Source of the DNA: Sphaerotilus montanus | Lineage (GTDB): Bacteria > Pseudomonadota > Gammaproteobacteria > Burkholderiales > Burkholderiaceae_C | Length of the DNA: 64,000 nucleotides | Assembly: GCF_013410775.1 (NCBI RefSeq) | Contig: NZ_JACCFH010000001.1 | Span: 3,844,001 to 3,908,000, forward strand | Direction: 5' to 3' | In this document: in pieces, positions 1 through 64,000 of the stretch | Numbering within the stretch: position 1 is the stretch's first letter | Layout: each line of letters opens with the position of its first letter | Position numbers and translations under genes: made by a program | Notes under the pieces: generated by a model | Told to the model about the DNA's origin: nothing | Databases searched by the model: none | What the model saw: the letters and a program-made list of their open reading frames with translations, nothing else

Positions 1-629
1 GCGGCGTCGATCTTGGACCGCCCGGTGAAGGACGGGTGGTAGCTGATCAGCGGCTCGGCGGCGATCTGCTCCAGCGTCAGCCGCTCGACACGCGCCAGCG
101 GGTGCGCCGCCGGCACGACCACGACATGGCGCCACTCGTAGCAGGGCAGCGTGACCAGATCGTCGTACTGCGTCAGGCGCTCGGTGGCCATGCCGATCTC
201 GGCCGAGTCGTCGAGGATCATCTGCGCGACCTGCTCGGGCGTGCCCTGGTGCAGGCTGACCGCGACCTTGGGGTAGCGGGTGCGCAAGGCGGCCACGGGG
301 GTCGGCAGCACGTAGCGGGCCTGGGTGTGGGTCGCGGCGATGGAGAGCGTGCCGGCCTCCTGGCGCGAGTAGTCCTCGCCGATGCGCCGCAGGTTGGCGA
401 CCTCGCGCATGATGATCTCGATCGAGGTCAGCACCTGGCGGCCCGGCTCGGTGACGCGGCGCAGGCGCTTGCCGTGGCGGGCGAAGATGTCCACGCCCAG
501 CTCTTCCTCCAGCTCCAGGATGGCCTTGGAGATGCCCGGCTGCGAGGTGTGCAGGGCCTTGGCGGTCTCGGTGAGGTTGAGGTTGCGGCGCGCCGCCTCC
601 TGCACGAAGCGGAACTGGTGCAGGTTCAT
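1..629 (-). CDS. cysB: CysB/Cbl-type LysR-family transcriptional regulator (partial)
   Basis: The gene runs off the left edge, so about 209 N-terminal residues are visible. The N-terminus (MNLHQFRFVQEAARRNLNLT) and the helix-turn-helix with TAKALHTSQPGISKAI are typical of CysB and Cbl, which differ from most LysR proteins in this region. CysB-type proteins activate sulfate and sulfite assimilation genes in response to N-acetylserine or sulfur limitation. The start codon overlaps the stop of the upstream cbiX-like gene in an ATGA arrangement, so the two are probably translationally coupled. Pairing with a siroheme-type chelatase fits a sulfur-assimilation role because sulfite reductase uses siroheme. 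CysB versus Cbl cannot be separated from this fragment. Confidence 0.85.
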   Translation of the reverse strand, partial: MNLHQFRFVQEAARRNLNLTETAKALHTSQPGISKAILELEEELGVDIFARHGKRLRRVTEPGRQVLTSIEIIMREVANLRRIGEDYSRQEAGTLSIAATHTQARYVLPTPVAALRTRYPKVAVSLHQGTPEQVAQMILDDSAEIGMATERLTQYDDLVTLPCYEWRHVVVVPAAHPLARVERLTLEQIAAEPLISYHPSFTGRSKIDA

Positions 630-994
630 GCCGGCAGCAGCGTCAGCGCCGCGCGGGCGATGGCCAGCGTCACGGCGTCCAGCTCGCCGATCGCAGCCGT
701 CGTGGCGATCTCCACGCCGGGGAAGTGCGCACGGGCGCTGTCGAGCAGCAGCGGCAGGTCGCGCCGGACATGGCCGCCCGCGCCGAGGAACAGCGGCACC
801 ACCGTGACGGCGGTGCAGCCCTGCGCGGCCAGCTCGGCCACGCCGGCTTCGAGGTTGGGCGTCATCAGCTCCAGGAAGGCGAGGGCGACGGGGCGCCCGC
901 CGGATTCCTGGCGCATGTGCGCGGCGATCGTGTGGAAGGGGGTGGCCCAGGCAGGGTCGCGGGCGCCGTGGGCGAAGAGGAGGATGCCGTGCAT
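626..994 (-). CDS. cbiX: CbiX/SirB-type sirohydrochlorin chelatase, short single-domain form
   Basis: A 122-residue protein of the short CbiX family, which inserts metal into sirohydrochlorin on the way to siroheme or cobalamin. The N-terminal ILLFAHGARDP carries the metal-binding His, and VTVVPLFLGAGGHVRRDLP carries the second His region of the fold. The length fits a single-domain enzyme acting as a homodimer. It lies 16 bp after lptG on the same strand and overlaps the start of the cysB-like gene. That context suggests iron insertion to make siroheme for sulfite reductase; iron versus cobalt specificity is inferred, not seen. Confidence 0.8.
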   Translation of the reverse strand: MHGILLFAHGARDPAWATPFHTIAAHMRQESGGRPVALAFLELMTPNLEAGVAELAAQGCTAVTVVPLFLGAGGHVRRDLPLLLDSARAHFPGVEIATTAAIGELDAVTLAIARAALTLLPA

Positions 995-1010
995 GGGGAG
1001 GGTTCCTGGT

Positions 1011-2117
1011 TCAGCGGTAGCGCACCAGCCAGCTGAAGGCGCCGAGCGACATCAGCAGGTACAGCACGCTGGGGAGACTGGCCGCCAGCCACGGCGTCCA
1101 TTGGTGGAGCAGCCCGAGGTGGCCGGTGACGTTGTTGAGCAGCACGAAGCTGATGCCCAGCAGGATGCCGCCGAACACCTTGAGCGAGAGGCCGCCGGAG
1201 CGGGCGTGCAGGTAGGCGAAGGGCAGCGCCAGTGCCATCATCACGAGGCAGGCCAGCGGGTAGAGCGCCTTCTTCCAGAACTTGATCTCGTAGCGCTGGG
1301 CGGACTGGTCGTTCTCGGCCAGGTGGGTCATGTAGGTGTAGAGCGCCATGGTGGACATGGTGTGCAGCGGCAGCACCGCCGAGGCCACCACCTGCCGCGT
1401 CAGGCCGGATGGCCAGCGCAGGTGGTCGAGCGTCTGGTCCGGTGCAAGCGAGGGCGTGCTGTCGGCGGACCACTGCGAGATGCGCACGTCGTCGAGCTGC
1501 CAGACGCCATCGGTGCCGATGGTGGCGCGTGCGGCGGTGGTGCGGGTACGCAGCTCGCCCTTGGGGCCGAACTCGAAGATCCGGACCTTCTCGACCGCGC
1601 CGTTGTCGCGGGCGATGCCCACGTTGAGGGTGTAGCGGTGCTCGCCGTCTTCGGCCATCCGGCTGTCGCGCAGCCAGACGCCGCCGCGCTCGGTGTCGAG
1701 GCGGCCCTTGCGGATCGATTCCAGCACCGTCGCCTGCGTGTCGCACCAGGGCGCCACGAAGTCGCCGACGAGGAAGGTGACGGCGGCCATCGCCAGGCCC
1801 AGCTGGGCCAGCAGCTTCAGTGCCAGACCGGGGCCGAGTCCGCCGGTGCGCAGGATGGTGAACTCGCTCGACTGCGCCAGCCGTGCCAGCGCATAGATGG
1901 CGCCGATCAGCACGCCGATGGGGGCCAGTTCGTAGACATGGCCCGGCACCTGCAGTGCGCAGACCAGCAGGGCCTGGGCGAGCGTGTAGCCCCCCTTGCC
2001 CACGTTGTCGAGCTCGCCGACCAGGTCGATGAACAGGAACAGGCCGAGGAAGGCGAGCATCACGAAACCGGTGGCGCCGAGGATCTCGCGGTAGAGGAGG
2101 CGGCGAATGGTGCGCAT
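1011..2117 (-). CDS. lptG: LPS export system permease LptG
   Basis: A 368-residue inner-membrane protein of the YjgP/YjgQ family. With LptF it forms the permease of the LptB2FGC machine, which extracts lipopolysaccharide from the inner membrane and passes it to the periplasmic bridge. N-terminal hydrophobic helices (for example FVMLAFLGLFLFIDLVGEL) are followed by a periplasmic beta-rich segment and C-terminal helices including LACLVMMALALPFAYLH. The start at 2117 (MRTIRRLLYREI) was chosen because the upstream in-frame extension lies inside lptF and has no membrane character. It follows lptF with 14 bp between them. Confidence 0.93.
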   Translation of the reverse strand: MRTIRRLLYREILGATGFVMLAFLGLFLFIDLVGELDNVGKGGYTLAQALLVCALQVPGHVYELAPIGVLIGAIYALARLAQSSEFTILRTGGLGPGLALKLLAQLGLAMAAVTFLVGDFVAPWCDTQATVLESIRKGRLDTERGGVWLRDSRMAEDGEHRYTLNVGIARDNGAVEKVRIFEFGPKGELRTRTTAARATIGTDGVWQLDDVRISQWSADSTPSLAPDQTLDHLRWPSGLTRQVVASAVLPLHTMSTMALYTYMTHLAENDQSAQRYEIKFWKKALYPLACLVMMALALPFAYLHARSGGLSLKVFGGILLGISFVLLNNVTGHLGLLHQWTPWLAASLPSVLYLLMSLGAFSWLVRYR

Positions 2118-2131
2118 GAAGGGAGTCCGGG

Positions 2132-3187
2132 TCAGCGCATGCGCCAGCGCAGCAGGCCCAGCGCGCCCAGCAGCAGGCCGCCATGCAGGCCCGCGAGTGC
2201 CGTGGCCGCCCCGGACTTGCCGGTGCCGACCCAGGCCTGGCTGAGGTTGATCAGGTTGAAATACACGACAAAGCCCAGCAGCGCCACCAGCAGCACCCAG
2301 TTGTTGCCGCCCCGCGACCCGCCGGAGGCCAGCCCGATGCCCCACAGCAGCAGGTTGAACGCGGCCAGCACCATGCCGGCCCGCCAGACCAGTTCCCCCT
2401 GCGCCCGCAGGCTGGGCGCACGGAGCAGGTCGAGCGTGTCGAGCGCCTTGGGCGGGCGCTCCTGCAACTGCGCCATCGCCTTCTCGCCGATGCGCACCTC
2501 GTACTGGTCGAAGCGCGAGATCGTGCGTGTGCCGCCAGTGATGTCCAGGTCGGTGCGGGCGCCGTTGTTCAGCACCAGCCGGCGGCCGCCTTCGCCGCCT
2601 GGTTCGATCCGGCCGGCTTGTGCGGTGGTCACCGACTCGCGGCCCTCGCGCTGGTCGAGGATGAAGATGTGGTGGCCGGTGGCGCTGTCACCGGTCTGCT
2701 TGTCGAGGAAGAACACCCGCTTGCCGTCACCCGAGGACTGGAACTGTCCTGGTGCCACCCGAGACAGGTCGGAGCGTTGCTCGTAGCGGGCGCGCAGGTC
2801 GACCGTGTTCCGGTTCGCCCAGGGCCACACCACCAGCATCAGCGCGGCGACCGCCACCAGCACGGGCGCCGAGAAGCGCAGCACCGGCTGCACGAAGCGC
2901 CCGAGCGACAACCCGCTGCTGAACCAGACGGCCATCTCGCTGTCCCGGTAGAGCCGCGTGAGCGTGGAGACCACCGCGATGAACAGCGACAGGCTCAGCA
3001 TCGTCGGCAGATGCCCCAGCGCGGTGTAGCCCAGCAGCAGCACGACGTCCTGCGGCGAGACCTCTCCCCCGGCGGCCATGCCCAGGACACGGATCAGCAT
3101 CATCGTCAGCACGATGGTCAGGATGACCACCAGGGTGCCGCCGAAGCTGCGGGACAACTCTTTGCGCAGGGTGGAATCGAATAACAT
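2132..3187 (-). CDS. lptF: LPS export system permease LptF
   Basis: A 351-residue YjgP/YjgQ-family permease, partner of LptG in lipopolysaccharide transport. The start MLFDSTLRKELSRSFGGT and the following helices (VVILTIVLTMMLIRVLG, then the VSPQDVVLLLGYTALGHLP region) match the N-terminus of LptF. A central periplasmic domain precedes C-terminal helices ending LLLGALGLLRWRMR. The in-frame ORF extends far upstream across pepA and holC on the opposite strand, so the start at 3187 was chosen from family alignment. It is divergent from pepA with only 27 bp between start codons, an arrangement common for lptF and pepA in proteobacteria. Confidence 0.93.
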   Translation of the reverse strand: MLFDSTLRKELSRSFGGTLVVILTIVLTMMLIRVLGMAAGGEVSPQDVVLLLGYTALGHLPTMLSLSLFIAVVSTLTRLYRDSEMAVWFSSGLSLGRFVQPVLRFSAPVLVAVAALMLVVWPWANRNTVDLRARYEQRSDLSRVAPGQFQSSGDGKRVFFLDKQTGDSATGHHIFILDQREGRESVTTAQAGRIEPGGEGGRRLVLNNGARTDLDITGGTRTISRFDQYEVRIGEKAMAQLQERPPKALDTLDLLRAPSLRAQGELVWRAGMVLAAFNLLLWGIGLASGGSRGGNNWVLLVALLGFVVYFNLINLSQAWVGTGKSGAATALAGLHGGLLLGALGLLRWRMR

Positions 3188-3214
3188 CTGAAAGTCTAGG
3201 AGCAGCGCGGAATT

Positions 3215-4678
3215 ATGGACGTTCAAACACTCACGGCGGCAACGCAGGATTATTCGAAGCTGGTCACCGATGCACTGGTGGTCATCGTGCCCCCCGAGAC
3301 GGACGCCTGGCGTCTGCCGGCGGCGGTGCGCAAGCTGGTCGACGACGCGGTCGCGCAGGGCGATCTGGCGCTCAAGGCCGGACGCACCCTCTACATCCAC
3401 CGGCCCTCCGGCCTGAAGGCGCCGCGTCTGGTCGTCGCCGTGGCGGCCGATGCCGGCGGCAAGGCCTGGCGCAAGGCGCTGGGCGCGGCCTTCGGGCTGC
3501 TGAAGGGCAGCGGCGCGGAGCGCGCGGCGCTGGTCTGGGCCGGTGCGGGCGAGCCGGATGCCGCGATGGCCGAAGCCGCCGTCTGTGTCGCTCAGGATGC
3601 CGTCTACGTCTACCGCCACACCAAGCCGAGCGCGGCCGAGGCGCCGAAGTGGGCGCGGCTGGACCTCGTCTGCGGCGAGGCGGCCCAGGCCGATGCCGAC
3701 GCTGGCCTGGCCCGCGGCCGTGCCATCGCGGCCGGCAGCACGCTGGCCCGCGAAGTCGCCAACCGCCCGGGCAACCACTGCACGCCGTCGATGCTGGCCG
3801 ACCATGCCCGTGCGCTGGGCAAGGAGCAGCACGGACTCAAGGTCGAGGTGCTGGACCGCAAGGACATCGAGAAGCTCGGCATGGGCGCCTTCCTCGCCGT
3901 CGCGCAGGGTTCCGAGGAGCCGCCGAAGTTCATCGTGCTGCGCTACCAGGGCGCCGGCAAGAAGGACGCGCCGACCGTGCTGGTCGGCAAGGGCATCACC
4001 TTCGACACCGGCGGCATCTCGATCAAGCCGTCGGCCGAGATGGACGAGATGAAGTTCGACATGGGCGGCGCCGCCAGCGTGCTGGGCACCTTCCGTGCGA
4101 TCGCCGAACTCAAGCCGAAGATCAACGTGGTCGGCCTGATCCCGACCTGCGAGAACATGCCCGACGGCCGTGCCATCAAGCCGGGCGATGTGGTGACCTC
4201 GATGTCCGGCAAGACCATCGAGATCCTCAACACCGACGCGGAAGGGCGCCTGATCCTGTGCGACGCGCTGACCTACGCCGAGCGCTTCAAGCCGGCGGCC
4301 GTCATCGACATCGCCACGCTGACCGGCGCGATCATCATCGGTCTGGGCTTCCAGCACGCCGGCCTCTTCAGCCCGGACGACGCGCTGGCCGACGCACTGC
4401 TGCAGGCCGGGCGCACCTCGCACGACACCGCCTGGCGCATGCCGCTGGACGAGGAGTACGACGAGGGCCTGAAGAGCCACTTCGCCGACATTCCCAACAT
4501 CGGTGCCCGTGCGGGTGGCGCGATCACGGCAGCGAAGTTCCTGCAGCGTTTCACGGGGCAGTACCGCTGGGCGCATCTGGATGTCGCCGGTGTGGCGTTC
4601 CGTTCCGGTGCCGCGAAGGGGGGCACGGGCCGGCCTGTGCCGCTGCTGACGCACTACCTCCTGGGTCAGGCAGGCTGA
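3215..4678 (+). CDS. pepA: Leucyl aminopeptidase PepA (M17 family)
   Basis: A 487-residue cytosolic di-metal aminopeptidase that removes N-terminal residues from peptides. Some family members also bind DNA in Xer recombination or pyrimidine control. The C-terminal catalytic half has the metal and active-site segments: GKGITFDTGGISIKPS, MDEMKFDMGGAASVLG and the NTDAEGRL signature. The N-terminal half is the usual variable domain. It is divergent from lptF and 9 bp upstream of holC, an order seen in many beta- and gammaproteobacteria. Confidence 0.95.
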   Translation: MDVQTLTAATQDYSKLVTDALVVIVPPETDAWRLPAAVRKLVDDAVAQGDLALKAGRTLYIHRPSGLKAPRLVVAVAADAGGKAWRKALGAAFGLLKGSGAERAALVWAGAGEPDAAMAEAAVCVAQDAVYVYRHTKPSAAEAPKWARLDLVCGEAAQADADAGLARGRAIAAGSTLAREVANRPGNHCTPSMLADHARALGKEQHGLKVEVLDRKDIEKLGMGAFLAVAQGSEEPPKFIVLRYQGAGKKDAPTVLVGKGITFDTGGISIKPSAEMDEMKFDMGGAASVLGTFRAIAELKPKINVVGLIPTCENMPDGRAIKPGDVVTSMSGKTIEILNTDAEGRLILCDALTYAERFKPAAVIDIATLTGAIIIGLGFQHAGLFSPDDALADALLQAGRTSHDTAWRMPLDEEYDEGLKSHFADIPNIGARAGGAITAAKFLQRFTGQYRWAHLDVAGVAFRSGAAKGGTGRPVPLLTHYLLGQAG

Positions 4679-4687
4679 TCGGTCGGC

Positions 4688-5119
4688 ATGACGGCGGTTG
4701 CCTTCCATTTCAACGTGCCGGACCGGCGGGCCTACACCTGCCGGTTGCTGCGCAAGGCCTACCGGGCGGGCGCCCGGGTGGTGGTGACAGGCGAGTCGGC
4801 GCAACTGGCCGAACTGGACCGGCTGCTGTGGACCTTCGAGGCGCTGGAGTTCATCCCGCACTGGCGCGGGCCATCGGTGAACGAACTGCCCGCCCGCCTG
4901 CAATCCACGCCGGTGCTGCTGACGACGGGTCACAGTGCCCGGTTCGGGCACGAGGTGCTGGTCAACCTTGGTCGGGACGTGCCGCAGGCCTACGGGCAGT
5001 ATGCGCGGGTCATCGAGGTGGTCGGGCGAGATGACTTCGACCGGGATGGAGCCCGTGGCCGCTGGCGCCAGTACAGCGCCGAAGGTTGCCCGATCGAGCG
5101 CCACGAGGTGGGCGGATGA
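4688..5119 (+). CDS. holC: DNA polymerase III chi subunit HolC
   Basis: A 143-residue chi subunit, the clamp-loader accessory that contacts single-strand binding protein. The opening VAFHFNVPDRRAYTCRLLRKAYRAG and the LDRLLWTFEALEFIPH segment are typical of HolC. The C-terminal HSARFGHEVLVNLG and VIEVVGRDDFDRDGARGRWR complete the fold. It lies 9 bp after pepA, the usual partner, and its stop overlaps the next start (ATGA). Confidence 0.92.
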   Translation: MTAVAFHFNVPDRRAYTCRLLRKAYRAGARVVVTGESAQLAELDRLLWTFEALEFIPHWRGPSVNELPARLQSTPVLLTTGHSARFGHEVLVNLGRDVPQAYGQYARVIEVVGRDDFDRDGARGRWRQYSAEGCPIERHEVGG

Positions 5120-5445
5120 CCGTGCCGCCGAGAGCCCCGCCGGACGACGTGCCGACCTTGACCGAGGTGGTTCGACCTTCCGATCTGGCGGTGTCCCTGG
5201 CGGTCCCGGTTGTACCGATCGAGTCTTCGATCGACGAGGAACGCCTGGCCTTGCAGATCCTGGGCGACGTGCAGGCCAGAGCGGATGCGCTGCTCGAATC
5301 CGGATTGCGGGCCTGTCTGCCGCTGTTGCTGGAGCAACTGGTGGAGGGGCTGATCCCGGCGCTGCGGGCCGAGTTGTCATCCGGGTTGGCCGATGCCGTG
5401 CGCCAGGCCGTGGCCCGGGAGCTGGCGCAGTCCCGCGCACCCTGA
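5116..5445 (+). CDS. Conserved hypothetical small acidic protein downstream of holC
   Basis: A 109-residue protein starting at the ATG that overlaps the holC stop, so translation is probably coupled. A Pro-rich, probably disordered N-terminus (MTVPPRAPPDDVPTLTEVV) is followed by a predicted helical C-terminal half rich in Leu, Ala and Glu (RADALLESGLRACLPLLLEQLVEGLIP in parts). No signal peptide or catalytic motif is visible. The helical tail could mediate oligomerisation or contact with HolC, but that is only inference from position. I do not recognise the family. A longer in-frame start at 5086 lies inside holC and is less likely. Confidence 0.6.
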   Translation: MTVPPRAPPDDVPTLTEVVRPSDLAVSLAVPVVPIESSIDEERLALQILGDVQARADALLESGLRACLPLLLEQLVEGLIPALRAELSSGLADAVRQAVARELAQSRAP

Positions 5446-5639
5446 ATTCTTAACAGACGGTCTGATCGACGTCCGCTGTGCACCCGGTACATGGGTCAGA
5501 CGTTATCTGAGGACTTTCCCGATTCGAGGTCCGGCCCGCTGGAGGTGCCTGCCGATTTCGGGTAAGTTCCGCGGCTGAGTTGTTCAAGCCTGTCGTCGGC
5601 GGGTCATTTACCTTGTTCCAGAAACTGGAGTTCCATTCC

Positions 5640-6779
5640 ATGAATCACAAGCTCAACGTCGTCATCGCCGCAGTTGCTTTTGCAGCGGTCACCCAGGTCA
5701 GCGCCCAGGAAGTGGTCAAGATCGGCCATGTGGGCCCGACCAGCGGCGGCATTGCCCACCTGGGCAAGGACAACGAGAACGGCGCGCGCATGGCGATCGA
5801 CGAACTCAACGCCAAGGGCGTGTCGATCGGTGGCAAGAAGGTCAAGTTCGAACTGCTGGCCGAAGACGACGGTGGTGACCCGAAGCAGGGCACGGCCGCA
5901 GCGCAGAAGCTGGTGGACTCGAAGGTCGTCGGCGTGGTGGGTCACCTGAACTCGGGCACCTCGATCCCGGCGTCGAAGATCTACAGCGACGCGGGCATTC
6001 CGCAGATCTCGCCGTCGGCGACGAACCCGAAGTTCACGCGCCAGGGCTTCAAGACGACGTTCCGCGTGGTGGCGGACGACGTGCACCTGGGTGGCACGCT
6101 GGGCCGCTACGCCGCCAAGGAGCTGAAGGGCAAGTCGATCGCGGTGATCGATGACCGCACGGCGTATGGCCAGGGCGTGGCCGACGAGTTCGAGAAGGGC
6201 GTGAAGGGCGCGGGCGGCAAGACGGTGGCACGCGAGTTCACGAACGACAAGGCGACGGACTTCACCGCGATCTTGACCAACCTGAAGGCCAAGAAGCCGG
6301 ACATCGTGTTCTTCGGCGGCATGGACGCGGTGGCGGGCCCGATGATCCGCCAGATGAAGCAGCTGGGCATCAAGGCGAAGTTCATGGGCGGCGACGGCAT
6401 CTGCTCGGGCGAGCTGCCGAAGCTGTCGGGCGGCGCGATGGACGATGGCCAGGTCGTGTGCGCGGAAGCGGGCGGCGTCGAAGGCGAGCAGAAGAAGGGC
6501 ATGGAAGACTTCAAGGCACGCTTCAAGACGAAGTTCAACGCGGACGTGCAGATCTACGCACCGTACGTGTACGACGCGCTGAACGTGATGGTGGCGGCGA
6601 TGGAGAAGGCGGGGTCGAGCGATCCGGCGAAGTACCTGCCGGTGCTGGCGAAGACGGCGGGCTACAAGGGCGTGACGGGCAACATCAGTTTCGACGAGAA
6701 GGGCGACGTGAAGAACGGCGCGCTGACGATGTTCACCTACAAGGGCGGCAACCGCGAGCAGATCGCCGTCGTGCGCTGA
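5640..6779 (+). CDS. Branched-chain amino-acid ABC transporter periplasmic binding protein (LivJ/LivK-like)
   Basis: A 379-residue type I periplasmic binding protein. The N-terminus is a signal peptide, MNHKLNVVIAAVAFAAVTQVSA, with predicted cleavage before QEVVKIGHVGPTSGG. Mature landmarks include the VVGVVGHLNSGTSIPASKIY hinge-side loop and AVIDDRTAYGQGVADEF. ATG at 5640 was chosen over the upstream in-frame TTG at 5580 because it starts the signal peptide directly. No livHMGF permease or ATPase genes flank it, so it is an orphan binding protein whose partner must be elsewhere. The last 700 bp use almost only G/C-ending codons, consistent with high expression. The natural ligand is not certain from sequence. 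Confidence 0.88.
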   Translation: MNHKLNVVIAAVAFAAVTQVSAQEVVKIGHVGPTSGGIAHLGKDNENGARMAIDELNAKGVSIGGKKVKFELLAEDDGGDPKQGTAAAQKLVDSKVVGVVGHLNSGTSIPASKIYSDAGIPQISPSATNPKFTRQGFKTTFRVVADDVHLGGTLGRYAAKELKGKSIAVIDDRTAYGQGVADEFEKGVKGAGGKTVAREFTNDKATDFTAILTNLKAKKPDIVFFGGMDAVAGPMIRQMKQLGIKAKFMGGDGICSGELPKLSGGAMDDGQVVCAEAGGVEGEQKKGMEDFKARFKTKFNADVQIYAPYVYDALNVMVAAMEKAGSSDPAKYLPVLAKTAGYKGVTGNISFDEKGDVKNGALTMFTYKGGNREQIAVVR

Positions 6780-6826
6780 TCGGTATTCACTTTCTCAGGA
6801 ATTGCTGCTATAGTTGCTGTCTTTCC

Positions 6827-6918
<92 letters not shown>

Positions 6919-6952
6919 ATATATAGCCTGAGTCACACAGACACAGGCAACC

Positions 6953-6989
6953 AAAAAGCCTCGCAGATCCAATCTGGCGAGGCTTTTTC
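6953..6989 (+). terminator. Intrinsic terminator after tRNA-Ser
   Basis: AGCCTCGC (6957-6964) pairs with GCGAGGCT (6977-6984), with a further AGAT/ATCT helix inside. The structure is flanked by AAAAA and TTTTT. It lies 37 bp after the tRNA and would end its transcript. Confidence 0.8.
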
Positions 6990-7018
6990 TTTTGGGACTG
7001 TCTTGGCTGCACGGTGCA

Positions 7019-7053
7019 GAAAAAAGAGGCGCCTTGCGGGCACCTCTTTTTAT
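7019..7053 (-). terminator. Intrinsic terminator of the TolC-like gene
   Basis: An AAAAGAGGCGCC/GGCACCTCTTTT inverted repeat with one mismatch and A/T runs on both sides. On the minus strand it ends in a T run about 50 bp beyond the stop of the TolC-like gene. It may work in both directions. Confidence 0.75.
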
Positions 7054-7104
7054 TCGTTGCACAGGACCTGACGGTCGCCGGTCAGACGCCGGCCAGACGC
7101 AAGT

Positions 7105-8967
7105 TCAGCGATTGCTTTCCTTGACGATGTACCAGTCCGATCCACGGCGTTTCCAGGTCAGCGTTTTCTGACTCTTGTCCGTGAAATCCTTGGACGAGTA
7201 GTGCTGTTCGAACTTGGTTTCCACCGTGTCCGGCGACACGGTGCGGCGCTGGACGTTGGCGATCTTCAACTCGACTGCGCCATCCTTCTTGAGCAGCTTG
7301 GTGCGATTGGCAAACCACACCGCCCGGGGGACGCCGGCCGGCTGGAATTTCGGATCGTAGAAGCTCAGGTAACGGGTCACGTCCTTGGCTGTCCATGCTC
7401 CGACCCAGTCCAGCAGGCGTTGGGACACGGGGGTGGTACTTCCCGCATCGGCCGTGGATGCCGGTACCGGAGCGGAGCGGGATGCCGGCAGTGCGCTCAC
7501 GGTCGGGCTGGCGGCGGCTGCAATCGGGGCCAGCGTCGAGGTCTGTTGACGGGCGCGGGCATCCAGATCGGCCTTCGATGTCAAGGCCAGATCCGTGGCG
7601 CTGATCGGACAGCGCGCCGCAGCGTCGTCACCGGCTTGCCAGTAACGGCCTTCGGCGATGTCGTCCTCGTTGGTGCCCGCGCGTGTCAGACCCAGTGCCG
7701 CGACCAGACTGCTGGCGGCGGCATGCGTGCGCGCCTTGGCGATGACCAGATCCAGTTCTGCGTTGGTGTAGGCACGACGTGCGCCGTAGAGTTCATTTTC
7801 CGAATTCAGCAGATCCAGCAGGGTGCGCTGACCGATGTCGAATTGCTGGCGGTAGGCGTCCCGCACTTTTTCGCTCGACAGGACATGCCGGTCCAGGTAG
7901 CTGAGCTGCTCGGTCAACTTCTGCACATCGTGGTAGGCGATGGCCGCCGTCTGGCGTGCATCACGGCAGGCCTTGTCCCGGGTATCGGCTGCCTGGTTGA
8001 GCAGGTTGGCGGCCTGCCGCACGCGCGCCTTGTCCGACCCGCCGTTGTACAGGTTCCAGTTCAGGGCCAGACCGGCCGTGGTGTCGCGTTTCTGGTCCAG
8101 CACGCCGTCCAGATTGTTGCCTGCGGCGGCGCGGACACGGGCTTCCACCCGCGGCTGGTACAGGTTGCCCTCCTTCTCGCGTGACTGGGACTGGGCGGCA
8201 CGGAGATTTTCGACCGCGGCGGCAATGCTGGCGCTGCGTTTGGCAGTCAGCTCCAGCAGGGCTGTCGGCGAGGTGGGCAGGCCCTTCTCCAGGCCTGCTG
8301 CGGGCGGCAGATCCACCGGCGGAAGCGATCCGACTATGCGTCGATAGCGCTCGGTCACATCGTGCAGGTTGGAGGTTTCGGTGGAGAGATTCGACTCTGC
8401 CAGCGCCAGGCGCGCCGCTGCCTGTTCCAGGTCGACACCGCGGCCCACGCCAGCCCGCACGCGGGACTGGCTCTGCTCCGTCACGTGGCGGTGCTGCACG
8501 TAGTTGTCTTCCGCGAGCTTGACCAGACGGCGTGCACGCTGGACGTCCGCATAGGCGCGCACGCTTTCCTGGGCGACCTGCTCGCTGGCATCGATGAACT
8601 CGAAGTAGCGCACCAGACGGGCGTGGCCGAGCCGATCGACCTGGTTCATGGTCGCGAAGCCATCCCAGAGCAGTTGCGTGGCCGACAGCGCCACGCCGGT
8701 GCTGGTCATGGACTGGTTGGTCGAGCCGATGCGGTCTCGCGTCCGGTTGGCTTCGGCATTCAGGTCCACCCGCGGGTAGTACGCGCCGCGGGCCACATCG
8801 ACTTCATCGACCGCTGCCCGGAACGCATTGAGTTTCGCGGTCACCTCGGGGTTGGTGGAAATCGCGCGTTGCACCGTGTCCTTGAGCGGGTCGGTCGATT
8901 GCGCAAACGCAACCTGACATGCCAAGGCGATCAGGCCGACGACGAGAGGAGAGGCTGCCTTATTCAT
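7105..8967 (-). CDS. lapE: TolC-family outer-membrane pore (LapE-like) with C-terminal NTF2/Cds6-like domain
   Basis: A 620-residue type I secretion outer-membrane protein. The start at 8967 gives the signal peptide MNKAASPLVVGLIALACQVAFA. Two TolC-type helical/barrel repeats follow, with family signatures such as YYPRVDLNAEANRTRD near the start and YRQQFDIGQRTLLDLLNSENE in the second repeat. A Pro/Ala/Ser/Thr-rich linker at about 460-510 leads to a domain of about 110 residues (512-620, LLDWVGAWTAKDVTRYLSFY onward, ending WKRRGSDWYIVKESNR). That domain resembles NTF2/SnoaL-like domains such as the C-terminal domain of Cds6 family proteins. The gene is divergent from lapG and opposite lapA, lapB and lapC, so it most likely completes the LapBCE exporter. 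The extra domain would probably sit in the periplasm. Confidence 0.88.
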   Translation of the reverse strand: MNKAASPLVVGLIALACQVAFAQSTDPLKDTVQRAISTNPEVTAKLNAFRAAVDEVDVARGAYYPRVDLNAEANRTRDRIGSTNQSMTSTGVALSATQLLWDGFATMNQVDRLGHARLVRYFEFIDASEQVAQESVRAYADVQRARRLVKLAEDNYVQHRHVTEQSQSRVRAGVGRGVDLEQAAARLALAESNLSTETSNLHDVTERYRRIVGSLPPVDLPPAAGLEKGLPTSPTALLELTAKRSASIAAAVENLRAAQSQSREKEGNLYQPRVEARVRAAAGNNLDGVLDQKRDTTAGLALNWNLYNGGSDKARVRQAANLLNQAADTRDKACRDARQTAAIAYHDVQKLTEQLSYLDRHVLSSEKVRDAYRQQFDIGQRTLLDLLNSENELYGARRAYTNAELDLVIAKARTHAAASSLVAALGLTRAGTNEDDIAEGRYWQAGDDAAARCPISATDLALTSKADLDARARQQTSTLAPIAAAASPTVSALPASRSAPVPASTADAGSTTPVSQRLLDWVGAWTAKDVTRYLSFYDPKFQPAGVPRAVWFANRTKLLKKDGAVELKIANVQRRTVSPDTVETKFEQHYSSKDFTDKSQKTLTWKRRGSDWYIVKESNR

Positions 8968-9235
8968 TGTTTCATTGATCCTTGCGCTGGCCTCCGGAAT
9001 AGACACATCTACCGTTTGTCACGTCCGATGGTCACTCCCGGGAGACCCGTGGATGAAGGGTGTACTTCCGACGGCTATTTTGCTGTCTCGCCCGCGGATA
9101 CCTTCGTCTGAGTATTCCACACCACGGATGGCGCGTCCAAGTCATCTGCGTACTAAATCGCGCTCAGTTGTGCCTACCGTCGCAATTCTTGAAGGAAGGC
9201 TACGGTTTGGTCCACATCGTGCCGACAACGTCCCC

Positions 9236-9955
9236 ATGCGCGTTGTTGTACCTGTGTCACGGTCTGTAACAGTACCCCCCAGCAAGGGGGGTGTCTGGAC
9301 ACGCGCCTGGTTCACCTGGATCCTGTTGGTGACCGGTTTGTGCGTCGTGCCTGCTGTGGCGCTGGCGTGGGAGGCCGACCGCCTGTTGCAATTGGCCACC
9401 CGGCATGGCGGCCAGACGCTCCACCTGGCGCAGTCGCTGAACGAGATGATTCACCAGGTGTCGCGCCAGGACGACGACATCCGCCTGCAGGCCATCAACC
9501 AGTTCTTCAACCGGCGCCTGCTGTTTCGCGAAGACATCGAGACGTGGGGCCAGATCGATTACTGGGCCAGTCCCCTCGAATTCATGGAAAAGGGACAGGG
9601 GGATTGCGAGGATTACGCGATCGGCAAGTATTTCTCCCTCATCGCTTCGGGCATGCCGCCGACGCGCCTGCGTCTCGTCTACGTCAAGGCCATTTTCGGT
9701 GGACAGGCTTCGTTGCAGCAGGCGCACATGGTGCTGGCGTACTACCCGAGTTCCGGCGCGGATCCGCTCATCCTGGACAACCTGATCGGGGACATCCGGC
9801 CAGCGTCCCGGCGCCCGGACCTCATTCCGGTGTTCAGTTTCAATTCGGAAGGTCTCTGGCAAGGGACCCAGGGCCCGGGGGCTGGCGACGCTGTGGCGCG
9901 CCTGTCCCGGTGGCGCGAAGTGCTGGTCAAAGCAAGAGATCAGGGGTTCCTGTGA
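9236..9955 (+). CDS. lapG: LapG-type periplasmic cysteine protease (bacterial transglutaminase-like)
   Basis: A 239-residue homologue of LapG, which cuts the N-terminus of LapA-type adhesins and releases cells from surfaces. A membrane-spanning signal (WILLVTGLCVVPAVALAWEA, about 28-47) is followed by the catalytic domain. The Cys-His-Asp triad is visible as C124 in QGDCEDYAIGKY, H164 in QAHMVLAYY and D181 in LILDNLIGD, so the enzyme looks active. The family is calcium dependent and is held inactive by c-di-GMP-bound LapD. The start is uncertain: ATG at 9236 has no clear Shine-Dalgarno, and a strong ACCCCCC/GGGGGGT hairpin lies in the first codons. It ends 22 bp before lapD. Confidence 0.88.
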   Translation: MRVVVPVSRSVTVPPSKGGVWTRAWFTWILLVTGLCVVPAVALAWEADRLLQLATRHGGQTLHLAQSLNEMIHQVSRQDDDIRLQAINQFFNRRLLFREDIETWGQIDYWASPLEFMEKGQGDCEDYAIGKYFSLIASGMPPTRLRLVYVKAIFGGQASLQQAHMVLAYYPSSGADPLILDNLIGDIRPASRRPDLIPVFSFNSEGLWQGTQGPGAGDAVARLSRWREVLVKARDQGFL

Positions 9956-9977
9956 ACAAATCAAAAAAGGAGTCGGC

Positions 9978-11894
9978 ATGTCGCTGATTCGACAAATCTG
10001 GATATTGATCGTCGGCACGATCCTGCTGTCCTGCGCCGGAAGTGTGCTGGTGTCGGTCTGGACGGCCCGGAATTCGCTGGAAACCCAGTTGTCGGTGAAA
10101 AACAATGACAACGCCCAGTCGCTGGCGCTGTCTCTGTCGCACCAGGGCGATGATCCGGCACTGCTCGGGATCGCGATTTCGGCGCAGTTTGATACCGGAC
10201 ATTACCAGTCCATCATTCTGCGGGCGCCGGATGGAACGACACGGTACTCCCGCGTCTCGGGCGAGGTTCAGAGCCCGGCTCCTGCGTGGTTCGTCCACCT
10301 GGTGCCGATCCGGCCCACGGCGGGTCTGGGGCAGGTGCTCAATGGCTGGGCGCAGATCGGCACGCTCGAGGTCGTCAGCCAGTCGGCCTACGCCTACGCG
10401 GGACTCTGGTCTGCCTGCGTCAGCATCACGCTGTGGACCTTTGCCATCGGGCTGGTTGCTGCGACGCTGGGCCATCTCGCGGTGCGGCGTCTGAGGCGGC
10501 AGCTCGACGAGGTGGTGCAGCAGGCGGATGCCCTGACCCAGCGCCGTTTCGTGCGCGTGAAGGAGCCCCGCACGCCCGAGCTGCGCCGTGTGGCGCAGGC
10601 CATGAACCAGATGGTGGCCCGGATCAACCAGATCTTCTCCGAGCAGGCCGAGCAGGTGGACCAGTTGCGTGTGCAGGCCAGCTGCGACCCGCTGACCGGT
10701 ATTTCGCACCGGCGCCATTTCCTGGCCAGTTTCGAGGCGCACCTGGGCCGCGAGGACTCGTCGGCATCGGCGCAGCTGGTGCTGGTGCGCGTGCGGCGCC
10801 TGGCGGACGTCAACCGCACGCTGGGCCACCAGCGCACCGACCAGATGCTGCGCTCCATCGCCCACGCGCTGGGCGAGTCGAACCAGAACGGGGCGGCGGT
10901 CACCTGTTTCGGTCGGCTCAATGGTGCGGACTTCGCGGTGGTGTACCCGCATGCCACCGAGCGCGATGACCAGGCGGTCGAGCTGCTCGAACGGTTGCGC
11001 CAGTGCCTGGCCGACACCCCGGGTGTCGCGGTGGTGGTGTCGTCGGTCGGGTGCCGGATCGGCATGCCGATGACCGAGCTGCTGGCCAAGGCCGACATGG
11101 GGCTGGCGGAAGCCGAGTCCAAGGGCGATTTCGTCTACATCGCGAACGGGCTGGAGCCCGCGCCGTTGCAAGGTGGTGAGGACACCTGGCGCCGGGCGCT
11201 GCAGGCGACGCTGCTGGCGGCACGGGTCCAGCTGATGCAGTTCCCCGTGAGCGACCGGATGGGCGATCTGGTGCACATGGAGTGCCCCATGCGGCTGCAG
11301 CTGGAAAACAACGGACCTTTCGAGCCGGCGGCCCGCTGGCTGCCGTTTGCACTGCGCACGGGCATGAGCTGCGATGTGGACATGGCGGCCGTGGCGCTGG
11401 CGGTCACGGCGATCGCGTCCGACGGCAAGCCGCGCGGCGTGAACCTGTCACCGCAGTCGCTGGCGCATCCGCAGTTCCTGCCGCGTCTGCGCGAGCGGAT
11501 CGTGGCGGCCGGTGCGTCGGCACGGAATCTGTGGGTCGAGGTGGACGAATCGGCGCTGGAGCGCCACCCGGAAGCGCTGGTCGAGCTGTGTCGGCAACTG
11601 CGCCCGCATGGCGTGCACCTGGGGCTGGAGCATGCCGGCGACCGGTTGTCCTCGATCGGGTTGTTGCTGGAGCCCGGGCTCGACTACGTGAAGATCTCGT
11701 CGAGCTGGGCGAGCGGGGTCCGGCACGACACGGCACGCCGCAGCTGGCTGCGCAGTTCGGTGGCGATGCTGCACGGGGTGGGCCTGAAGGTGTTCGTCGA
11801 AGGGGTGCAGGACGCCGAGGACCTGCCGGAGCTGTGGGCCTGCGGTGTGGACGGGGTCACCGGACCTGCCGTGAAACTGCCCGAAGCGGGCTGA
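9978..11894 (+). CDS. lapD: LapD-type c-di-GMP receptor (degenerate GGDEF-EAL, HAMP, periplasmic domain)
   Basis: A 638-residue inner-membrane receptor. TM1 (IWILIVGTILLSCAGSVLVS) is followed by a LapD/MoxY-type periplasmic domain, TM2 (about 144-165), a HAMP region and tandem GGDEF-EAL. Both output domains are degenerate: GGDEF reads RLNGADF (313-319) and the EAL motif reads ECPMRL (435-440). It should therefore bind rather than make or cleave c-di-GMP. In the known system, ligand-bound LapD sequesters LapG and protects the adhesin. AAGGAG lies a few bases before the ATG. It follows lapG by 22 bp, so the two are probably one transcript. Confidence 0.92.
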   Translation: MSLIRQIWILIVGTILLSCAGSVLVSVWTARNSLETQLSVKNNDNAQSLALSLSHQGDDPALLGIAISAQFDTGHYQSIILRAPDGTTRYSRVSGEVQSPAPAWFVHLVPIRPTAGLGQVLNGWAQIGTLEVVSQSAYAYAGLWSACVSITLWTFAIGLVAATLGHLAVRRLRRQLDEVVQQADALTQRRFVRVKEPRTPELRRVAQAMNQMVARINQIFSEQAEQVDQLRVQASCDPLTGISHRRHFLASFEAHLGREDSSASAQLVLVRVRRLADVNRTLGHQRTDQMLRSIAHALGESNQNGAAVTCFGRLNGADFAVVYPHATERDDQAVELLERLRQCLADTPGVAVVVSSVGCRIGMPMTELLAKADMGLAEAESKGDFVYIANGLEPAPLQGGEDTWRRALQATLLAARVQLMQFPVSDRMGDLVHMECPMRLQLENNGPFEPAARWLPFALRTGMSCDVDMAAVALAVTAIASDGKPRGVNLSPQSLAHPQFLPRLRERIVAAGASARNLWVEVDESALERHPEALVELCRQLRPHGVHLGLEHAGDRLSSIGLLLEPGLDYVKISSSWASGVRHDTARRSWLRSSVAMLHGVGLKVFVEGVQDAEDLPELWACGVDGVTGPAVKLPEAG

Positions 11895-11911
11895 AACCGA
11901 CCTGCCCACAA

Positions 11912-11954
11912 CAGGAAAGCCGCCCCGGCTGTCATGGCCGGGGCGGCTTTCCTG
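11912..11954. terminator. Bidirectional terminator between lapD and lapA
   Basis: A perfect 18-bp inverted repeat, with left arm GGAAAGCCGCCCCGGC at 11914-11929 and its complement at 11937-11952 plus two more pairs outside. It lies between the convergent lapD and lapA stops and probably ends both transcripts. Confidence 0.75.
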
Positions 11955-11990
11955 CTTGCAGCCGCCCGCCGGGCGGCGGTCAGATGGGTC

Positions 11991-14900
11991 TCAAGGATCG
12001 ACGATCAGTTTGCCCTGCGTCAGCATCTTGCTGATGATGTCGGCGTCCGTTGCCGCGGTGTCCAGACCCAGCGAGGTCCGCAGATCGACGCCGGTCAGCA
12101 CGATGGCCTGGTCTTCCGCAGCGGCGCTGTAGGTGCCACCGGTGAACGACCCGTTCGCGCTGACGTGGATGGTGGTCGATGCCGTGCTGCCGCTGCCGGA
12201 GAAGGTGAACTCCAGGTAGTTCTGCAGCGTGCTGGTGTTCTCGCCAGCGAGCAGGTCGCGCAGGTCGATGATGTCGCCGCCGTCGGCGGGCAGGCTGGTG
12301 TTGAAGTCGGTGATGGTGTCGACGGCGGGGGCGCCGCTGGTGCCCTGGTCGCTCAGCGTCCAGGCGAAGACATCCGATCCCACGCCGCCGGTGAGCACAT
12401 CGTTGCCTTGGCCGCCGGTGAGGGTGTCGTTGCCATCGCCGCCGACCAGGGTGTCGTTGCCCCAGCCGCCGAACAGGGCGTCGTTGCCGAGCAGTCCGGA
12501 CAGGTTGTCGTTGCCGTCCCCGCCGATCATGTAGTCGTTGCCAGCACTGCCGACGAGGATGTCGTCGCTGCTGTTGCCGACGTGGGTCGCCGTGGGAACG
12601 TTCTCGCTGTTGACCACCGACGAGGTGGACGTGCCGACATTGACGACGATCTGGGCGTGCTGCGTGTCGCCGTCCTTGTCTGCGACGACGTAGGAGAGTA
12701 CCTCGGTCTGCGTGGCCATTGCCAGGCTGGCCGGCACACGGTATTCATAGCTGCCGTCGTCCAGATCGATATAGAACTTGCCGCCTGCACTGGTTGTGAC
12801 CACCAGCGTCTTGGTGGCCAAGACGTAGGCGTAATGGCCGGTTCCACCACTCACGGTAATGGGGTTACTGCTGCTATTGGCGGTGTCATAGGCATACGTC
12901 ACGCCATCAACGGTCACCGACTGGACATTGCCCTTGTCGGCGCCGACCTGGCCGCCCGCACGGAAGGTGCCGCCCGCACTAAGGTCACCGGACGGAATCG
13001 GCACAGTGTTTTTCAGCACCGCACTGAGTTGGGCAAGGTCAGTGACCACGACTGCATTGGCCTCGCTGCCTCCAGTCGTCGTGCCATTCCATGCCACTGG
13101 ATCCAGCTTGGACTGACCAACACCGTCGGCGATGCCGATGGCGTAGGAGGTGATGTTGTTGGTGTTGAGGAATGTCTTCCATGATGACTCCTCGGATGGG
13201 TTCATTCCTTCGCTGCCGGCCGGGCGGTTGGGATTTCCATCCGAGAGGAAATATGCAACGGTTTGAGCGGCGGGCAAACTGCCTGCCGTACCGAAGGCGG
13301 CGGTAGCAGCCGCGATGGCTACGTCATAGTTTGTGATGCCGCCTGGAATTCCGTTCACTGTGGAGATGGCGTCCAGCACCAGCTTGGCTTGCGCGAGCGT
13401 GAGCCACGCGTTGCCCTGGTCGGTGGCCGCATTGGCGAAGGACACCAGACGCACCCGGACGCTGCCGAACTCGCTGTAGGCCTCCATCAGGTTGTTGATG
13501 GCAGCCTTGGCCACATCCAGCCGGGTCTGTCCTGCCAGCACACCTGTTTCGATGTTGGTCAGCATCGAGCCTGAGGTGTCCAGCGTGATGAGCAGATTGG
13601 TGTCCTGCAGCTTGACGCTGCTGGTTTGCGTCACCAGTGCGGCGGGAGAGTCGTCTTCAATGCGCACGCTGACCGTGCCTGGACTGCTGAGCACGCCGTC
13701 GCTGACGACGACTCCGAAATCCAGTTGCAGCGAATCCTCGCCTGCCGAGGGATGGTCGATCTGGCCCAGCAGTTTTACGGTGTAGGCCCCTGTGTTGTCG
13801 ATTGTTGCGGTAAGAATCTCCGGACCGCTGTCCGCGCGTCCTACGAGCGTCTGTGTGCCTTGTCCGGTCCAGGAAATGCCAATGCCGTTTTGCGTGTAAT
13901 TCGCCGTGACCGGCGACCACACCACCGTCATCGGACTGCCTTCGACGTCGCTCAGACCGATCTGTCCGGTGTTGACGACCAGATTGGTGGTGTCGACGTT
14001 GCCGGTCGTGTCGGCCAGACCGCCGGTCAGCCCTTCCTCGGACAGCGGCGTCACGGCGCCAGCCGTCACGATCGGTGCGTCGTTGACCGGGTTGATGGTC
14101 AGCGTCAGCGTGCCGTTCACCGGGTTGGCGCCGTCCGTCACCGTGTAGGTGATGACCGGCACCGGTCCGTCGTAGTTGGGCAGCGGGTTGAAGGTGTAGA
14201 CGCCGGTCGGCGCGATCGTGATGGTGCCGACGCCAGGGATGGTGGCCGTCGTGCCCGGCACATAGGGTGTGCCGCCGACGCTGAAGCCGGTGACGGTCAG
14301 CGGGTCGCCGTTGGCATCGGTGTCGTTGGTCAGGACCGAGCCGGTGATCGGCGTGTCCTCGTCACCGCGGCCGGTGTCGGGGAGTGCCACGGGCGCGACG
14401 TCATCGTCCGCGATGGTGGCCGTGCCCGTGCTGGTGGGCGACCGCGTGGCGCCTGCGGTGGTGGTGGCGGTCAGCGTGAAGGCTTCCGAGGGCTCGATCG
14501 CCTTGTCGTTGTTCAATGGCGTGCGCACCAGCAGCGTCGTGGTGTTCGGCGCGAAGGTGGCGGTGGTGGCGTCCACCCAGGTTGCGCCGCCGTCGATCGA
14601 CACCTGCAGGTTGTTCCCGCCGGTGCTGCCGTAGTCCACGCCCAGGCCCTTGGCGCTGCCGTCGGTCAGCGCCAGACCCACGGTGGTGGCGGTGGTGGAC
14701 GGGTTGCTCAGGGTCAGCGTGAACACCGCATGGCCGCCAGCGAGGTTTTCCACCACGGTCGGGCTGTCGATGGTCAGGCTCGGCGTGTCGTTGTCGGGTG
14801 TCACGCCGGGCGGGACCGGGCCGGTGCCGTCGTCCTTGATCGTACCCAGCCCGATGCCATCGGCGATGGTGGCATTGGCCGGCGCAGACAGGTTGATGGT

Positions 14901-17900
14901 GAAGGTTTCGCTGCCTTCGTAGACGATGTCGTTCAGGATGGGAACGGTGATGGTCTGGCTGGTCTGGCCGGGAGCGAAGGTCAGCGTATCCGCCACGGCG
15001 GTGTAGTCCAGACCGGCCGTGGCGGTGCCGTCGGCGCTTGCATAGGCGATCGTCACCGGCATCTTGGCGGCGTTGGTGAGCGTGACCGTGAAGGTGGCGG
15101 TGCCCGCGGCTTCGTTGACGACGACGTCGTTGATCGACGCGGCCGGGGTGTCGTTGTCCGGGGTGACGCCGGGCGGGACCGGGCCGGTGCCATCGTCCAG
15201 GATGGTGCCGACGCCGGTGCCGTCCTTCGTGCTGTCCACGCCCGCGCCCGCGGCGGTCACGGTGGCATTGGTCGGGTCGGTCAGCACGATCTGGAAGGTT
15301 TCCGCACCTTCATAGACGGTGTCGTTCTTCAGTGGCACGTCGATGGTCTTGCTCAGTTCGCCCGGAGCGAAGGTCAGCGTGCCCAGCACGGCGTCGTAGT
15401 CGAAGCCCGCTTCGGCCGTGCCGTTGACGCTGCTGTACTTGACGGTGACCGGCAGGTCGGACGGGTTGGACAGCGTCACCGTGAAGCTGGCCTTCGAGGC
15501 GGCTTCGTTGACCTGCACGTCGTTGATGGTGACCAGCGGGCGGTCGTCGTCCGGCGTGACGCCGGGCGGGACGGGGCCGGTGCCGTCATCCTTGATCGTG
15601 CCCAGACCAAGCGGATCGCCGAGGACGACGTTGCTGCTGGGGTTGTTCAGGGTGACGTCGAAGGTCTCGCTGCCTTCATAGACGGTGTCGTTCAGGATGG
15701 GAACGGTGATCGACTTGCTGGTCTCGCCCGGCGCGAAGGTCAGGGTTCCGGTGGTGGCGCTGTAGTCGAGACCGGCTTTGGCGGTGCCGTCGGAGGTCGC
15801 GAAGCCCAGGGTGATCGGCGTGGTGGCCGTGCCGGCCAGGGTCACGGTGAAGGTGGCCGTGCCGGCACCTTCGTTGACGATCACGTCGTTGACGGTGGCG
15901 CGCGGCCGGTCGTCGGTGGGCGTGACGCCGGGCGGCACGGTGCCGGTGCCGTCGTCCATGATGGTGCCGATGCCGGTGTCGTCGGCGATGAGGGCGTTGA
16001 CGCTCGGGCTGGTGAGCTGGATCTTGAAGGTCTCCGCACCTTCATAGACCAGATCGTCGGTGATGGGGACGGAGATGGTCCTGGTCAGCTCGCCCGGGGC
16101 GAAGGTCAGCGTGCCGGAGACGGCGCCGTAGTCGCTGCCACTGGTGGCGGTGTCGTTGACGCTGGCGTAGCGGACCGTGACGGCGGTCGAGGACGCGCTG
16201 GACAGCGTCACGGTGAAAGTGGCGGTGCCGGTGGCTTCGTTGACCGTCTGGTCGTCGATGCGCAGCGTCGGCAGGTCGTAGACGGTGGCGGTGCCGGTGG
16301 CGCTGGCATTGGAGGTGCCGTCCGCCGGTGCCGTGGTCGTGGCCTTGAGCGTGAAGGTCTCGCCGCTGTCGTCGAGTGCATCGGCGACCAGCGGGGTGCG
16401 CACCAGCACGCTGGTCTTGCCGGCGGCGAAGGTGGCGGTGGTGGCGTCGGTCCAGGTGGTGCCACCGTCGGTGGAGACCTGCAGATTGCCGGCACCGGCG
16501 CTGCCGTAGTCCACGCCGCCGCCCTTGGCGGTTCCGTCGGCCAGCGCCAGCGCGACCGTGGTGGCCAGGCCCGAGGCCTTGTCCAGTGTCACGTTGAAGA
16601 CCGCAAAGCCGGAGGTCTCGGGCAGGTTCAGGTCGGTGACGGCGAGTTTGGGGGCGTCCTTGTTGACGCCATCGTCGAGCAGCCCGTCGTCGGCGATTTC
16701 CGTGAGCACGCTGGCATGCGCGGTGTCGATGACCGTGCCGGCGGGCGCTGCCAGCTGGACGGTGAAGGCTTCCTTGCCCTCCAGCACGTCGTCATTGGTG
16801 ATCGGCACCAGAACCGTCTTGCTGGTTTCGCCAGGGGCAAACGTCAGCACCTGGTTCACGGCGGTGTAGTCGCTGCCCGCCAGGGCGACGCCTTCGACGG
16901 TCTTGACCGTGACGCTCACGGGGACGGTGGCCGCATGGTTCAGCGTGACCGTGTAGGTGGCGTTGCCGATGGCCTCGTCGACGGCTGCAGGGCCGGCGAT
17001 CGACACGAGCGGGACGTCCTCGATGGTGCCGGTGCCGTACACGGGGGCCGGGTCGGCGGGTGCCTTGACATCGAGGAAGATGGTTTCGCTGGTTTCCGGA
17101 TCCGAGTCCGGCAGCGTCGGCACCCGCACGATGAGCGTGTCGGTGCCCGGCGGGACGGTGACCTTGCCGTCCGTGACCGTGGTGAAGGTCTTGCCGCCGT
17201 CGAAGGAGACTTCCAGCGGGCCGGTGTCCGCGCCCACGGTGCCGGAGCCGGAGCGTGGCGTCACGTCGAGCACGGTCGGCGTGGTGGAGGTGGTGGTCAG
17301 CGTGATGGTGAAATCCAGCGGCTCGCCTTCCCGGGCCGCCGGGCTGGAGACGGTGCCGACACGCGGCCGGTCGTCGTCGGTGCCACCGGTGCCGCGACCG
17401 TCGTCCTGGATCGTGCCGAGCACGTCCGGGGTCGGCAGGCCGGCGTTGACCGGTTCGCTCAGGGTGAGCTTGAAGGTCTCGTCACCTTCGTAGACCGTGT
17501 CGTTCAGGATGGGGACCGCGATGGTCTTGCTCGTCTCGCCCGGTGCGAAGGTGATCAGCCCCGTCACCGGGGTGTAGTCGGCGCCACCGGTCGCTGTGCC
17601 GTCTGCCGTGGTGTAGCGCACCGTGACGGGCTCCTTCGACGCATTGGACAGCGTCACGGTGAACACGGCCTGTCCGGCCCCTTCATTGACGGTGACGGGG
17701 TTCACGGCCTGGATGTAGGGCAGCTGGTCGACGATGGTCGCCACGCCGACCGGGTCCGCGACGTTGACGTTGCCGGCCAGCAGCGTGGTCGTCAGGGTGA
17801 AGCCCTCGTCGGGCTCGTAGGTGGAGTCGCTGGTGATCGGCGTGCGCACCAGGGCGCTCTGCATCCCCGCCGGGATCGTCACGCTGGTCGCCGGGGTCCA

Positions 17901-18569
17901 GGTCGCGCCGTTGTCGAGCGAGACTTCCAGGTTCTGCGGGGTGCCGGCGGTGCCGTAGTCGATGCCGCCGCCCTGGGCCGTGCCGTCCGTCAGGGCCAGG
18001 CCGAGCGTGGTGGCGCTGTCGGAGCTGCGTGCGAGCGTGACGGTGAAGACCGCGTGGCCAGCGTCTTCCTTGACCGTCACATCGGCCACCGACGCGACCG
18101 GCGCTGCCAGCCCGGTTCCCGTCACGCTGGCCGCCGCATTGCTTGCGCGCTCGGCCGCGGAGAAGTCGAAGTCCGCGGGGCTGACCACCTCGATGACCCG
18201 CCCGACCCGTTCCGCGCCGTTGAGCGAGCCGTCCTCGCCACCGGACAGGCCGGTGCCGGTCGGCTCCAGGCCGTCACGGTCCACCGGCACGCGGGCCAGG
18301 CGATCGCCTTCGGCCTCCAGTTGCACGATGCCGTTCTGCGAGGTCAGGATCACATAGCCCTTGCGGACCATCTCGCCGACCTTCAGCTCGCGCACGGTGC
18401 CGTCCGGCGTGCGCACGACGGCGTCGCCCCAGATCCCCACGACCATGCCCTCCGGCAGGCGGGCCGGCACATAGTTCGGATCCAGCGTCAGGCGCTGCAG
18501 GCTCTGCAGCAGGCCGGCCTTGCCGGAGAGCAGGGCCGATTTCAGGGTCGGAGCTTGGGTGGCAGCCAT
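11991..18569 (-). CDS. lapA: LapA-like giant type I-secreted adhesin (retention module, Calx-beta repeats, vWA, RTX)
   Basis: A 2192-residue secreted adhesin. Residues 1-150 match a LapA-type retention module (PEGMVVGIWGDAVVRTPDG; GYVILTSQNGIVQLEAEG) that holds the protein in the TolC pore. Alanine-rich SNAAAS at about 143-148 is the likely LapG cleavage region. About ten Calx-beta-like repeats span 160-1390 (VNEGAGTATFTVTL type). A cadherin/VCBS-like segment follows (DEDTPITGSVLTNDTDANGD, about 1400-1500). Then comes a von Willebrand A domain with the MIDAS motif DTSGSM near 1662. RTX nonapeptides (GGDGNDTL type, about 2003-2066) and a C-terminal type I secretion signal end the protein. It is encoded alone, after the lapBC terminator and convergent with lapD. 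Confidence 0.93.
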   Translation of the reverse strand: MAATQAPTLKSALLSGKAGLLQSLQRLTLDPNYVPARLPEGMVVGIWGDAVVRTPDGTVRELKVGEMVRKGYVILTSQNGIVQLEAEGDRLARVPVDRDGLEPTGTGLSGGEDGSLNGAERVGRVIEVVSPADFDFSAAERASNAAASVTGTGLAAPVASVADVTVKEDAGHAVFTVTLARSSDSATTLGLALTDGTAQGGGIDYGTAGTPQNLEVSLDNGATWTPATSVTIPAGMQSALVRTPITSDSTYEPDEGFTLTTTLLAGNVNVADPVGVATIVDQLPYIQAVNPVTVNEGAGQAVFTVTLSNASKEPVTVRYTTADGTATGGADYTPVTGLITFAPGETSKTIAVPILNDTVYEGDETFKLTLSEPVNAGLPTPDVLGTIQDDGRGTGGTDDDRPRVGTVSSPAAREGEPLDFTITLTTTSTTPTVLDVTPRSGSGTVGADTGPLEVSFDGGKTFTTVTDGKVTVPPGTDTLIVRVPTLPDSDPETSETIFLDVKAPADPAPVYGTGTIEDVPLVSIAGPAAVDEAIGNATYTVTLNHAATVPVSVTVKTVEGVALAGSDYTAVNQVLTFAPGETSKTVLVPITNDDVLEGKEAFTVQLAAPAGTVIDTAHASVLTEIADDGLLDDGVNKDAPKLAVTDLNLPETSGFAVFNVTLDKASGLATTVALALADGTAKGGGVDYGSAGAGNLQVSTDGGTTWTDATTATFAAGKTSVLVRTPLVADALDDSGETFTLKATTTAPADGTSNASATGTATVYDLPTLRIDDQTVNEATGTATFTVTLSSASSTAVTVRYASVNDTATSGSDYGAVSGTLTFAPGELTRTISVPITDDLVYEGAETFKIQLTSPSVNALIADDTGIGTIMDDGTGTVPPGVTPTDDRPRATVNDVIVNEGAGTATFTVTLAGTATTPITLGFATSDGTAKAGLDYSATTGTLTFAPGETSKSITVPILNDTVYEGSETFDVTLNNPSSNVVLGDPLGLGTIKDDGTGPVPPGVTPDDDRPLVTINDVQVNEAASKASFTVTLSNPSDLPVTVKYSSVNGTAEAGFDYDAVLGTLTFAPGELSKTIDVPLKNDTVYEGAETFQIVLTDPTNATVTAAGAGVDSTKDGTGVGTILDDGTGPVPPGVTPDNDTPAASINDVVVNEAAGTATFTVTLTNAAKMPVTIAYASADGTATAGLDYTAVADTLTFAPGQTSQTITVPILNDIVYEGSETFTINLSAPANATIADGIGLGTIKDDGTGPVPPGVTPDNDTPSLTIDSPTVVENLAGGHAVFTLTLSNPSTTATTVGLALTDGSAKGLGVDYGSTGGNNLQVSIDGGATWVDATTATFAPNTTTLLVRTPLNNDKAIEPSEAFTLTATTTAGATRSPTSTGTATIADDDVAPVALPDTGRGDEDTPITGSVLTNDTDANGDPLTVTGFSVGGTPYVPGTTATIPGVGTITIAPTGVYTFNPLPNYDGPVPVITYTVTDGANPVNGTLTLTINPVNDAPIVTAGAVTPLSEEGLTGGLADTTGNVDTTNLVVNTGQIGLSDVEGSPMTVVWSPVTANYTQNGIGISWTGQGTQTLVGRADSGPEILTATIDNTGAYTVKLLGQIDHPSAGEDSLQLDFGVVVSDGVLSSPGTVSVRIEDDSPAALVTQTSSVKLQDTNLLITLDTSGSMLTNIETGVLAGQTRLDVAKAAINNLMEAYSEFGSVRVRLVSFANAATDQGNAWLTLAQAKLVLDAISTVNGIPGGITNYDVAIAAATAAFGTAGSLPAAQTVAYFLSDGNPNRPAGSEGMNPSEESSWKTFLNTNNITSYAIGIADGVGQSKLDPVAWNGTTTGGSEANAVVVTDLAQLSAVLKNTVPIPSGDLSAGGTFRAGGQVGADKGNVQSVTVDGVTYAYDTANSSSNPITVSGGTGHYAYVLATKTLVVTTSAGGKFYIDLDDGSYEYRVPASLAMATQTEVLSYVVADKDGDTQHAQIVVNVGTSTSSVVNSENVPTATHVGNSSDDILVGSAGNDYMIGGDGNDNLSGLLGNDALFGGWGNDTLVGGDGNDTLTGGQGNDVLTGGVGSDVFAWTLSDQGTSGAPAVDTITDFNTSLPADGGDIIDLRDLLAGENTSTLQNYLEFTFSGSGSTASTTIHVSANGSFTGGTYSAAAEDQAIVLTGVDLRTSLGLDTAATDADIISKMLTQGKLIVDP
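14790..15965. repeat. Recurrent near-identical linker repeats within lapA
   Basis: The linker peptide DDGTGPVPPGVTPD (or VPPGVTPT) recurs four times between Calx-beta domains. The DNA is nearly identical each time around GTGACGCCGGGCGGGAC on the plus strand, near 14801, 15161, 15557 and 15927. Such conserved linkers among more diverged domains suggest repeat gain and loss by recombination. Confidence 0.75.
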
Positions 18570-18724
18570 GGGGGATCTTTCAGTTCGACGAGGCGATCTC
18601 GCCAGAATAGAGCAAACCGGGTTTCACTAACGCATCAAATGCGTCAATAAACGTGATTTGATTCACTCGGAAATGCATTCCGGCAAGGATAACGAAGCCG
18701 GTGCGGTACCAGTGTCGGGTGCAA

Positions 18725-18750
18725 GAAAAAGCCCCTCGATCGAGGGGCTT
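18725..18750 (-). terminator. Intrinsic terminator after lapC
   Basis: The perfect palindrome AGCCCCTCGATCGAGGGGCT (18730-18749) is followed by TTTTT when read on the minus strand. It lies just past the lapC stop and before the lapA start, so lapBC and lapA probably have separate transcripts. Confidence 0.82.
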
Positions 18751-18776
18751 GGTGCTGGAAAAATGATGAATTCGTG

Positions 18777-20210
18777 TCAACGTTCACGCAATGCGTAGGC
18801 CTTGGCCTTCAGAACCGGTTTGAGCAGATAGGACAGCACGGTTTTCTTGCCGGTCAGGATGTCGATTTCCGCCGTCATGCCCGGGATGATGGGCTGGTTT
18901 TCGCTGAAGCGCGGCTGCGCGGTGCGGACCTTGACGATGTAGAAGGCGTTGCCTTTCTCGTCGATCTGGGTGTCCGGGCTGATGTTCTCGACCTTGGCCT
19001 CCAGGCCGCCGTAGATCGAGAAGTCGTAGGCGGTGAACTTGACCGTGGCGGTCTGGTTCGGGTGCAGGAAGGCGATGTCCTTCGGCTGCACCTTGGCTTC
19101 CAGCACCAGCGCGTCGTCGACCGGCACGATCTCGACGATGTCCTTGCCCGGCTGCACCACGCCGCCCACCGTGTTGGCCAGCAGCCGCTGCACGCGACCA
19201 CGCACGGGCGACCGGACGCTGGACTTGTCCACCTTGTCCACCAGCGCGGCCGCGCCCTGGTTCATGGCGTTGAGCTTGCCGAGCACGTCCGAGAGATCGC
19301 GCCGCGCCTCGTTGCGGAAGGTGAGTTCCATCTCCTGCGCCTTGCGCCGCGATTCGCCGATCGCCGCCTGTGCACGGCCCATGCTCGCGGCGGCCTGTTC
19401 CATCTCGCCGCGGTACCGGCTGATCTCGCGCTCCAGACGCAGCACCTCGACCTCGGACACCGCACCCGTGGCCAGCAGCGGCTTGGTGCGGCGCAGCTCG
19501 TTCTGGGAAATCTCGATCGAGCGCTGGGCGGACGAGCGCCGCGCCTGCGCCTCGGAGACTTCCTGCTGGCGCTGCGCTCCCTGCTGCTGCACGACCGACA
19601 GCATCGACTGCAGCTCGGACACTCTGGACAGGTAGAGGTTGCGCTCCTCCGCGATGATCCGGTCCTCGTCGGGGCCGCCATTGCCCGGCGGCGGCTTGAA
19701 GGCGCCGCCCTCGGCCAGCGACTTCAGGCGCGCTTCCTTGACCTTGAGCGCGAAGACGGTGGCCGCGCTTTCGTTGACACCCGAGGTGGCCCGTGTCTCG
19801 TCGACCTTGAGCAGCAGCTGGCCGGCCTCGACCTCCTGGCCTTCCTTGACCAGGATCTCGGACACCACACCGCCATCGAGCGACTGCACCACCTGCAGCT
19901 GGCGCGAGGGGATGACCCGGCCGTCGCCCTTGGTCACCTCGTCGATCTCGGCGAACGCGGCCCAGACGATCAGCAGCACCACGATGACCACCGCGGCGCG
20001 CACGATCTGCTGCGCCCGGGCGGTCTTCTGGCTAGACATGATGTCTTCGGCTTCGTGTTCGAAGTCGCGCAGGCCTTGCGGTCCGGCGCCATCGGCCACA
20101 GTCTTGCCGAACAGGCCGCGGGCGAGGGCGCCCAGCCGGTCGGACCAGCGGCTGGCCGCCTCCGGGCCGTTGGCGGCGTCCTGTCGGGGATTGGGGGTGT
20201 TGTTGCTCAT
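18777..20210 (-). CDS. lapC: Type I secretion membrane fusion protein (HlyD family, LapC-like)
   Basis: A 477-residue periplasmic adaptor linking the LapB ATPase to the outer-membrane pore. A cytoplasmic N-terminus of about 70 residues precedes one membrane helix (IVRAAVVIVVLLIVWAAFAE). Then come a lipoyl-type half (VVQSLDGGVVSEILVKEGQE), a long alpha-hairpin coiled coil (about 150-310) and the beta-barrel/C-terminal domain with PGMTAEIDILTGKKTVLSYL, the HlyD family signature. Its start overlaps the lapB stop (ATGA), so it is translated from the lapBC message. Confidence 0.93.
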   Translation of the reverse strand: MSNNTPNPRQDAANGPEAASRWSDRLGALARGLFGKTVADGAGPQGLRDFEHEAEDIMSSQKTARAQQIVRAAVVIVVLLIVWAAFAEIDEVTKGDGRVIPSRQLQVVQSLDGGVVSEILVKEGQEVEAGQLLLKVDETRATSGVNESAATVFALKVKEARLKSLAEGGAFKPPPGNGGPDEDRIIAEERNLYLSRVSELQSMLSVVQQQGAQRQQEVSEAQARRSSAQRSIEISQNELRRTKPLLATGAVSEVEVLRLEREISRYRGEMEQAAASMGRAQAAIGESRRKAQEMELTFRNEARRDLSDVLGKLNAMNQGAAALVDKVDKSSVRSPVRGRVQRLLANTVGGVVQPGKDIVEIVPVDDALVLEAKVQPKDIAFLHPNQTATVKFTAYDFSIYGGLEAKVENISPDTQIDEKGNAFYIVKVRTAQPRFSENQPIIPGMTAEIDILTGKKTVLSYLLKPVLKAKAYALRER

Positions 20211-22447
20211 GCAGCCCTCGCGATGCGGCCCGCTTGCAGGGCTTCCAGGATGCGGTCGCGCGGACCGTCGGCGACGACCTTGCCCTGGTCGACCACGATG
20301 ACGCGGTCCACCAGCGCCAGCATCGAGGTGCGGTGCGTGACGAGCACGACCGTCTTGCCCTGGGCGAACTCGGTGACCTTGCGGGTGACCTGCGCCTCGG
20401 TGGAGAAGTCCATCGCGCTGGTCGGCTCGTCCAGCAGCAGCAGCGGCGCGTTGTGCAGCACGGCGCGCGCCAGCCCGACGCTCTGCCGCTGACCGCCCGA
20501 GAGCAGCTCGCCGCGCTCGCCCACCGGCATGTCGAAGCCACGCGGGTGGCGGTTGACGAACTCGGTCATGCAGGCGGTCTCGGCGGCGGCCAGCACGGCG
20601 GTCTCGTCGGCGTAGGGCAGGCCCATCGTGATGTTCTCGCGCAGCGAGCCGTAGAACAGCGTCACGTCCTGCGAGACATAGCCGAGGTTGCGGCGGACAT
20701 CGGCCGGATCCAGCTGGCGCAGGTCGATGCCGTCGAGCAGCACGGCGCCCGAGGTCGGCTGGTAGAGGCCGAGCATCAGCTTCTGCAGCGTCGTCTTGCC
20801 CGAACCCACGCGGCCGATCAGCGCCACGCGCTCGCCCTGCTGGATGCGGAAACTGATGCCATCGAGCACCGGGTCATCGCGGCCCGGATAGGCGAACTTG
20901 ATGTCGCGGAACTCGATGTCGCCCTTCAGCTCGCGCCGGTGCAGGAAGTGCTGGCCGGCCTCGCGCTCGACCGGGTTGGCCATCACCTTGTTGAGCGACT
21001 CCAGCGCGGTGCGGGCGCCCTGGTACTGCATCAGCAAGCCAACGATCTGGCCGGCTGGTGCCAGCGCGCGCGAACTCAGCGTGGTGCAGGCGATCAGCGC
21101 ACCCATCGTCAGCTCGCGCTGCGAGATCAGGTAGACGCCGATCAGCACGATGCTGAGGTTGACGACCTGGGCCAGCCAGTTGGTGCCGTAGCTGGCGGTG
21201 CTGGACAGCGCCCGCATGCGGACATTGGTCTGGGCGAGGAACTGGTTGGCGCGCTCCCAGCGGGCCTGGATGACACTTTCTGCGGCCTGGGTCTTGATGG
21301 TCTCGATGCCGGTCAGGGCCTCGACCAGCGTGGCGTTGCGCTGGGCGCTGGCCTGGTAGGTCGACTCCGAGAGTTCATGCAGGCGCTGCTGCAGCACGTA
21401 GCCGATGCCCAGGATCAGCACGAAGGCCAGCAGCACCGGCAGCACCATCCACGGCGAGATCCACGCCATCACGCCGAGGAAGATCAGCGCGAAGGGCAGG
21501 TCGATCAGCGCGGTCACCGTGCTCGACGCGATGAAGTCGCGCACCGATTCGAAGCCGCGCAGGTTCGACGCGAAGGAACCGACCGACTGCGGCCGGTGCT
21601 CCAGCCGCATCCCCAGCACCCGCTCCATCAGCACCGAGGACAGCTGCACGTCGATCCGCGCGCTCGCCTCGTCGACGAAGTGGCTGCGCAGCTTGCGCAT
21701 GTAGAAGTCCGCCAGCAGCACCAGCATCAGCCCGAGTGCCAGCACCCAGAGCGTCTCGATCGCGTGGTTGGGCACCACCCGGTCATAGACATTCATCGTG
21801 AAAATCGGGAAGGCCAGCGCGAACAGGTTGATCAGGAAGGCGGCCCACAGCACGTCGCGGTAGACCAGCCGCTGGCTGGCGATGGCGCTCCAGAACCAGT
21901 GGCCCTTGGTGGTGGCGCGGACTTCGGGCGTGCGCTCGTCGAAGCGGAAATGCGGGCGCACGTAGAGCACGACACCGCTGTAACGCCGCGCCAGGTCCTT
22001 GCGCGCCATCACGACTGCGCCCTGGCCGGTCTCGGGCATCAGCACGCGGGCGTCGCCCTCGGCGGTCCAGCCCAGCAGCACGCAGGCATCGTTGCCACGC
22101 AGGATCAGCACGGCGGGCAGCGTGGCGGCGTCGATCCTGTTCGGCTTGACACGCTGCAGCTTGCTGAACATGCCGGCGCGCTGGGCGGCGCGTTCGGCCA
22201 GGCTCAGCGTGAGGCGGCCGTCCTGCAGCGGCAGGCCGGCCGACAGCGAGGCCCGCGACGCGTTGACGCCGTGCAGGCGGCAGACTTCGAGCAGGCAGTC
22301 CAGCAGCGGGTCCGGGTTGAGCAGGTCCTCGCGCAGGCGCTCCGTGGCCGCGTCGCGGGCGGCGGGGGCCGGTCTGGCGGGGGCGGCCGCCACGGAGGCA
22401 GGCGCCGGCTGGGGCGCTCCGGGGGCGCCAGGTCGAGGCAGTGTCAT
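20207..22447 (-). CDS. lapB: Type I secretion ABC transporter, permease/ATPase (LapB-like)
   Basis: A 746-residue exporter of the LssB/LapB type. An N-terminal C39-like domain (about 45-180) appears catalytically degenerate because the canonical Cys segment is replaced by LLDCLLEVCRLHG; such domains recognise substrate rather than cleave it. Membrane helices run from about 190 to 470. The ATPase has Walker A GRVGSGKTT at 545, signature LSGGQRQS at 649 and Walker B LLLLDEPTSAMD at 669. It probably exports the LapA-like adhesin with LapC and the TolC-like pore. An Ala/Pro-rich N-terminal extension of about 30 residues is probably disordered. Confidence 0.93.
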   Translation of the reverse strand: MTLPRPGAPGAPQPAPASVAAAPARPAPAARDAATERLREDLLNPDPLLDCLLEVCRLHGVNASRASLSAGLPLQDGRLTLSLAERAAQRAGMFSKLQRVKPNRIDAATLPAVLILRGNDACVLLGWTAEGDARVLMPETGQGAVVMARKDLARRYSGVVLYVRPHFRFDERTPEVRATTKGHWFWSAIASQRLVYRDVLWAAFLINLFALAFPIFTMNVYDRVVPNHAIETLWVLALGLMLVLLADFYMRKLRSHFVDEASARIDVQLSSVLMERVLGMRLEHRPQSVGSFASNLRGFESVRDFIASSTVTALIDLPFALIFLGVMAWISPWMVLPVLLAFVLILGIGYVLQQRLHELSESTYQASAQRNATLVEALTGIETIKTQAAESVIQARWERANQFLAQTNVRMRALSSTASYGTNWLAQVVNLSIVLIGVYLISQRELTMGALIACTTLSSRALAPAGQIVGLLMQYQGARTALESLNKVMANPVEREAGQHFLHRRELKGDIEFRDIKFAYPGRDDPVLDGISFRIQQGERVALIGRVGSGKTTLQKLMLGLYQPTSGAVLLDGIDLRQLDPADVRRNLGYVSQDVTLFYGSLRENITMGLPYADETAVLAAAETACMTEFVNRHPRGFDMPVGERGELLSGGQRQSVGLARAVLHNAPLLLLDEPTSAMDFSTEAQVTRKVTEFAQGKTVVLVTHRTSMLALVDRVIVVDQGKVVADGPRDRILEALQAGRIARAA

Positions 22448-22473
22448 GGTGTGGTCGGTGGACGCTGAAGTGC

Positions 22474-23019
22474 TCAGCCGATATCGGCGCAGTGCAGGCC
22501 GAATTGACCGCGGGCGCGGTCCTCGAAATAGCGTTCCAGCGTCACCCGCACGGTGCGGAACGCCAGGTCGTGCCAGGGAATGTCCTGCTGGCGGAACAGC
22601 CGGGCCTCGATGGTTTCCGGGCCCGGATCGAACACCGTGTCCAGCAAGGCCGCACGGTAGAAGACATGCACCTGACCGACCTTGACCACGTTCAGGACCG
22701 AGAACAGTCCGTCGAGTTCGATATGGGCGCCGGCCTCCTCGACCGTCTCGCGCACCGCGCCTTCAGCGAGGGTTTCACCGAGTTCCATGAAGCCGGCCGG
22801 CAGCGTCCAGAAGCCGTGGCGCGGCTCGATGTTGCGTCGGCACAGCAGGACCTGATCCTCCCAGAAGGGAACCGTTCCCACCACGTTGAGCGGATTTTCG
22901 TAGTGGATCGTGGCGCAGGCCGTGCAGGTGGCACGCTCTCGATTGTCGTCGGCGGGGATCTGGTAGAGGACCTGAGACCCGCACTCCCGGCAGTGCTTGA
23001 TACGTCGCGGCAGTAGCAT
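22474..23019 (-). CDS. Nudix hydrolase with N-terminal zinc ribbon
   Basis: A 181-residue protein with a zinc ribbon (C10-x2-C13 and C32-x2-C35) followed by a Nudix fold. The Nudix box is complete at 76-98, with REXXEE reading RETVEE. The arrangement resembles NudC-like NADH pyrophosphatases and their short paralogues, so a dinucleotide or capped RNA substrate is possible. The start at 23019 was chosen because the upstream in-frame residues precede the conserved ribbon and overlap maiA. It is divergent from maiA with 73 bp between starts. Confidence 0.85.
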   Translation of the reverse strand: MLLPRRIKHCRECGSQVLYQIPADDNRERATCTACATIHYENPLNVVGTVPFWEDQVLLCRRNIEPRHGFWTLPAGFMELGETLAEGAVRETVEEAGAHIELDGLFSVLNVVKVGQVHVFYRAALLDTVFDPGPETIEARLFRQQDIPWHDLAFRTVRVTLERYFEDRARGQFGLHCADIG

Positions 23020-23092
23020 CCCGGCAGTGTATCGCCTGCTTCGCATGGCATGATCTGAAACAAACGGTGCGAACAAAGAGGAGCCATCCACC

Positions 23093-23734
23093 ATGGAGCT
23101 TTACAGCTATTTCCGTTCGTCTGCCTCATTTCGGGTGCGCATTGCGCTGGCGCTCAAGTCGCTCCCGTATGACTACAGGACGGTGCATCTGGTGCGCAAC
23201 GAGCAGACCGGCCCGGCGTTCGCGGCCGTGTCGCCGCAGCGCCTGGTGCCGCTGCTGAAGGACGGCGAGGCCACGCTCACGCAGTCGATGGCGATCATCG
23301 AATACCTCGACGAGGTCTACCCCGAGCCGCCGCTGATGCCCGCCGATCCGCTGGGCCGCGCGCGGGTGCGCTCGCTGTCCCAGGACATCGCCTGCGAGAT
23401 CCACCCGCTCGACAACCTGCGGGTGCTGCGCTACCTGGTCAAGGAACTCGGCGCCAGCGAGGACGCCAAGAACGCCTGGTACCGGCACTGGGTCGAAGTC
23501 GGTCTGGAGGTGGTGGAGCGTCAGCTCTCCGAGCAGCCCGCGACCGGCACGTTCTGCCATGGCGACACGCCCACGATGGCCGACTGCCTGCTCGTGCCGC
23601 AGATCTTCAACGCCCAGCGCTTCGACTGCCGCCTGGACCATGTCCCCACGGTCATGCGCATCTTCGAGAACTGCATGCGGCTGCCGGCCTTCCTGGCGGC
23701 GCAACCCTCGGCGTGCCCGGATGCCGATGCCTGA
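23093..23734 (+). CDS. maiA: Maleylacetoacetate isomerase (zeta-class glutathione transferase)
   Basis: A 213-residue zeta-class GST that isomerises maleylacetoacetate or maleylpyruvate in tyrosine or gentisate breakdown. The signature SSASFRVRIALALK near the N-terminus carries the catalytic Ser and Arg. QSMAIIEYLDE is the glutathione gamma-glutamyl contact. The C-terminal helix has the usual TMADCLLVPQIFNAQRF. No other tyrosine or gentisate genes are nearby. Its end overlaps pgeF. Confidence 0.92.
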   Translation: MELYSYFRSSASFRVRIALALKSLPYDYRTVHLVRNEQTGPAFAAVSPQRLVPLLKDGEATLTQSMAIIEYLDEVYPEPPLMPADPLGRARVRSLSQDIACEIHPLDNLRVLRYLVKELGASEDAKNAWYRHWVEVGLEVVERQLSEQPATGTFCHGDTPTMADCLLVPQIFNAQRFDCRLDHVPTVMRIFENCMRLPAFLAAQPSACPDADA

Positions 23735-24512
23735 GCGTCTCGACGAACTCGCACCCGCCGACTGGTGGCGGCCACGGTTCTCCCACCCCCGTGTCGGGGC
23801 GGTGATGACGGCACGCTCCGGCGGCGTCAGCCAGCCGCCGTTCGATGCCTTCAACCTGCGGGATGGTCTGGGTGACGATCCCGTGGCGGTCGCGGCCAAC
23901 CGGGCCTTGCTGCAGGAGATCGTCGGCCGGCCGACGCGGCTGCTGTCGCAGGTGCACGGCGTGGCGGTGCACCTGCTGGAGTCGATGGCCGAGCCGCCCG
24001 CGACACCCCCGGTGGCGGATGCGGTCGTGACCGCTTCGTCGGCCGTGGCCTGCGAGATCCAGGTGGCCGATTGCCTGCCGGTGCTGTTCGCGCATGTCGG
24101 CGGGCGGGCCGTCGGGGCTGCGCATGCCGGGTGGCGCGGTCTGGCTGGCGGCGTGCTGGAGGCCACGCTGGCGCATGTCCGTGCGCTGGCCGATGCGTCG
24201 GCGGGGGACATCGAATGCTGGCTCGGCCCGTGCATCGGACCGACGCGCTTCGAGGTCGGTGCCGATGTGCTGCTGGCCTTCGGTGCTTCGCCCGAACAGC
24301 CGGGCGCGTGTTTCCGGCCGGCTCGGCCGGGCAAGTGGCTGGCCGATCTGCCGGCACTCGCCCGACAGCGGCTGGCGGCCGCCGGTGTGCAGCAGATGGC
24401 GGGCAACAGCGGCGCGCCGGACTGGTGCACGCTGGGCCACCCGCAGCGCTGCTTCTCCTACCGGCACGCGCCGCGCACCGGACGGATGGCGGCGCTGGTC
24501 TGGCTGCGCTGA
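23721..24512 (+). CDS. pgeF: Peptidoglycan editing factor PgeF (YfiH family)
   Basis: A 263-residue YfiH-family protein. PgeF removes mis-incorporated L-Ser from cell-wall precursors; the fold was formerly called multicopper polyphenol oxidase. Conserved zinc and active-site segments are QVHG, VADCLPVLF, AHAGWRGLAGGV and LGPCIGP, with a final FSYRHAPRTGRMAALVWL. It overlaps maiA by 14 bp. A second in-frame ATG at 23727 is equally possible, and neither has a clear Shine-Dalgarno. Confidence 0.9.
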   Translation: MPMPERLDELAPADWWRPRFSHPRVGAVMTARSGGVSQPPFDAFNLRDGLGDDPVAVAANRALLQEIVGRPTRLLSQVHGVAVHLLESMAEPPATPPVADAVVTASSAVACEIQVADCLPVLFAHVGGRAVGAAHAGWRGLAGGVLEATLAHVRALADASAGDIECWLGPCIGPTRFEVGADVLLAFGASPEQPGACFRPARPGKWLADLPALARQRLAAAGVQQMAGNSGAPDWCTLGHPQRCFSYRHAPRTGRMAALVWLR

Positions 24513-24528
24513 ACGGTCGAACGAGCGA

Positions 24529-24780
24529 TCAGCCCGGCGGGGTCCCCTCCGGGCCGGTGACGGTGGCCGTTGCTGTGTCGTCTTTCTGCGTCGATTCTTT
24601 GGCCTGACGCGCCTTGCGGCGCATGGGCGTTCCCATCAGGTACATCACCAGCGCGAGCGGGCCGATGCCGTAGAGCAGCAGCGTGAATACCGCGCCGAGT
24701 ATGGTCCCGTGGGGATTCGTGGCTTCTGCCAGTGCCATCATCAACGTGACATAAAGCCACGCAATTGCGACCAAGTACAT
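24529..24780 (-). CDS. Small two-helix membrane protein of unknown function
   Basis: An 83-residue protein with two hydrophobic helices, [20 protein letters not shown] at the start and [20 protein letters not shown] in the middle. A basic segment and a polar tail ([13 protein letters not shown]) follow. It lies between convergent pgeF and divergent phaC. No family recognised. Conservation beside phaC in related genomes would be needed to connect it to polyhydroxybutyrate. Confidence 0.65.
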
Positions 24781-24884
24781 GGGGATTTCCCGTTATCTGT
24801 TGCAACGCAGTTAGCAAGGTGGCTGTATGGATGCGGCATGCATAATGCCTTCAAATGCAGTATTCCATGCACCGGAGGAGATGA

Positions 24885-26552
24885 ATGAACCCGTTTGGCA
24901 AGTCCATGTTCACTGCACCCGAGCTGGGGCAGGACGTCGCAGGTCTGTTGAAGACCCTTTCGCAACTGCAGATCCCGCAGGCCGATCTTGCCCGTATCCA
25001 GGGGGAGTACCTGCGCAGTGCCAGCGAACTGTGGAACAGCAGCCTGGGGGCAGGCGGGAAGGTGACGCTGCCCAAGGACCGCCGGTTCTCCGCCCCTGAA
25101 TGGAGCGACAACCCGCTGGCCGGGTTCGCCGCGGCGACCTACCTGCTCAATGCCCGCACGCTGATGGAACTGTCCGACGTGGTGCAGGGCGATGACAAGA
25201 CCCGTGCGCGCATCCGCTTCGCCGTGCAGCAGTGGGTCGATGCCGCCGCACCGTCCAATTACCTTGCACTCAATCCCGAGGCGCTGAAGAAGGCCGTCGA
25301 GACCAAGGGCGAGAGCCTGACGCAGGGCATGCAGCACCTGCTCGGTGACCTGAAGCAGGGCCATGTGTCGCAGACCGACGAATCGCTGTTCGAGGTGGGC
25401 CGCAACGTGGCCACCACCGAAGGCGCCGTGGTGTTCGAGAACGAGCTGTTCCAGCTGATCGAATACAAGCCGCTGACGGCACAGGTGTTTGACAAGCCGA
25501 TGCTGTTCGTGCCGCCATGCATCAACAAGTTCTACATCCTCGACCTGCAGCCCGACAACTCGGTCATCCGCTACACGGTCGAACAGGGCCACCGCCTGTT
25601 CGTCGTGAGCTGGCGCAACCCGACCGATGACATGGCGGCCACGACGTGGGACGACTACATCGAGAACGCGGTCCTCAAGGCCATCAGCGTCACGCAGGAG
25701 ATCACCGGTGCGGAGACGCTGGACATGCTGGGCTTCTGCGTGGGCGGCACCATCCTGTCCACCGCGCTGGCCGTGCTGGCGGCGCGCGGCGAGCACCCCG
25801 CGGCGAGTCTGACGCTGCTGACCACGCTGCTCGACTTCAGCAGCACGGGCATCCTGGACATCTTCGTCGACGAAGGCTCGGTCCGGTTGCGCGAGATGAC
25901 GATCGGGCCGGATGCCCCGCAGGGCCCTGGCATGCTGCGTGGCAAGGAACTGGCGAGCACCTTCAGCTTCCTGCGTCCGAACGATCTGGTCTGGAACTAT
26001 GTCGTCGGCAACTACCTGAAGGGCGAGACGCCGCCGCCGTTCGACCTGCTGTACTGGAACTCCGACAGCACCAACCTGCCCGGTGCGATGTACTGCTGGT
26101 ACCTGCGCAATACCTACCTGCAGGACCAGCTGAAGGTGCCCGGTGCCCTGACCGTGTGTGGTGAACAGGTCGATCTCGGCGCGATCAAGGCACCGGTCTA
26201 TCTCTATGCGTCGCGTGAAGACCACATCGTGCCGTGGGACTCTGCATTCCTGAGCACGCGCATCTTCAAGAGCCCGTACCGCTTCGTGCTGGGCGCATCC
26301 GGTCACATCGCGGGTGTCGTCAATCCGCCGGCCAAGAAGAAGCGCAACTACTGGATCAATGCGGCTCCGGCCGCCTCGGCCGACGCCTGGCTGGACACCG
26401 CCACCAGCCAGCCTGGAAGCTGGTGGACCGACTGGTCCGAGTGGCTGGCCGGCCATGCAGGCAAGAAGAAGGCCGCCCCCAAGTCCTTCGGCAGCCGCAA
26501 GTACAAGGCGATCGAGCCGGCGCCGGGTCGGTACGTCAAAGCCAAGGTCTGA
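24885..26552 (+). CDS. phaC: Class I poly(3-hydroxyalkanoate) synthase PhaC
   Basis: A 555-residue polymerase that joins 3-hydroxyacyl-CoA units into polyhydroxybutyrate granules. The lipase-like box GFCVGGT at 283-289 places the nucleophile at C285. Further conserved segments are [13 protein letters not shown] and FVVSWRNP, with an Asp/His pair in [13 protein letters not shown] and [13 protein letters not shown]. The length fits class I, which acts without PhaE or PhaR subunits. GGAGGA precedes the ATG. It begins the phaCAB operon. Confidence 0.96.
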
Positions 26553-26640
26553 TTGTCGGTTCGACGACAGTCTGAGATAGAGTGTCGGCGTCCCTGGACG
26601 CTTGAACCGACTTCTAGTTTTTGTATTTGGAGAGAATTGC

Positions 26641-27819
<1,179 letters not shown>

Positions 27820-27906
27820 GTTTTCAGAGTTCCCAGTTAGCAGGGGCCGAACACGGGCCTGAAGCCTGTCCATCGGGGACAGGCTCGAATCAGTAGGAGA
27901 GACAAC

Positions 27907-28644
27907 ATGACTCAGAAAGTTGCTTACGTCACTGGCGGCATGGGTGGCATTGGAACCGCGATCTGCCGTCGCCTGCACAAGGAAGGCTTCAAGGTCATCG
28001 CCGGTTGCGGCCCGACCCGCGACGCGCAGAAGTGGCTGGATGAGCAGGCCGCGGCCGGCTACACCTTCTACGCTTCGGTGGGCAATGTGGCGAGCTGGGA
28101 CTCGACGGTCGATGCCTTCGAGCGCGCCAAGGCCGAGCACGGCATCATCGACGTGCTGGTCAACAACGCCGGCATCACCAAGGACCGCATGTTCCTGAAG
28201 ATGACCCGCGACGACTGGGACGCTGTCATCGACACCAACCTGAACAGCATGTTCAACGTCACCAAGCAGGTGGTCGCGGACATGGTCGCCAAGGGCTGGG
28301 GCCGGATCATCCAGATCAGCTCGGTCAATGGCGAAAAGGGCCAGTCCGGCCAGACCAACTACTCGGCCGCCAAGGCCGGCATGCACGGCTTCACGATGGC
28401 CCTGGCCCAGGAAATGGCCAGCAAGGGTGTCACGGTCAACACCGTGAGCCCCGGCTACATCGGCACCGACATGGTCCGCGCGATCAAGCCGGAAGTGCTG
28501 GAAAAGATCGTCGCCACCATCCCGGTGAAGCGCCTGGGCACGCCGGAAGAAATCGGCTCCATCGTCGCCTGGCTGGCCGGCGATGACTCGGGCTTCACGA
28601 CCGGTGCGGACTTCAGCTGCAACGGCGGCCTGCACATGGGCTGA
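27907..28644 (+). CDS. phaB: Acetoacetyl-CoA reductase PhaB
   Basis: A 245-residue short-chain dehydrogenase that reduces acetoacetyl-CoA with NADPH to (R)-3-hydroxybutyryl-CoA for PhaC. The nucleotide motif GGMGGIG is at 10-16, the NNAG motif follows at about 87, and the catalytic Ser-Tyr-Lys is in ISSVNGEKGQSGQTNYSAAK. The ending FTTGADFSCNGGLHMG is typical of PhaB. GGAGA precedes the ATG. A GCCTGTCC/GGACAGGC hairpin sits in the 87-bp gap after phaA. Confidence 0.95.
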   Translation: MTQKVAYVTGGMGGIGTAICRRLHKEGFKVIAGCGPTRDAQKWLDEQAAAGYTFYASVGNVASWDSTVDAFERAKAEHGIIDVLVNNAGITKDRMFLKMTRDDWDAVIDTNLNSMFNVTKQVVADMVAKGWGRIIQISSVNGEKGQSGQTNYSAAKAGMHGFTMALAQEMASKGVTVNTVSPGYIGTDMVRAIKPEVLEKIVATIPVKRLGTPEEIGSIVAWLAGDDSGFTTGADFSCNGGLHMG

Positions 28645-28685
28645 TCGGTCTCCGGCCACTTGCAGGCCGGTTTTGCCGACTCCAG

Positions 28686-28708
28686 AACCGGGCTTGCCCG
28701 GTTTTTTT
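28686..28708 (+). terminator. Intrinsic terminator of phaCAB
   Basis: ACCGGG/CCCGGT with a CTTG loop followed by seven T residues, about 45 bp after the phaB stop. It touches the stop of the opposite-strand small gene and may serve both. Confidence 0.82.
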
Positions 28709-29118
28709 CATTGCACGGCGATCAGCGCATCCAGTGCGGCGCAGACCTCGCGCATGCTGCCGCTGATGCGCACGCGCTGGTGGTCTTGCGGGTCGATGCA
28801 CAGGTGCACGCCGTCGGATTCAGTCGGTGACCGTGACCGTGCATCGCTGGCGGGTACCCTGGCCGACGGAGCGATTGCCTGCAGTTCGTCGAGCACGGTG
28901 TCGATGGCCGCGGACGCTGCAGGGCAGGGTCGGCCGAACGTTGGGCGCGGCGACTGGTTCATGAACAGTGCCATCCCGCTGTCGGTGCGGTGGCCAGTGC
29001 CGGGGCGCCGGATGGACATCTCGCGCGATGGTGGCAGTGTCGTGCGCAGGATGTGGCCGGGGATCGACTCGCGCCGCGCTGCACGTCGCTGAAGCAACTG
29101 GGCAAGCAGTGGATGCAT
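28708..29118 (-). CDS. Hypothetical protein downstream of lexA
   Basis: A 136-residue protein with no recognised family. A basic N-terminus (MHPLLAQLLQRRAARRESIP) precedes a Pro/Ser-rich middle and an acidic, more ordered C-terminus (VRISGSMREVCAALDALIAV). There is no signal peptide or membrane helix. It is supported by a perfect AGGAGG Shine-Dalgarno six bases before the ATG and by a terminator at its end. It lies 138 bp after lexA on the same strand, so SOS co-expression is possible, but I see no second SOS box in the gap. An opposite-strand ORF over the same DNA has no such signal. Confidence 0.6.
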   Translation of the reverse strand: MHPLLAQLLQRRAARRESIPGHILRTTLPPSREMSIRRPGTGHRTDSGMALFMNQSPRPTFGRPCPAASAAIDTVLDELQAIAPSARVPASDARSRSPTESDGVHLCIDPQDHQRVRISGSMREVCAALDALIAVQ

Positions 29119-29256
29119 GAAGGACCTCCTGGAGGTCGACGGATCGGGCGCATGCCAGATCTATCGACCAGCGATGGGTTGACTTGACCGCACAATGCCC
29201 CGCCCGGACGCGCGCTCCGGTGCGTGGCCCTCGTGGCAGGGGATCGAGCGGTCCCG

Positions 29257-29949
29257 CTAGCTCAGCAGCGTGTTGCGGATCAGGCCGACCGCCAGCCCTT
29301 CCAGGCTGAAGTCGGTGCTGTCCGCAGGCACCCGGATGGTCTGGAAATCAGGGTTCTCTGGGATCAGCTCGATGCAGGAAGCCGTGCGCCTGAACCGCTT
29401 GACCGTCACCTCGTCGCCCAGGCGGGCCACGACGATCTGGCCATTCTTGGCATCGCTGGTCTTCTGGACCGCCAGCAGGTCGCCATCCAGGATGCCGGCG
29501 TCTCGCATGCTCATGCCGCGGACCTTGAGCAGGTAGTCCGGCTTGCGAGCGAACAGGTAGGACTCGACGTTGAACGTCCGCTCGATGTGTTCCTGCGCCA
29601 GGATCGGACTGCCTGCCGCGACCCGGCCCACCAGCGGCAGACTCAGCGACAGCGGACCGGCCGGAATGGCATCACGGGCGGTCTCGTCGACGCCGCGCAT
29701 CCGCGACGCGTTGAGGCGGCGCAATGTGTCAGACTTGACGCGGATGCCTCGCGAGGTGCCACTGACCAGATCGATGACGCCCTTGCGTGCCAGGGCCCTG
29801 AGGTGCTCCTCGGCGGAGTTCGGCGAGCGGAATCCCAGTTCGGATGCGATCTCGGCGCGTGTCGGTGGTGCGCCTGTTCGTTCGATTGATCGCAGGATCA
29901 GCTCCAGGATCTGCTGCTGTCGGTCGGTGAGCTTGGGGCTGTCGTCCAC
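29257..29949 (-). CDS. lexA: LexA repressor (SOS response, S24 autoprotease)
   Basis: A 230-residue SOS repressor. The winged-helix domain has the recognition region [20 protein letters not shown]. The self-cleavage site is A112-G113 in GRVAAGSP. The catalytic Ser is S147 in RGMSMRDAG and the Lys is K184 in DEVTVKRF. RecA-stimulated cleavage would derepress SOS genes. A near-consensus SOS box lies 58-73 bp upstream of the start, consistent with autoregulation. Confidence 0.96.
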
Positions 29950-30006
29950 GGATTCCTCGCTAGGTGGTGACGTTGGCGGCGCATGGACTGGTCAAACATC
30001 CAGCGC

Positions 30007-30022
30007 CTGTATTTTTATCCAG
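30007..30022. promoter_or_regulatory. Probable LexA operator (SOS box)
   Basis: CTGT-ATTTTTAT-CCAG on the plus strand (CTGG-ATAAAAAT-ACAG on the minus) matches CTGT-N8-ACAG with one mismatch and has the expected AT-rich centre. It lies upstream of lexA and 11 bp before the divergent asparaginase ATG, so it could affect both genes. Confidence 0.65.
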
Positions 30023-30032
30023 CCATTTGCAA

Positions 30033-31013
30033 ATGACAAGCACAGATTCGAATTCGAGCTTCCATGCTCTGCCGCGGCGCATTGTCGTGCTGGGCACTGG
30101 CGGAACCATTGCCGGGCAGGCTGCCAGTGCCGACGACAACGTGGGTTACACCGCCGGTCAGGTCGCGGTGGCACAGCTGCTGGGTGCTGTGCCAGCCCTG
30201 CGCCGCCGCAGCGAGGAAGGCTGGTCGATCGAGTCGGAACAGGTGGCCCAGATCGACAGCAAGGACATGAGCCACGCCGTCTGGCGGCGGCTTGCCGAGC
30301 GGGTGCAGGTTCACCTGGACCGTCCGGAGGTCGATGGCATCGTCGTCACCCACGGCACGGACACGCTGGAGGAGACCGCTTACCTGCTGCAGCGCGTGCT
30401 GGCGCCCGCCAAGCCGGTGGTGCTGACGGCCGCGATGCGCCCGGCCAGCGCGAGCCAGCCCGACGGTCCGCAGAATCTGGCGGATGCCGTCACGGTTGCC
30501 GGTCTGGACGGCGCGCGGGGGGTGGTGGCGGTGCTGGCAGGCAAGGTCTGGCTGGGCGGGGAGGTGCGCAAGGTGCATCCCTACCGGCCGGATGCCTTCG
30601 ATGCCGGCGATGCCGGGCCGCTCGGGCATGTCGAGGAAGGCCGTCTGCGCGTGCTGCGCGACTGGCCGACTGGAACGCCGCTGGGTCTGCAGGTGCTCGC
30701 GGCGGACATCTGGCCGGAAGTGCAGATTGTCGTGAGCCACGCTGGCGCCGACGGCCGGGTGGTGGACCTGCTCATGGAGGCCGGGGTGCAGGGGCTGGTG
30801 GTCGCGGCCACCGGCAATGGCACGGTGCACCAGGAACTGCAGACGGCCCTGCTGCGGGCGCAGTCTGCCGGTGTGGCCGTGGTGCGGGCCTTGCGCGGTG
30901 GCTCCGGCTGCATCGTGCCGACCGGACATGATCTGGTCCCCGATGCCGGCGCGCTCACCGCGGTGCAGGCCCGCGTGGAAATCCTGCTCCGGCTGCTGTC
31001 ACGCCGGGCGTGA
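30033..31013 (+). CDS. L-asparaginase (asparaginase/glutaminase family)
   Basis: A 326-residue amidohydrolase converting L-asparagine to aspartate and ammonia. The catalytic motifs are VVLGTGGTIAGQ (nucleophilic Thr) near the N-terminus and VVTHGTDTLEETAYLL (the Thr-Asp pair). No signal peptide is visible with the ATG at 30033, suggesting a cytosolic enzyme. The in-frame start at 29964 would put the SOS-box region inside the gene and adds non-family residues. Glutaminase side activity cannot be judged. Confidence 0.9.
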   Translation: MTSTDSNSSFHALPRRIVVLGTGGTIAGQAASADDNVGYTAGQVAVAQLLGAVPALRRRSEEGWSIESEQVAQIDSKDMSHAVWRRLAERVQVHLDRPEVDGIVVTHGTDTLEETAYLLQRVLAPAKPVVLTAAMRPASASQPDGPQNLADAVTVAGLDGARGVVAVLAGKVWLGGEVRKVHPYRPDAFDAGDAGPLGHVEEGRLRVLRDWPTGTPLGLQVLAADIWPEVQIVVSHAGADGRVVDLLMEAGVQGLVVAATGNGTVHQELQTALLRAQSAGVAVVRALRGGSGCIVPTGHDLVPDAGALTAVQARVEILLRLLSRRA

Positions 31014-31045
31014 AGCGTGGCGGCGGCCGGGCAGGTACCGACCGA

Positions 31046-31471
31046 TCAGAGCACGTTCAGCGTGACGTCGATGTTGCCGCGGGTGGCGTTCGAGTACGGG
31101 CAGACGATGTGGGCGGCCTGGACGATCGCTTCGGCGGTTGCACGGTCGACGCCCGGGATGCTGACGTTGAGCGTCACCTGGATGCCGAAGCCGGTCGGGA
31201 TCGGGCCGATGCCGACTTCCGAGGCGATCGAGGTGGTCGCGGGCAGGGCGACCTTCTTCTGGCCGGCGACGAACTTCATCGCGCCGATGAAGCACGCGGC
31301 ATAGCCGGCCGCGAACAGCTGCTCGGGGTTGGTGCCGGCGCCATCGTCGCCGCCCAGGCCCTTCGGCACGGACAGCTTGACGCTCAGGCGGTTGTCGTCG
31401 GTGGTGGCGCCGCCGTCACGACCTCCGGTGGCAGTGGCGCGGGCGGTGTAGAGCACTTTGTCGAGGGACAT
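31046..31471 (-). CDS. ohr: Organic hydroperoxide resistance protein Ohr
   Basis: A 141-residue OsmC/Ohr-family thiol peroxidase that reduces organic hydroperoxides with lipoylated partners. The redox cysteines are C60 in [12 protein letters not shown] and the second in [16 protein letters not shown]. The start at 31471 gives the family N-terminus [17 protein letters not shown]. It lies 11 bp after the ohrR stop on the same strand. Confidence 0.94.
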
Positions 31472-31482
31472 GGTGGGGTCTT

Positions 31483-32016
31483 TCAGGGTTTCAGGGCGGG
31501 GTGGGGACATTGAGGGGACACGGTGATCTGGCCTTCCGTCTGGGCGAGCGCCTGGCGCAGGCGGTGCAGTTCACCGGTGAGGGCACCGATCTCGTCGAGC
31601 GAGCAACCGGCGGCGGCCGCCAGCTGGGGAGGAATGGCCAGCGCCTGTTCGCGCAGTGCACGGCCCGCCTCGGTGAGGTGGACCTGGACACGCCGCTCGT
31701 CGTCGCGGCTGCGCTGGCGGCGGAGGTGTCCCGCGGCTTCGAGGCGCTTGAGCAGCGGGGTGAGGGTGCCGGAGTCGAGCGACAGGGCTTCGCCCAGCTC
31801 GCCGACGCTGCGGCCGTCGCGCTGCCACAGGGCCAGCATCACCAGGTATTGCGGGTAGGTCAGCCCGAGCGGCTCCAGCAGCGGCCGGTAACGCCTGGTC
31901 ATTGCCAGCGAGGCGGTGTACAGCGCAAAGCACAACTGCCGGTCGAGGGCGAGCCAGTCGCGGCTCGGACGGTCGGGTGCCTCGTGGCGGGTGCTGTCGC
32001 TGGGATGGGTGTTCAT
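31483..32016 (-). CDS. ohrR: MarR-family organic peroxide sensor OhrR
   Basis: A 177-residue MarR-family repressor. The reactive cysteine is C29 in [13 protein letters not shown], the conserved OhrR position whose oxidation releases DNA. The winged helix is in [20 protein letters not shown] and the wing is in [16 protein letters not shown]. It precedes ohr, so it probably represses both itself and ohr. Inverted repeats lie just upstream. Confidence 0.92.
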
Positions 32017-32020
32017 GATG

Positions 32021-32050
32021 TGTGCAGTTTAATTGCACACAATACAATTG
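32021..32050. promoter_or_regulatory. Probable OhrR operator region
   Basis: TGTGCA-N7-TGCACA (32021-32039) and AATTG-N9-CAATT (32031-32049) overlap immediately upstream of ohrR. AATTG/CAATT half-sites resemble known OhrR boxes. The stretch is far more AT-rich than its surroundings. Confidence 0.6.
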
Positions 32051-32094
32051 CTGGAAATGTGGTCTTGTCCGGTTCTGCCCGGATCGACACCCGC

Positions 32095-33027
32095 TCAGCG
32101 GGCGGCTGATTCAGGCCAGGTCGCCAGCACCACGCCGAGCATGGCCAGTGCGAACGCCTGCGCCTGCGCCGTGCTGAACGACTCGCCCAGCAGCAGCACG
32201 CCCACGGCAGCGGCCGACACCGGCAGCATCACCGTGAACACCCCCGCCCGCGCGGCGGGCACGTGGCGCAGGCCGGTCATCCACAGCCACACCGTCACCA
32301 CGCTGGCGGCCAGGGCATAGAACAGCAGCAGCATCCAGGTCGGCTGCGTGACCGCGGTGAAGTCGAACGACAGGGCCTGCCACAGGCCGAACGGCGTGAC
32401 CAGTGCCAGGCCCCACAGGTTCACCAGTGCGCTGATGCGGCGCGGGCCGATGCGGCCAGACAGCCGCTTGCCGATCACGACGTAGCTGGCCTCGCAGACC
32501 ACCGCGCCGACCAGCAGCAGATTGCCCGTCAGTGTGCTGGTGCTGGTGGTGCCTGGCACATCGGCGACGCCGTGCCGACTCCAGGACACCAGCGCAATGC
32601 CCGCCACGGCACAGGCGATGCCGGCAAGAACGCGCCCGGTGAGCCGTTCACCCAGGAACACCCGCGACATCAGCGCGACCACCCCCGGCAGCGCCGCCAT
32701 GATCACGCCGGCGGCGAGCGCCGTGCTCATGGCCACGCCATACAGCATGCAGATCGAGAACAGGAAGTTGCCGAGGAAGCTCTCGAAGAAGAGCAGCACG
32801 CGGTCGTGGCGCGCGAGGGGTGTTTCGCTGGCCGGACGACGCACCCAGCCGGCCATCGCCACCGCGGCGATGCCGAAGCGCAGCCAGGCCAGCAGGAAGA
32901 TCGGAAAGACGGCGACCAGCAGCTTGGACAGCCCGACGTAGCTGCCGACCAGCGCCATGCTGCCTGCCAGACAGATGTAGGACCAGCGCAGCGGCGCGGC
33001 GGGGAAACTCTCGGTAGAAGATGTCAT
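32095..33027 (-). CDS. EamA-family (DMT superfamily) exporter
   Basis: A 310-residue integral membrane protein with about ten helices in two EamA repeats, the first from WSYICLAGSMALVGSYVGLSK and the second from GNLLLVGAVVCEASYVVIGK. Members export metabolites such as amino acids or drugs; the substrate is not predictable here. The start at 33027 was chosen by the first helix; the longer ORF covers the divergent glycosyltransferase. It follows ohrR on the same strand but has 78 bp and an operator between them. Confidence 0.85.
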   Translation of the reverse strand: MTSSTESFPAAPLRWSYICLAGSMALVGSYVGLSKLLVAVFPIFLLAWLRFGIAAVAMAGWVRRPASETPLARHDRVLLFFESFLGNFLFSICMLYGVAMSTALAAGVIMAALPGVVALMSRVFLGERLTGRVLAGIACAVAGIALVSWSRHGVADVPGTTSTSTLTGNLLLVGAVVCEASYVVIGKRLSGRIGPRRISALVNLWGLALVTPFGLWQALSFDFTAVTQPTWMLLLFYALAASVVTVWLWMTGLRHVPAARAGVFTVMLPVSAAAVGVLLLGESFSTAQAQAFALAMLGVVLATWPESAAR

Positions 33028-33065
33028 GTTGATCAAGCACAATCCCGCGCCTTGAATGTATCTAT

Positions 33066-34754
33066 GTGTCTGTTCGTGAAGCAGTGTTGCGCTGCAGCCG
33101 GGATGCCAGTGTGAAAACGAGAAACAGCCGTCCGGATGGTACCTGTGCAGAGGCCGCGCCTGTGGCCGGTGTGGCCGCCGGAGCCGGTCGGCGGTCGGTG
33201 CCGTGGCTGCCCGAAGGGGGGCTGCGGTGGGCGGTCTCGGCGCGTGGGCTGATCCACCCCCCGCTGCTGGCCGCAGGGCTGGTGCTGGTCTGGGTGCTGG
33301 TGGCCTGGTGGACCAACACGGCGCAGTACGGGGACCACTTCGAGCAGCTGTCCTGGGCACAGTCGATGGAGTGGGGCTACCACAAGCACCCGCCGCTGCC
33401 GAGCTGGCTGCTGGCCGCCGCGATCCGCGTGGGGGGGCTGCATGCGTGGTGGCCATCCGTGCTGGCCGGGGGCTGCATTGCCCTGAACCTGGTACTGACC
33501 TGGCGCATTGCGTGCTGGCTGATCGGCGAGGACCGTGCAGGGCTGGCCGTGCTGTTCGCCGGCTTGCAGCAGGGCTTCATGGGCAAGGCGCAGCTGTTCA
33601 ACCACAACTCGGTGCTGGTGGTCTGCGTGTCGGCGGTCGTGTTGCTGGCGCTGCGGGCCACGCAGCTGGAGGCAGCGCGTCCGGCGCGGCAGCAGACCCT
33701 GCGCTGGGCACTGGTCGGTGTGGTGGCCGGGCTGGCGATGCTGTCGAAATACCAGGCCGCGCTGCCGCTGATCGGCGTGGTGGTGGCGATGTGGCGCTCG
33801 GGTGCGCTGGCGCGTCCCGCGAATCGCCAGGGGCTGGCGCTGGCGGTGGTGATCGCGCTGCTGATGCTGGCACCGCACGTGGCCTGGGTGGCCACGCACG
33901 GCTGGAGCACGGTGGCCTACGCGACGCAGTCGGGGGTGTCCCAGTCCGCTGGCGAGCGCCTGGCCGGGGTGGTCAAGTTTCTGGTGATCCAGCTGCGGGT
34001 GCTGTCGCCGGCGCTGCTGATGCTGGCGCTGGTGGCCGGCTGGTCCGGCCGGCGCGGGACGGACAGGGCGGCCCGGATGCCCCAGCCCGTGCGCGGCGAC
34101 GACCGTCCGGCACCGCAGTGGATCTGGCTGTCCAGCCTGCTGGGTGTGCCGGTGGCGGGCGTGCTGGTGGCGGCATTGATGGGGGGGCTGCGCCTGCAGG
34201 ACCACTGGGGCATCCAGACCTTCCAGTTCATGGGCCTCGTGGCGGCTGCGCTCTGGCCCTGGCCGGTGCGGCCGGCGTGGCGTCGCTGCGTGGCGGTGGC
34301 GCTGGTGCTGCACGGCGTGTTCTTGCTGGCCCATTCCGCGCCGCGCTGGACGGACATGGCCCGTTCGACCAGAGCCCGTGTCGACGAGTTCTACCCGGCC
34401 CGCGCCATGGCCGATGCCATGCGCGCGCAGTGGCTGGCCGCCGTGCCCGCGGGTTGCACGCTGCGCTATGTGCGTGGTCCGGGATTCGAGGCCGGCATCA
34501 TCGGGCTCTATGCGCCCGAGCATCCGGCCGTGGTGGACGACAACCTGCTGCACACGCCGTGGCTGCAGCTGGCGGACTTCGCCGAGGCGGGGCATCTCGC
34601 GGTTCGGCTCGGCACGCCGCCGGAGCTGGACGACTGGTCGTCCGGTCCGGTGTTGCGGGGGGAGTTCAGTTTTGATGTCCCGGCGCAGCGGCAAGCACCG
34701 CACCAGACGCTCCACTGGATGATCGTTCCGCCAGCACGTTGCGCAGCGCCGTGA
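33066..34754 (+). CDS. ArnT/PMT-like family 39 glycosyltransferase, inner-membrane
   Basis: A 562-residue multi-spanning protein of the dolichyl/undecaprenyl-phosphate sugar transferase superfamily. The acidic loop after TM1 (QYGDHFEQLSWAQSMEWGY) and the following HKHPPLPSWLLAAA are typical of GT39/ArnT-like enzymes, which use lipid-linked sugars on the outer face of the inner membrane. About ten helices follow with a soluble C-terminus. The likely role is sugar or amino-sugar addition to lipid A, hopanoids or glycan. GTG at 33066 is used; a second GTG at 33111 is also plausible. The 3' end overlaps the opposite-strand deacetylase by 89 bp. Confidence 0.82.
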   Translation: MSVREAVLRCSRDASVKTRNSRPDGTCAEAAPVAGVAAGAGRRSVPWLPEGGLRWAVSARGLIHPPLLAAGLVLVWVLVAWWTNTAQYGDHFEQLSWAQSMEWGYHKHPPLPSWLLAAAIRVGGLHAWWPSVLAGGCIALNLVLTWRIACWLIGEDRAGLAVLFAGLQQGFMGKAQLFNHNSVLVVCVSAVVLLALRATQLEAARPARQQTLRWALVGVVAGLAMLSKYQAALPLIGVVVAMWRSGALARPANRQGLALAVVIALLMLAPHVAWVATHGWSTVAYATQSGVSQSAGERLAGVVKFLVIQLRVLSPALLMLALVAGWSGRRGTDRAARMPQPVRGDDRPAPQWIWLSSLLGVPVAGVLVAALMGGLRLQDHWGIQTFQFMGLVAAALWPWPVRPAWRRCVAVALVLHGVFLLAHSAPRWTDMARSTRARVDEFYPARAMADAMRAQWLAAVPAGCTLRYVRGPGFEAGIIGLYAPEHPAVVDDNLLHTPWLQLADFAEAGHLAVRLGTPPELDDWSSGPVLRGEFSFDVPAQRQAPHQTLHWMIVPPARCAAP

Positions 34755-35574
34755 TCTGCAGCCCGGACCGGGCGAGGTCCTCCGGCAGGGTGTCGGATTG
34801 CCAGACGCGCCATTCGACCTGGCGGGCCGTGCCGATGACATCGCCGGCCGGCGCATGGCTGGCCGGGTGGCACATCAGCAGATCACCGTCCTGCGCCAGG
34901 GCGAACCAGCGTTGCAGCAAGGCCCGGTAACCCGCCGCGTCGGTGTCGAAGCCGTAGACGCCAAGCAGGTGGGCGTTGGACTGCCAGCCACGCCGGGCCG
35001 CGCCGCGTTGCAGTTCCACCGCACCCAGCCACGAGATCACGTCGGCCTTGCGCCGCAGCGGCAGGTCGGCACCGGCGGGGGCCCGGCTGGCGCGCAGCCA
35101 CGGCCGGCGGGCGGTGTCCGGGTAGCGCGCCTCCAGTGCCTCCAGCAGCACGCTGCGGACCTGGGCCAGCTGGTGCACGTGCTGGTGTCCGTCCACATGG
35201 TCCGGCGCCGCGCCCCAGCCGGCCTCGAACCGGTCCAGCTGCTGCTCGATCCGGCGCCGCAGGGCGCGTGCGTCGAACAGGTGCAGCCCGGCACGCAGGA
35301 TCACGCGCGGCAACGGCTCGCCCGCGGTGCCCGGCAGGGCTTCGGTCAGGTTCAGGTGCAGGCCGACATCGACCGGGTGCGTGCGGGCGGCGTCGCGCAG
35401 CGCGGGGGCACTGGCGGGCCAGGTCGGGCCATCGCTCATCACGCTGACGGCGCTGATGCGGCCGGCGCGTGCGAGCTGCGTGCTGGCCTCGTCGATGCCG
35501 GCATGCAGGCCGTAGTCATCGACACAGACCGCCAGGCGCTTGCAGGGTCGGGGGGAGGCTAGGATGTCGGGCAT
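34666..35574 (-). CDS. ChbG/HpnK-family (YdjC-like) carbohydrate deacetylase
   Basis: A 302-residue YdjC-fold deacetylase. Metal-binding segments are VCVDDYGLH near the N-terminus, VDVGLHLNLTE and DHVDGHQHVHQLAQVR, and MCHPASH near the end. Family members remove acetyl groups from chito-oligosaccharides or hopanoid/undecaprenyl-linked GlcNAc (HpnK). Beside ArnT-, GtrA- and GT2-like genes, a lipid-linked sugar substrate is more likely than chitin. Its ATG overlaps that of the divergent GtrA gene by two bases (CATG), and it overlaps the glycosyltransferase gene at the other end. Confidence 0.87.
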   Translation of the reverse strand: MPDILASPRPCKRLAVCVDDYGLHAGIDEASTQLARAGRISAVSVMSDGPTWPASAPALRDAARTHPVDVGLHLNLTEALPGTAGEPLPRVILRAGLHLFDARALRRRIEQQLDRFEAGWGAAPDHVDGHQHVHQLAQVRSVLLEALEARYPDTARRPWLRASRAPAGADLPLRRKADVISWLGAVELQRGAARRGWQSNAHLLGVYGFDTDAAGYRALLQRWFALAQDGDLLMCHPASHAPAGDVIGTARQVEWRVWQSDTLPEDLARSGLQITALRNVLAERSSSGASGAVLAAAPGHQN

Positions 35575-35971
35575 GTCGAAAGATCGTTGGCAAGGCGTGC
35601 GCTTCATCGCCGTGGGGACCACCGCGGCTGCGGTGCATTGGGGCGTCGTGCGCCTGACCGTGGAGTCCATGGAGGTGGCGCCGCTGGTGGCCAACGTGGC
35701 GGGCTGGATGATCGCATTCGTCGTGTCCTTCAGCGGCCACCGGTTCTGGACCTTCGGCGCGACCACCGGGGTCGGCACCGGACAGAGTCTGTGGCGCTTT
35801 GTCCTGGTGTCCGGCACCGGGTTCGCCGTCAACGAGGTCTGCTACGCCGCGCTGCTGCGCGCTGGCGGCCTGCGTTACGACCTGGCGCTCGGCGTGGTGC
35901 TGGTCGGGCTGGCGGTGGCGACCTTCGTGGTCAGCCGGCTGTGGGTGTTTCGGGCGGCGTCGCCGGGGTGA
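35573..35971 (+). CDS. GtrA-like membrane protein
   Basis: A 132-residue GtrA-family protein with four membrane helices, from GVRFIAVGTTAAAVHWGVVR to LVGLAVATFVVSRLWVFRA. The segment FSGHRFWTFG and the ending VSRLWVFRA are family hallmarks. GtrA-like proteins flip or help present undecaprenyl-phosphate sugars. The partner is probably the DPM-like GT2 on the opposite strand, whose stop lies 41 bp inside this gene. The start is constrained by the first helix, forcing overlap with the deacetylase start. Confidence 0.85.
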   Translation: MSKDRWQGVRFIAVGTTAAAVHWGVVRLTVESMEVAPLVANVAGWMIAFVVSFSGHRFWTFGATTGVGTGQSLWRFVLVSGTGFAVNEVCYAALLRAGGLRYDLALGVVLVGLAVATFVVSRLWVFRAASPG

Positions 35972-36944
35972 TGCCACCGCCCTGTGGCAGACCTTCGCCC
36001 AGGTGGCGGTGCACGATGTAGAGCGGGCGCCCCTTGACCTCCTCGTAGATCCGGGCGATGTATTCGCCGAGCACGCCGAGGCTGAGCAGCTGCACGCCGG
36101 AGAACAGCATGGTGCTGACCACGATGGTGGTCCAGCCGGACACCTCGGCACCGAACAGCCAGTAGTCCAGCACCAGATAGCCGCCGTAGCCGAACGCGAG
36201 CAGCGCCAGGTTCACGCCGAGCACGCTGGAGGCCCGCAGCGGCCAGGTCGTGAACGCCGTCATGCCGCTCAGCGACAGGCTGACGAGGCTGTGCAGGTTG
36301 TAGTGGCTCTGGCCGCTGGCGCGTGCCTTGGGCGTGTAGGGCAGCTCTTCCGAGCGGAAGCCGACCCAGGCGTACATGCCCTTCATGAAACGGTTGTGCT
36401 CCGGCAGCGACTTGAGCGCGTCGACCACATGGCGGTCGAGCAGCCGGAAATCGCCTGCGTCTGCGGGAATCGTCACCCGCGGATGCGTGGCGTTGAGCAT
36501 CCGGTAGAACAGCCGCGTGAAGGTGCGCTTGAACCAGGGCTCGTCGCTGCGGTCCCGGCGGCGCGCGTAGACCACGTCGATGCCGTGTTTCCAGCGCTGC
36601 AGCATGGTGGGGACCAGTTCGGGTTCGTGCTGCAGGTCGGCGTCCATCAGCACCACGGCCTGCCCGCGTGCGGCGTCGAGGCCGGCGCTCAGGGCCGCTT
36701 CCTTGCCGAAATTGCGGGACAGCAGCAGCGCGCGCACCCGTGGCTCCCGCACCGACCAGTGCGCCAGTTGCAGCGCGGTGTTGTCCCGGCTGCCGTCGTC
36801 GACCAGCACGATTTCCCAGACCATGCCCAGCGTGTTCAAGGTGGCGACACAGCGCGCCAGCAGCGCGTCCAGGTTGTCGGCCTCGTTGTAGCAGGGGATG
36901 ACGAGGCTGATGCTGCTGCAGAGACGTTCCACCCGGTCAACCAC
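35931..36944 (-). CDS. GtrB/ArnC-like undecaprenyl-phosphate glycosyltransferase (GT2)
   Basis: A 337-residue GT2 enzyme like GtrB/ArnC. The nucleotide-sugar part has SLVIPCYNEADN, VLVDDGSRDNT, the VLMDADLQHEPEL metal-binding region and GDFRLLDR. Two C-terminal helices (LGVNLALLAFGYGGYLVLDY and TTIVVSTMLFSGVQLLSLG) anchor it. It should load undecaprenyl phosphate with a sugar for a GT39-type transferase. The GTG start overlaps the potI stop by 8 bp, so it may be read from the polyamine transport message as well. Confidence 0.9.
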   Translation of the reverse strand: MVDRVERLCSSISLVIPCYNEADNLDALLARCVATLNTLGMVWEIVLVDDGSRDNTALQLAHWSVREPRVRALLLSRNFGKEAALSAGLDAARGQAVVLMDADLQHEPELVPTMLQRWKHGIDVVYARRRDRSDEPWFKRTFTRLFYRMLNATHPRVTIPADAGDFRLLDRHVVDALKSLPEHNRFMKGMYAWVGFRSEELPYTPKARASGQSHYNLHSLVSLSLSGMTAFTTWPLRASSVLGVNLALLAFGYGGYLVLDYWLFGAEVSGWTTIVVSTMLFSGVQLLSLGVLGEYIARIYEEVKGRPLYIVHRHLGEGLPQGGGITPATPPETPTAG

Positions 36945-37779
36945 CCTTCAGCGCAGCCTGCTGTTCCTGCTGCAGGCGCCGCTCGCGCAGCGCGATCATG
37001 TAGCTCGACACCACGACGAACACCGCCACCACCACGATCACGACCGTGGCCAGCGCGTTCACCGTCGGGTCCAGACCCAGCCGGGCGCGCGAGAAGATCA
37101 CCAGCGGCAGCGTGGTCGAGCCGGGTCCCGACAGGAAGGCCGACATCACCACGTCGTCCAGCGACAGCGTGAAGGTCAGCAGCCACGCCGCCAGCATCGA
37201 CTGCGCGATCATCGGCAGCGTGACGAGGAAGAACACCTGCAGCGGACGGGCGCCGAGGTCCTGCGCGGCTTCCTCGAACTGCGGGTTCAGGTCGCGCAGA
37301 CGCGCCGCGATCACGACCGTCGCGTAGGCCATGCCGACCAGCATGTGGCCGATCCAGATCGTCACGATGCCGCGTTCGGGCACGCCGAACAGCCGCTGCA
37401 TCGACACCAGCATCAGCAGCAGCGACAGCCCGACGATCACCTCCGGCATCACCAGCGGCGCATTCACCATGCCGGAAAACAGCGTGCGGCCGGGGAAGCG
37501 CGGGTAGCGCTCCAGCGTGAAGGCGGCCAGCGTGCCGAGGATGACGGCGCCGGTGGCGGTGGCGGTGGCGATCTGCAGCGACAGGAACAGGCCGTTGCGG
37601 ATGGCCTCGTCCTCGACCAGCTTCTCGTACCAGCGCAGCGAGAAGCCGGCCCAGACATTGGGCACGGGCGAGTCGGTGAAGCTGTAGACCACCAGCGCGA
37701 TGATGGGCAGGTAGAGGAAGACGAAGCCGGCGGTCAGCCAGATCCGGCTCGTCCAGCGTCCGGCGGGGGTGATGATCAC
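36937..37779 (-). CDS. potI: Putrescine/spermidine ABC transporter permease PotI
   Basis: A 280-residue BPD-type permease with six helices. The cytoplasmic EAA loop reads EEAAQDLGARPLQVFFLVTLP. The start is GTG at 37779, overlapping the potH stop (GTGA), so it is translationally coupled. It forms the channel with PotH. C-terminal ALRERRLQQEQQAALKGG is charged and cytoplasmic. Confidence 0.93.
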   Translation of the reverse strand: MIITPAGRWTSRIWLTAGFVFLYLPIIALVVYSFTDSPVPNVWAGFSLRWYEKLVEDEAIRNGLFLSLQIATATATGAVILGTLAAFTLERYPRFPGRTLFSGMVNAPLVMPEVIVGLSLLLMLVSMQRLFGVPERGIVTIWIGHMLVGMAYATVVIAARLRDLNPQFEEAAQDLGARPLQVFFLVTLPMIAQSMLAAWLLTFTLSLDDVVMSAFLSGPGSTTLPLVIFSRARLGLDPTVNALATVVIVVVAVFVVVSSYMIALRERRLQQEQQAALKGG

Positions 37780-38711
37780 TGGGCGGCTCCCTGCGACTGG
37801 TTGCGGTTGAAGATCGCCAGGGGCACGAGGATCAGCAGCACCATCGTCACGGCCACGCTCGACGCCATCGGCCAGTCGTTGTTGCTGAAGAACTCGTCCC
37901 ACAGCACGCGGCCGATCATCAGCGTCTCCGGTCCGCCGAGCAGCTCGGGGATCACGTATTCGCCGACGCAGGGGATGAACACCAGCATGGCGCCGGCGAT
38001 GATGCCGCCCTTGGACAACGGCACCGTGATGCGCCAGAACGCCTGCCACGGCGTTGCACCCAGGTCCTGCGCGGCCTCCAGCAGGCGCAGGTCGAGCTTG
38101 GACAGCGTGCCATACAGCGGCAGGATCATGAACGGCAGGTAGGTGTAGACCATGCCCAGGATCAGCGAGAAGGGCGTGTACATGTATTGCCCCTCGGCCG
38201 AGATCAGCCCCAGTGGCAGCAGCACCTGGTCGGCGTGGAGGGTGTTCAGGAAGGTGCCGACCCAGCCGGTCTCGGTGTCCAGCAGTCCTTTCCAGGCGTA
38301 GACCCGCAGCAGGAAACTGGTCCAGAACGGCAGCATCACGCCCATCAGCAGCAGCGGTTGCACCGTCGCGGGCGAGCGCGCCATGAAATACGCGAACGGG
38401 TAGCCGATGAACAGGCAGACCGCGGTCGTGATGCCGGCGTACAGCAGCGACTGGCCGTAGGTCGCCAGGTACAGGTCGTCCTGCAGGATGGTGAGGAAGT
38501 TCTGAAGCTTGAGCTTCATGAACAGCTCGTTGTTCGCGAAGGTGAACAGGTCGCTGACCCGCGCCCCGTCCATCTCCGCGAAGCTGATGCGCAGCACGAT
38601 GAGGAAGGGCAGCAGGAAGAACACCAGCAGCCACACGAGTGGCGTGCCGATGACGAGGCTGCGCCCGCTCGCGAGGGTGCGCAGGCGCTGCAGGGTGGGG
38701 GCGATGGCCAT
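37776..38711 (-). CDS. potH: Putrescine/spermidine ABC transporter permease PotH
   Basis: A 311-residue BPD permease. TM1 is VIGTPLVWLLVFFLLPFLIV. The EAA loop reads LEAAQDLGATPWQAFWRITVP. It lies 19 bp after the ATPase gene and overlaps potI. The large first periplasmic loop is typical of PotH/PotB. Confidence 0.93.
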   Translation of the reverse strand: MAIAPTLQRLRTLASGRSLVIGTPLVWLLVFFLLPFLIVLRISFAEMDGARVSDLFTFANNELFMKLKLQNFLTILQDDLYLATYGQSLLYAGITTAVCLFIGYPFAYFMARSPATVQPLLLMGVMLPFWTSFLLRVYAWKGLLDTETGWVGTFLNTLHADQVLLPLGLISAEGQYMYTPFSLILGMVYTYLPFMILPLYGTLSKLDLRLLEAAQDLGATPWQAFWRITVPLSKGGIIAGAMLVFIPCVGEYVIPELLGGPETLMIGRVLWDEFFSNNDWPMASSVAVTMVLLILVPLAIFNRNQSQGAAQ

Positions 38712-38730
38712 GCTCAGCTCCGGCAGCAGA

Positions 38731-39840
38731 TCATTGGGTCAGCACGACCTGGGACGACGGCAGCCAGTGCGCCCAGACCTGGTCCCCCCAGGTCAGTGCC
38801 CCCTGCCGGTCGCGCGAGTCGTTCTCGACGCTGACCTTCAGGCGCGCACCGCTGGCGAGTTCCAGGTGGTAGAGCGTCGTGTCACCGAAATAGGACATCT
38901 CCTTGACCTTGCCGGCGACGCGGTTCATGTCGCCGGGCGTGTTCTCGGGGCGGTCCTTGCTCAGGTGGATCTTCTCGGGGCGCACGGCCACCGTCACCGG
39001 CTGGCCGAGGTAGCCCGTGATGCCATGGCCGATGTAGTGCGTGTAGTCGGCACACTGCACATGCACATGGTCCGCCTCGTCGACCGTGATCGTGCCGTCG
39101 GCGAGGTTGACGTTGCCGATGAAGTCGGCGACGAAGCGGGTGGTCGGCGTCTCGTAGATGTCGGACGGGCTGCCGACCTGCAGGAAGCGGCCCTCGCTCA
39201 TCACCGCGATGCGCGAGGCCATGGTCATTGCCTCTTCCTGGTCGTGGGTCACCATCACGCAGGTCACGCCGACCGTCTCGATGATGTTGACCAGCTCGAT
39301 CTGCGTGGCCTCGCGCAGCTTCTTGTCGAGCGCGCCCAGCGGCTCGTCGAGCAGCAGCAGTTGCGGCCGCTTGGCGAGCGAACGCGCCAGGGCCACCCGT
39401 TGCTGCTGGCCGCCGGAGAGCTGGTGCGGCTTGCGCTTGGCCAGCTTGCCGAGCTGGGTCAGGCGCAGCATCTCGTCGACGCGCGCCGTGATCTCGGCCG
39501 AGGGCAGGCCGTCGCGGCGCAGCCCGAAGGCGATGTTGTCCCACACCGTCATGTGGGGAAACAGCGCATACGACTGGAACATCATGTTCACCGGGCGCTC
39601 GTAGGGCGGCTTGCCCGCGAGGTCCTGCCCGTTGAGCACGATGCGGCCGGAGGTCGGCGACTCGAAGCCGGCCAGCATGCGCAGCAGCGTGCTCTTGCCG
39701 CAGCCCGACGAGCCGAGCAGGGCGAAGATTTCCCCCTTGGCAATGTCCAGGCTCACCTGGTCCACCGCCCGGAAATCCCCGAACTCCTTCACCACGGAGT
39801 CGATCCGCAGGAAGGCGCTGTCCTCCAGTGTCTTGGCCAT
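38731..39840 (-). CDS. potG: Putrescine/spermidine ABC transporter ATPase PotG/PotA
   Basis: A 369-residue ATPase that powers polyamine import. Walker A GSSGCGKST, signature LSGGQQQRVALARSL, Walker B LLLLDEPLGALD and switch VTHDQEEA are all intact. A C-terminal TOBE-type domain follows at about 285-369. It lies between potF and potH. PotG is favoured because the binding protein is PotF-like. Confidence 0.94.
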   Translation of the reverse strand: MAKTLEDSAFLRIDSVVKEFGDFRAVDQVSLDIAKGEIFALLGSSGCGKSTLLRMLAGFESPTSGRIVLNGQDLAGKPPYERPVNMMFQSYALFPHMTVWDNIAFGLRRDGLPSAEITARVDEMLRLTQLGKLAKRKPHQLSGGQQQRVALARSLAKRPQLLLLDEPLGALDKKLREATQIELVNIIETVGVTCVMVTHDQEEAMTMASRIAVMSEGRFLQVGSPSDIYETPTTRFVADFIGNVNLADGTITVDEADHVHVQCADYTHYIGHGITGYLGQPVTVAVRPEKIHLSKDRPENTPGDMNRVAGKVKEMSYFGDTTLYHLELASGARLKVSVENDSRDRQGALTWGDQVWAHWLPSSQVVLTQ

Positions 39841-39874
39841 GTGCGTGTATCCCTGTGACAGTGCGGTGCCCGCG

Positions 39875-41002
39875 TCAGCGGCCCGCCTTGAAGTTGGTGA
39901 AGGTGCGGGTGATCAGCTTGCGGGTGGCCTGGTCGGGCGTGCCGGGCGGGATCATCTTGCCCAGCGCGGCCTCGTCCGGGAACACCGCCGGGTCCTTGGC
40001 CAGTTCAGGCTTGACGAACTTCAGCGAGGCCTTGTTCGGGTTGGCGTAGAACACGGTGTTGGTCAGCGAGGCGTGGACTTCCGGCTTCAGGATGTAGTTG
40101 ATCCACTTGTGCGCGTTCTCGGGATGCTTGGCATCCTTCGGGATGGCCATGGTGTCGAAGAACAGCAAGCCGCCGTTCTTCGGCAGCAGCACTTCCAGGT
40201 TCTGCGGCTTCTTGGCCTTCTGCGACTTGTCCTTGGCGATCATGATGTCGCCCGACCAGCCCACCACGGCGCAGATCTGGCCCTTGGCCATCTGGTCGAT
40301 GTAGTCCGAGCCCGAGCCCACGAAGCGCGTCACCGACGGACGGACCTTCTTGAGCATCTCGCCAGCGGCCTTGTAGTCGTCGGCGTTCTTGCTGTGCGGA
40401 TCCTTGCCGAGGTAGTTCAGGGCCAGCGGCATGATTTCCGAGGGCGTGTCGAGCACGGCGACGCCGCAGCTCTTGAGCTTGCTGGCGTAGTCGGCGTTGA
40501 ACACCAAGTCCCAGGCGTTGTCCGGCATCGGCTTGTCGCCCAGCGCCTTCTTCACCTTGTCGACGTTGATGCCGACCGTCGTGTAGCCCCAGAGCCAGTC
40601 GACGATGTGGTCGTTGCCCGGGTCCATCTTGGCGAGCTGCGCCTGGATGGCGGGGTCGAGGTTGGCCAGGTTGGGGATCTTGCTCTTGTCGAGCTTCATC
40701 AGCAGACCGGCCTCGATCTGCGACTTGGCCCAGTTGGAGCCCGGCACCACGATGTCATAGCCCGTCTTGCCGGCGATCAGCTTGGCGTGCAGCGACTCGT
40801 TGCTGTCGAAGAAGTCGTAGCGGACCTTGATGCCCGTTTCCTTCTCGAAGTTCTTGATCGTGTCTTCGGCGATGTAGTCCGACCAGTTGTAGATGTTCAG
40901 GACCTTCTCTTCCTCGGCGCGCACGCCCGCCGAGCACAGCACCGCGACAGCGGCGACCAGGACATTCAGGGCCTTGGCGGGCCGGGAGGACAACAGCTTC
41001 AT
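39875..41002 (-). CDS. potF: Polyamine-binding periplasmic protein PotF-like
   Basis: A 375-residue type II binding protein. The signal peptide is MKLLSSRPAKALNVLVAAVAVLCSAGVRA in two stretches, with mature KVLNIYNWSDYIAEDTIKNF, the standard PotF/PotD opening. KTGYDIVVPGSNW and VDWLWGYTTVGINVD are ligand-pocket segments. Putrescine versus spermidine preference is not decided here. It lies 118 bp after the aldehyde dehydrogenase on the same strand and 34 bp before potG. Confidence 0.94.
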   Translation of the reverse strand: MKLLSSRPAKALNVLVAAVAVLCSAGVRAEEEKVLNIYNWSDYIAEDTIKNFEKETGIKVRYDFFDSNESLHAKLIAGKTGYDIVVPGSNWAKSQIEAGLLMKLDKSKIPNLANLDPAIQAQLAKMDPGNDHIVDWLWGYTTVGINVDKVKKALGDKPMPDNAWDLVFNADYASKLKSCGVAVLDTPSEIMPLALNYLGKDPHSKNADDYKAAGEMLKKVRPSVTRFVGSGSDYIDQMAKGQICAVVGWSGDIMIAKDKSQKAKKPQNLEVLLPKNGGLLFFDTMAIPKDAKHPENAHKWINYILKPEVHASLTNTVFYANPNKASLKFVKPELAKDPAVFPDEAALGKMIPPGTPDQATRKLITRTFTNFKAGR

Positions 41003-41120
41003 GAGTGCTCCAGAAGTGGGTGGATCAGTGGTACCGGGTGGTGCTGGCGCTGGAATGACCCTGCGCGCGGCGGGATTATGGCCTGAGGATTCGCCATTCC
41101 GTCACGCCGCACGGGGGGCT

Positions 41121-42614
41121 TCATGCATCATCCAGTCTCAGCCAGGTGGTCTTCAGCTCGGTGTACTTCTCCAGCGCGTGCAGGGACTTGTCACGGCCGT
41201 TGCCGCTCTGCTTGTAGCCGCCGAAGGGCACGGTGATGTCGTCCTCGTCGTACTGGTTCACATGCACGGTACCAGCTCGCAAGGCGCGTGCCACGCGGTG
41301 CGCGCGGTTGAGGTCGTGGCTCCAGACGCTGGCCTGCAGGCCGTAGGGCGTGGCGTTGGCCAGTCGCACCGCCTCTTCTTCGGTTTCGAAGCGGATCACC
41401 GACATCACCGGCCCGAAGACCTCCTCGCGGGCGATGCGCATGTCGTTGGTGGCGTGGTCGAAGACGGTCGGCTGGACGTAGAAGCCGCCCGACTCGGTGC
41501 GCACCCGCTCGCCGCCGTGACAGACCGCGCCTTCCGCCCGACCGGCGTCGATGTAGCCCAGCACGGTGCGCATCTGCCCTTCATCGACCAGCGCGCCCAT
41601 CACGGTGGCCGGGTCGAGCGGGTCGGCGGGCTGCCAGCCGGGCATCTGGGCGGTGACGTTGGCGACGAACTCGTCGGCGATGGACGCATGGACCAGCACC
41701 CGCGAAGGTGCGTTGCACGACTCGCCCTGGTTGAAGAACAGGCTGCTGGCGACGGTGCGGGCCGCTTTGGCTGGGTCGCGGTGGTCGGGGAAGACGAGGA
41801 AGGCCGACTTGCCGCCGAGTTCGTTGTAGACGCGCTTGAGGTTGGAGCGTCCGGCGTAGTCGAGCATGCGCCGGCCGGTGCGCGTCGAGCCGGTGAAGCC
41901 GATCGCGTCCACGTCCATGTGCAGCGCGAGCGCCTCGCCCGCCTCGTGGCCGAAGCCCGGCACGACGTTGAACACCCCCGGCGGCAAACCGGCTTCGAGC
42001 GCGATCTCGGCCAGCCGCAGCGCGGTCAGCGGCGATTTCTCGCTCGGCTTCATCACCACCGAGTTGCCGGTGGCGAGTGCCGGTCCGAGCTTCCAGGCGG
42101 CCATGATCATCGGATAGTTCCACGGCACGATCACGCCGACCACGCCCATCGCCTCGCGGGTGATGAGCGCCAGCGCGTTGCGACCGGTGGGGGCGATCTC
42201 GTCGTAGACCTTGTCGATCGCCTCGGCGTACCACGCGATGGTGCGCGCCGCGGCGGGCACGTCGACGCTGCGCGAGAACTGGATCGGCTTGCCCATGTCG
42301 AGCGTCTCCAGCAGCGCGAGTTCGTCGCGGTGGGACAGGATCAACTCGGCGAAGCGCTGCAGCACCTTCTTGCGAGCGGCGGGCGGCTGGTGCGCCCAGC
42401 GGCCGTCCTCGAACGCGGCGCGGGCCGAGGCCACGGCGGCGTCGATGTCGGCGGTCTGCCCGCGGGCGATGGGGGCGAGGCGGCGGCCGTCGATCGGCGA
42501 GTGCTTGTCGAAGGTCTCGCCGCTGGCGCTGGTGGTGCGCTGGCCGTTGATGAAGGCGCGGCCGTCGAGGGTGAGGGCGGCGGCACGGTCGTGCCAGGAC
42601 TGCGTTGGGTTCAT
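41121..42614 (-). CDS. puuC: Aldehyde dehydrogenase PuuC-like (gamma-glutamyl-aminobutyraldehyde dehydrogenase)
   Basis: A 497-residue NAD(P)-dependent aldehyde dehydrogenase. Conserved parts are VPWNYPMIMAAWKLGPALA, the FTGSTRTG cofactor loop, the general base in YNELGGKS and the catalytic Cys in NQGESCNAPSR. A C-terminal FGGYKQSGNGRDKSLHALEKY is typical of PuuC-like enzymes. It would oxidise gamma-glutamyl-aminobutyraldehyde or aminobutyraldehyde to the acid. Its start overlaps the MNT gene stop (ATGA). Confidence 0.93.
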   Translation of the reverse strand: MNPTQSWHDRAAALTLDGRAFINGQRTTSASGETFDKHSPIDGRRLAPIARGQTADIDAAVASARAAFEDGRWAHQPPAARKKVLQRFAELILSHRDELALLETLDMGKPIQFSRSVDVPAAARTIAWYAEAIDKVYDEIAPTGRNALALITREAMGVVGVIVPWNYPMIMAAWKLGPALATGNSVVMKPSEKSPLTALRLAEIALEAGLPPGVFNVVPGFGHEAGEALALHMDVDAIGFTGSTRTGRRMLDYAGRSNLKRVYNELGGKSAFLVFPDHRDPAKAARTVASSLFFNQGESCNAPSRVLVHASIADEFVANVTAQMPGWQPADPLDPATVMGALVDEGQMRTVLGYIDAGRAEGAVCHGGERVRTESGGFYVQPTVFDHATNDMRIAREEVFGPVMSVIRFETEEEAVRLANATPYGLQASVWSHDLNRAHRVARALRAGTVHVNQYDEDDITVPFGGYKQSGNGRDKSLHALEKYTELKTTWLRLDDA

Positions 42615-42964
42615 GAATGTTCCGTCGTCTTGGTCTGCAAGGGCGCGGGGGAGCCGAGCGGGCGTCCGTCGCGCAAGGCGTTGTCTTTCAGCGCCGGATT
42701 GGTGATCCGGTCCCAGTGCAGCAGGTCGATCTTGAACAGGATCGGCAGGGCGTCGATCTCGTTCCAGAGCGTCGAGAACTCCGCATCGGTCATCTGTGGC
42801 GCCACGACGGCCAGGTCGATGTCGGATCCGGGCCGTGCGGTGCCACGGGCGCGTGAGCCGAAGATCAGCACCTGGTCGATCGTGGCGTGCCGGGCGAACA
42901 CCTGACGCAGTGCGTCGAGGTGCCGCTGCGCGATGCCGAAGGTCAAGGGGTCTCGGTCTGCCAT
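42611..42964 (-). CDS. MNT-type nucleotidyltransferase (HI0073-like), antitoxin-type partner
   Basis: A 117-residue minimal nucleotidyltransferase. The active-site motif GSRARGTARPGSDIDLAV gives G36-S37 with D48 and D50, and a third acidic residue at about D80 in KIDLLHWD. Related proteins pair with HEPN proteins; some AMPylate and neutralise the HEPN toxin. The start at 42964 lies 22 bp inside the HEPN gene, a coupled arrangement. It then overlaps puuC by four bases. Whether this is toxin-antitoxin or a housekeeping modifier is not known. Confidence 0.87.
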   Translation of the reverse strand: MADRDPLTFGIAQRHLDALRQVFARHATIDQVLIFGSRARGTARPGSDIDLAVVAPQMTDAEFSTLWNEIDALPILFKIDLLHWDRITNPALKDNALRDGRPLGSPAPLQTKTTEHS

Positions 42965-43344
42965 TGCGCCACGTCCACAGCCAGTTGCTTGAAGATTCCT
43001 TGTCCGGATTCGAGCAGGAATTCGTACACCTTCTGGGCCAGCAATTCGTCGTAGGTGTGGCTGGTCAGGTTGCGCATCTTCTGCGCGTCGCTCCAGAGGT
43101 TGCCGTCGTGGATGAGGCCGTTCTGGAGCGACGCCTGAAAGACATCGCGGGGCGTCAGGGCGTCGATGCCCACCACCTCCAGCCGCAGCTTGAGCGTCTT
43201 CCACGCCAGCTCCCAGCAGAACTCGAAGCGCTGGATGGCCGAGTCGCGGACGAATGAATTGAACGGTTGTTCGCACGCCTCGACCAATCGGGCGACGGCA
43301 CGGCGCAGGTCGTTGGCGCGTTGCGTGAAGCGGTCAGTGCTCAT
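42943..43344 (-). CDS. HEPN-type nucleotidyltransferase-binding protein (HI0074-like)
   Basis: A 133-residue all-helical protein of the HI0074/NTase substrate-binding family. The opening has DRFTQRANDLRRAVARLVEA, and RFEFCWELAWKTLKLRLE is conserved in the family. The HEPN RX4H motif is R91-N-L-T-S-H96 in MRNLTSHTYDE, the RNase-type active site in toxic members. Its ATG overlaps the chorismate mutase stop. With the MNT gene it makes a HEPN/MNT pair. Confidence 0.88.
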   Translation of the reverse strand: MSTDRFTQRANDLRRAVARLVEACEQPFNSFVRDSAIQRFEFCWELAWKTLKLRLEVVGIDALTPRDVFQASLQNGLIHDGNLWSDAQKMRNLTSHTYDELLAQKVYEFLLESGQGIFKQLAVDVAQWQTETP

Positions 43345-43625
43345 TTTTCTGGCGTGATTGACAAGATCCGGTGGCGCGATACGACTTCCTGAATAACGCA
43401 GGAAAAAATGTGTTGAACCAGATCCGGATTGAGTTGGTGGGCTCTGGCCAGGGCACGGAAATTTTCGGCTTGTGCGGCTTCTCGTTGCGGATCGACGGCC
43501 TGCAATTGGTATCGTTTCTTGATCAGCCCCACATCTTCCGTGACGCGGAATCGCTCGGCCAGCAACTGGATGATCTGCTCGTCAATGCTGTCGATGCGCG
43601 TACGCAATCCATCCAGTTCGTGCAT
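43341..43625 (-). CDS. AroQ-type chorismate mutase
   Basis: A 94-residue monofunctional helical chorismate mutase converting chorismate to prephenate. Catalytic positions match AroQ: the Arg in LRTRIDSID, the Arg in LLAERFRV, Lys in GLIKKRY, and DPQREAAQ for the Asp/Arg/Glu set. No secretion signal is present. The ATG overlaps the spuC stop by one base (TGATG), and the stop overlaps the HEPN gene. An isochorismate-pyruvate lyase is a less likely alternative. Confidence 0.85.
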   Translation of the reverse strand: MHELDGLRTRIDSIDEQIIQLLAERFRVTEDVGLIKKRYQLQAVDPQREAAQAENFRALARAHQLNPDLVQHIFSCVIQEVVSRHRILSITPEK

Positions 43626-45022
43626 CACACCCACCCCCGCGCCCGCACATCCCCCAGCGTCAGGTCCAGACACTTGTGGATCAACCCCATCAACTCATCC
43701 ACCTGCGCGATCGTCATCACCAGCGGCGGCGCAATGATCATCCGGTCCCCGACCGCGCGCATCACCAGCCCGTTGGCGAAGCAGTGCCCGCGGCAGAGCA
43801 TCCCGACTTCCAGCGCGGAATCGAACATCGCCGGATGCCCATCCCCGCGGTCCTTGGCCTTGACGAGCTGCATCGACGCCATCAGCCCGCAGGTCTGCGT
43901 CTCGCCGATCAGCGGGTGGTCGTTCAGCTTGGCGAACTGCGCGGCCAGATACGGCCCGGTCTCGTCGCGCACCCGCTCGACCAGCTTCAGCGACTGGATC
44001 AGCTTGATGTTGGCGATGGCGACGGCGCAGGCGACCGGGTGGCCGCTGTAGGTGTAGCCGTGCTCGAACTCGCCGCCTTGCTCGATCAGCGCCTTGGCGA
44101 CGCGGTCACCGACCATCACGCCGCCCAGCGGGATGTAGCCCGAGGTCACGCCCTTGGCGAAGGTCATCAGGTCCGGCTTCGTGCCCATCGTCTCGCAGCC
44201 GAACCAGTTCCCCGTGCGCCCGAAGCCGCAGATCACCTCGTCGCTGACCAGCAGGATGTTGTACTTGTCGCAGATGCGCTGGATCTCCGGCCAGTAGGTG
44301 GCCGGCGGCACGATCACGCCGCCCGCGCCCTGCACCGGCTCGCCGATGAAGGCGGCGACCTTGTCCGGGCCGACTTCGAGGATCTTCTGTTCCAGCCAGC
44401 CGGCCGCCTTCAGGCCGAACGCGTCGCGTGTCATGCCGGCGCCGTGTTCGAGCCAGTGCGGCTGGTCGATGTGGGTGATGCCGGGGATCGGCAGGCCGCC
44501 CTGGGCGTGCATGTACTTCATCCCGCCGAGCGAGGCGCCGGCCATCGTCGAGCCGTGGTAACCGTTCCAGCGGCTGATGATGACCTGGCGCTCGGGCTGG
44601 CCCTGCAGATCCCAGTAGCGGCGGACCATGCGCACCACGGTGTCGTTGCCCTCGCTGCCGGAGCCGGCGTAGAAGACGTGCTGGAACTGCGGCGGCGTGA
44701 CCTCGGCAAGCAGTTGCGCGAGTTCGACGGCGGGCGGCGTCGTGGTCTGGAAGAAGCTGTTGTAGAAGGGCAGCTCCTTCATCTGGTGCGCCGCGGCGTC
44801 GATCAGCGACTGCTGGCCATAGCCGACGTTGACGCACCACAGGCCGCTCATCGCGTCGAACAGCCGGTTCCCTTCGCTGTCGGTGAGGTAGAGGTTGTCG
44901 GCCTTGGTGATGATGCGCGAGCCCTTCTGCGCGAGCTGCTGGAAGTCGGTGAAGGGGTGCAGGAAGTGGGCGGCGTCGGCGGCTTGCCAGGAGGCGGTGT
45001 CGTGGGTGGTCGGGGTGCTCAT
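43625..45022 (-). CDS. spuC: Putrescine:pyruvate aminotransferase SpuC-like (class III)
   Basis: A 465-residue PLP class III transaminase. The PLP Lys is in FAKGVTSGYIPLGG. Other signatures are FYAGSGSEGNDTVVR and LLVSDEVICGFGRTG. It resembles SpuC-type enzymes converting putrescine to 4-aminobutyraldehyde with pyruvate as acceptor. Two routes of putrescine breakdown (transamination and gamma-glutamylation) are therefore encoded side by side. It follows the puuA-like gene with 52 bp between. Confidence 0.9.
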   Translation of the reverse strand: MSTPTTHDTASWQAADAAHFLHPFTDFQQLAQKGSRIITKADNLYLTDSEGNRLFDAMSGLWCVNVGYGQQSLIDAAAHQMKELPFYNSFFQTTTPPAVELAQLLAEVTPPQFQHVFYAGSGSEGNDTVVRMVRRYWDLQGQPERQVIISRWNGYHGSTMAGASLGGMKYMHAQGGLPIPGITHIDQPHWLEHGAGMTRDAFGLKAAGWLEQKILEVGPDKVAAFIGEPVQGAGGVIVPPATYWPEIQRICDKYNILLVSDEVICGFGRTGNWFGCETMGTKPDLMTFAKGVTSGYIPLGGVMVGDRVAKALIEQGGEFEHGYTYSGHPVACAVAIANIKLIQSLKLVERVRDETGPYLAAQFAKLNDHPLIGETQTCGLMASMQLVKAKDRGDGHPAMFDSALEVGMLCRGHCFANGLVMRAVGDRMIIAPPLVMTIAQVDELMGLIHKCLDLTLGDVRARGWV

Positions 45023-45074
45023 GGTGCGGTTCCTGATCGTGTTCGGTGGTGCGGGTACGGCGGGCGGGCGCGGC

Positions 45075-46439
45075 TCAGACGTGCAGCAGCAGGTGCTCGC
45101 GCTCCCACGGCGAGATCACCTTCATGAACTCGGCGTACTCGATTTCCTTGATCTCGGTGTAGACGGTGATGAAGGACTCGCCGAGCACCTCCGCCAGCGC
45201 CTTCTCGTTGCGCAGCTTCTCCAGCGCCTCGCCCAGGCTGCGCGGCAGCTGGTAGTCGCCGAGGTAGGCGTCGCCCTTGCACTCGGGCGTCGGTTCGATC
45301 TGGTTCTTGATGCCGAGGTAGCCGCAGGCCAGCGTCGCGGCCAGTGCGACGTAGGGGTTCGCGTCGGCGCCGATCACGCGGTTCTCGATGCGCCGCGCCG
45401 CGGGCGAGGCCACCGGCGAGCGGATGCCGACGGTGCGGTTGTCGGTGCCCCACTGGATGTTGATGGGGGCTGCGGTGAAGCGCGACAGGCGGCGATAGCT
45501 GTTCACGTACGGGGCAAACAGCGCCATCGCCGACGGGATGTACTTCTGCAGCCCGCCGATGTACCAGTAGAACTCCTTGCTCGCCGTGCCATCCGGGTTG
45601 CTGAAGATGTTCTGCCCGGCCTTGTTGACGAGGCTCTGGTGGATGTGCATGGCGCTGCCCGGCTCGCCGGCGATCGGCTTGGCCATGAAGGTGGCGAACA
45701 TGTTGTGGCGCATCGCGGCTTCCCGCAGCGTGCGCTTGAAGAAGAAGACCTCGTCGGCGAGCTGCAGCGGGTGGTCGTGGAAGAAGTTGATCTCCATCTG
45801 CCCGGCGCCGATCTCGTGGATCAGCGTGTCCACGTTCAGCTCCATCTGCTCGCAGTAGGAGTAGACGTCCTCGAACAGCGGATCGAACTCGTTGACCGCG
45901 TCGATCGAGTAGGCCTGGCGCGAGGTCTCGGCCCGCCCGCTGCGGCCGATCGGCGGCTTGAGCGGCATGTCCGGATCGGTGTTGCGGGCGACGAGGTAGA
46001 ACTCCAGCTCGGGGGCGACCACCGGGTTCCAGCCCTCGGCGTCGAACAGGTCGCAGACCCGGCGCAGCACCGAGCGCGGCGCGAACGGCACCATCTTGCC
46101 GTCCTTGTCGTAGCAGTCGTGGATCACCTGCGCGGTCGGGTCGGTGGCCCACGGCACGATGCGCACGGTGCGCGGATCGGGGCGCAGGTGCATGTCGCGG
46201 TCGGTGGGGTTGATGACGTCGTAGTAGGGGCCTTCCTCGGGGAACTCGCCCGTCACGCCCATGGCCACCACCGCCTCGGGCAGCCGCATCCCGCGGTCCT
46301 CGGTGAACTTCTGGCGGGGCAGGATCTTGCCGCGGGCCACGCCGGTCAGGTCGGGCACCAGGCATTCGATCTCGGTCACGCGGCGCTCGTTGAGCCAGTG
46401 TTCGAGGTCGCTGAAATTGAAGTGTTCGCGCTTGTTCAT
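45075..46439 (-). CDS. puuA: Glutamine synthetase-like gamma-glutamylpolyamine synthetase (PuuA/PauA-like)
   Basis: A 454-residue glutamine synthetase family enzyme that would ligate glutamate to putrescine or another polyamine at ATP cost. The N-terminal beta-grasp has VPDLTGVARGKILPR. Catalytic segments are APELEFYLVAR, HEIGAGQMEINFFH and AKPIAGEPGSAMHIHQSL. The start at 46439 (MNKREHFNFSDLEHWLNE) was set by family start; the upstream in-frame extension is not conserved-looking. Substrate assignment rests on the polyamine neighbourhood. Confidence 0.9.
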   Translation of the reverse strand: MNKREHFNFSDLEHWLNERRVTEIECLVPDLTGVARGKILPRQKFTEDRGMRLPEAVVAMGVTGEFPEEGPYYDVINPTDRDMHLRPDPRTVRIVPWATDPTAQVIHDCYDKDGKMVPFAPRSVLRRVCDLFDAEGWNPVVAPELEFYLVARNTDPDMPLKPPIGRSGRAETSRQAYSIDAVNEFDPLFEDVYSYCEQMELNVDTLIHEIGAGQMEINFFHDHPLQLADEVFFFKRTLREAAMRHNMFATFMAKPIAGEPGSAMHIHQSLVNKAGQNIFSNPDGTASKEFYWYIGGLQKYIPSAMALFAPYVNSYRRLSRFTAAPINIQWGTDNRTVGIRSPVASPAARRIENRVIGADANPYVALAATLACGYLGIKNQIEPTPECKGDAYLGDYQLPRSLGEALEKLRNEKALAEVLGESFITVYTEIKEIEYAEFMKVISPWEREHLLLHV

Positions 46440-46539
46440 GGTCTGTTCCGTGTTCGTCTCAGGGCACGGGCGGCACAGGTCGCGACGCCGGTGTTGTCCG
46501 GGCGTCGTGCCATCGGTTCCGCCCGGGGAGGAGGACGGA

Positions 46540-47337
46540 TCAGCGGCTCGGTGGCCGGTGCAGGTCGCGGTAGTCCTGGCACGCTGCACCAAAGGCGCGC
46601 AGCATCGCCATGGAGACCGGGTTGTCAGCCGCCTGCCACTCCGGATGCCATTGAACGCCGAGGGCAAATCCGGGGCTGTCCGCCACCGAGAAGGCCTCGA
46701 CCAGACCGTCGGGCGCGAGGGCCTCGACGCGCAGTCCTTCGGCCAGGCGGCGCACGCCCTGGCCGTGGACACTGTTGACCATCACTTCGTCGCGGGCGAG
46801 TACCCGCGCCAGCAGTCCGCCGGGCTGCACCTGCACGGGGTGCGACAGGCCGTACTGCACCTCGACCGGGTCGTCGCCGCGCGCGCGGTGGTCGTGCAGA
46901 CCGGCCACCTCCTGCACGGCCTGGTGCAGCGTGCCGCCCAGCGCCACATTGGTTTCCTGGAAGCCGCGGCAGATTGCGAGCAGCGGCATTCCGCGGGCGA
47001 TCACCAGCGGGATCAGCGGCAGGGTCCAGGCATCGCGCACGGCGTCCAGCGGCAGCGCGGGGTCATGCACTGCTTCACCGAAGTGGCCCGGGTGCACGTT
47101 CGAGGGCGAACCGGTCAGCAGTACGCCATCGGCCAGATCGAGCAAGGTGTCGAATTCCGCGGGGCTGGCCGACGGCACGATCAGCGGCAGGGCGCCGGCG
47201 AGCCGCACGGCATCGAGGTACTTCTTGCCCGCGATGTGGAAGGGATGCTGTCCGAGCATCCGGTTGCAGGCCGGGACGAGGACCACAGGGGGGCTTGAAC
47301 GGGACGGGAGCGCTTGGGTCATTGGAAATGAAACCAT
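46540..47337 (-). CDS. puuD: Gamma-glutamyl-GABA hydrolase PuuD-like (class I glutamine amidotransferase fold)
   Basis: A 265-residue hydrolase that would release GABA from gamma-glutamyl-GABA. The nucleophile is the Cys of LLAICRGFQETNVALGG. The His/Glu pair is in FALGVQWHPEWQA. SVHGQGVRRLA is a further family block. An in-frame ATG at 47322 is an alternative start. It lies between the puuA- and puuB-like genes. Confidence 0.91.
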   Translation of the reverse strand: MVSFPMTQALPSRSSPPVVLVPACNRMLGQHPFHIAGKKYLDAVRLAGALPLIVPSASPAEFDTLLDLADGVLLTGSPSNVHPGHFGEAVHDPALPLDAVRDAWTLPLIPLVIARGMPLLAICRGFQETNVALGGTLHQAVQEVAGLHDHRARGDDPVEVQYGLSHPVQVQPGGLLARVLARDEVMVNSVHGQGVRRLAEGLRVEALAPDGLVEAFSVADSPGFALGVQWHPEWQAADNPVSMAMLRAFGAACQDYRDLHRPPSR

Positions 47338-47413
47338 TGCATGCAGTGTGCCAGCACCATTTCGGTGCTGACCACCGGGTTCCCCCTGAGGCCGGGTCGC
47401 GGAATGGCGTGGA

Positions 47414-48751
47414 TCACAGCAGGTCCCTCAGCCGGTGCCAGAGCATGCCCAGCACCAGCGTGGGCGTGCGCAGCCGCTCTCCGCCGGGGAAGGGGCGGTG
47501 GCGCAGGCGGCCGAAGACATCGAAGCGGCCCGCCTCGCCGCACATCGCTTCGGCGACGAGCTTGCCGGCCAGCCCGGTCAGCGCCAGACCATGGCCGGAG
47601 AAGCCCTGCACCAGGTAGATCGGCGCGCTGGCCGCCCCGTCCGCGGGCAGGCGCACGAATTCGGGCGCGCGGTTCATCGTGATGTCGACGAAGCCGCCCC
47701 AGGCGTGGGTGATCGGGGTGTGCGCCAGGCTCGGGAAGGTGCGCACGATGTGGGCGCGCATCCGGGCGGCGAGGTTCGGTGGCGTCACCGTGCTGTAGCT
47801 GACCTTGCCGCCGTAGAGCAGGCGCTGGTCGGCGGTGGGGCGGAAGTAGTCGAGCGAGAAGTTGTTGTCGCACACCGCCGCGCGGGTCGGCAGCAGCGCG
47901 TCCATCTGCGCGGGCGCCAGCGGCTCGGTCACGGCGACATAGGTACCCACCGGCATGATGCGGGCCGCGGGTGTTGCCGGCAGACCGGCCAGACCGGCCG
48001 AGCCGGTCAGATGGACGTTGCCGGCCAGCAGCACCTGGTCGGCCATCACCTGGCCCTGCGCGGTGCGCAGCAGCGTGACGCTGCGGTGGCGTTCGATGCC
48101 GGTGACGGCGGTGTGTTCGTGGATCACGGCGCCGGCCTGCCACGCGGCGTGGGCCAGCCCCAGCACGTACTTCAGCGGATGCAGGTGGCCGCTGCGCCGG
48201 TCGTAGACGCCGCTGGCGTAGCGGGCGCTGCGGATGTGCAGCGGCAGGGCCGAGGGGTCGAGCCACTGCTGGCGGTAGTCGTAGACCTCGGCCATGCGCT
48301 CGACCCAGGCGCGCAGGGCTGCGGCCTTGCGCGCACTCACTGCCACGGTCAGCGCACCCGACTGCCAGTCGCAGGCGATGCGGTGGCGGTCGCGGCGGGC
48401 ATGGATGAGGGTCAGCGCCTCGATCGTCATGGCCCAGATGCGGCGGGCGTCCCCCAGGCCCAGCTGGGCTTCGATCTCGGCCATGTCGCAGGCCAGCCCC
48501 GGCAGCGCCTGTCCGCCATTGCGGCCGGAGGCTGCCCAGCCGACGCGCTGCCCTTCGAGCAGCACCACCGAGCGGCCACGCTGCGCCAGCTCCAGCGCCG
48601 CCGACAGCCCGGCGAGCCCCCCGCCCACGACCGCGACATCGGCCCGCACCTCACCGTCCAGTGGCAGGTGGGCCGGGCGGCGCGCCACTCCTTCGGCATA
48701 CCAGGAATGCCGGGCGAGGGCCAGATCGGTGTGCAGCAGCGAACGAGTCAG
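47414..48751 (-). CDS. puuB: FAD-dependent gamma-glutamylputrescine oxidase PuuB-like, probable CTG start
   Basis: A 445-residue DadA-type oxidoreductase that would oxidise gamma-glutamylputrescine to the aldehyde with H2O2 release. The FAD motif ADVAVVGGGLAGLSAALELA, GWAASGRNGGQ and GGFVDITMNRAPEF plus YLVQGFSGHGLALTGLAGKL are family blocks. The first ordinary start, GTG at 48688, would remove the segment HSWYAEG that matches the N-terminus of PuuB proteins. A CTG at 48751 sits five bases after GGAGG and restores it; no ATG, GTG or TTG is available in frame further up. The start is therefore inferred as CTG. Confidence 0.85.
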   Translation of the reverse strand: MTRSLLHTDLALARHSWYAEGVARRPAHLPLDGEVRADVAVVGGGLAGLSAALELAQRGRSVVLLEGQRVGWAASGRNGGQALPGLACDMAEIEAQLGLGDARRIWAMTIEALTLIHARRDRHRIACDWQSGALTVAVSARKAAALRAWVERMAEVYDYRQQWLDPSALPLHIRSARYASGVYDRRSGHLHPLKYVLGLAHAAWQAGAVIHEHTAVTGIERHRSVTLLRTAQGQVMADQVLLAGNVHLTGSAGLAGLPATPAARIMPVGTYVAVTEPLAPAQMDALLPTRAAVCDNNFSLDYFRPTADQRLLYGGKVSYSTVTPPNLAARMRAHIVRTFPSLAHTPITHAWGGFVDITMNRAPEFVRLPADGAASAPIYLVQGFSGHGLALTGLAGKLVAEAMCGEAGRFDVFGRLRHRPFPGGERLRTPTLVLGMLWHRLRDLL

Positions 48752-48829
48752 GCGAGCCTCCGCGAGGGGTGGTCGGCCGGCGTCACAGCCGCCGGTTCGA
48801 CCCCATTGTGGCCGAGCCTGCGCAAGATG

Positions 48830-50152
48830 TCACACCACGCGCCGGATCGCCGCGGCCACGGTCTCGACGATCTGCCCGATCTGCTCGGCCGAGATGATCA
48901 GCGGCGGCGACAGCGCGATGGTGTCGCCGGTGGTGCGGATCATCACGCCGTGTGCGAAGCAGTCGAGGAACACGTCGAACGCCCGCTTGCCCGGCTCGCC
49001 CGGACGCGGCGCCAGCTCGATGCCGCCGACCAGCCCGAAGTTGCGGATGTCCACCACGTGCGGCAGCCCGCGCAGACCGTGCAGCGCCGTGGCGAAGGTG
49101 TCGGCCATCGTGGCGGCGCGCGTGAGCAGACCCTCGTCGGCGTAGGTCGCCAGCGTGCCCAGCCCGGCGGCGCAGGCCAGCGGGTGCGCCGAGTAGGTGT
49201 AGCCGTGGAAGAACTCGATCAGGTGCGCCGGGCCGTTCATGAAGGTGTCGTGGATCGCCTGCTGCACGAACACCGCGCCCATCGGCACGCTGCCGTTGGT
49301 GATGCCCTTGGCGGCGGTGATCATGTCCGGCACCACGCCGAAGGTCTGCGATGCGAAGGGCTGGCCGGTGCGCCCGAAGCCGGTGATGACCTCGTCGAAG
49401 ATCAGCAGGATGCCGTGCTGGTCGCAGATCTTGCGCAGGCGCTGCAGGTAGCCCTGGGGCGGGATCAGCACGCCCGTCGACCCGGCGATCGGCTCGACGA
49501 TAACGGCGGCAATGGTCGAGGCGTCGTGCAGCGCGACCAGGCGCTCCAGGTCGTCGGCGAGGTCGGCGCCGTGCTCGGGCTGGCCGACGCTGAAGGCGTT
49601 GCGGGCCGGGTCGTGGGTGTGGCGGAGGTGGTCCACGCCGGACAGCAGCGTGCCGAACATCTTGCGGTTGGTGACGATGCCGCCGACCGAGATGCCGCCG
49701 AAGTTGACGCCGTGGTAACCGCGCTCGCGGCCGATCAGGCGGGTGCGGCTGCCTTCGCCGCGCACGCGGTGGTAGGCCAGCGCCATCTTCAGCGCCGTCT
49801 CGACCGACTCCGAGCCGGAGTTGGTGAAGAACACGCGGTTCAGCCCAGCCGGGGTCAGCTTGGCCAGCTCGTCGGCGAGTTCGAACGCCTTCGGGTGGCC
49901 CATCTGGAAGGGCGGCGCGTAGTCCATCTCGCCGGCCTGCTGCTGGATGGCCTGCACGATCTTCGGCCGCGCGTGGCCGGCGTTGACGCACCAGAGGCCC
50001 GCCACGCCGTCCAGGATCTGGCGGCCGTCGTCGGTCCAGTAGTGCATGCCCTCGGCGCGGGCGAGCATCCGCGGCGCCTGCTTGAACTGGCGGTTGGCGG
50101 TGAAGGGCATCCAGTAGGCGTCGAGGCGGGGGTCGTGGTCGGCAGTGGTCAT
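48830..50152 (-). CDS. Omega-amino acid:pyruvate aminotransferase (class III)
   Basis: A 440-residue PLP aminotransferase close to beta-alanine:pyruvate transaminases. The opening RLDAYWMPFTANRQFKQAPR, then GLWCVNAGHARP, FFTNSGSESVETALKMALAY and PLP Lys region AAKGITNGSVPMGAVF are typical. It could act on putrescine, GABA or beta-alanine. It heads the leftward polyamine locus, divergent from the Lrp-type regulator. The start at 50152 matches the family; the longer ORF adds an unsupported leader. Confidence 0.9.
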   Translation of the reverse strand: MTTADHDPRLDAYWMPFTANRQFKQAPRMLARAEGMHYWTDDGRQILDGVAGLWCVNAGHARPKIVQAIQQQAGEMDYAPPFQMGHPKAFELADELAKLTPAGLNRVFFTNSGSESVETALKMALAYHRVRGEGSRTRLIGRERGYHGVNFGGISVGGIVTNRKMFGTLLSGVDHLRHTHDPARNAFSVGQPEHGADLADDLERLVALHDASTIAAVIVEPIAGSTGVLIPPQGYLQRLRKICDQHGILLIFDEVITGFGRTGQPFASQTFGVVPDMITAAKGITNGSVPMGAVFVQQAIHDTFMNGPAHLIEFFHGYTYSAHPLACAAGLGTLATYADEGLLTRAATMADTFATALHGLRGLPHVVDIRNFGLVGGIELAPRPGEPGKRAFDVFLDCFAHGVMIRTTGDTIALSPPLIISAEQIGQIVETVAAAIRRVV

Positions 50153-50294
50153 GGCGGTCGGCGGGTTGGCAGCGGGGAGACGGCGTGAAGGCTCCAGTCT
50201 AGGCAGGGACACACGCAACAGGGTTGCCATTTGAGGGTGCCAATGCAGCGGCTGCGCTCTAGAATTGTGCGAATCGAACCCTCAGCGCAACAAC

Positions 50295-50774
50295 ATGGCC
50301 GACCCCTCCACGCCCGTGCAACTCGATGCCACCGACCGCGCCCTGCTGCGCCAGCTCCAGCTGGATGCGCGGCAGTCGAATGTCGAACTGGCCGAGCAGG
50401 TGCACCTTTCGCCGTCGGCCTGCCTGCGGCGGGTGCGGCGGCTGGAGGAGGGCGGTGTCATCGCCCGTTATGTCGCGCTGCTCGATCCGCGCGCGGTCGG
50501 GCAGAGCGGCATCTCCTACACCGTGGTCAATGTCGAGCGCACGACCACCGAGGCGCTGCGGCGCTTCGAGGAGGCGGTGCGGGCAGAGCCGTCGATCCTC
50601 GACTGCTTCTACGTCGCCGGGGGCAACGACTACCTGATCCGCTTCACCTACCGCGATGCCGACGACCTGGAGCGCTTCCACGCCGAGGTGCTGACGCGGC
50701 TGCCGGGCGTGATGCGGCTGAACTCGATGCTGGTGCTGCGCACGGTCAAGAAGACCACCGCGCTGGAGGTGTGA
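50295..50774 (+). CDS. Lrp/AsnC-family transcriptional regulator
   Basis: A 159-residue feast/famine regulator. The helix-turn-helix is in NVELAEQVHLSPSACLRRVRRLE and the RAM domain covers about 80-159 with DCFYVAGGNDYLIRF. It is divergent from the omega-aminotransferase with about 140 bp between starts, so it is the likeliest regulator of the polyamine locus. Effector unknown. ATG at 50295 chosen over an in-frame start at 50265. Confidence 0.9.
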   Translation: MADPSTPVQLDATDRALLRQLQLDARQSNVELAEQVHLSPSACLRRVRRLEEGGVIARYVALLDPRAVGQSGISYTVVNVERTTTEALRRFEEAVRAEPSILDCFYVAGGNDYLIRFTYRDADDLERFHAEVLTRLPGVMRLNSMLVLRTVKKTTALEV

Positions 50775-50776
50775 CG

Positions 50777-51430
50777 ATGGCCAGGTCCATGCCCGATGCC
50801 GGACTGCAGGTCGAGCGCCTGCGCTTCCATTTCCCGCACCACGCGCTGTTCACCGACTGGTCAGCGCAGTTCGGCCCCGGCCTGGGTCTGGTGCGTGGCG
50901 GCGATGGCAGCGGCAAGTCGACGCTGCTGCGGCTGCTGGCCGGGTCGCTGGCGCCGCAGGCGGGGCGGCTGGTGCTGAACGGTGCCGACCTGGCGCAGCA
51001 TCCGCTGGCCTACCGGGCGCAGGTCTTCTGGTGCGATCCGGCGGACGAGGCACTGGACGGGCTGGGCGCGCGGGACTATCTGGCGCTGCGCCAGTCGCAG
51101 CATCCGGGCTGGGACGCGGCGGTGCTGGCGGAGGATCTGGAGGCACTCGGGCTGCTGCCGCACCTCGACAAGCCGCTCTATGCACTGTCCACCGGCACGC
51201 GGCGCAAGCTGCGGCTGGCGGCGGGGCTGGCCAGCGGGGCGCCGCTGACGCTGTTCGACGATCCGCTGGCGGCGCTGGACCTGCGCTCCGCGGACTATGT
51301 GCTCGACAGGCTGGACGACTGCGCGGAGGCCGCTGACCGCGTCGTCATCGTCGCCCACCATGCGGCGCTGGACGGCGTGCCGCTGGCCACGCTGGTCGAT
51401 CTGCCCGGCGACGGCTCCGCATCCTCGTAG
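50777..51430 (+). CDS. ABC-type ATPase domain protein without permease partner
   Basis: A 217-residue ATPase of CcmA-like size. Walker A GGDGSGKST is at 41-49, signature LSTGT at 137-141 and Walker B LTLFDD at 157-162. The residue at the catalytic Glu position is Asp (D162), which usually slows hydrolysis. The switch His is in VVIVAHH. It follows the Lrp gene by 2 bp. No membrane partner is adjacent. The 3' end overlaps the opposite-strand GNAT gene by 136 bp. Confidence 0.8.
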   Translation: MARSMPDAGLQVERLRFHFPHHALFTDWSAQFGPGLGLVRGGDGSGKSTLLRLLAGSLAPQAGRLVLNGADLAQHPLAYRAQVFWCDPADEALDGLGARDYLALRQSQHPGWDAAVLAEDLEALGLLPHLDKPLYALSTGTRRKLRLAAGLASGAPLTLFDDPLAALDLRSADYVLDRLDDCAEAADRVVIVAHHAALDGVPLATLVDLPGDGSASS

Positions 51431-52026
51431 GCGGCGAAGGCCTGCGCGCGCCGCTGGCGCTGCCAGCTCGCGCGGTCCACCTCGAACACCAGCGAGGGGC
51501 GTGCAGCGCCGGACTCGCTGTCACGCAGTGCCTCGCCGCGCAGGTGCAGCCCGACCAGTTCCATCAGCTGCTGCGAGGCGCGGTTGTCGGTCGAGGTGAT
51601 GCCGACCAGCCGCTCCACCCCGGACTGCTGGAACGCCGCATCCACGCACATCCGCCCCAGCTCCAGGCTGATGCGCCCGTGCCAGTAACGCGCATGGGTC
51701 CACAGGCCCATCTCCAGCGTGCCTTCGGCTTCGCCCGCACCCGCCGGCTGGAACCGGAACAGGGAAACCCACGCCCCGGTCTCCTTGAGTACGGCCGAAA
51801 CCGAGGCCATCTTGCCGGTCCGCGTCGCTTCAATGACCGACTCCACCCGTCGATATACCTCCCATTCACTGCCCGGTTGATCCCAGAGCAGGTGCTGGTT
51901 GAAGGCCGGGTTCCGGGTCGCGTCGAACAGGGGCCAGGTGTCGGACAGGCACACCGGGCGGAGTGCCAGGCGCTTGCTGTAGACCGAGATCAGTCGGGCC
52001 GTCAGGTCATGGAAATCGGTTGGCAT
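51295..52026 (-). CDS. GNAT-family N-acetyltransferase (RimJ/RimL-like)
   Basis: A 243-residue acetyltransferase with the RimJ/RimL-type layout: LALRPVCLSDTWPLFDATRNP, then SLELGRMCVDAAFQQSGVERLVGITSTDNRASQQLMEL in parts, which holds the acetyl-CoA region and the conserved Asn. The last 45 residues are Ser/Ala-rich and coincide with the antisense of the ABC gene; the functional domain probably ends near 51430. The substrate may be a ribosomal-protein or small-molecule amine. Confidence 0.8.
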   Translation of the reverse strand: MPTDFHDLTARLISVYSKRLALRPVCLSDTWPLFDATRNPAFNQHLLWDQPGSEWEVYRRVESVIEATRTGKMASVSAVLKETGAWVSLFRFQPAGAGEAEGTLEMGLWTHARYWHGRISLELGRMCVDAAFQQSGVERLVGITSTDNRASQQLMELVGLHLRGEALRDSESGAARPSLVFEVDRASWQRQRRAQAFAAYEDAEPSPGRSTSVASGTPSSAAWWATMTTRSAASAQSSSLSST

Positions 52027-52129
52027 GGGCGGATGGTTCACCGGGTTGAGGACACGCCCGGGTTCTACACCAGGGGCCGCGATGCTGGCCCGGGTGGGGT
52101 GTGCTGGACTTGTGCAGGAGTTGGAATTG

Positions 52130-53848
52130 ATGAAATCGAGTCGGCATTTGTGTGATTTTGTATCTACGGGCTGCCAGCTGACCCAACTTCTGGAGGGTGT
52201 GGGCGAATCGATCGTGCATGTCGATGCGCAGTGGGTGGTGCGGTACTGCAACGACGTCTATCTGCGCGGCATGGGCCTGCGCGCCGAGCAGGTGATCGGC
52301 AAGACGCCCTTCGACTACCACCCGGGCTTCCGCCGCTCGATCTTCTTCGACACCATCGAGGCCTGCCGGCGCGATGGCCAGCCGCGCATGGCCATCGGCT
52401 ATTCCACCGCGGTGCAGCGCTGGCTGATGGTGCGCGTCTACCCGCACGAGGGCGGGATGATGTCGCTGGCCAACGATGCGACCGAGTCGGTCGTGCGCCA
52501 GTTCCAGCTCGCGCAGGAGGCGCTGCGCGACCCGCTCACCCGCGTGGGCAACCAGCGTGCGATGGAACAGGACATCAAGGCGCTGGTCGACCGCGGCGAG
52601 ACCTTCTCGCTGGTGCTGTTCAGCCTGCGCCGCTTCAACACGATCAACGACTCGCTGGGCCATTCCCAGGGCGATCTGGCGCTGATGGAAATCGCCTCGC
52701 GCCTGCAGTCGGTCACGCGGGACCACGAGCATCTCTACCGGCTCAATGGCGTGGAGTTCGTGCTGCTGACGCCAGCGCAAGGCGAGGCCCTGCAGGAGCG
52801 CACCGATGCGCTCGCAGCGCGGCTCGGCGAGCCGATCACGATGCGGGGCCAGAATTTCCGGCTCGGCGCGGCCTTCGGGGTGGTCGGTGCGCCGGACCAC
52901 GGCGATGCACCCGAGGTGCTGCTGCGCCGCGCCGCGCTGGCGCTGCGCTGTGCCAAGCGCAGTGCAGGCGAGCAGATCGTCCACTTCGACGACCGGCTGG
53001 AAGCGGCTGGCCGGCTGCGCATGGCGCTGGAGGGGGATTTCCGCGCCGCCCTGCAGCGCCACGGTGACAGCGACGGCCTGGCGCTGGCGCTGCAACCGAA
53101 GGGGCGCCTGAAGGACGGCCATGTGGTGGGCGCCGAGGCGCTGATCCGCTGGCGCCATGCCGAGCGCGGGCCGCTGTCACCGGCAGATTTCCTGCCGATG
53201 GCACAGGAATGCGGCCTGATGGTGGAGCTGGACCGCTGGGTGCTGGACGAGGCGCTGCGCCTGCAGCGCAACCTGATGAACCTGGGCCACCAGCTGCCGC
53301 TGAGCATCAACCTGTCGGTCGAGGGGCTGGCCGACGTGCAGCTGGCCGGCAACGTCTCGGCGGCGCTGCTGCGCTGGGGCGTGCCGTCCTCGCTGCTGGA
53401 GATCGAGATTCCCGAGGGCGCGCTGATGCGCGACGTGGAGGTGAGCGGCCGGGTGCTGGCGGAGCTGTCGGCGCTGGGCGTGCGCATCAGCATCGACGAC
53501 TTCGGCACCGGCTATTCCTCGTTCGCGTACCTGGCGCGCTTTCCGGTGAGCACGCTGAAGATCGACCGCTCCTTCGTGCGCGACATGTGCACCAAGGCGG
53601 CCAGCAAGACCATCGTGCGCAGCCTGGTGAGCCTGGCGCATGCGCTGTCGATGGACGTGGTGGCCGAAGGCGCCGAGACCGACGCCGAGATGGCCATGCT
53701 GCGCCGCATGCACTGCGACGTGGTGCAGGGCTTCGGCTACGGGCGGCCGCTGCCCTTCGACACCTTCGTGTCCTTCGTCAGCCAGCGCATGAGCGGGGGT
53801 GTCGCCGGGCGGGTCGGCGAAGCCTCGCCGAGCCCCTTCGTCATCTGA
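52130..53848 (+). CDS. PAS-GGDEF-EAL protein, probable c-di-GMP phosphodiesterase
   Basis: A 572-residue cytosolic sensor. The PAS domain is at about 20-120 (ESIVHVDAQWVVRYCNDVYL). The GGDEF domain is degenerate with LNGVEF at 205-210, so cyclase activity is unlikely. The EAL domain is intact: GAEALIRW (E336), INLSVEGL, DDFGTGYSS, KIDRSFVRD, EGAET and QGFGYGRPLP. It should degrade c-di-GMP, and could lower the signal read by the LapD-like receptor. ATG at 52130 follows AGGAG; an in-frame start at 52025 is less likely. Confidence 0.9.
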   Translation: MKSSRHLCDFVSTGCQLTQLLEGVGESIVHVDAQWVVRYCNDVYLRGMGLRAEQVIGKTPFDYHPGFRRSIFFDTIEACRRDGQPRMAIGYSTAVQRWLMVRVYPHEGGMMSLANDATESVVRQFQLAQEALRDPLTRVGNQRAMEQDIKALVDRGETFSLVLFSLRRFNTINDSLGHSQGDLALMEIASRLQSVTRDHEHLYRLNGVEFVLLTPAQGEALQERTDALAARLGEPITMRGQNFRLGAAFGVVGAPDHGDAPEVLLRRAALALRCAKRSAGEQIVHFDDRLEAAGRLRMALEGDFRAALQRHGDSDGLALALQPKGRLKDGHVVGAEALIRWRHAERGPLSPADFLPMAQECGLMVELDRWVLDEALRLQRNLMNLGHQLPLSINLSVEGLADVQLAGNVSAALLRWGVPSSLLEIEIPEGALMRDVEVSGRVLAELSALGVRISIDDFGTGYSSFAYLARFPVSTLKIDRSFVRDMCTKAASKTIVRSLVSLAHALSMDVVAEGAETDAEMAMLRRMHCDVVQGFGYGRPLPFDTFVSFVSQRMSGGVAGRVGEASPSPFVI

Positions 53849-54338
53849 GCGAGACTGCCGCGGCCAGATAAGCGGCGCGCACGGCGTCGATCCGTTGCCG
53901 GTTCACGCCGAAGTCTTCCCGGCCGAGCCGGCTGGCGCTGCGCACCTCGATGACGCCGCCTGCCGGATCGACCCAGAACTCCACGTCGTCCACGAAACGC
54001 AGCCAGCGGGTCTGCGCCTGCGCGTACAGGTAGTCCGGGCGCTGCTCGACGATGGTGACGCCCGGCATGGTCTGCAGCACCGTGGCCAGTGTCTGCATCG
54101 ACGCGGTCGCACTGCCATCCCGCAGGGGCAGCGGCTCGATCACGGCGTAGGCCTGCTGCGGATGGCCGGGAAACAGCCGTGCCTGGCTGCTGACGCTGTT
54201 GCGTGTCAGCGAAGGGGGCTTGAGGCGGCCGTTGGTGACACCGAGGTCGTTCGGCCGCTGGCCGTTCAGCAGGCCGAGCCGCGCGCCGGTCAGCACGGCA
54301 GCCACCAGACTCAGCAGGACCAGGACAAACGTTTTCAT
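53841..54338 (-). CDS. DUF1499-family protein
   Basis: A 165-residue protein with one N-terminal hydrophobic helix or signal (FVLVLLSLVAAVLTGARLG) and a DUF1499 domain with YLYAQAQTRWLRFVDDVEFW and VIEVRSASRLGREDFGVNR. Family function is unknown. The start at ATG 54338 follows AAGG. Its stop overlaps the convergent EAL gene by 8 bp. Confidence 0.85.
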   Translation of the reverse strand: MKTFVLVLLSLVAAVLTGARLGLLNGQRPNDLGVTNGRLKPPSLTRNSVSSQARLFPGHPQQAYAVIEPLPLRDGSATASMQTLATVLQTMPGVTIVEQRPDYLYAQAQTRWLRFVDDVEFWVDPAGGVIEVRSASRLGREDFGVNRQRIDAVRAAYLAAAVSLR

Positions 54339-54362
54339 GGGCACACCTTCCGCCGCCAGCCC

Positions 54363-54683
54363 TCAGGCCTTGGGCACGGGTTGCACGGTCAGGGGACCGA
54401 GGGCGCCGGACGCGATCGCCACGAGGCGGTCGATGTTCGGGTGTTTGCCGGGGAAGGCGTTGGCATCCGCGGTGTGTTCGGCGTAGAGTGCCAGGCCGTC
54501 GAGGGCCGCAGCGGCGTTCAGCGTGCCGTGGCGCTGGGCGAGGGCCTGGTAGACGGCGACGGAGCCAGCCTGTCCGGGGCGGTTGTCCAGCGTGGCGACG
54601 GTGGCGCCGTGCGCATCCAGCAGTTGCAGGCCCGCTAGGTGGTCGATGGCGGGAATGGTCTTGAGCGTGTCAGAGAAAGTCAT
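54363..54683 (-). CDS. DUF2322-family small protein
   Basis: A 106-residue cytosolic protein matching the DUF2322 family: TIPAIDHLAGLQLLDAHGA, DNRPGQAGSVAVYQALAQ and AEHTADANAFPGKHPNIDRL. The family has no assigned function. It lies upstream of the DUF1499 gene on the same strand, 24 bp apart. Confidence 0.85.
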   Translation of the reverse strand: MTFSDTLKTIPAIDHLAGLQLLDAHGATVATLDNRPGQAGSVAVYQALAQRHGTLNAAAALDGLALYAEHTADANAFPGKHPNIDRLVAIASGALGPLTVQPVPKA

Positions 54684-54844
54684 GCCCGCATGCTACCGCC
54701 GAGCTGCGGCGGTCTCACCAGAAAGCGCGAGAAGCCCCGTCCTTCAGGGCGGGGAGGTAGAGCGCAGGCTCGCGCAGCGAGCCGTTGGCTTGGTGGATGA
54801 GTTTCCTGTGGCATGGTTGACTGGCTTTGTATACAGTATCGATC

Positions 54845-56122
54845 ATGTCCATGCGAGCCTTCCGCTTCCAGTTGCGCCCCAAGCCCGGCACTGCGCACGC
54901 CTTGCGCCGGTTCGCTGGCGCGTGCCGTTGGGTGTGGAACCGGGCCATCGGCGAACAGCAGCGGCTGAGGGTGGCGGGCGAGAAGTTCTCGGGTTACGCG
55001 GTGATGTGCCGCTGGCTGACAGTGTGGCGCAACGACCCGGACACGGCGTGGCTGGCTGAAACGCCGGTGCAGGCGCAGCAGCAAACGCTGAAGCGACTGG
55101 AGGTGAGCTACCGGCGCTTCTTCGAGGGCCAGGGCGGTTATCCCCGGTTTCGCGGGCGAGGCCAAGATGCCGGACTGCGGTTCCCGAAAGCCTCGGACTG
55201 CAAGCTCGACCTGGACAACCAGCGCCTGAAGCCACCGAAACTCGGCTGGGTGCGGATGCGCCAGTCGCAGCCTGTGCAGGGAGAGGTGCGGAACTGGACG
55301 CTGACACAGGAGCGGGGCCGCTGGTTCGTGTCGATCCAAGTTGAACAAGCTGACGTGATCCCGGCGGCGGGGCTGGTGCCGACGCTGGGGATCGATTTCG
55401 GGGTGACGCTGTTCGCCGCGACGACAGACGGGGAGTGCGTGGCGCCGCTGAATGCGTTGAAGCGGCAGCAGAAGTACCTGAAGCGCGTGCAGCGATCGGT
55501 GTCGTGCAAGGTGAAGGGCTCGAAGAACCGGCGCAAGGCGATCGACCGACTGGGCAGGGTGCATGCGCGGATCGTGGCGCAGCGCAGCGACTGGCTGCAC
55601 AAGCTGACGACGCGGTGGGCGAACGAGCATCCGGTGATCGCGATCGAGGATCTGAAGGTGGCGGCGATGAGCGCCAGCGCCAAGGGCACGGCCACCGCAC
55701 CAGGAAAGAAGCTGCGGCAGAAGGCGGGACTGAATCGCTCGATCCTGGATCAGGCGTGGGGCGAGGCACGGCGACAACTGGAATACAAGACCGCGGCCCG
55801 AGGTGGTGCAGTGGTGCCAGGGGACCCGGCGTACACGAGCCAGCGGTGCAGCGCCTGCGGGCACACCGCCAGAGAGAACCGGCCGACGCAAGCCCGCTTC
55901 GCGTGCGAAGCGTGCGGGCACAGCGAGAACGCGGACCTGAACGCCGCGAAGAACATATTGGCCGCGGGACACGCGGTCTGGGTCGCAAGGCCCGAAGCCT
56001 GTGGAGCGGAGGTCAGACGCGCCAGACCCGTGAGGGGACGACGCGCAGCCGCGAGGAAGCAGGAACCCGCCGAAGGCTCGGCCGCGCAAGCGGTCGCGCC
56101 CGCCGGAATCCCCGTCCTTTAG
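54845..56122 (+). CDS. tnpB: TnpB, RNA-guided nuclease of IS200/IS605 family
   Basis: A 425-residue TnpB. The RuvC residues are all present: D184 in LGIDFGVTLFA, E269 in VIAIEDLKVAAM and D364 in NADLNAAKN. The zinc finger is C335-x2-C338 and C354-x2-C357. The N-terminal MRAFRFQLRPKPG is the usual helical/wedge start. It looks intact and could be an active omega-RNA-guided nuclease. The stop codon TAG (56120-56122) is part of the right-end hairpin. Start could also be 54851. Confidence 0.92.
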   Translation: MSMRAFRFQLRPKPGTAHALRRFAGACRWVWNRAIGEQQRLRVAGEKFSGYAVMCRWLTVWRNDPDTAWLAETPVQAQQQTLKRLEVSYRRFFEGQGGYPRFRGRGQDAGLRFPKASDCKLDLDNQRLKPPKLGWVRMRQSQPVQGEVRNWTLTQERGRWFVSIQVEQADVIPAAGLVPTLGIDFGVTLFAATTDGECVAPLNALKRQQKYLKRVQRSVSCKVKGSKNRRKAIDRLGRVHARIVAQRSDWLHKLTTRWANEHPVIAIEDLKVAAMSASAKGTATAPGKKLRQKAGLNRSILDQAWGEARRQLEYKTAARGGAVVPGDPAYTSQRCSACGHTARENRPTQARFACEACGHSENADLNAAKNILAAGHAVWVARPEACGAEVRRARPVRGRRAAARKQEPAEGSAAQAVAPAGIPVL

Positions 56123-56139
56123 GGCGGGGAGGATGTCAA
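55990..56139 (+). ncRNA. Predicted omega-RNA (right-end RNA) overlapping tnpB 3' end
   Basis: In this family the guide scaffold is read from the right end and overlaps the last part of tnpB. Here the post-zinc-finger tail encodes a low-complexity Arg/Ala-rich stretch, and the conserved hairpin and GGGGAGGATGTCAA follow. The natural guide would begin about 56140, inside the TSUP gene. Limits are approximate. Confidence 0.5.
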
Positions 56140-56888
56140 TGGCGCAGAAAGAAGACCGCGGCCATCACCAGCCCGGTGAGCACCACCGTGGCACGCACGG
56201 TCGCGGCCGGCAGGCGCCGTGCGAGCCGGGCGCCGGCAAACCCGCCGGCCGTGGCCGCCACCATCATCACCAGCGCGCTGGGCCAGTGGATCGCGCCCGC
56301 CCAGGCGAATGCCGCCACCGACAGCAGCGACAGCACCAGGGAGTTCAGGTTCTTCAGCGCGTTGGCGGTGTGGACGCGGCTCTCGCCGGTCAGCGTGTAG
56401 AGCGCCATCAGCAGGATGCCGAGCCCGCCATTGAAGTAGCCGCCATAGACCGCGACCAGGAACAGCCCGAGGCCCTGGGCCACCGGGTGTACGTCGCCGG
56501 CACCGCGCCGGGCCCGCGCGGCCACCAGCCGCGGTCCGACCGCGAACAGCACCGTGGCGAACAGCAGCAGCCACGGCACCGCGGCCGAGAACACCTTCGC
56601 CGGCGTCACCAGCAGGAGCAGCGCACCGCACACCCCGCCCGTGGCGCAGAGCAGACCCTCGCGCACCAGCCGCTCGCGGGGCAGGGCGGCTAACTCGCTG
56701 CGGAATCCCAGCGCGCTGCCCAGATAGCCCGGACTCACCGCCACCGCGCTGGTCGCGTTGGCCATGATGGGCGGCAGTCCGGTGAAGACCAGCGCCGGGA
56801 AGGTGAGAAAACTGCCGCCGCCCGCGATGGCGTTCAGCACGCCCGCGGCGAAGGCGGCAGCGACGAGGAGGGTCCAGTCTGACAGCAT
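56136..56888 (-). CDS. TSUP-family (TauE/SafE) permease
   Basis: A 250-residue transporter with about eight helices. The family block LNAIAGGGSFLTFPALVFTG opens it, and VYGGYFNGGLGILLMALYTL marks the second half. Members export or import sulfonates, sulfite or related anions. Its stop codon touches the right end of the tnpB element, so the last residues may be set by the insertion. The ATG at 56888 is the first start. Confidence 0.88.
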   Translation of the reverse strand: MLSDWTLLVAAAFAAGVLNAIAGGGSFLTFPALVFTGLPPIMANATSAVAVSPGYLGSALGFRSELAALPRERLVREGLLCATGGVCGALLLLVTPAKVFSAAVPWLLLFATVLFAVGPRLVAARARRGAGDVHPVAQGLGLFLVAVYGGYFNGGLGILLMALYTLTGESRVHTANALKNLNSLVLSLLSVAAFAWAGAIHWPSALVMMVAATAGGFAGARLARRLPAATVRATVVLTGLVMAAVFFLRH

Positions 56889-56948
56889 GGGTGCCAGTGT
56901 CGCAGGTCCCCGCGACCACGGCCCCCTGCGCGGCTGGCACCGCGGTGT

Positions 56949-57497
56949 TCAGCGGCGCGCGGCGGCGCGCTCGCGGCCCCGACCCGCGTCCGTGCGGGCG
57001 GCCAGCAGGCGCCGGGCTTCGGGGTAGATCAGCGACTCTTCCAGGTCGATGTGGTCCTGGTAGAGCGCGGTGAAGATGTCGACGGCGTGGCGCAACTCGT
57101 CGATGTCGTACCAGCTGTAGCCCTTGGAGACCGCGTCGAGCTGGGGCGACAGGCTCAGCCAGTCTTCCTCCAGCCAGCCGTGGTCCTGCTGCAGGCGCTG
57201 CACGTGCTGCACCAGCACCGCGTCGTCGCTGCGCAGCAGGCCCGGGAACACCACCCGTTCCTCGTCGGCATGGTGGGCGCGGGCGGTCTCGCTGAAAAAA
57301 CGCACCGCGTCGGCGGCCAGTCGGCGGGCGGTGGCGTCCACGCCCTGGGCGTCCAGATGGTCGAGCAGCGTCACCAGTCCGCGCAGCGCGCCCAGCACCT
57401 CGCGGTGACAGCTGTCGAGCGCCTCCATTTCCTGCTGATCACTCAGCACGACCGGGGCAGCAGCGGCTGCGGCAGTTTCAGACAGGTGCATGGCCAT
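56949..57497 (-). CDS. Hemerythrin HHE-domain protein
   Basis: A 182-residue four-helix protein with iron-ligand type residues in DSCHREVLGALR, ARAHHADEERVVFPGLL, QQDHGWLEEDW and YQDHIDLEESLIYPEARRLL. Such proteins bind O2 or NO, or repair iron-sulfur clusters. The C-terminus is Arg/Ala-rich. A second in-frame ATG (57491) is possible. An FNR-like half-match lies about 70-85 bp upstream. Confidence 0.88.
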   Translation of the reverse strand: MAMHLSETAAAAAAPVVLSDQQEMEALDSCHREVLGALRGLVTLLDHLDAQGVDATARRLAADAVRFFSETARAHHADEERVVFPGLLRSDDAVLVQHVQRLQQDHGWLEEDWLSLSPQLDAVSKGYSWYDIDELRHAVDIFTALYQDHIDLEESLIYPEARRLLAARTDAGRGRERAAARR

Positions 57498-57568
57498 GAC
57501 GGACTCCTGGAATGGGCGCCCGGTGCGGACGCGACATGGCCATTCTTGGCAGGTGTCCGTGGATCGGT

Positions 57569-57582
57569 TTGCGCGACATCAA
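57569..57582. promoter_or_regulatory. Possible FNR/ANR/DNR-type site
   Basis: TTGCG-CGAC-ATCAA matches TTGAT-N4-ATCAA at eight of ten positions, with a perfect right half. It lies upstream of the hemerythrin gene, where an oxygen- or NO-responsive control would make sense. Weak evidence. Confidence 0.3.
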
Positions 57583-57678
57583 GTGCGAATCGATCCGGCA
57601 AAAAGTCACTTTTCAGGTGCATTCCGGGACCGCTTCATGCCCCAAGGGCGTGCAGTTGCCGGTCAGTTCGTCGTGCTG

Positions 57679-58623
57679 TCACGCCGGTCTGGTGCGGTGC
57701 GCCACCTGTCCGCACAGGTAGGTCCAGACGAGGTTCGCGGCCACGTTGCTCGACAGCTCTGCATGGTCATAGGGCGGGGCCACCTCGACGCAGTCCATGC
57801 CGACCCAGCGCTCGCCCGCCAGTTCCTCGATCAGCGTCAGCGCCTGGTTCGTCGTGAGACCGCCCGGCTCGGGCGTGCCGGTGCCGGGAGCGAAGGCCGG
57901 GTCGAGCGCGTCGATGTCGAAACTCAGGTAAAGCGGCGGGTTGCCACAGGAGGCCCAGCGCAGGCGCAGGGTCTGCAGGACGTTGTCGAGCTGCGCGGGG
58001 CTTTCCAGCCCGCGCAGGTCGCGGGCGGTCCAGATCAGGCCGCCCTGGTCGCGCACGTACTCGCGCGCCGCGCGCAGGCCGGCGCTGCGGATGCCGATCT
58101 GCGCGAAGGCCTGTGGCAGCACCAGCCCCTCCTGGATGGCTTCGTAGACCCAGGTGCCGTGGCCGCTGGGCTCGCCGAAGTGGTCTTCCCAGGTGTCGCA
58201 GTGCGCATCGAAATGCAGCACGCCCAGCGGCTGCCCGAAGTGCTGGTGGTAGGCGCGCAGCAGCGGCAGCGTCACGGAGTGGTCGCCGCCGAGCCAGACC
58301 ATGTGGCGCTGCTGCGCGAGCAGGGTGGCGACCTGCGGTTGCATCGCCGCGCGCATGCGCTCCAGGCTGGTGTTGGGCAGCGGCAGGTCGCCGAGGTCGC
58401 ACAGGGTGTCGGCGGGCGAGACGTCGAACAGCGGGTGCGTGCCATCGCACAGCATGTGGCTGGCTTCGCGGATGGCGCGCGGTGCCATCCGGGCGCCGGG
58501 GCGGTTGGTGACGCTGCCGTCCCAGGCAATGCCGGCCAGCCCGAAGGGGCGGTCGACGGGGTCCTGCGGCCCCATCGGGACCTTGAGGAAGCTGTGGGTG
58601 CTGAGAAAGGCGAAGTCGGTCAT
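57679..58623 (-). CDS. speB: Agmatinase (ureohydrolase family)
   Basis: A 314-residue Mn-dependent ureohydrolase. Metal sites are GGDHS (112-116), DAHCD (139-143) and SFDIDALDPAFAPGTGTPEP. It would cut agmatine to putrescine and urea. Related guanidino-acid hydrolases cannot be excluded. The ATG at 58623 matches the family; the longer ORF adds a non-family leader. The polyamine locus 7.5 kb away would use the product. Confidence 0.88.
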   Translation of the reverse strand: MTDFAFLSTHSFLKVPMGPQDPVDRPFGLAGIAWDGSVTNRPGARMAPRAIREASHMLCDGTHPLFDVSPADTLCDLGDLPLPNTSLERMRAAMQPQVATLLAQQRHMVWLGGDHSVTLPLLRAYHQHFGQPLGVLHFDAHCDTWEDHFGEPSGHGTWVYEAIQEGLVLPQAFAQIGIRSAGLRAAREYVRDQGGLIWTARDLRGLESPAQLDNVLQTLRLRWASCGNPPLYLSFDIDALDPAFAPGTGTPEPGGLTTNQALTLIEELAGERWVGMDCVEVAPPYDHAELSSNVAANLVWTYLCGQVAHRTRPA

Positions 58624-58941
58624 GGCGTTGCGGGGTGGGGCGCGGTGTCGGATCGGGCGGGGCCCCAGTGTGCCGCAGGCCTGTGGAGGGTGCGTTTTCA
58701 CCACCCTGAATACAATTCCACATCATGAAAATTTGACATGCTGCGATGCATCAAAATTTTCCATCGTGAGAAAGATGATTTCACATTGTGGTTGTTGTTC
58801 ACTAAGTCGTTGATTTTATTGGAACTGGAAAGATGTCTTATATAAGACATAAGTCTTCTCGTTTCCACCGAGTGCGACTAAGCTGGAGCCATCCAACGAC
58901 CTCGTTGAACCCCCTTCAATCACCGCAGACCGGAGCGCTTC
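58624..58941. promoter_or_regulatory. AT-rich control region between agmatinase and aceA
   Basis: This 318-bp gap holds no gene I can support. It is much richer in A and T than its surroundings. It contains several TTTTC/GAAAA runs and, near aceA, the perfect 18-bp palindrome described separately, followed by GGAGC before the aceA ATG. It probably holds the aceA promoter. Confidence 0.6.
58833..58850. promoter_or_regulatory. Perfect 18-bp palindrome upstream of aceA, probable operator
   Basis: ATGTCTTATATAAGACAT is fully self-complementary and lies about 92 bp before the aceA ATG. Length, symmetry and AT centre suit a dimeric repressor such as a GntR/FadR-type protein. The regulator is not in the window. 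Confidence 0.7.
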
Positions 58942-60258
58942 ATGACGAACCTGACCCGTGAACAACAGATCGCCGCCCTCGAAAAAGACTGGGCTGAAAA
59001 CCCCCGCTGGAAGCTGGTGAAGCGTGGCTACAGCGCTGCCGACGTCGTGCGTCTGCGCGGCTCCATGCAGCCCGAGTACACGCTGGCCAAGAACGGCGCC
59101 GAAAAGCTGTGGGACAAGGTCAACGGCGGCGCCAAGAAGGGCTACGTCAACGCATTCGGCGCGATCACCGCTGGTCAAGCCATGCAGCAAGCCAAGGCCG
59201 GTCTGGAAGCCGTGTACCTGTCGGGCTGGCAGGTCGCCGCTGACGGCAACACGTCGGAAACCATGTACCCCGACCAGTCACTGTACGCCTACGACTCGGT
59301 GCCGACGATGGTCCGCCGCATCAACAACACGTTCAAGCGTGCCGACGAAATCCAGTGGGGCCGTGGCATCAACCCGGGCGACGAAGGCTTCGTCGACTAC
59401 TTCCTGCCGATCGTCGCTGACGCGGAAGCTGGTTTCGGCGGCGTGCTGAACGCGTTCGAACTGATGAAGAACATGATCGCGTCGGGCGCCGCTGGCGTTC
59501 ACTTCGAAGACCAGCTCGCCGCGGTCAAGAAGTGCGGTCACATGGGTGGCAAGGTGCTGGTCCCGACCCGCGAAGCCGTCGAGAAGCTGATCGCCGCGCG
59601 TTTCGCTGCCGACGTGATGGGCGTGCCCACCATCGTTCTGGCCCGCACCGACGCTGAAGCCGCCAACCTGCTGACCAGCGACTGCGACGACAACGACCGC
59701 CCGTTCGTCACCGGCGAGCGCACGCAAGAAGGCTTCTACCGCGTCAAGAACGGTCTGGAACAAGCCATCAGCCGCGGCATCGCCTACGCCCCCTACGCCG
59801 ACCTGGTGTGGTGCGAAACCGGCGTGCCGGACATCGGCTTCGCCCGTGAATTCGCGCAAGCCGTCCACGGCGCCTGCCCGGGCAAGCTGCTGTCGTACAA
59901 CTGCTCGCCGTCGTTCAACTGGCGCAAGAACCTGAACGACAGCCAGATCGCTGCGTTCCAGGAAGAGCTGAGCGCGCTGGGCTACAAGTACCAGTTCATC
60001 ACGCTGGCCGGCATCCACATCAACTGGTACAACACGTTCCAGTTCGCCCACGCCTACGCCCAGGGCGAAGGCATGAAGCACTACGTCAACATGGTGCAAG
60101 AGCCGGAATTCCAGGCCCGCGAACAAGGCTACACCTTCGTGTCGCACCAGCAGGAAGTCGGCGCTGGCTACTTCGACGACGTCACCACCGTGATCCAGGG
60201 CGGATCAAGCTCGGTCAAGGCGCTGACCGGTTCGACCGAAGAAGAGCAGTTCCACTGA
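58942..60258 (+). CDS. aceA: Isocitrate lyase
   Basis: A 438-residue glyoxylate-shunt enzyme splitting isocitrate to succinate and glyoxylate. The catalytic motif KKCGHMGGK is at 196-204 with nucleophile C198. [20 protein letters not shown] and [12 protein letters not shown] are family blocks. It allows growth on acetate and fatty acids, and would compete with phaCAB for acetyl-CoA. No malate synthase is adjacent. Confidence 0.96.
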
Positions 60259-60303
60259 GCTGCTGATCTGAATCGCCGGGGGCCGGGGGCGTGAGCCCGG
60301 TCT

Positions 60304-60378
60304 GCTCCGTCACGCGGAGCCAGGAGTTCGAGTTCTGTTCTTGAGATGCCCCGAGGTGCGAGCCTCGGGGCTTTTTTT
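60304..60378 (+). terminator. aceA terminator
   Basis: GCCCCGAGG (60348-60356) pairs with CCTCGGGGC (60363-60371), followed by seven T. A smaller GCTCCG/CGGAGC hairpin lies just before it. Together they close the aceA transcript about 90 bp after the stop. Confidence 0.85.
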
Positions 60379-60455
60379 CGTGCTCTGGCGCCGAGGTCAT
60401 CGGTTAAACTGGCGGCTCCATCGGCTGCACAAGACACGGGAAAGGCACTCTGGTT

Positions 60456-60497
60456 ATGACACCGCGAACTACCACCTCCCCGACCTCCGAGGTCTGA
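60456..60497 (+). CDS. Threonine-rich leader peptide of thrS
   Basis: A 13-codon ORF encoding MTPRTTTSPTSEV, with five Thr codons including three in a row. It starts after GGAAAGG and ends 83 bp before the thrS ATG. The end of the ORF can form a GACCT/AGGTC hairpin (60482-60494). The position before a strong intrinsic terminator is that of a classic ribosome-mediated attenuator leader: stalling at Thr codons when charged tRNA-Thr is scarce would let transcription enter thrS. This is read from sequence only. Confidence 0.7.
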   Translation: MTPRTTTSPTSEV

Positions 60498-60534
60498 CAG
60501 GCCAGCCGCGGCTCTTCCACCGAGTCCCCCCAGG

Positions 60535-60562
60535 AAAGCGCGGCGCCCCCGCGCTTTTTTGT
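60535..60562 (+). terminator. Attenuator-type intrinsic terminator in the thrS leader
   Basis: AAAGCGCGG (60535-60543) pairs with CCGCGCTTT (60549-60557) around a five-base loop and is followed by a T run, 20 bp before thrS. GCCGCG at 60505-60510 can pair with CGCGGC at 60539-60544, an alternative helix that would prevent the terminator. Since thrS lies directly after it, regulation of read-through is more likely than plain termination. Confidence 0.78.
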
Positions 60563-60580
60563 TTTTGAAGGTTTCCCGCG

Positions 60581-62500
60581 ATGATTTCCATCCAGCTTCC
60601 CGACGGTTCCCGACGTGAATTCCCCGGCCCGGTGACCGTGGCCGACGTGGCCGCCTCCATCGGCGCCGGTCTGGCCAAGGCGGCGCTCGCCGGCCGCATC
60701 GGCACGGGTGAGACCGCCCGCGTCGTCGACACCAGCCACCGCATCGAGGCCGACGAATCGCTCGCCATCATCACGGCCAAGGACGACGCCGGCCTGGAGG
60801 TCATCCGCCACTCGACCGCCCACCTGCTGGCCTACGCCGTCAAGTCGCTGTTCCCCGAGGCACAGGTCACCATCGGCCCGGTGATCGAGAACGGCTTCTA
60901 TTACGACTTCTCGTACAAGCGCCCGTTCACCCCCGAGGATCTGGTCGCCATCGAGAAGAAGATGGGCGAGCTGGCGGCCAAGGACGAGCCGGTGGTGCGC
61001 AGCGTGCTGGCGCGTGACGAGGCGGTGGCCTACTTCAAGTCGATCGGCGAGGCCTACAAGGCCGAGATCATCGAGAGCATCCCGGCCGATCAGGACGTGT
61101 CGCTGTACGCCGAAGGGGCTTTCACCGACCTCTGCCGCGGCCCGCACGTGCCGTCGACGGGCAAGCTGAAGTTCTTCAAGCTGATGAAGGTGGCGGGTGC
61201 CTACTGGCGCGGCGACCACCGCAACGAGATGCTGCAGCGCATCTACGGCACCGCCTGGGCGACCAAGGACGACCTGCAGAAGTACCTGACGCGCCTGGAG
61301 GAGGCCGAGAAGCGCGACCACCGCCGCCTGGGGCGCGAACTGGACCTGTTCCACCTCGACGAGCACTCGCCCGGCACGGTCTTCTGGCACCCCAAGGGCT
61401 GGACGGTGTGGCAGCAGGTCGAGCAGTACATGCGCCAGGTCTACCGCGACAACGGCTACCAGGAAGTCAAGGGTCCGCAGATCCTCGACCGGAGCCTGTG
61501 GGAGAAGACGGGCCACTGGGACAAGTACCGCGACAACATGTTCGTGACCGAGTCGGAAAAGCGCGACTACGCGCTCAAGCCGATGAACTGCCCCGGCCAC
61601 ATCCTGATCTTCAAGCAGGGCATCAAGAGCTACCGCGACCTGCCGCTGCGCTACGGCGAGTTCGGCCAGTGCCACCGCAACGAGCCGACGGGTGGCCTGC
61701 ACGGCATCATGCGCGTGCGCGGCTTCACGCAGGACGACGGCCACGTCTTCTGCACCGAGGACCAGATCCTGGCCGAATGCGACGACTTCACGGCGCTGCT
61801 GCAGAAGGTCTATGCCGACTTCGGCTTCACCGAGATCCTCTACAAGGTCGCGACGCGGCCCGAGAAGCGCATCGGCTCCGATGACCTGTGGGACAAGGCC
61901 GAGGCCGCGCTGATCGACAGCCTGAAGCGCACGGGGTGCGACTTCCAGATCTCGCCCGGCGACGGCGCTTTCTACGGGCCCAAGATCGAGTACACGCTCA
62001 AGGACGCACTGGGGCGCCACTGGCAGTGCGGCACGATCCAGGTCGATTTCTCGCTGCCGGAGCGGCTGGGTGCGGAGTACGTTGCCGAGTCTGGTGACCG
62101 CCACTACCCGGTCATGCTGCACCGTGCAATCCTGGGCAGCCTGGAGCGTTTCATCGGCATCCTGATCGAGGAACACGCCGGCGCGCTGCCGGTCTGGCTG
62201 GCTCCGGTGCAGGTGTCGGTGCTCAACATCACCGATGCGCAGGCCGATTACGCCCGTGACGTCGTCAAAGCGCTGCAAAAACAAGGACTTAGGGTGTCAC
62301 TGGATTTGCGCAATGAAAAGATCACGTATAAAATCCGCGAGCATTCTTTGCAGAAGGTTCCGTACCTGCTCGTTGTCGGTGACAAGGAAAGGGCCTCAGG
62401 AACCGTCGCAGTGCGCGCCCGGGGCAATCAGGACCTCGGGGTGATGGCCCTGGAGGCCTTCTCCCAGAAGATCGCAGCCGATCTCTCCACTCTCGGGTGA
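60581..62500 (+). CDS. thrS: Threonyl-tRNA synthetase
   Basis: A 639-residue class II synthetase. The TGS domain covers about 1-60, the editing domain has [19 protein letters not shown], and the class II core has [11 protein letters not shown] and [22 protein letters not shown] with the motif 2 Arg. The anticodon-binding domain is at about 540-639. It begins the thrS-infC-rpmI-rplT-pheS translation operon and is preceded by the leader described above. Confidence 0.96.
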
Positions 62501-62586
62501 CGGGCCAGGCGTTGACGGTCTTCTTTCCCCTTGTCGGGGCGCGAATCTTTGGTTGTCGGGCTGCATGCCCCTGAAGGAATCTCACC

Positions 62587-63135
62587 ATCGCTACCTTTCT
62601 TGACCGCCGTACTCCGAACGCCGAACGCAAGCATCGACTGAACCGCGAGATCACCGCCCTGGAAGTCCGTCTGAACGGACCCGAGAACGAGCCGCTGGGC
62701 ATCGTCAGCATCCAGGAAGCTCTGCGTCTTGCGGCCGAGGGTGACATCGATCTGGTGGAAATCTCCCCGACGGCCCAGCCGCCGGTGTGCCGCCTGATGG
62801 ACTACGGCAAGTTCAAGTACCAGGAACAGAAGCGCGCGGCCGAGGCCAAGGCCAAGCAGCACGTCATCGATGTCAAGGAAGTCAAGTTCCGTCCCGGTAC
62901 GGACGAAGGCGACTACAACATCAAGATGCGCAATCTGCGCCGCTTCCTGGAAGATGGCGACAAGGGCAAGGTCACCCTGCGATTCCGTGGTCGCGAGATC
63001 ACGCACCAGGACATCGGCATGCGCCTGCTGGAGCGTGTGCGCGACGAGCTGACCGACGTGTCGCTGGTCGAGCACATGCCCAAGCTCGAAGGCCGCCAGA
63101 TGATCATGGTGCTGGCCCCGAAGCGCAAGAAGTAA
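62587..63135 (+). CDS. infC: Translation initiation factor IF-3, ATC start
   Basis: A 182-residue IF-3 that prevents early 50S joining and checks start codons. The frame runs from ATC at 62587, nine bases after AAGGA, reading [35 protein letters not shown] and [17 protein letters not shown] are family blocks. The first in-frame ATG (62755) would lose the N-terminal domain. A non-AUG start is a known trait of infC and lets IF-3 limit its own synthesis. Confidence 0.9.
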
Positions 63136-63268
63136 GCCGCCAGCGGCAAAGAAGACACAAGCAATTTGAGTGGGTGCGGTCTGGTCGCTGCGCCCCTCAG
63201 TGCCCGCAGGCCCCAAAGCGCATGAGTCGTTTCATGCCGCCTCGCAGGAACTACCCCAAGGAGCAGTC

Positions 63269-63472
63269 ATGCCCAAGATGAAGACCAAGAGTGGCGCGAA
63301 GAAGCGTTTTCGCGTCCGTCCCGGTGGCACCGTCAAGCGCGGTCATGCCTTCAAGCGTCACATCCTGACCAAGAAGTCCACCAAGACCAAGCGCCACCTG
63401 CGTGGAACGACCGCTGTGCATGAGACCAACATGGGTCACATTGCACAGATGCTGCCGTTCGCCGGTCTGTAA
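63269..63472 (+). CDS. rpmI: Ribosomal protein bL35
   Basis: A 67-residue basic protein, [20 protein letters not shown] onward, ending [12 protein letters not shown]. Start at 63269 follows AAGGAG; the longer in-frame ORF is not bL35. It lies between infC and rplT as usual. Confidence 0.96.
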
Positions 63473-63499
63473 TCCACCACAACACGAAGGAGTCATCAC

Positions 63500-63856
63500 A
63501 TGCCTCGCGTCAAACGTGGTGTTACCGCCCGCGCTCGTCACAAGAAAGTCCTCGCCCTTGCCAAGGGTTTCCGCGGCCGCCGCAAGAACGTCTATCGCAT
63601 CGCCAAACAGGCGGTGATGAAGGCGGGTCAGTACGCGTACCGTGACCGCCGTGCCAAGAAGCGTGAATTCCGCCGCCTGTGGATCGCGCGTATCAACGCC
63701 GGTTCGCGCGCGCTGGGTCTGACCTACAGCAAGTTCATGGCCGGCCTGAAGAAGGCTTGCATCGAAGTGGACCGCAAGGTCCTCGCCGACATGGCCGTCA
63801 ACGATCCTGCCGCATTCGGCAGCATCGTCGAGAAGGTGAAGGCCCAGCTCGCTTGA
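63500..63856 (+). CDS. rplT: Ribosomal protein bL20
   Basis: A 118-residue protein opening [20 protein letters not shown], the bL20 signature, with [20 protein letters not shown]. It lies 27 bp after rpmI with GAAGGAG upstream. In some bacteria bL20 represses its operon by binding the leader mRNA; I did not identify such a site. Confidence 0.97.
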
Positions 63857-63900
63857 GCCTGACGCGCCGGGCCGGTGCAAGCCGGCTCCCGCGTCACACG

Positions 63901-63931
63901 AAAAAGGCCGACACTGCGTTCGGCCTTTTTT
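63901..63931 (+). terminator. Intrinsic terminator/attenuator between rplT and pheS
   Basis: AAAAAGGCCGA pairs with TCGGCCTTTTT, followed by T residues, 26 bp before pheS. No Phe-rich leader ORF precedes it, so simple partial termination is the likely role. Confidence 0.8.
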
Positions 63932-63956
63932 CTTGTCTGTCTACCCCAGTCTCCCG

Positions 63957-64000
63957 ATGAACGATCTCGATCAACTCGTGCAGGCCGCGCAAGCCGACTT
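63957..64000 (+). CDS. pheS: Phenylalanyl-tRNA synthetase alpha subunit (partial)
   Basis: Only the first 14-15 codons lie in the window (MNDLDQLVQAAQAD). The N-terminus and the place after rplT identify it. No Shine-Dalgarno is obvious. Confidence 0.8.
   Translation, partial: MNDLDQLVQAAQAD

Follow-up and report, generated by a model that had tools for sequence, protein, structure and literature searches.

The thrS leader and its parts

The window analysed here is a stretch of 64,000 nucleotides from Sphaerotilus montanus, in which thrS, the gene for threonyl-tRNA synthetase, follows an isocitrate lyase gene and is preceded by a short leader open reading frame (ORF; Table 1). Between the terminator of the isocitrate lyase gene and the leader ORF there are 77 bp, with a candidate promoter. 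The candidate -10 region was picked by eye, and TAGAAT, TACAAT or TATCAT can be seen, likewise by eye, close to its position in several relatives; a promoter scan returned 0 promoters, and no consensus promoter was found.

The leader ORF reads ATG ACA CCG CGA ACT ACC ACC TCC CCG ACC TCC GAG GTC TGA, and bears out the initial annotation, which had described 13 codons with five for threonine, three of them consecutive. A putative Shine-Dalgarno (SD) sequence, GGGAAAGG, stands before it, and 110 of 120 same-family leaders have AGAAAGG or GGAAAGG in this place; AGAAAGG can pair with CCTTTCT, with which the 16S gene of this genome ends, an end for which we take GGCTGGATCACCTCCTT to be the mark. The hairpin GACCT/AGGTC that had been noted at the end of the ORF is also there (60482-60486 and 60490-60494), and folding refines it to the tip of a longer protector, in which CCGCG at 60462-60466 pairs with CGCGG at 60507-60511. 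The segment GCCGCG lies at 60505-60510. Farther on, an intrinsic terminator at 60535-60560, formed by the hairpin AAAGCGCGG-CGCCC-CCGCGCTTT (60535-60557) followed by a T-run, ends 20 bp before thrS, where the initial annotation had placed a strong terminator.

Table 1. Features of the thrS leader region, in window coordinates
Feature	Positions	Strand	Basis or remark
Intrinsic terminator after the isocitrate lyase gene	60348..60378	+	separates the isocitrate lyase gene from the thrS unit
Candidate -10 region GTTAAACT	60403..60410	+	inferred by eye
Leader ribosome binding site GGGAAAGG	60438..60445	+	16S complementarity, comparison of relatives
Near-invariant block GGTTATGACACCGCGAAC around the leader start codon	60452..60469	+	leader comparison
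Leader peptide MTPRTTTSPTSEV, stop TGA	60456..60497	+	sequence, codon-frame statistics
Segment 1, CCGCG in the Pro-Arg codons, left arm of the protector	60462..60466	+	folding
Three consecutive Thr codons ACT ACC ACC, proposed stall site	60468..60476	+	sequence
Inner hairpin GACCT-CCG-AGGTC, tip of the protector	60482..60494	+	folding
Segment 2 AGCCGCGGCTCTTCC, partner of segment 1 (protector) or segment 3 (antiterminator)	60504..60518	+	folding
Segment 3, terminator left arm with its lead GGAAAGCGCGG	60533..60543	+	terminator search, folding
Segment 4, terminator right arm and T-run	60549..60566	+	sequence
thrS, threonyl-tRNA synthetase	60581..62500	+	NCBIfam TIGR00418, 730 bits; ATG at 60581

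Conservation of the leader and of its threonine codons

We searched 150 genomes of the same family and counted the upstream DNA of 144, the window's own genome included; outside these 144 are one genome without a match (G093), three with weak matches only (G008, G048 and G138), one with a partial gene (G112) and G104, which does have the leader. A named set provided upstream DNA from 79 of its 80 loci (L028 has none), and a non-family set consisted of 35 of 183 genomes from other families of the class, namely 28 best matches and seven picked by hand. The leader block was called where the 21-base GGTTATGACACCGCGAACTAC matched at 17 positions or more. By this rule it is present in 120 of the 144 same-family genomes, the window's included, where the match scores split into two groups; in 43 of the 79 named loci, three of which (L007, L032 and L033) duplicate family loci, being identical to them over 150 bases; and in 0 of the 35 non-family upstream regions examined. 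The 163 block-bearing loci thus hold 160 distinct leaders. One locus scored as lacking the block (L250, 15 of 21 positions) probably holds a divergent leader.

The initial annotation had suggested an alignment of relatives as a check, and both the threonine codons and the terminator are retained in them. All 120 family leaders have an ORF that is open to its stop, with 9 to 27 codons and two to seven threonines, and from codon 6 on, threonine accounts for 24.6% of the in-frame codons, compared with 1.1% and 2.9% in the two alternative frames (21.9% versus 1.6% and 6.5% in the named set). The synonymous codons are used in varying proportions (ACC 135, ACG 75, ACA 38 and ACT 23 in the family leaders), and this in-frame enrichment with varying third bases argues for selection of threonine codons as such. 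The short ORF rich in the relevant codons that characterises an attenuator is therefore in place, with its translation predicted and an SD match before it. Nine of the 120 family leaders have two threonines, and in the six leaders examined from families f199 and f211 the number ranges from two to four, four of these leaders having threonine at codons 2 and 5 only, so that sensitivity to threonine might be weak in these two families.

The intrinsic terminator that an attenuator has between the ORF and the gene is equally well retained: of the 120 block-bearing family regions, 116 have one within 230 bases upstream of thrS, compared with 33 of 720 dinucleotide shuffles of the family regions, and it stands after the ORF in 115 of the 120 leaders. 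Folding of the leader RNA, also proposed in the initial annotation, had a mixed outcome. The window stretch alone was uninformative, its folding energy being ordinary (z -0.27), and the evidence for the leader is for this reason comparative and not thermodynamic; the part that stood is that competing structures act, in computation, as a switch governed by the position of the ribosome.

Competing pairings and ribosome position

A protector hairpin over the control codons, as in known attenuators, is found in the minimum-energy folds of 91 of the 120 leaders, in which at least five of 10 segment 1 bases pair around or beyond the stop codon, and the expected number of paired bases in segment 1 is 5.19, compared with 2.89 when the remainder is shuffled. 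The pairing itself depends on the clade: CCGCG:CGCGG is found among leaders close to the window's own, CGCGAAC:GTTCGCG in Comamonas and Acidovorax, and CACC/CGA/CTAC with GTAG/TCG/GGTG in Cupriavidus necator. A swap test of the protector, with permutations that ignore relatedness, was not passed (1287 of 2000 were as good), and it carries little information, given how nearly invariant segment 1 is.

The proposal that GCCGCG can pair with the left arm of the terminator withstood comparison with shuffled and swapped sequences. The antiterminator duplex of segment 2 and the terminator left arm has a mean energy of -11.6 kcal/mol, whereas shuffled spacers give -9.6 kcal/mol; over 115 leaders the mean z is -1.14, and z is negative in 101 of them. 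In swap and covariation tests whose permutations ignore relatedness, the antiterminator was slightly better with its own than with swapped terminators (-13.95 versus -13.44 kcal/mol, a small effect of 0.5 kcal/mol; 2 of 2000 permutations as low), the terminator arms were better with their own partners (-16.62 versus -15.15 kcal/mol; 0 of 2000 as low), and one pair outside the antiterminator core covaried (paired in 56 of 89, with 37 expected; 0 of 5000 permutations). A further candidate, a duplex between the SD sequence and segment 2, was rejected as a general feature. In the family leaders it is weak, with a mean z of -0.34; the named set gives a mean z of -0.88, with 28 of 41 below zero, and its mean energies are spoiled by one locus (L006) whose upstream DNA is too short to give a valid energy.

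The initial annotation had further held that ribosomes stalled at the threonine codons favour the antiterminator, and the computation points the same way. We placed ribosomes on 115 leaders, leaving out four of the 120 in which no terminator was found and a fifth with a terminator that does not follow the ORF. The footprint was assumed: counting from the first base of the A-site codon, a stalled ribosome was taken to reach 12 bases, with all upstream RNA omitted, and a ribosome at the stop, counted from the first base of the stop codon, was taken to extend from 15 bases before it to 12 bases past it, the upstream RNA being retained. Under this assumption, the antiterminator is predicted to capture the terminator left arm with a probability of 0.81 when the ribosome is stalled at codon 6; for a ribosome at the stop codon the probability is 0.44, and for RNA without a ribosome it is 0.46. 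Capture is higher when stalled than at the stop in 98 of the 115 leaders and lower in five. The difference between stall and stop, 0.369, compares with 0.094 in spacer shuffles that carry the same footprint asymmetry, and lies beyond all 25 shuffled sets (maximum 0.127). For the window's own leader, the computed capture is 0.97 stalled and 0.18 at the stop. An antiterminator that excludes the terminator and is freed by a stalled ribosome, as an attenuator has it, is accordingly what the assumed footprint yields.

When the upstream RNA was omitted at the stop codon too, capture there rose to 0.68, with the stalled value higher in 60 of 115 leaders and lower in 11, which suggests that the protector matters more to the switch than coverage of segment 2 by the ribosome. 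Ribosome-free RNA of the window ending before segment 4 is predicted to favour the antiterminator (0.96), so the terminated state would need the protector to have formed first.

Distribution in the order and loss of the leader

Leaders are also found in other families of the order. The named loci that bear the block include Methylibium, Roseateles, Rubrivivax, Piscinibacter, Acidovorax, Comamonas, Rhodoferax and Variovorax, and further Noviherbaspirillum, Undibacterium, Massilia, Janthinobacterium, Cupriavidus, Paraburkholderia and Burkholderia, while Ralstonia, Bordetella and Achromobacter have divergent leaders before thrS that retain the Arg-Thr-Thr part. A scan of 200 genomes of the order with TTATGACACCGCGNAC matched 47 genomes with at most one mismatch, many of the inexact matches not being near thrS. 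There were 19 mismatch-free matches, of which 18 read ...GAAC, across seven family codes; all 18 of these TTATGACACCGCGAAC matches in the 200 genomes, the window's included, lie upstream of thrS, and the remaining match (...GCAC, L279) lies elsewhere. Within the genome of the window, the thrS leader holds the only exact copy of GGTTATGACACCGCGAAC.

On a thrS tree (FastTree, 138 sequences), on which the block was counted at 16 or more of the 21 positions and which cannot separate gain from loss, the leader is clustered (15 changes, compared with 45.9 when shuffled), and this clustering is consistent with a long-standing trait of the order that was lost repeatedly. Of the family genomes of at least 3.0 Mb, 111 of 122 have the leader, compared with 9 of 22 smaller ones, a comparison that ignores relatedness and includes some small genomes that are incomplete.

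Among the 24 of 144 family genomes without the block, 18 still have a terminator somewhere within 230 bases upstream of thrS, which indicates that the terminator can persist without the sensor. In eight of the 18, its left arm starts only 4 to 28 bases past a -10-like hexamer, and in loci such as L109, L152, L195, L203 and L246, where the leader is lost and the hairpin is kept near a -10-like box, it looks as if the sensor had been lost and the mRNA now began with the hairpin. In one Polaromonas locus (L014) the block has decayed and has no start codon, and the terminator is retained. Leader loss in small genomes with terminators left behind offers a natural series for studying the decay of such a switch.

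The block around the leader start codon

Across 162 leaders, identity at every position of GGTTATGACACCGCGAAC is 96-100%, a figure inflated by the fact that these leaders were picked by the block itself. The conservation covers the bases before the ATG as well as synonymous sites, and it exceeds that of the threonine run or the SD sequence. Pairing accounts for it in part only: the block is nearly frozen across several families, while its pairing partner is clade-dependent and the threonine run that follows comes and goes. The block might be recognised in trans, whether by threonyl-tRNA synthetase (ThrRS), by a different RNA-binding protein or by a small RNA, or it might tune initiation on the leader; we regard this as conceivable and rather unlikely.

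Proposed mechanism and alternative explanations

We propose that the thrS leader is a classical leader-peptide transcription attenuator of the trp/his/phe type, a reading to which we assign a probability of about 0.9, and that the switch most likely raises threonyl-tRNA synthetase when charged threonine tRNA is short. The leader ORF, the selected threonine codons, the terminator and the alternative pairings come directly from sequence and computation. From a promoter that we infer upstream of the leader ORF, RNA polymerase would begin transcription, and a trailing ribosome would translate MTPRTTT... With Thr-tRNA plentiful, this ribosome would clear the threonine codons and terminate translation; once it had gone, segment 1, in the Pro-Arg codons, and segment 2, just past the stop, would form the protector, and the terminator could then form, ending transcription before thrS. 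With Thr-tRNA scarce, the ribosome would stall at the threonine codons and mask segment 1, segment 2 would take the terminator left arm to form the antiterminator, and the polymerase would continue into thrS and the genes behind it, that is, read-through would rise under threonine shortage.

If the leader ORF were translated without any sensing of the amino acid and the terminator simply set a constant low level of thrS expression, one would expect terminators to be kept where the leader is absent, as they are in three quarters of the block-less relatives, and threonine richness to vary among leaders, as it does. In-frame enrichment of threonine with synonymous change and a position-dependent switch that exceeds its shuffles both speak against such fixed attenuation, which we consider improbable. 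A leader arising by chance, as a threonine-rich ORF in a GC-rich spacer beside an ordinary terminator, would agree with the ordinary folding energy of the single window, and is contradicted by conservation in 120 of 144 relatives and by the codon-frame statistics, which leave it a nearly negligible chance.

Feedback of ThrRS on its own leader could instead be the main control, as in E. coli, with the invariant block or a hairpin as operator and the threonine codons secondary. The near-identity of the 162 leaders at GGTTATGACACCGCGAAC, selected by the block as they are, goes beyond the needs of pairing and would suit an operator. However, no conserved tRNA-like anticodon arm was seen by eye around GGT, and in 59 of 116 leaders no more than 30 nt separate the start of the terminator T-run from thrS, which leaves little room behind the terminator for an operator like that of E. 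coli, roughly 160 nt in size. We hold this explanation to be very improbable, less credible than fixed attenuation and more so than chance, and retain attenuation governed by charged threonine tRNA as our reading.

Downstream genes and neighbours

The genes thrS-infC-rpmI-rplT, followed outside the window by pheS-pheT-ihfA (the last three named from a reading of their translations), all run in one direction. The names of infC and rplT, and that of the isocitrate lyase gene, come from the search that identified thrS. Judging from the sequence, it is plausible that control by the leader extends to genes downstream of thrS, as had been suggested at the outset, and threonine supply would then possibly be coupled to IF3, L35 and L20, and perhaps to PheRS. 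A terminator-like hairpin, AAAAAGGCCGA...TTCGGCCTTTTTT, lies at 63902-63931 between rplT and pheS, with no evident Phe-rich ORF, and may restrict how far transcription of the thrS unit continues into pheST. The apparent start of infC is an ATC codon (62587-62589), the GTG ORF listed at 62755 being without the N-terminal part.

Because several loci carry a tRNA before thrS, a tRNA-Thr gene in this place was considered and rejected; the tRNA is in fact tRNA-Val(GAC) in 16 of 17 thrS loci, which were hand-picked and not random (an eighteenth, L264, is not a thrS locus). It lies close before thrS in most of the 16 (for example, L036, L055, L063, L066, L119 and L121), and it occurs together with the leader block in four (L039, L040, L061 and L062).

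Comparison with known systems

Leader-peptide attenuators are known in enteric bacteria from the trp, his, thr and leu operons and from pheST. The thrS leader shares with them a short ORF rich in the sensed amino acid, the protector, antiterminator and terminator segments, and an intrinsic terminator before the gene, and pheST is likewise an aminoacyl-tRNA synthetase operon; it differs in gene and sequence, in being found in Burkholderiales and in the nearly frozen region at the leader start. Two features go beyond the known attenuator type, namely this block at the leader start codon and the loss of the leader in small genomes.

In Rfam searches of the whole window at gathering scores and of 60370-60620 at E values up to 5, no family fits the thrS leader: there was no T-box match, and the Rfam threonine operon leader was absent from the matches. 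The five matches of the lax search, to sRNA, snoRNA or lncRNA families, are below gathering score, four of them on the opposite strand, and were taken as chance. Among the literature matches listed, as judged from titles and the beginnings of abstracts, a thrS attenuator in betaproteobacteria is undescribed. Lopatovskaya and colleagues reportedly surveyed attenuation in amino-acid and aminoacyl-tRNA operons in 2010, and since that survey may already hold the prediction, we claim no priority.

The thrS gene of E. coli is controlled by translational repression, in which ThrRS binds a tRNA-like operator. Control of thrS through its own leader is common to both systems, and the Burkholderiales leader differs in having an intrinsic terminator and a leader peptide. 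Autoregulation of E. coli ThrRS is mentioned in PMC2965389, in whose main text the word thrS is absent by search counts. In Streptomyces lividans, a putative thrL has been described before thrS (PMC8079986), which is also a short leader ORF with threonine codons, and which encodes an unrelated peptide, MKRVRPFLETTPGFVPAR, with two threonines, is leaderless and has no intrinsic terminator that was clear to its authors. The T-boxes found before thrS in Firmicutes (PMC2494555 and PMC12452182) also sense the charging of Thr-tRNA and control thrS, in some clostridia as an operon thrS-infC-rpmI-rplT, but do so by binding the tRNA directly. The leader described here would thus be another solution for the control of thrS, in Burkholderiales, beside the T-boxes of Firmicutes and repression by ThrRS in E. 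coli.
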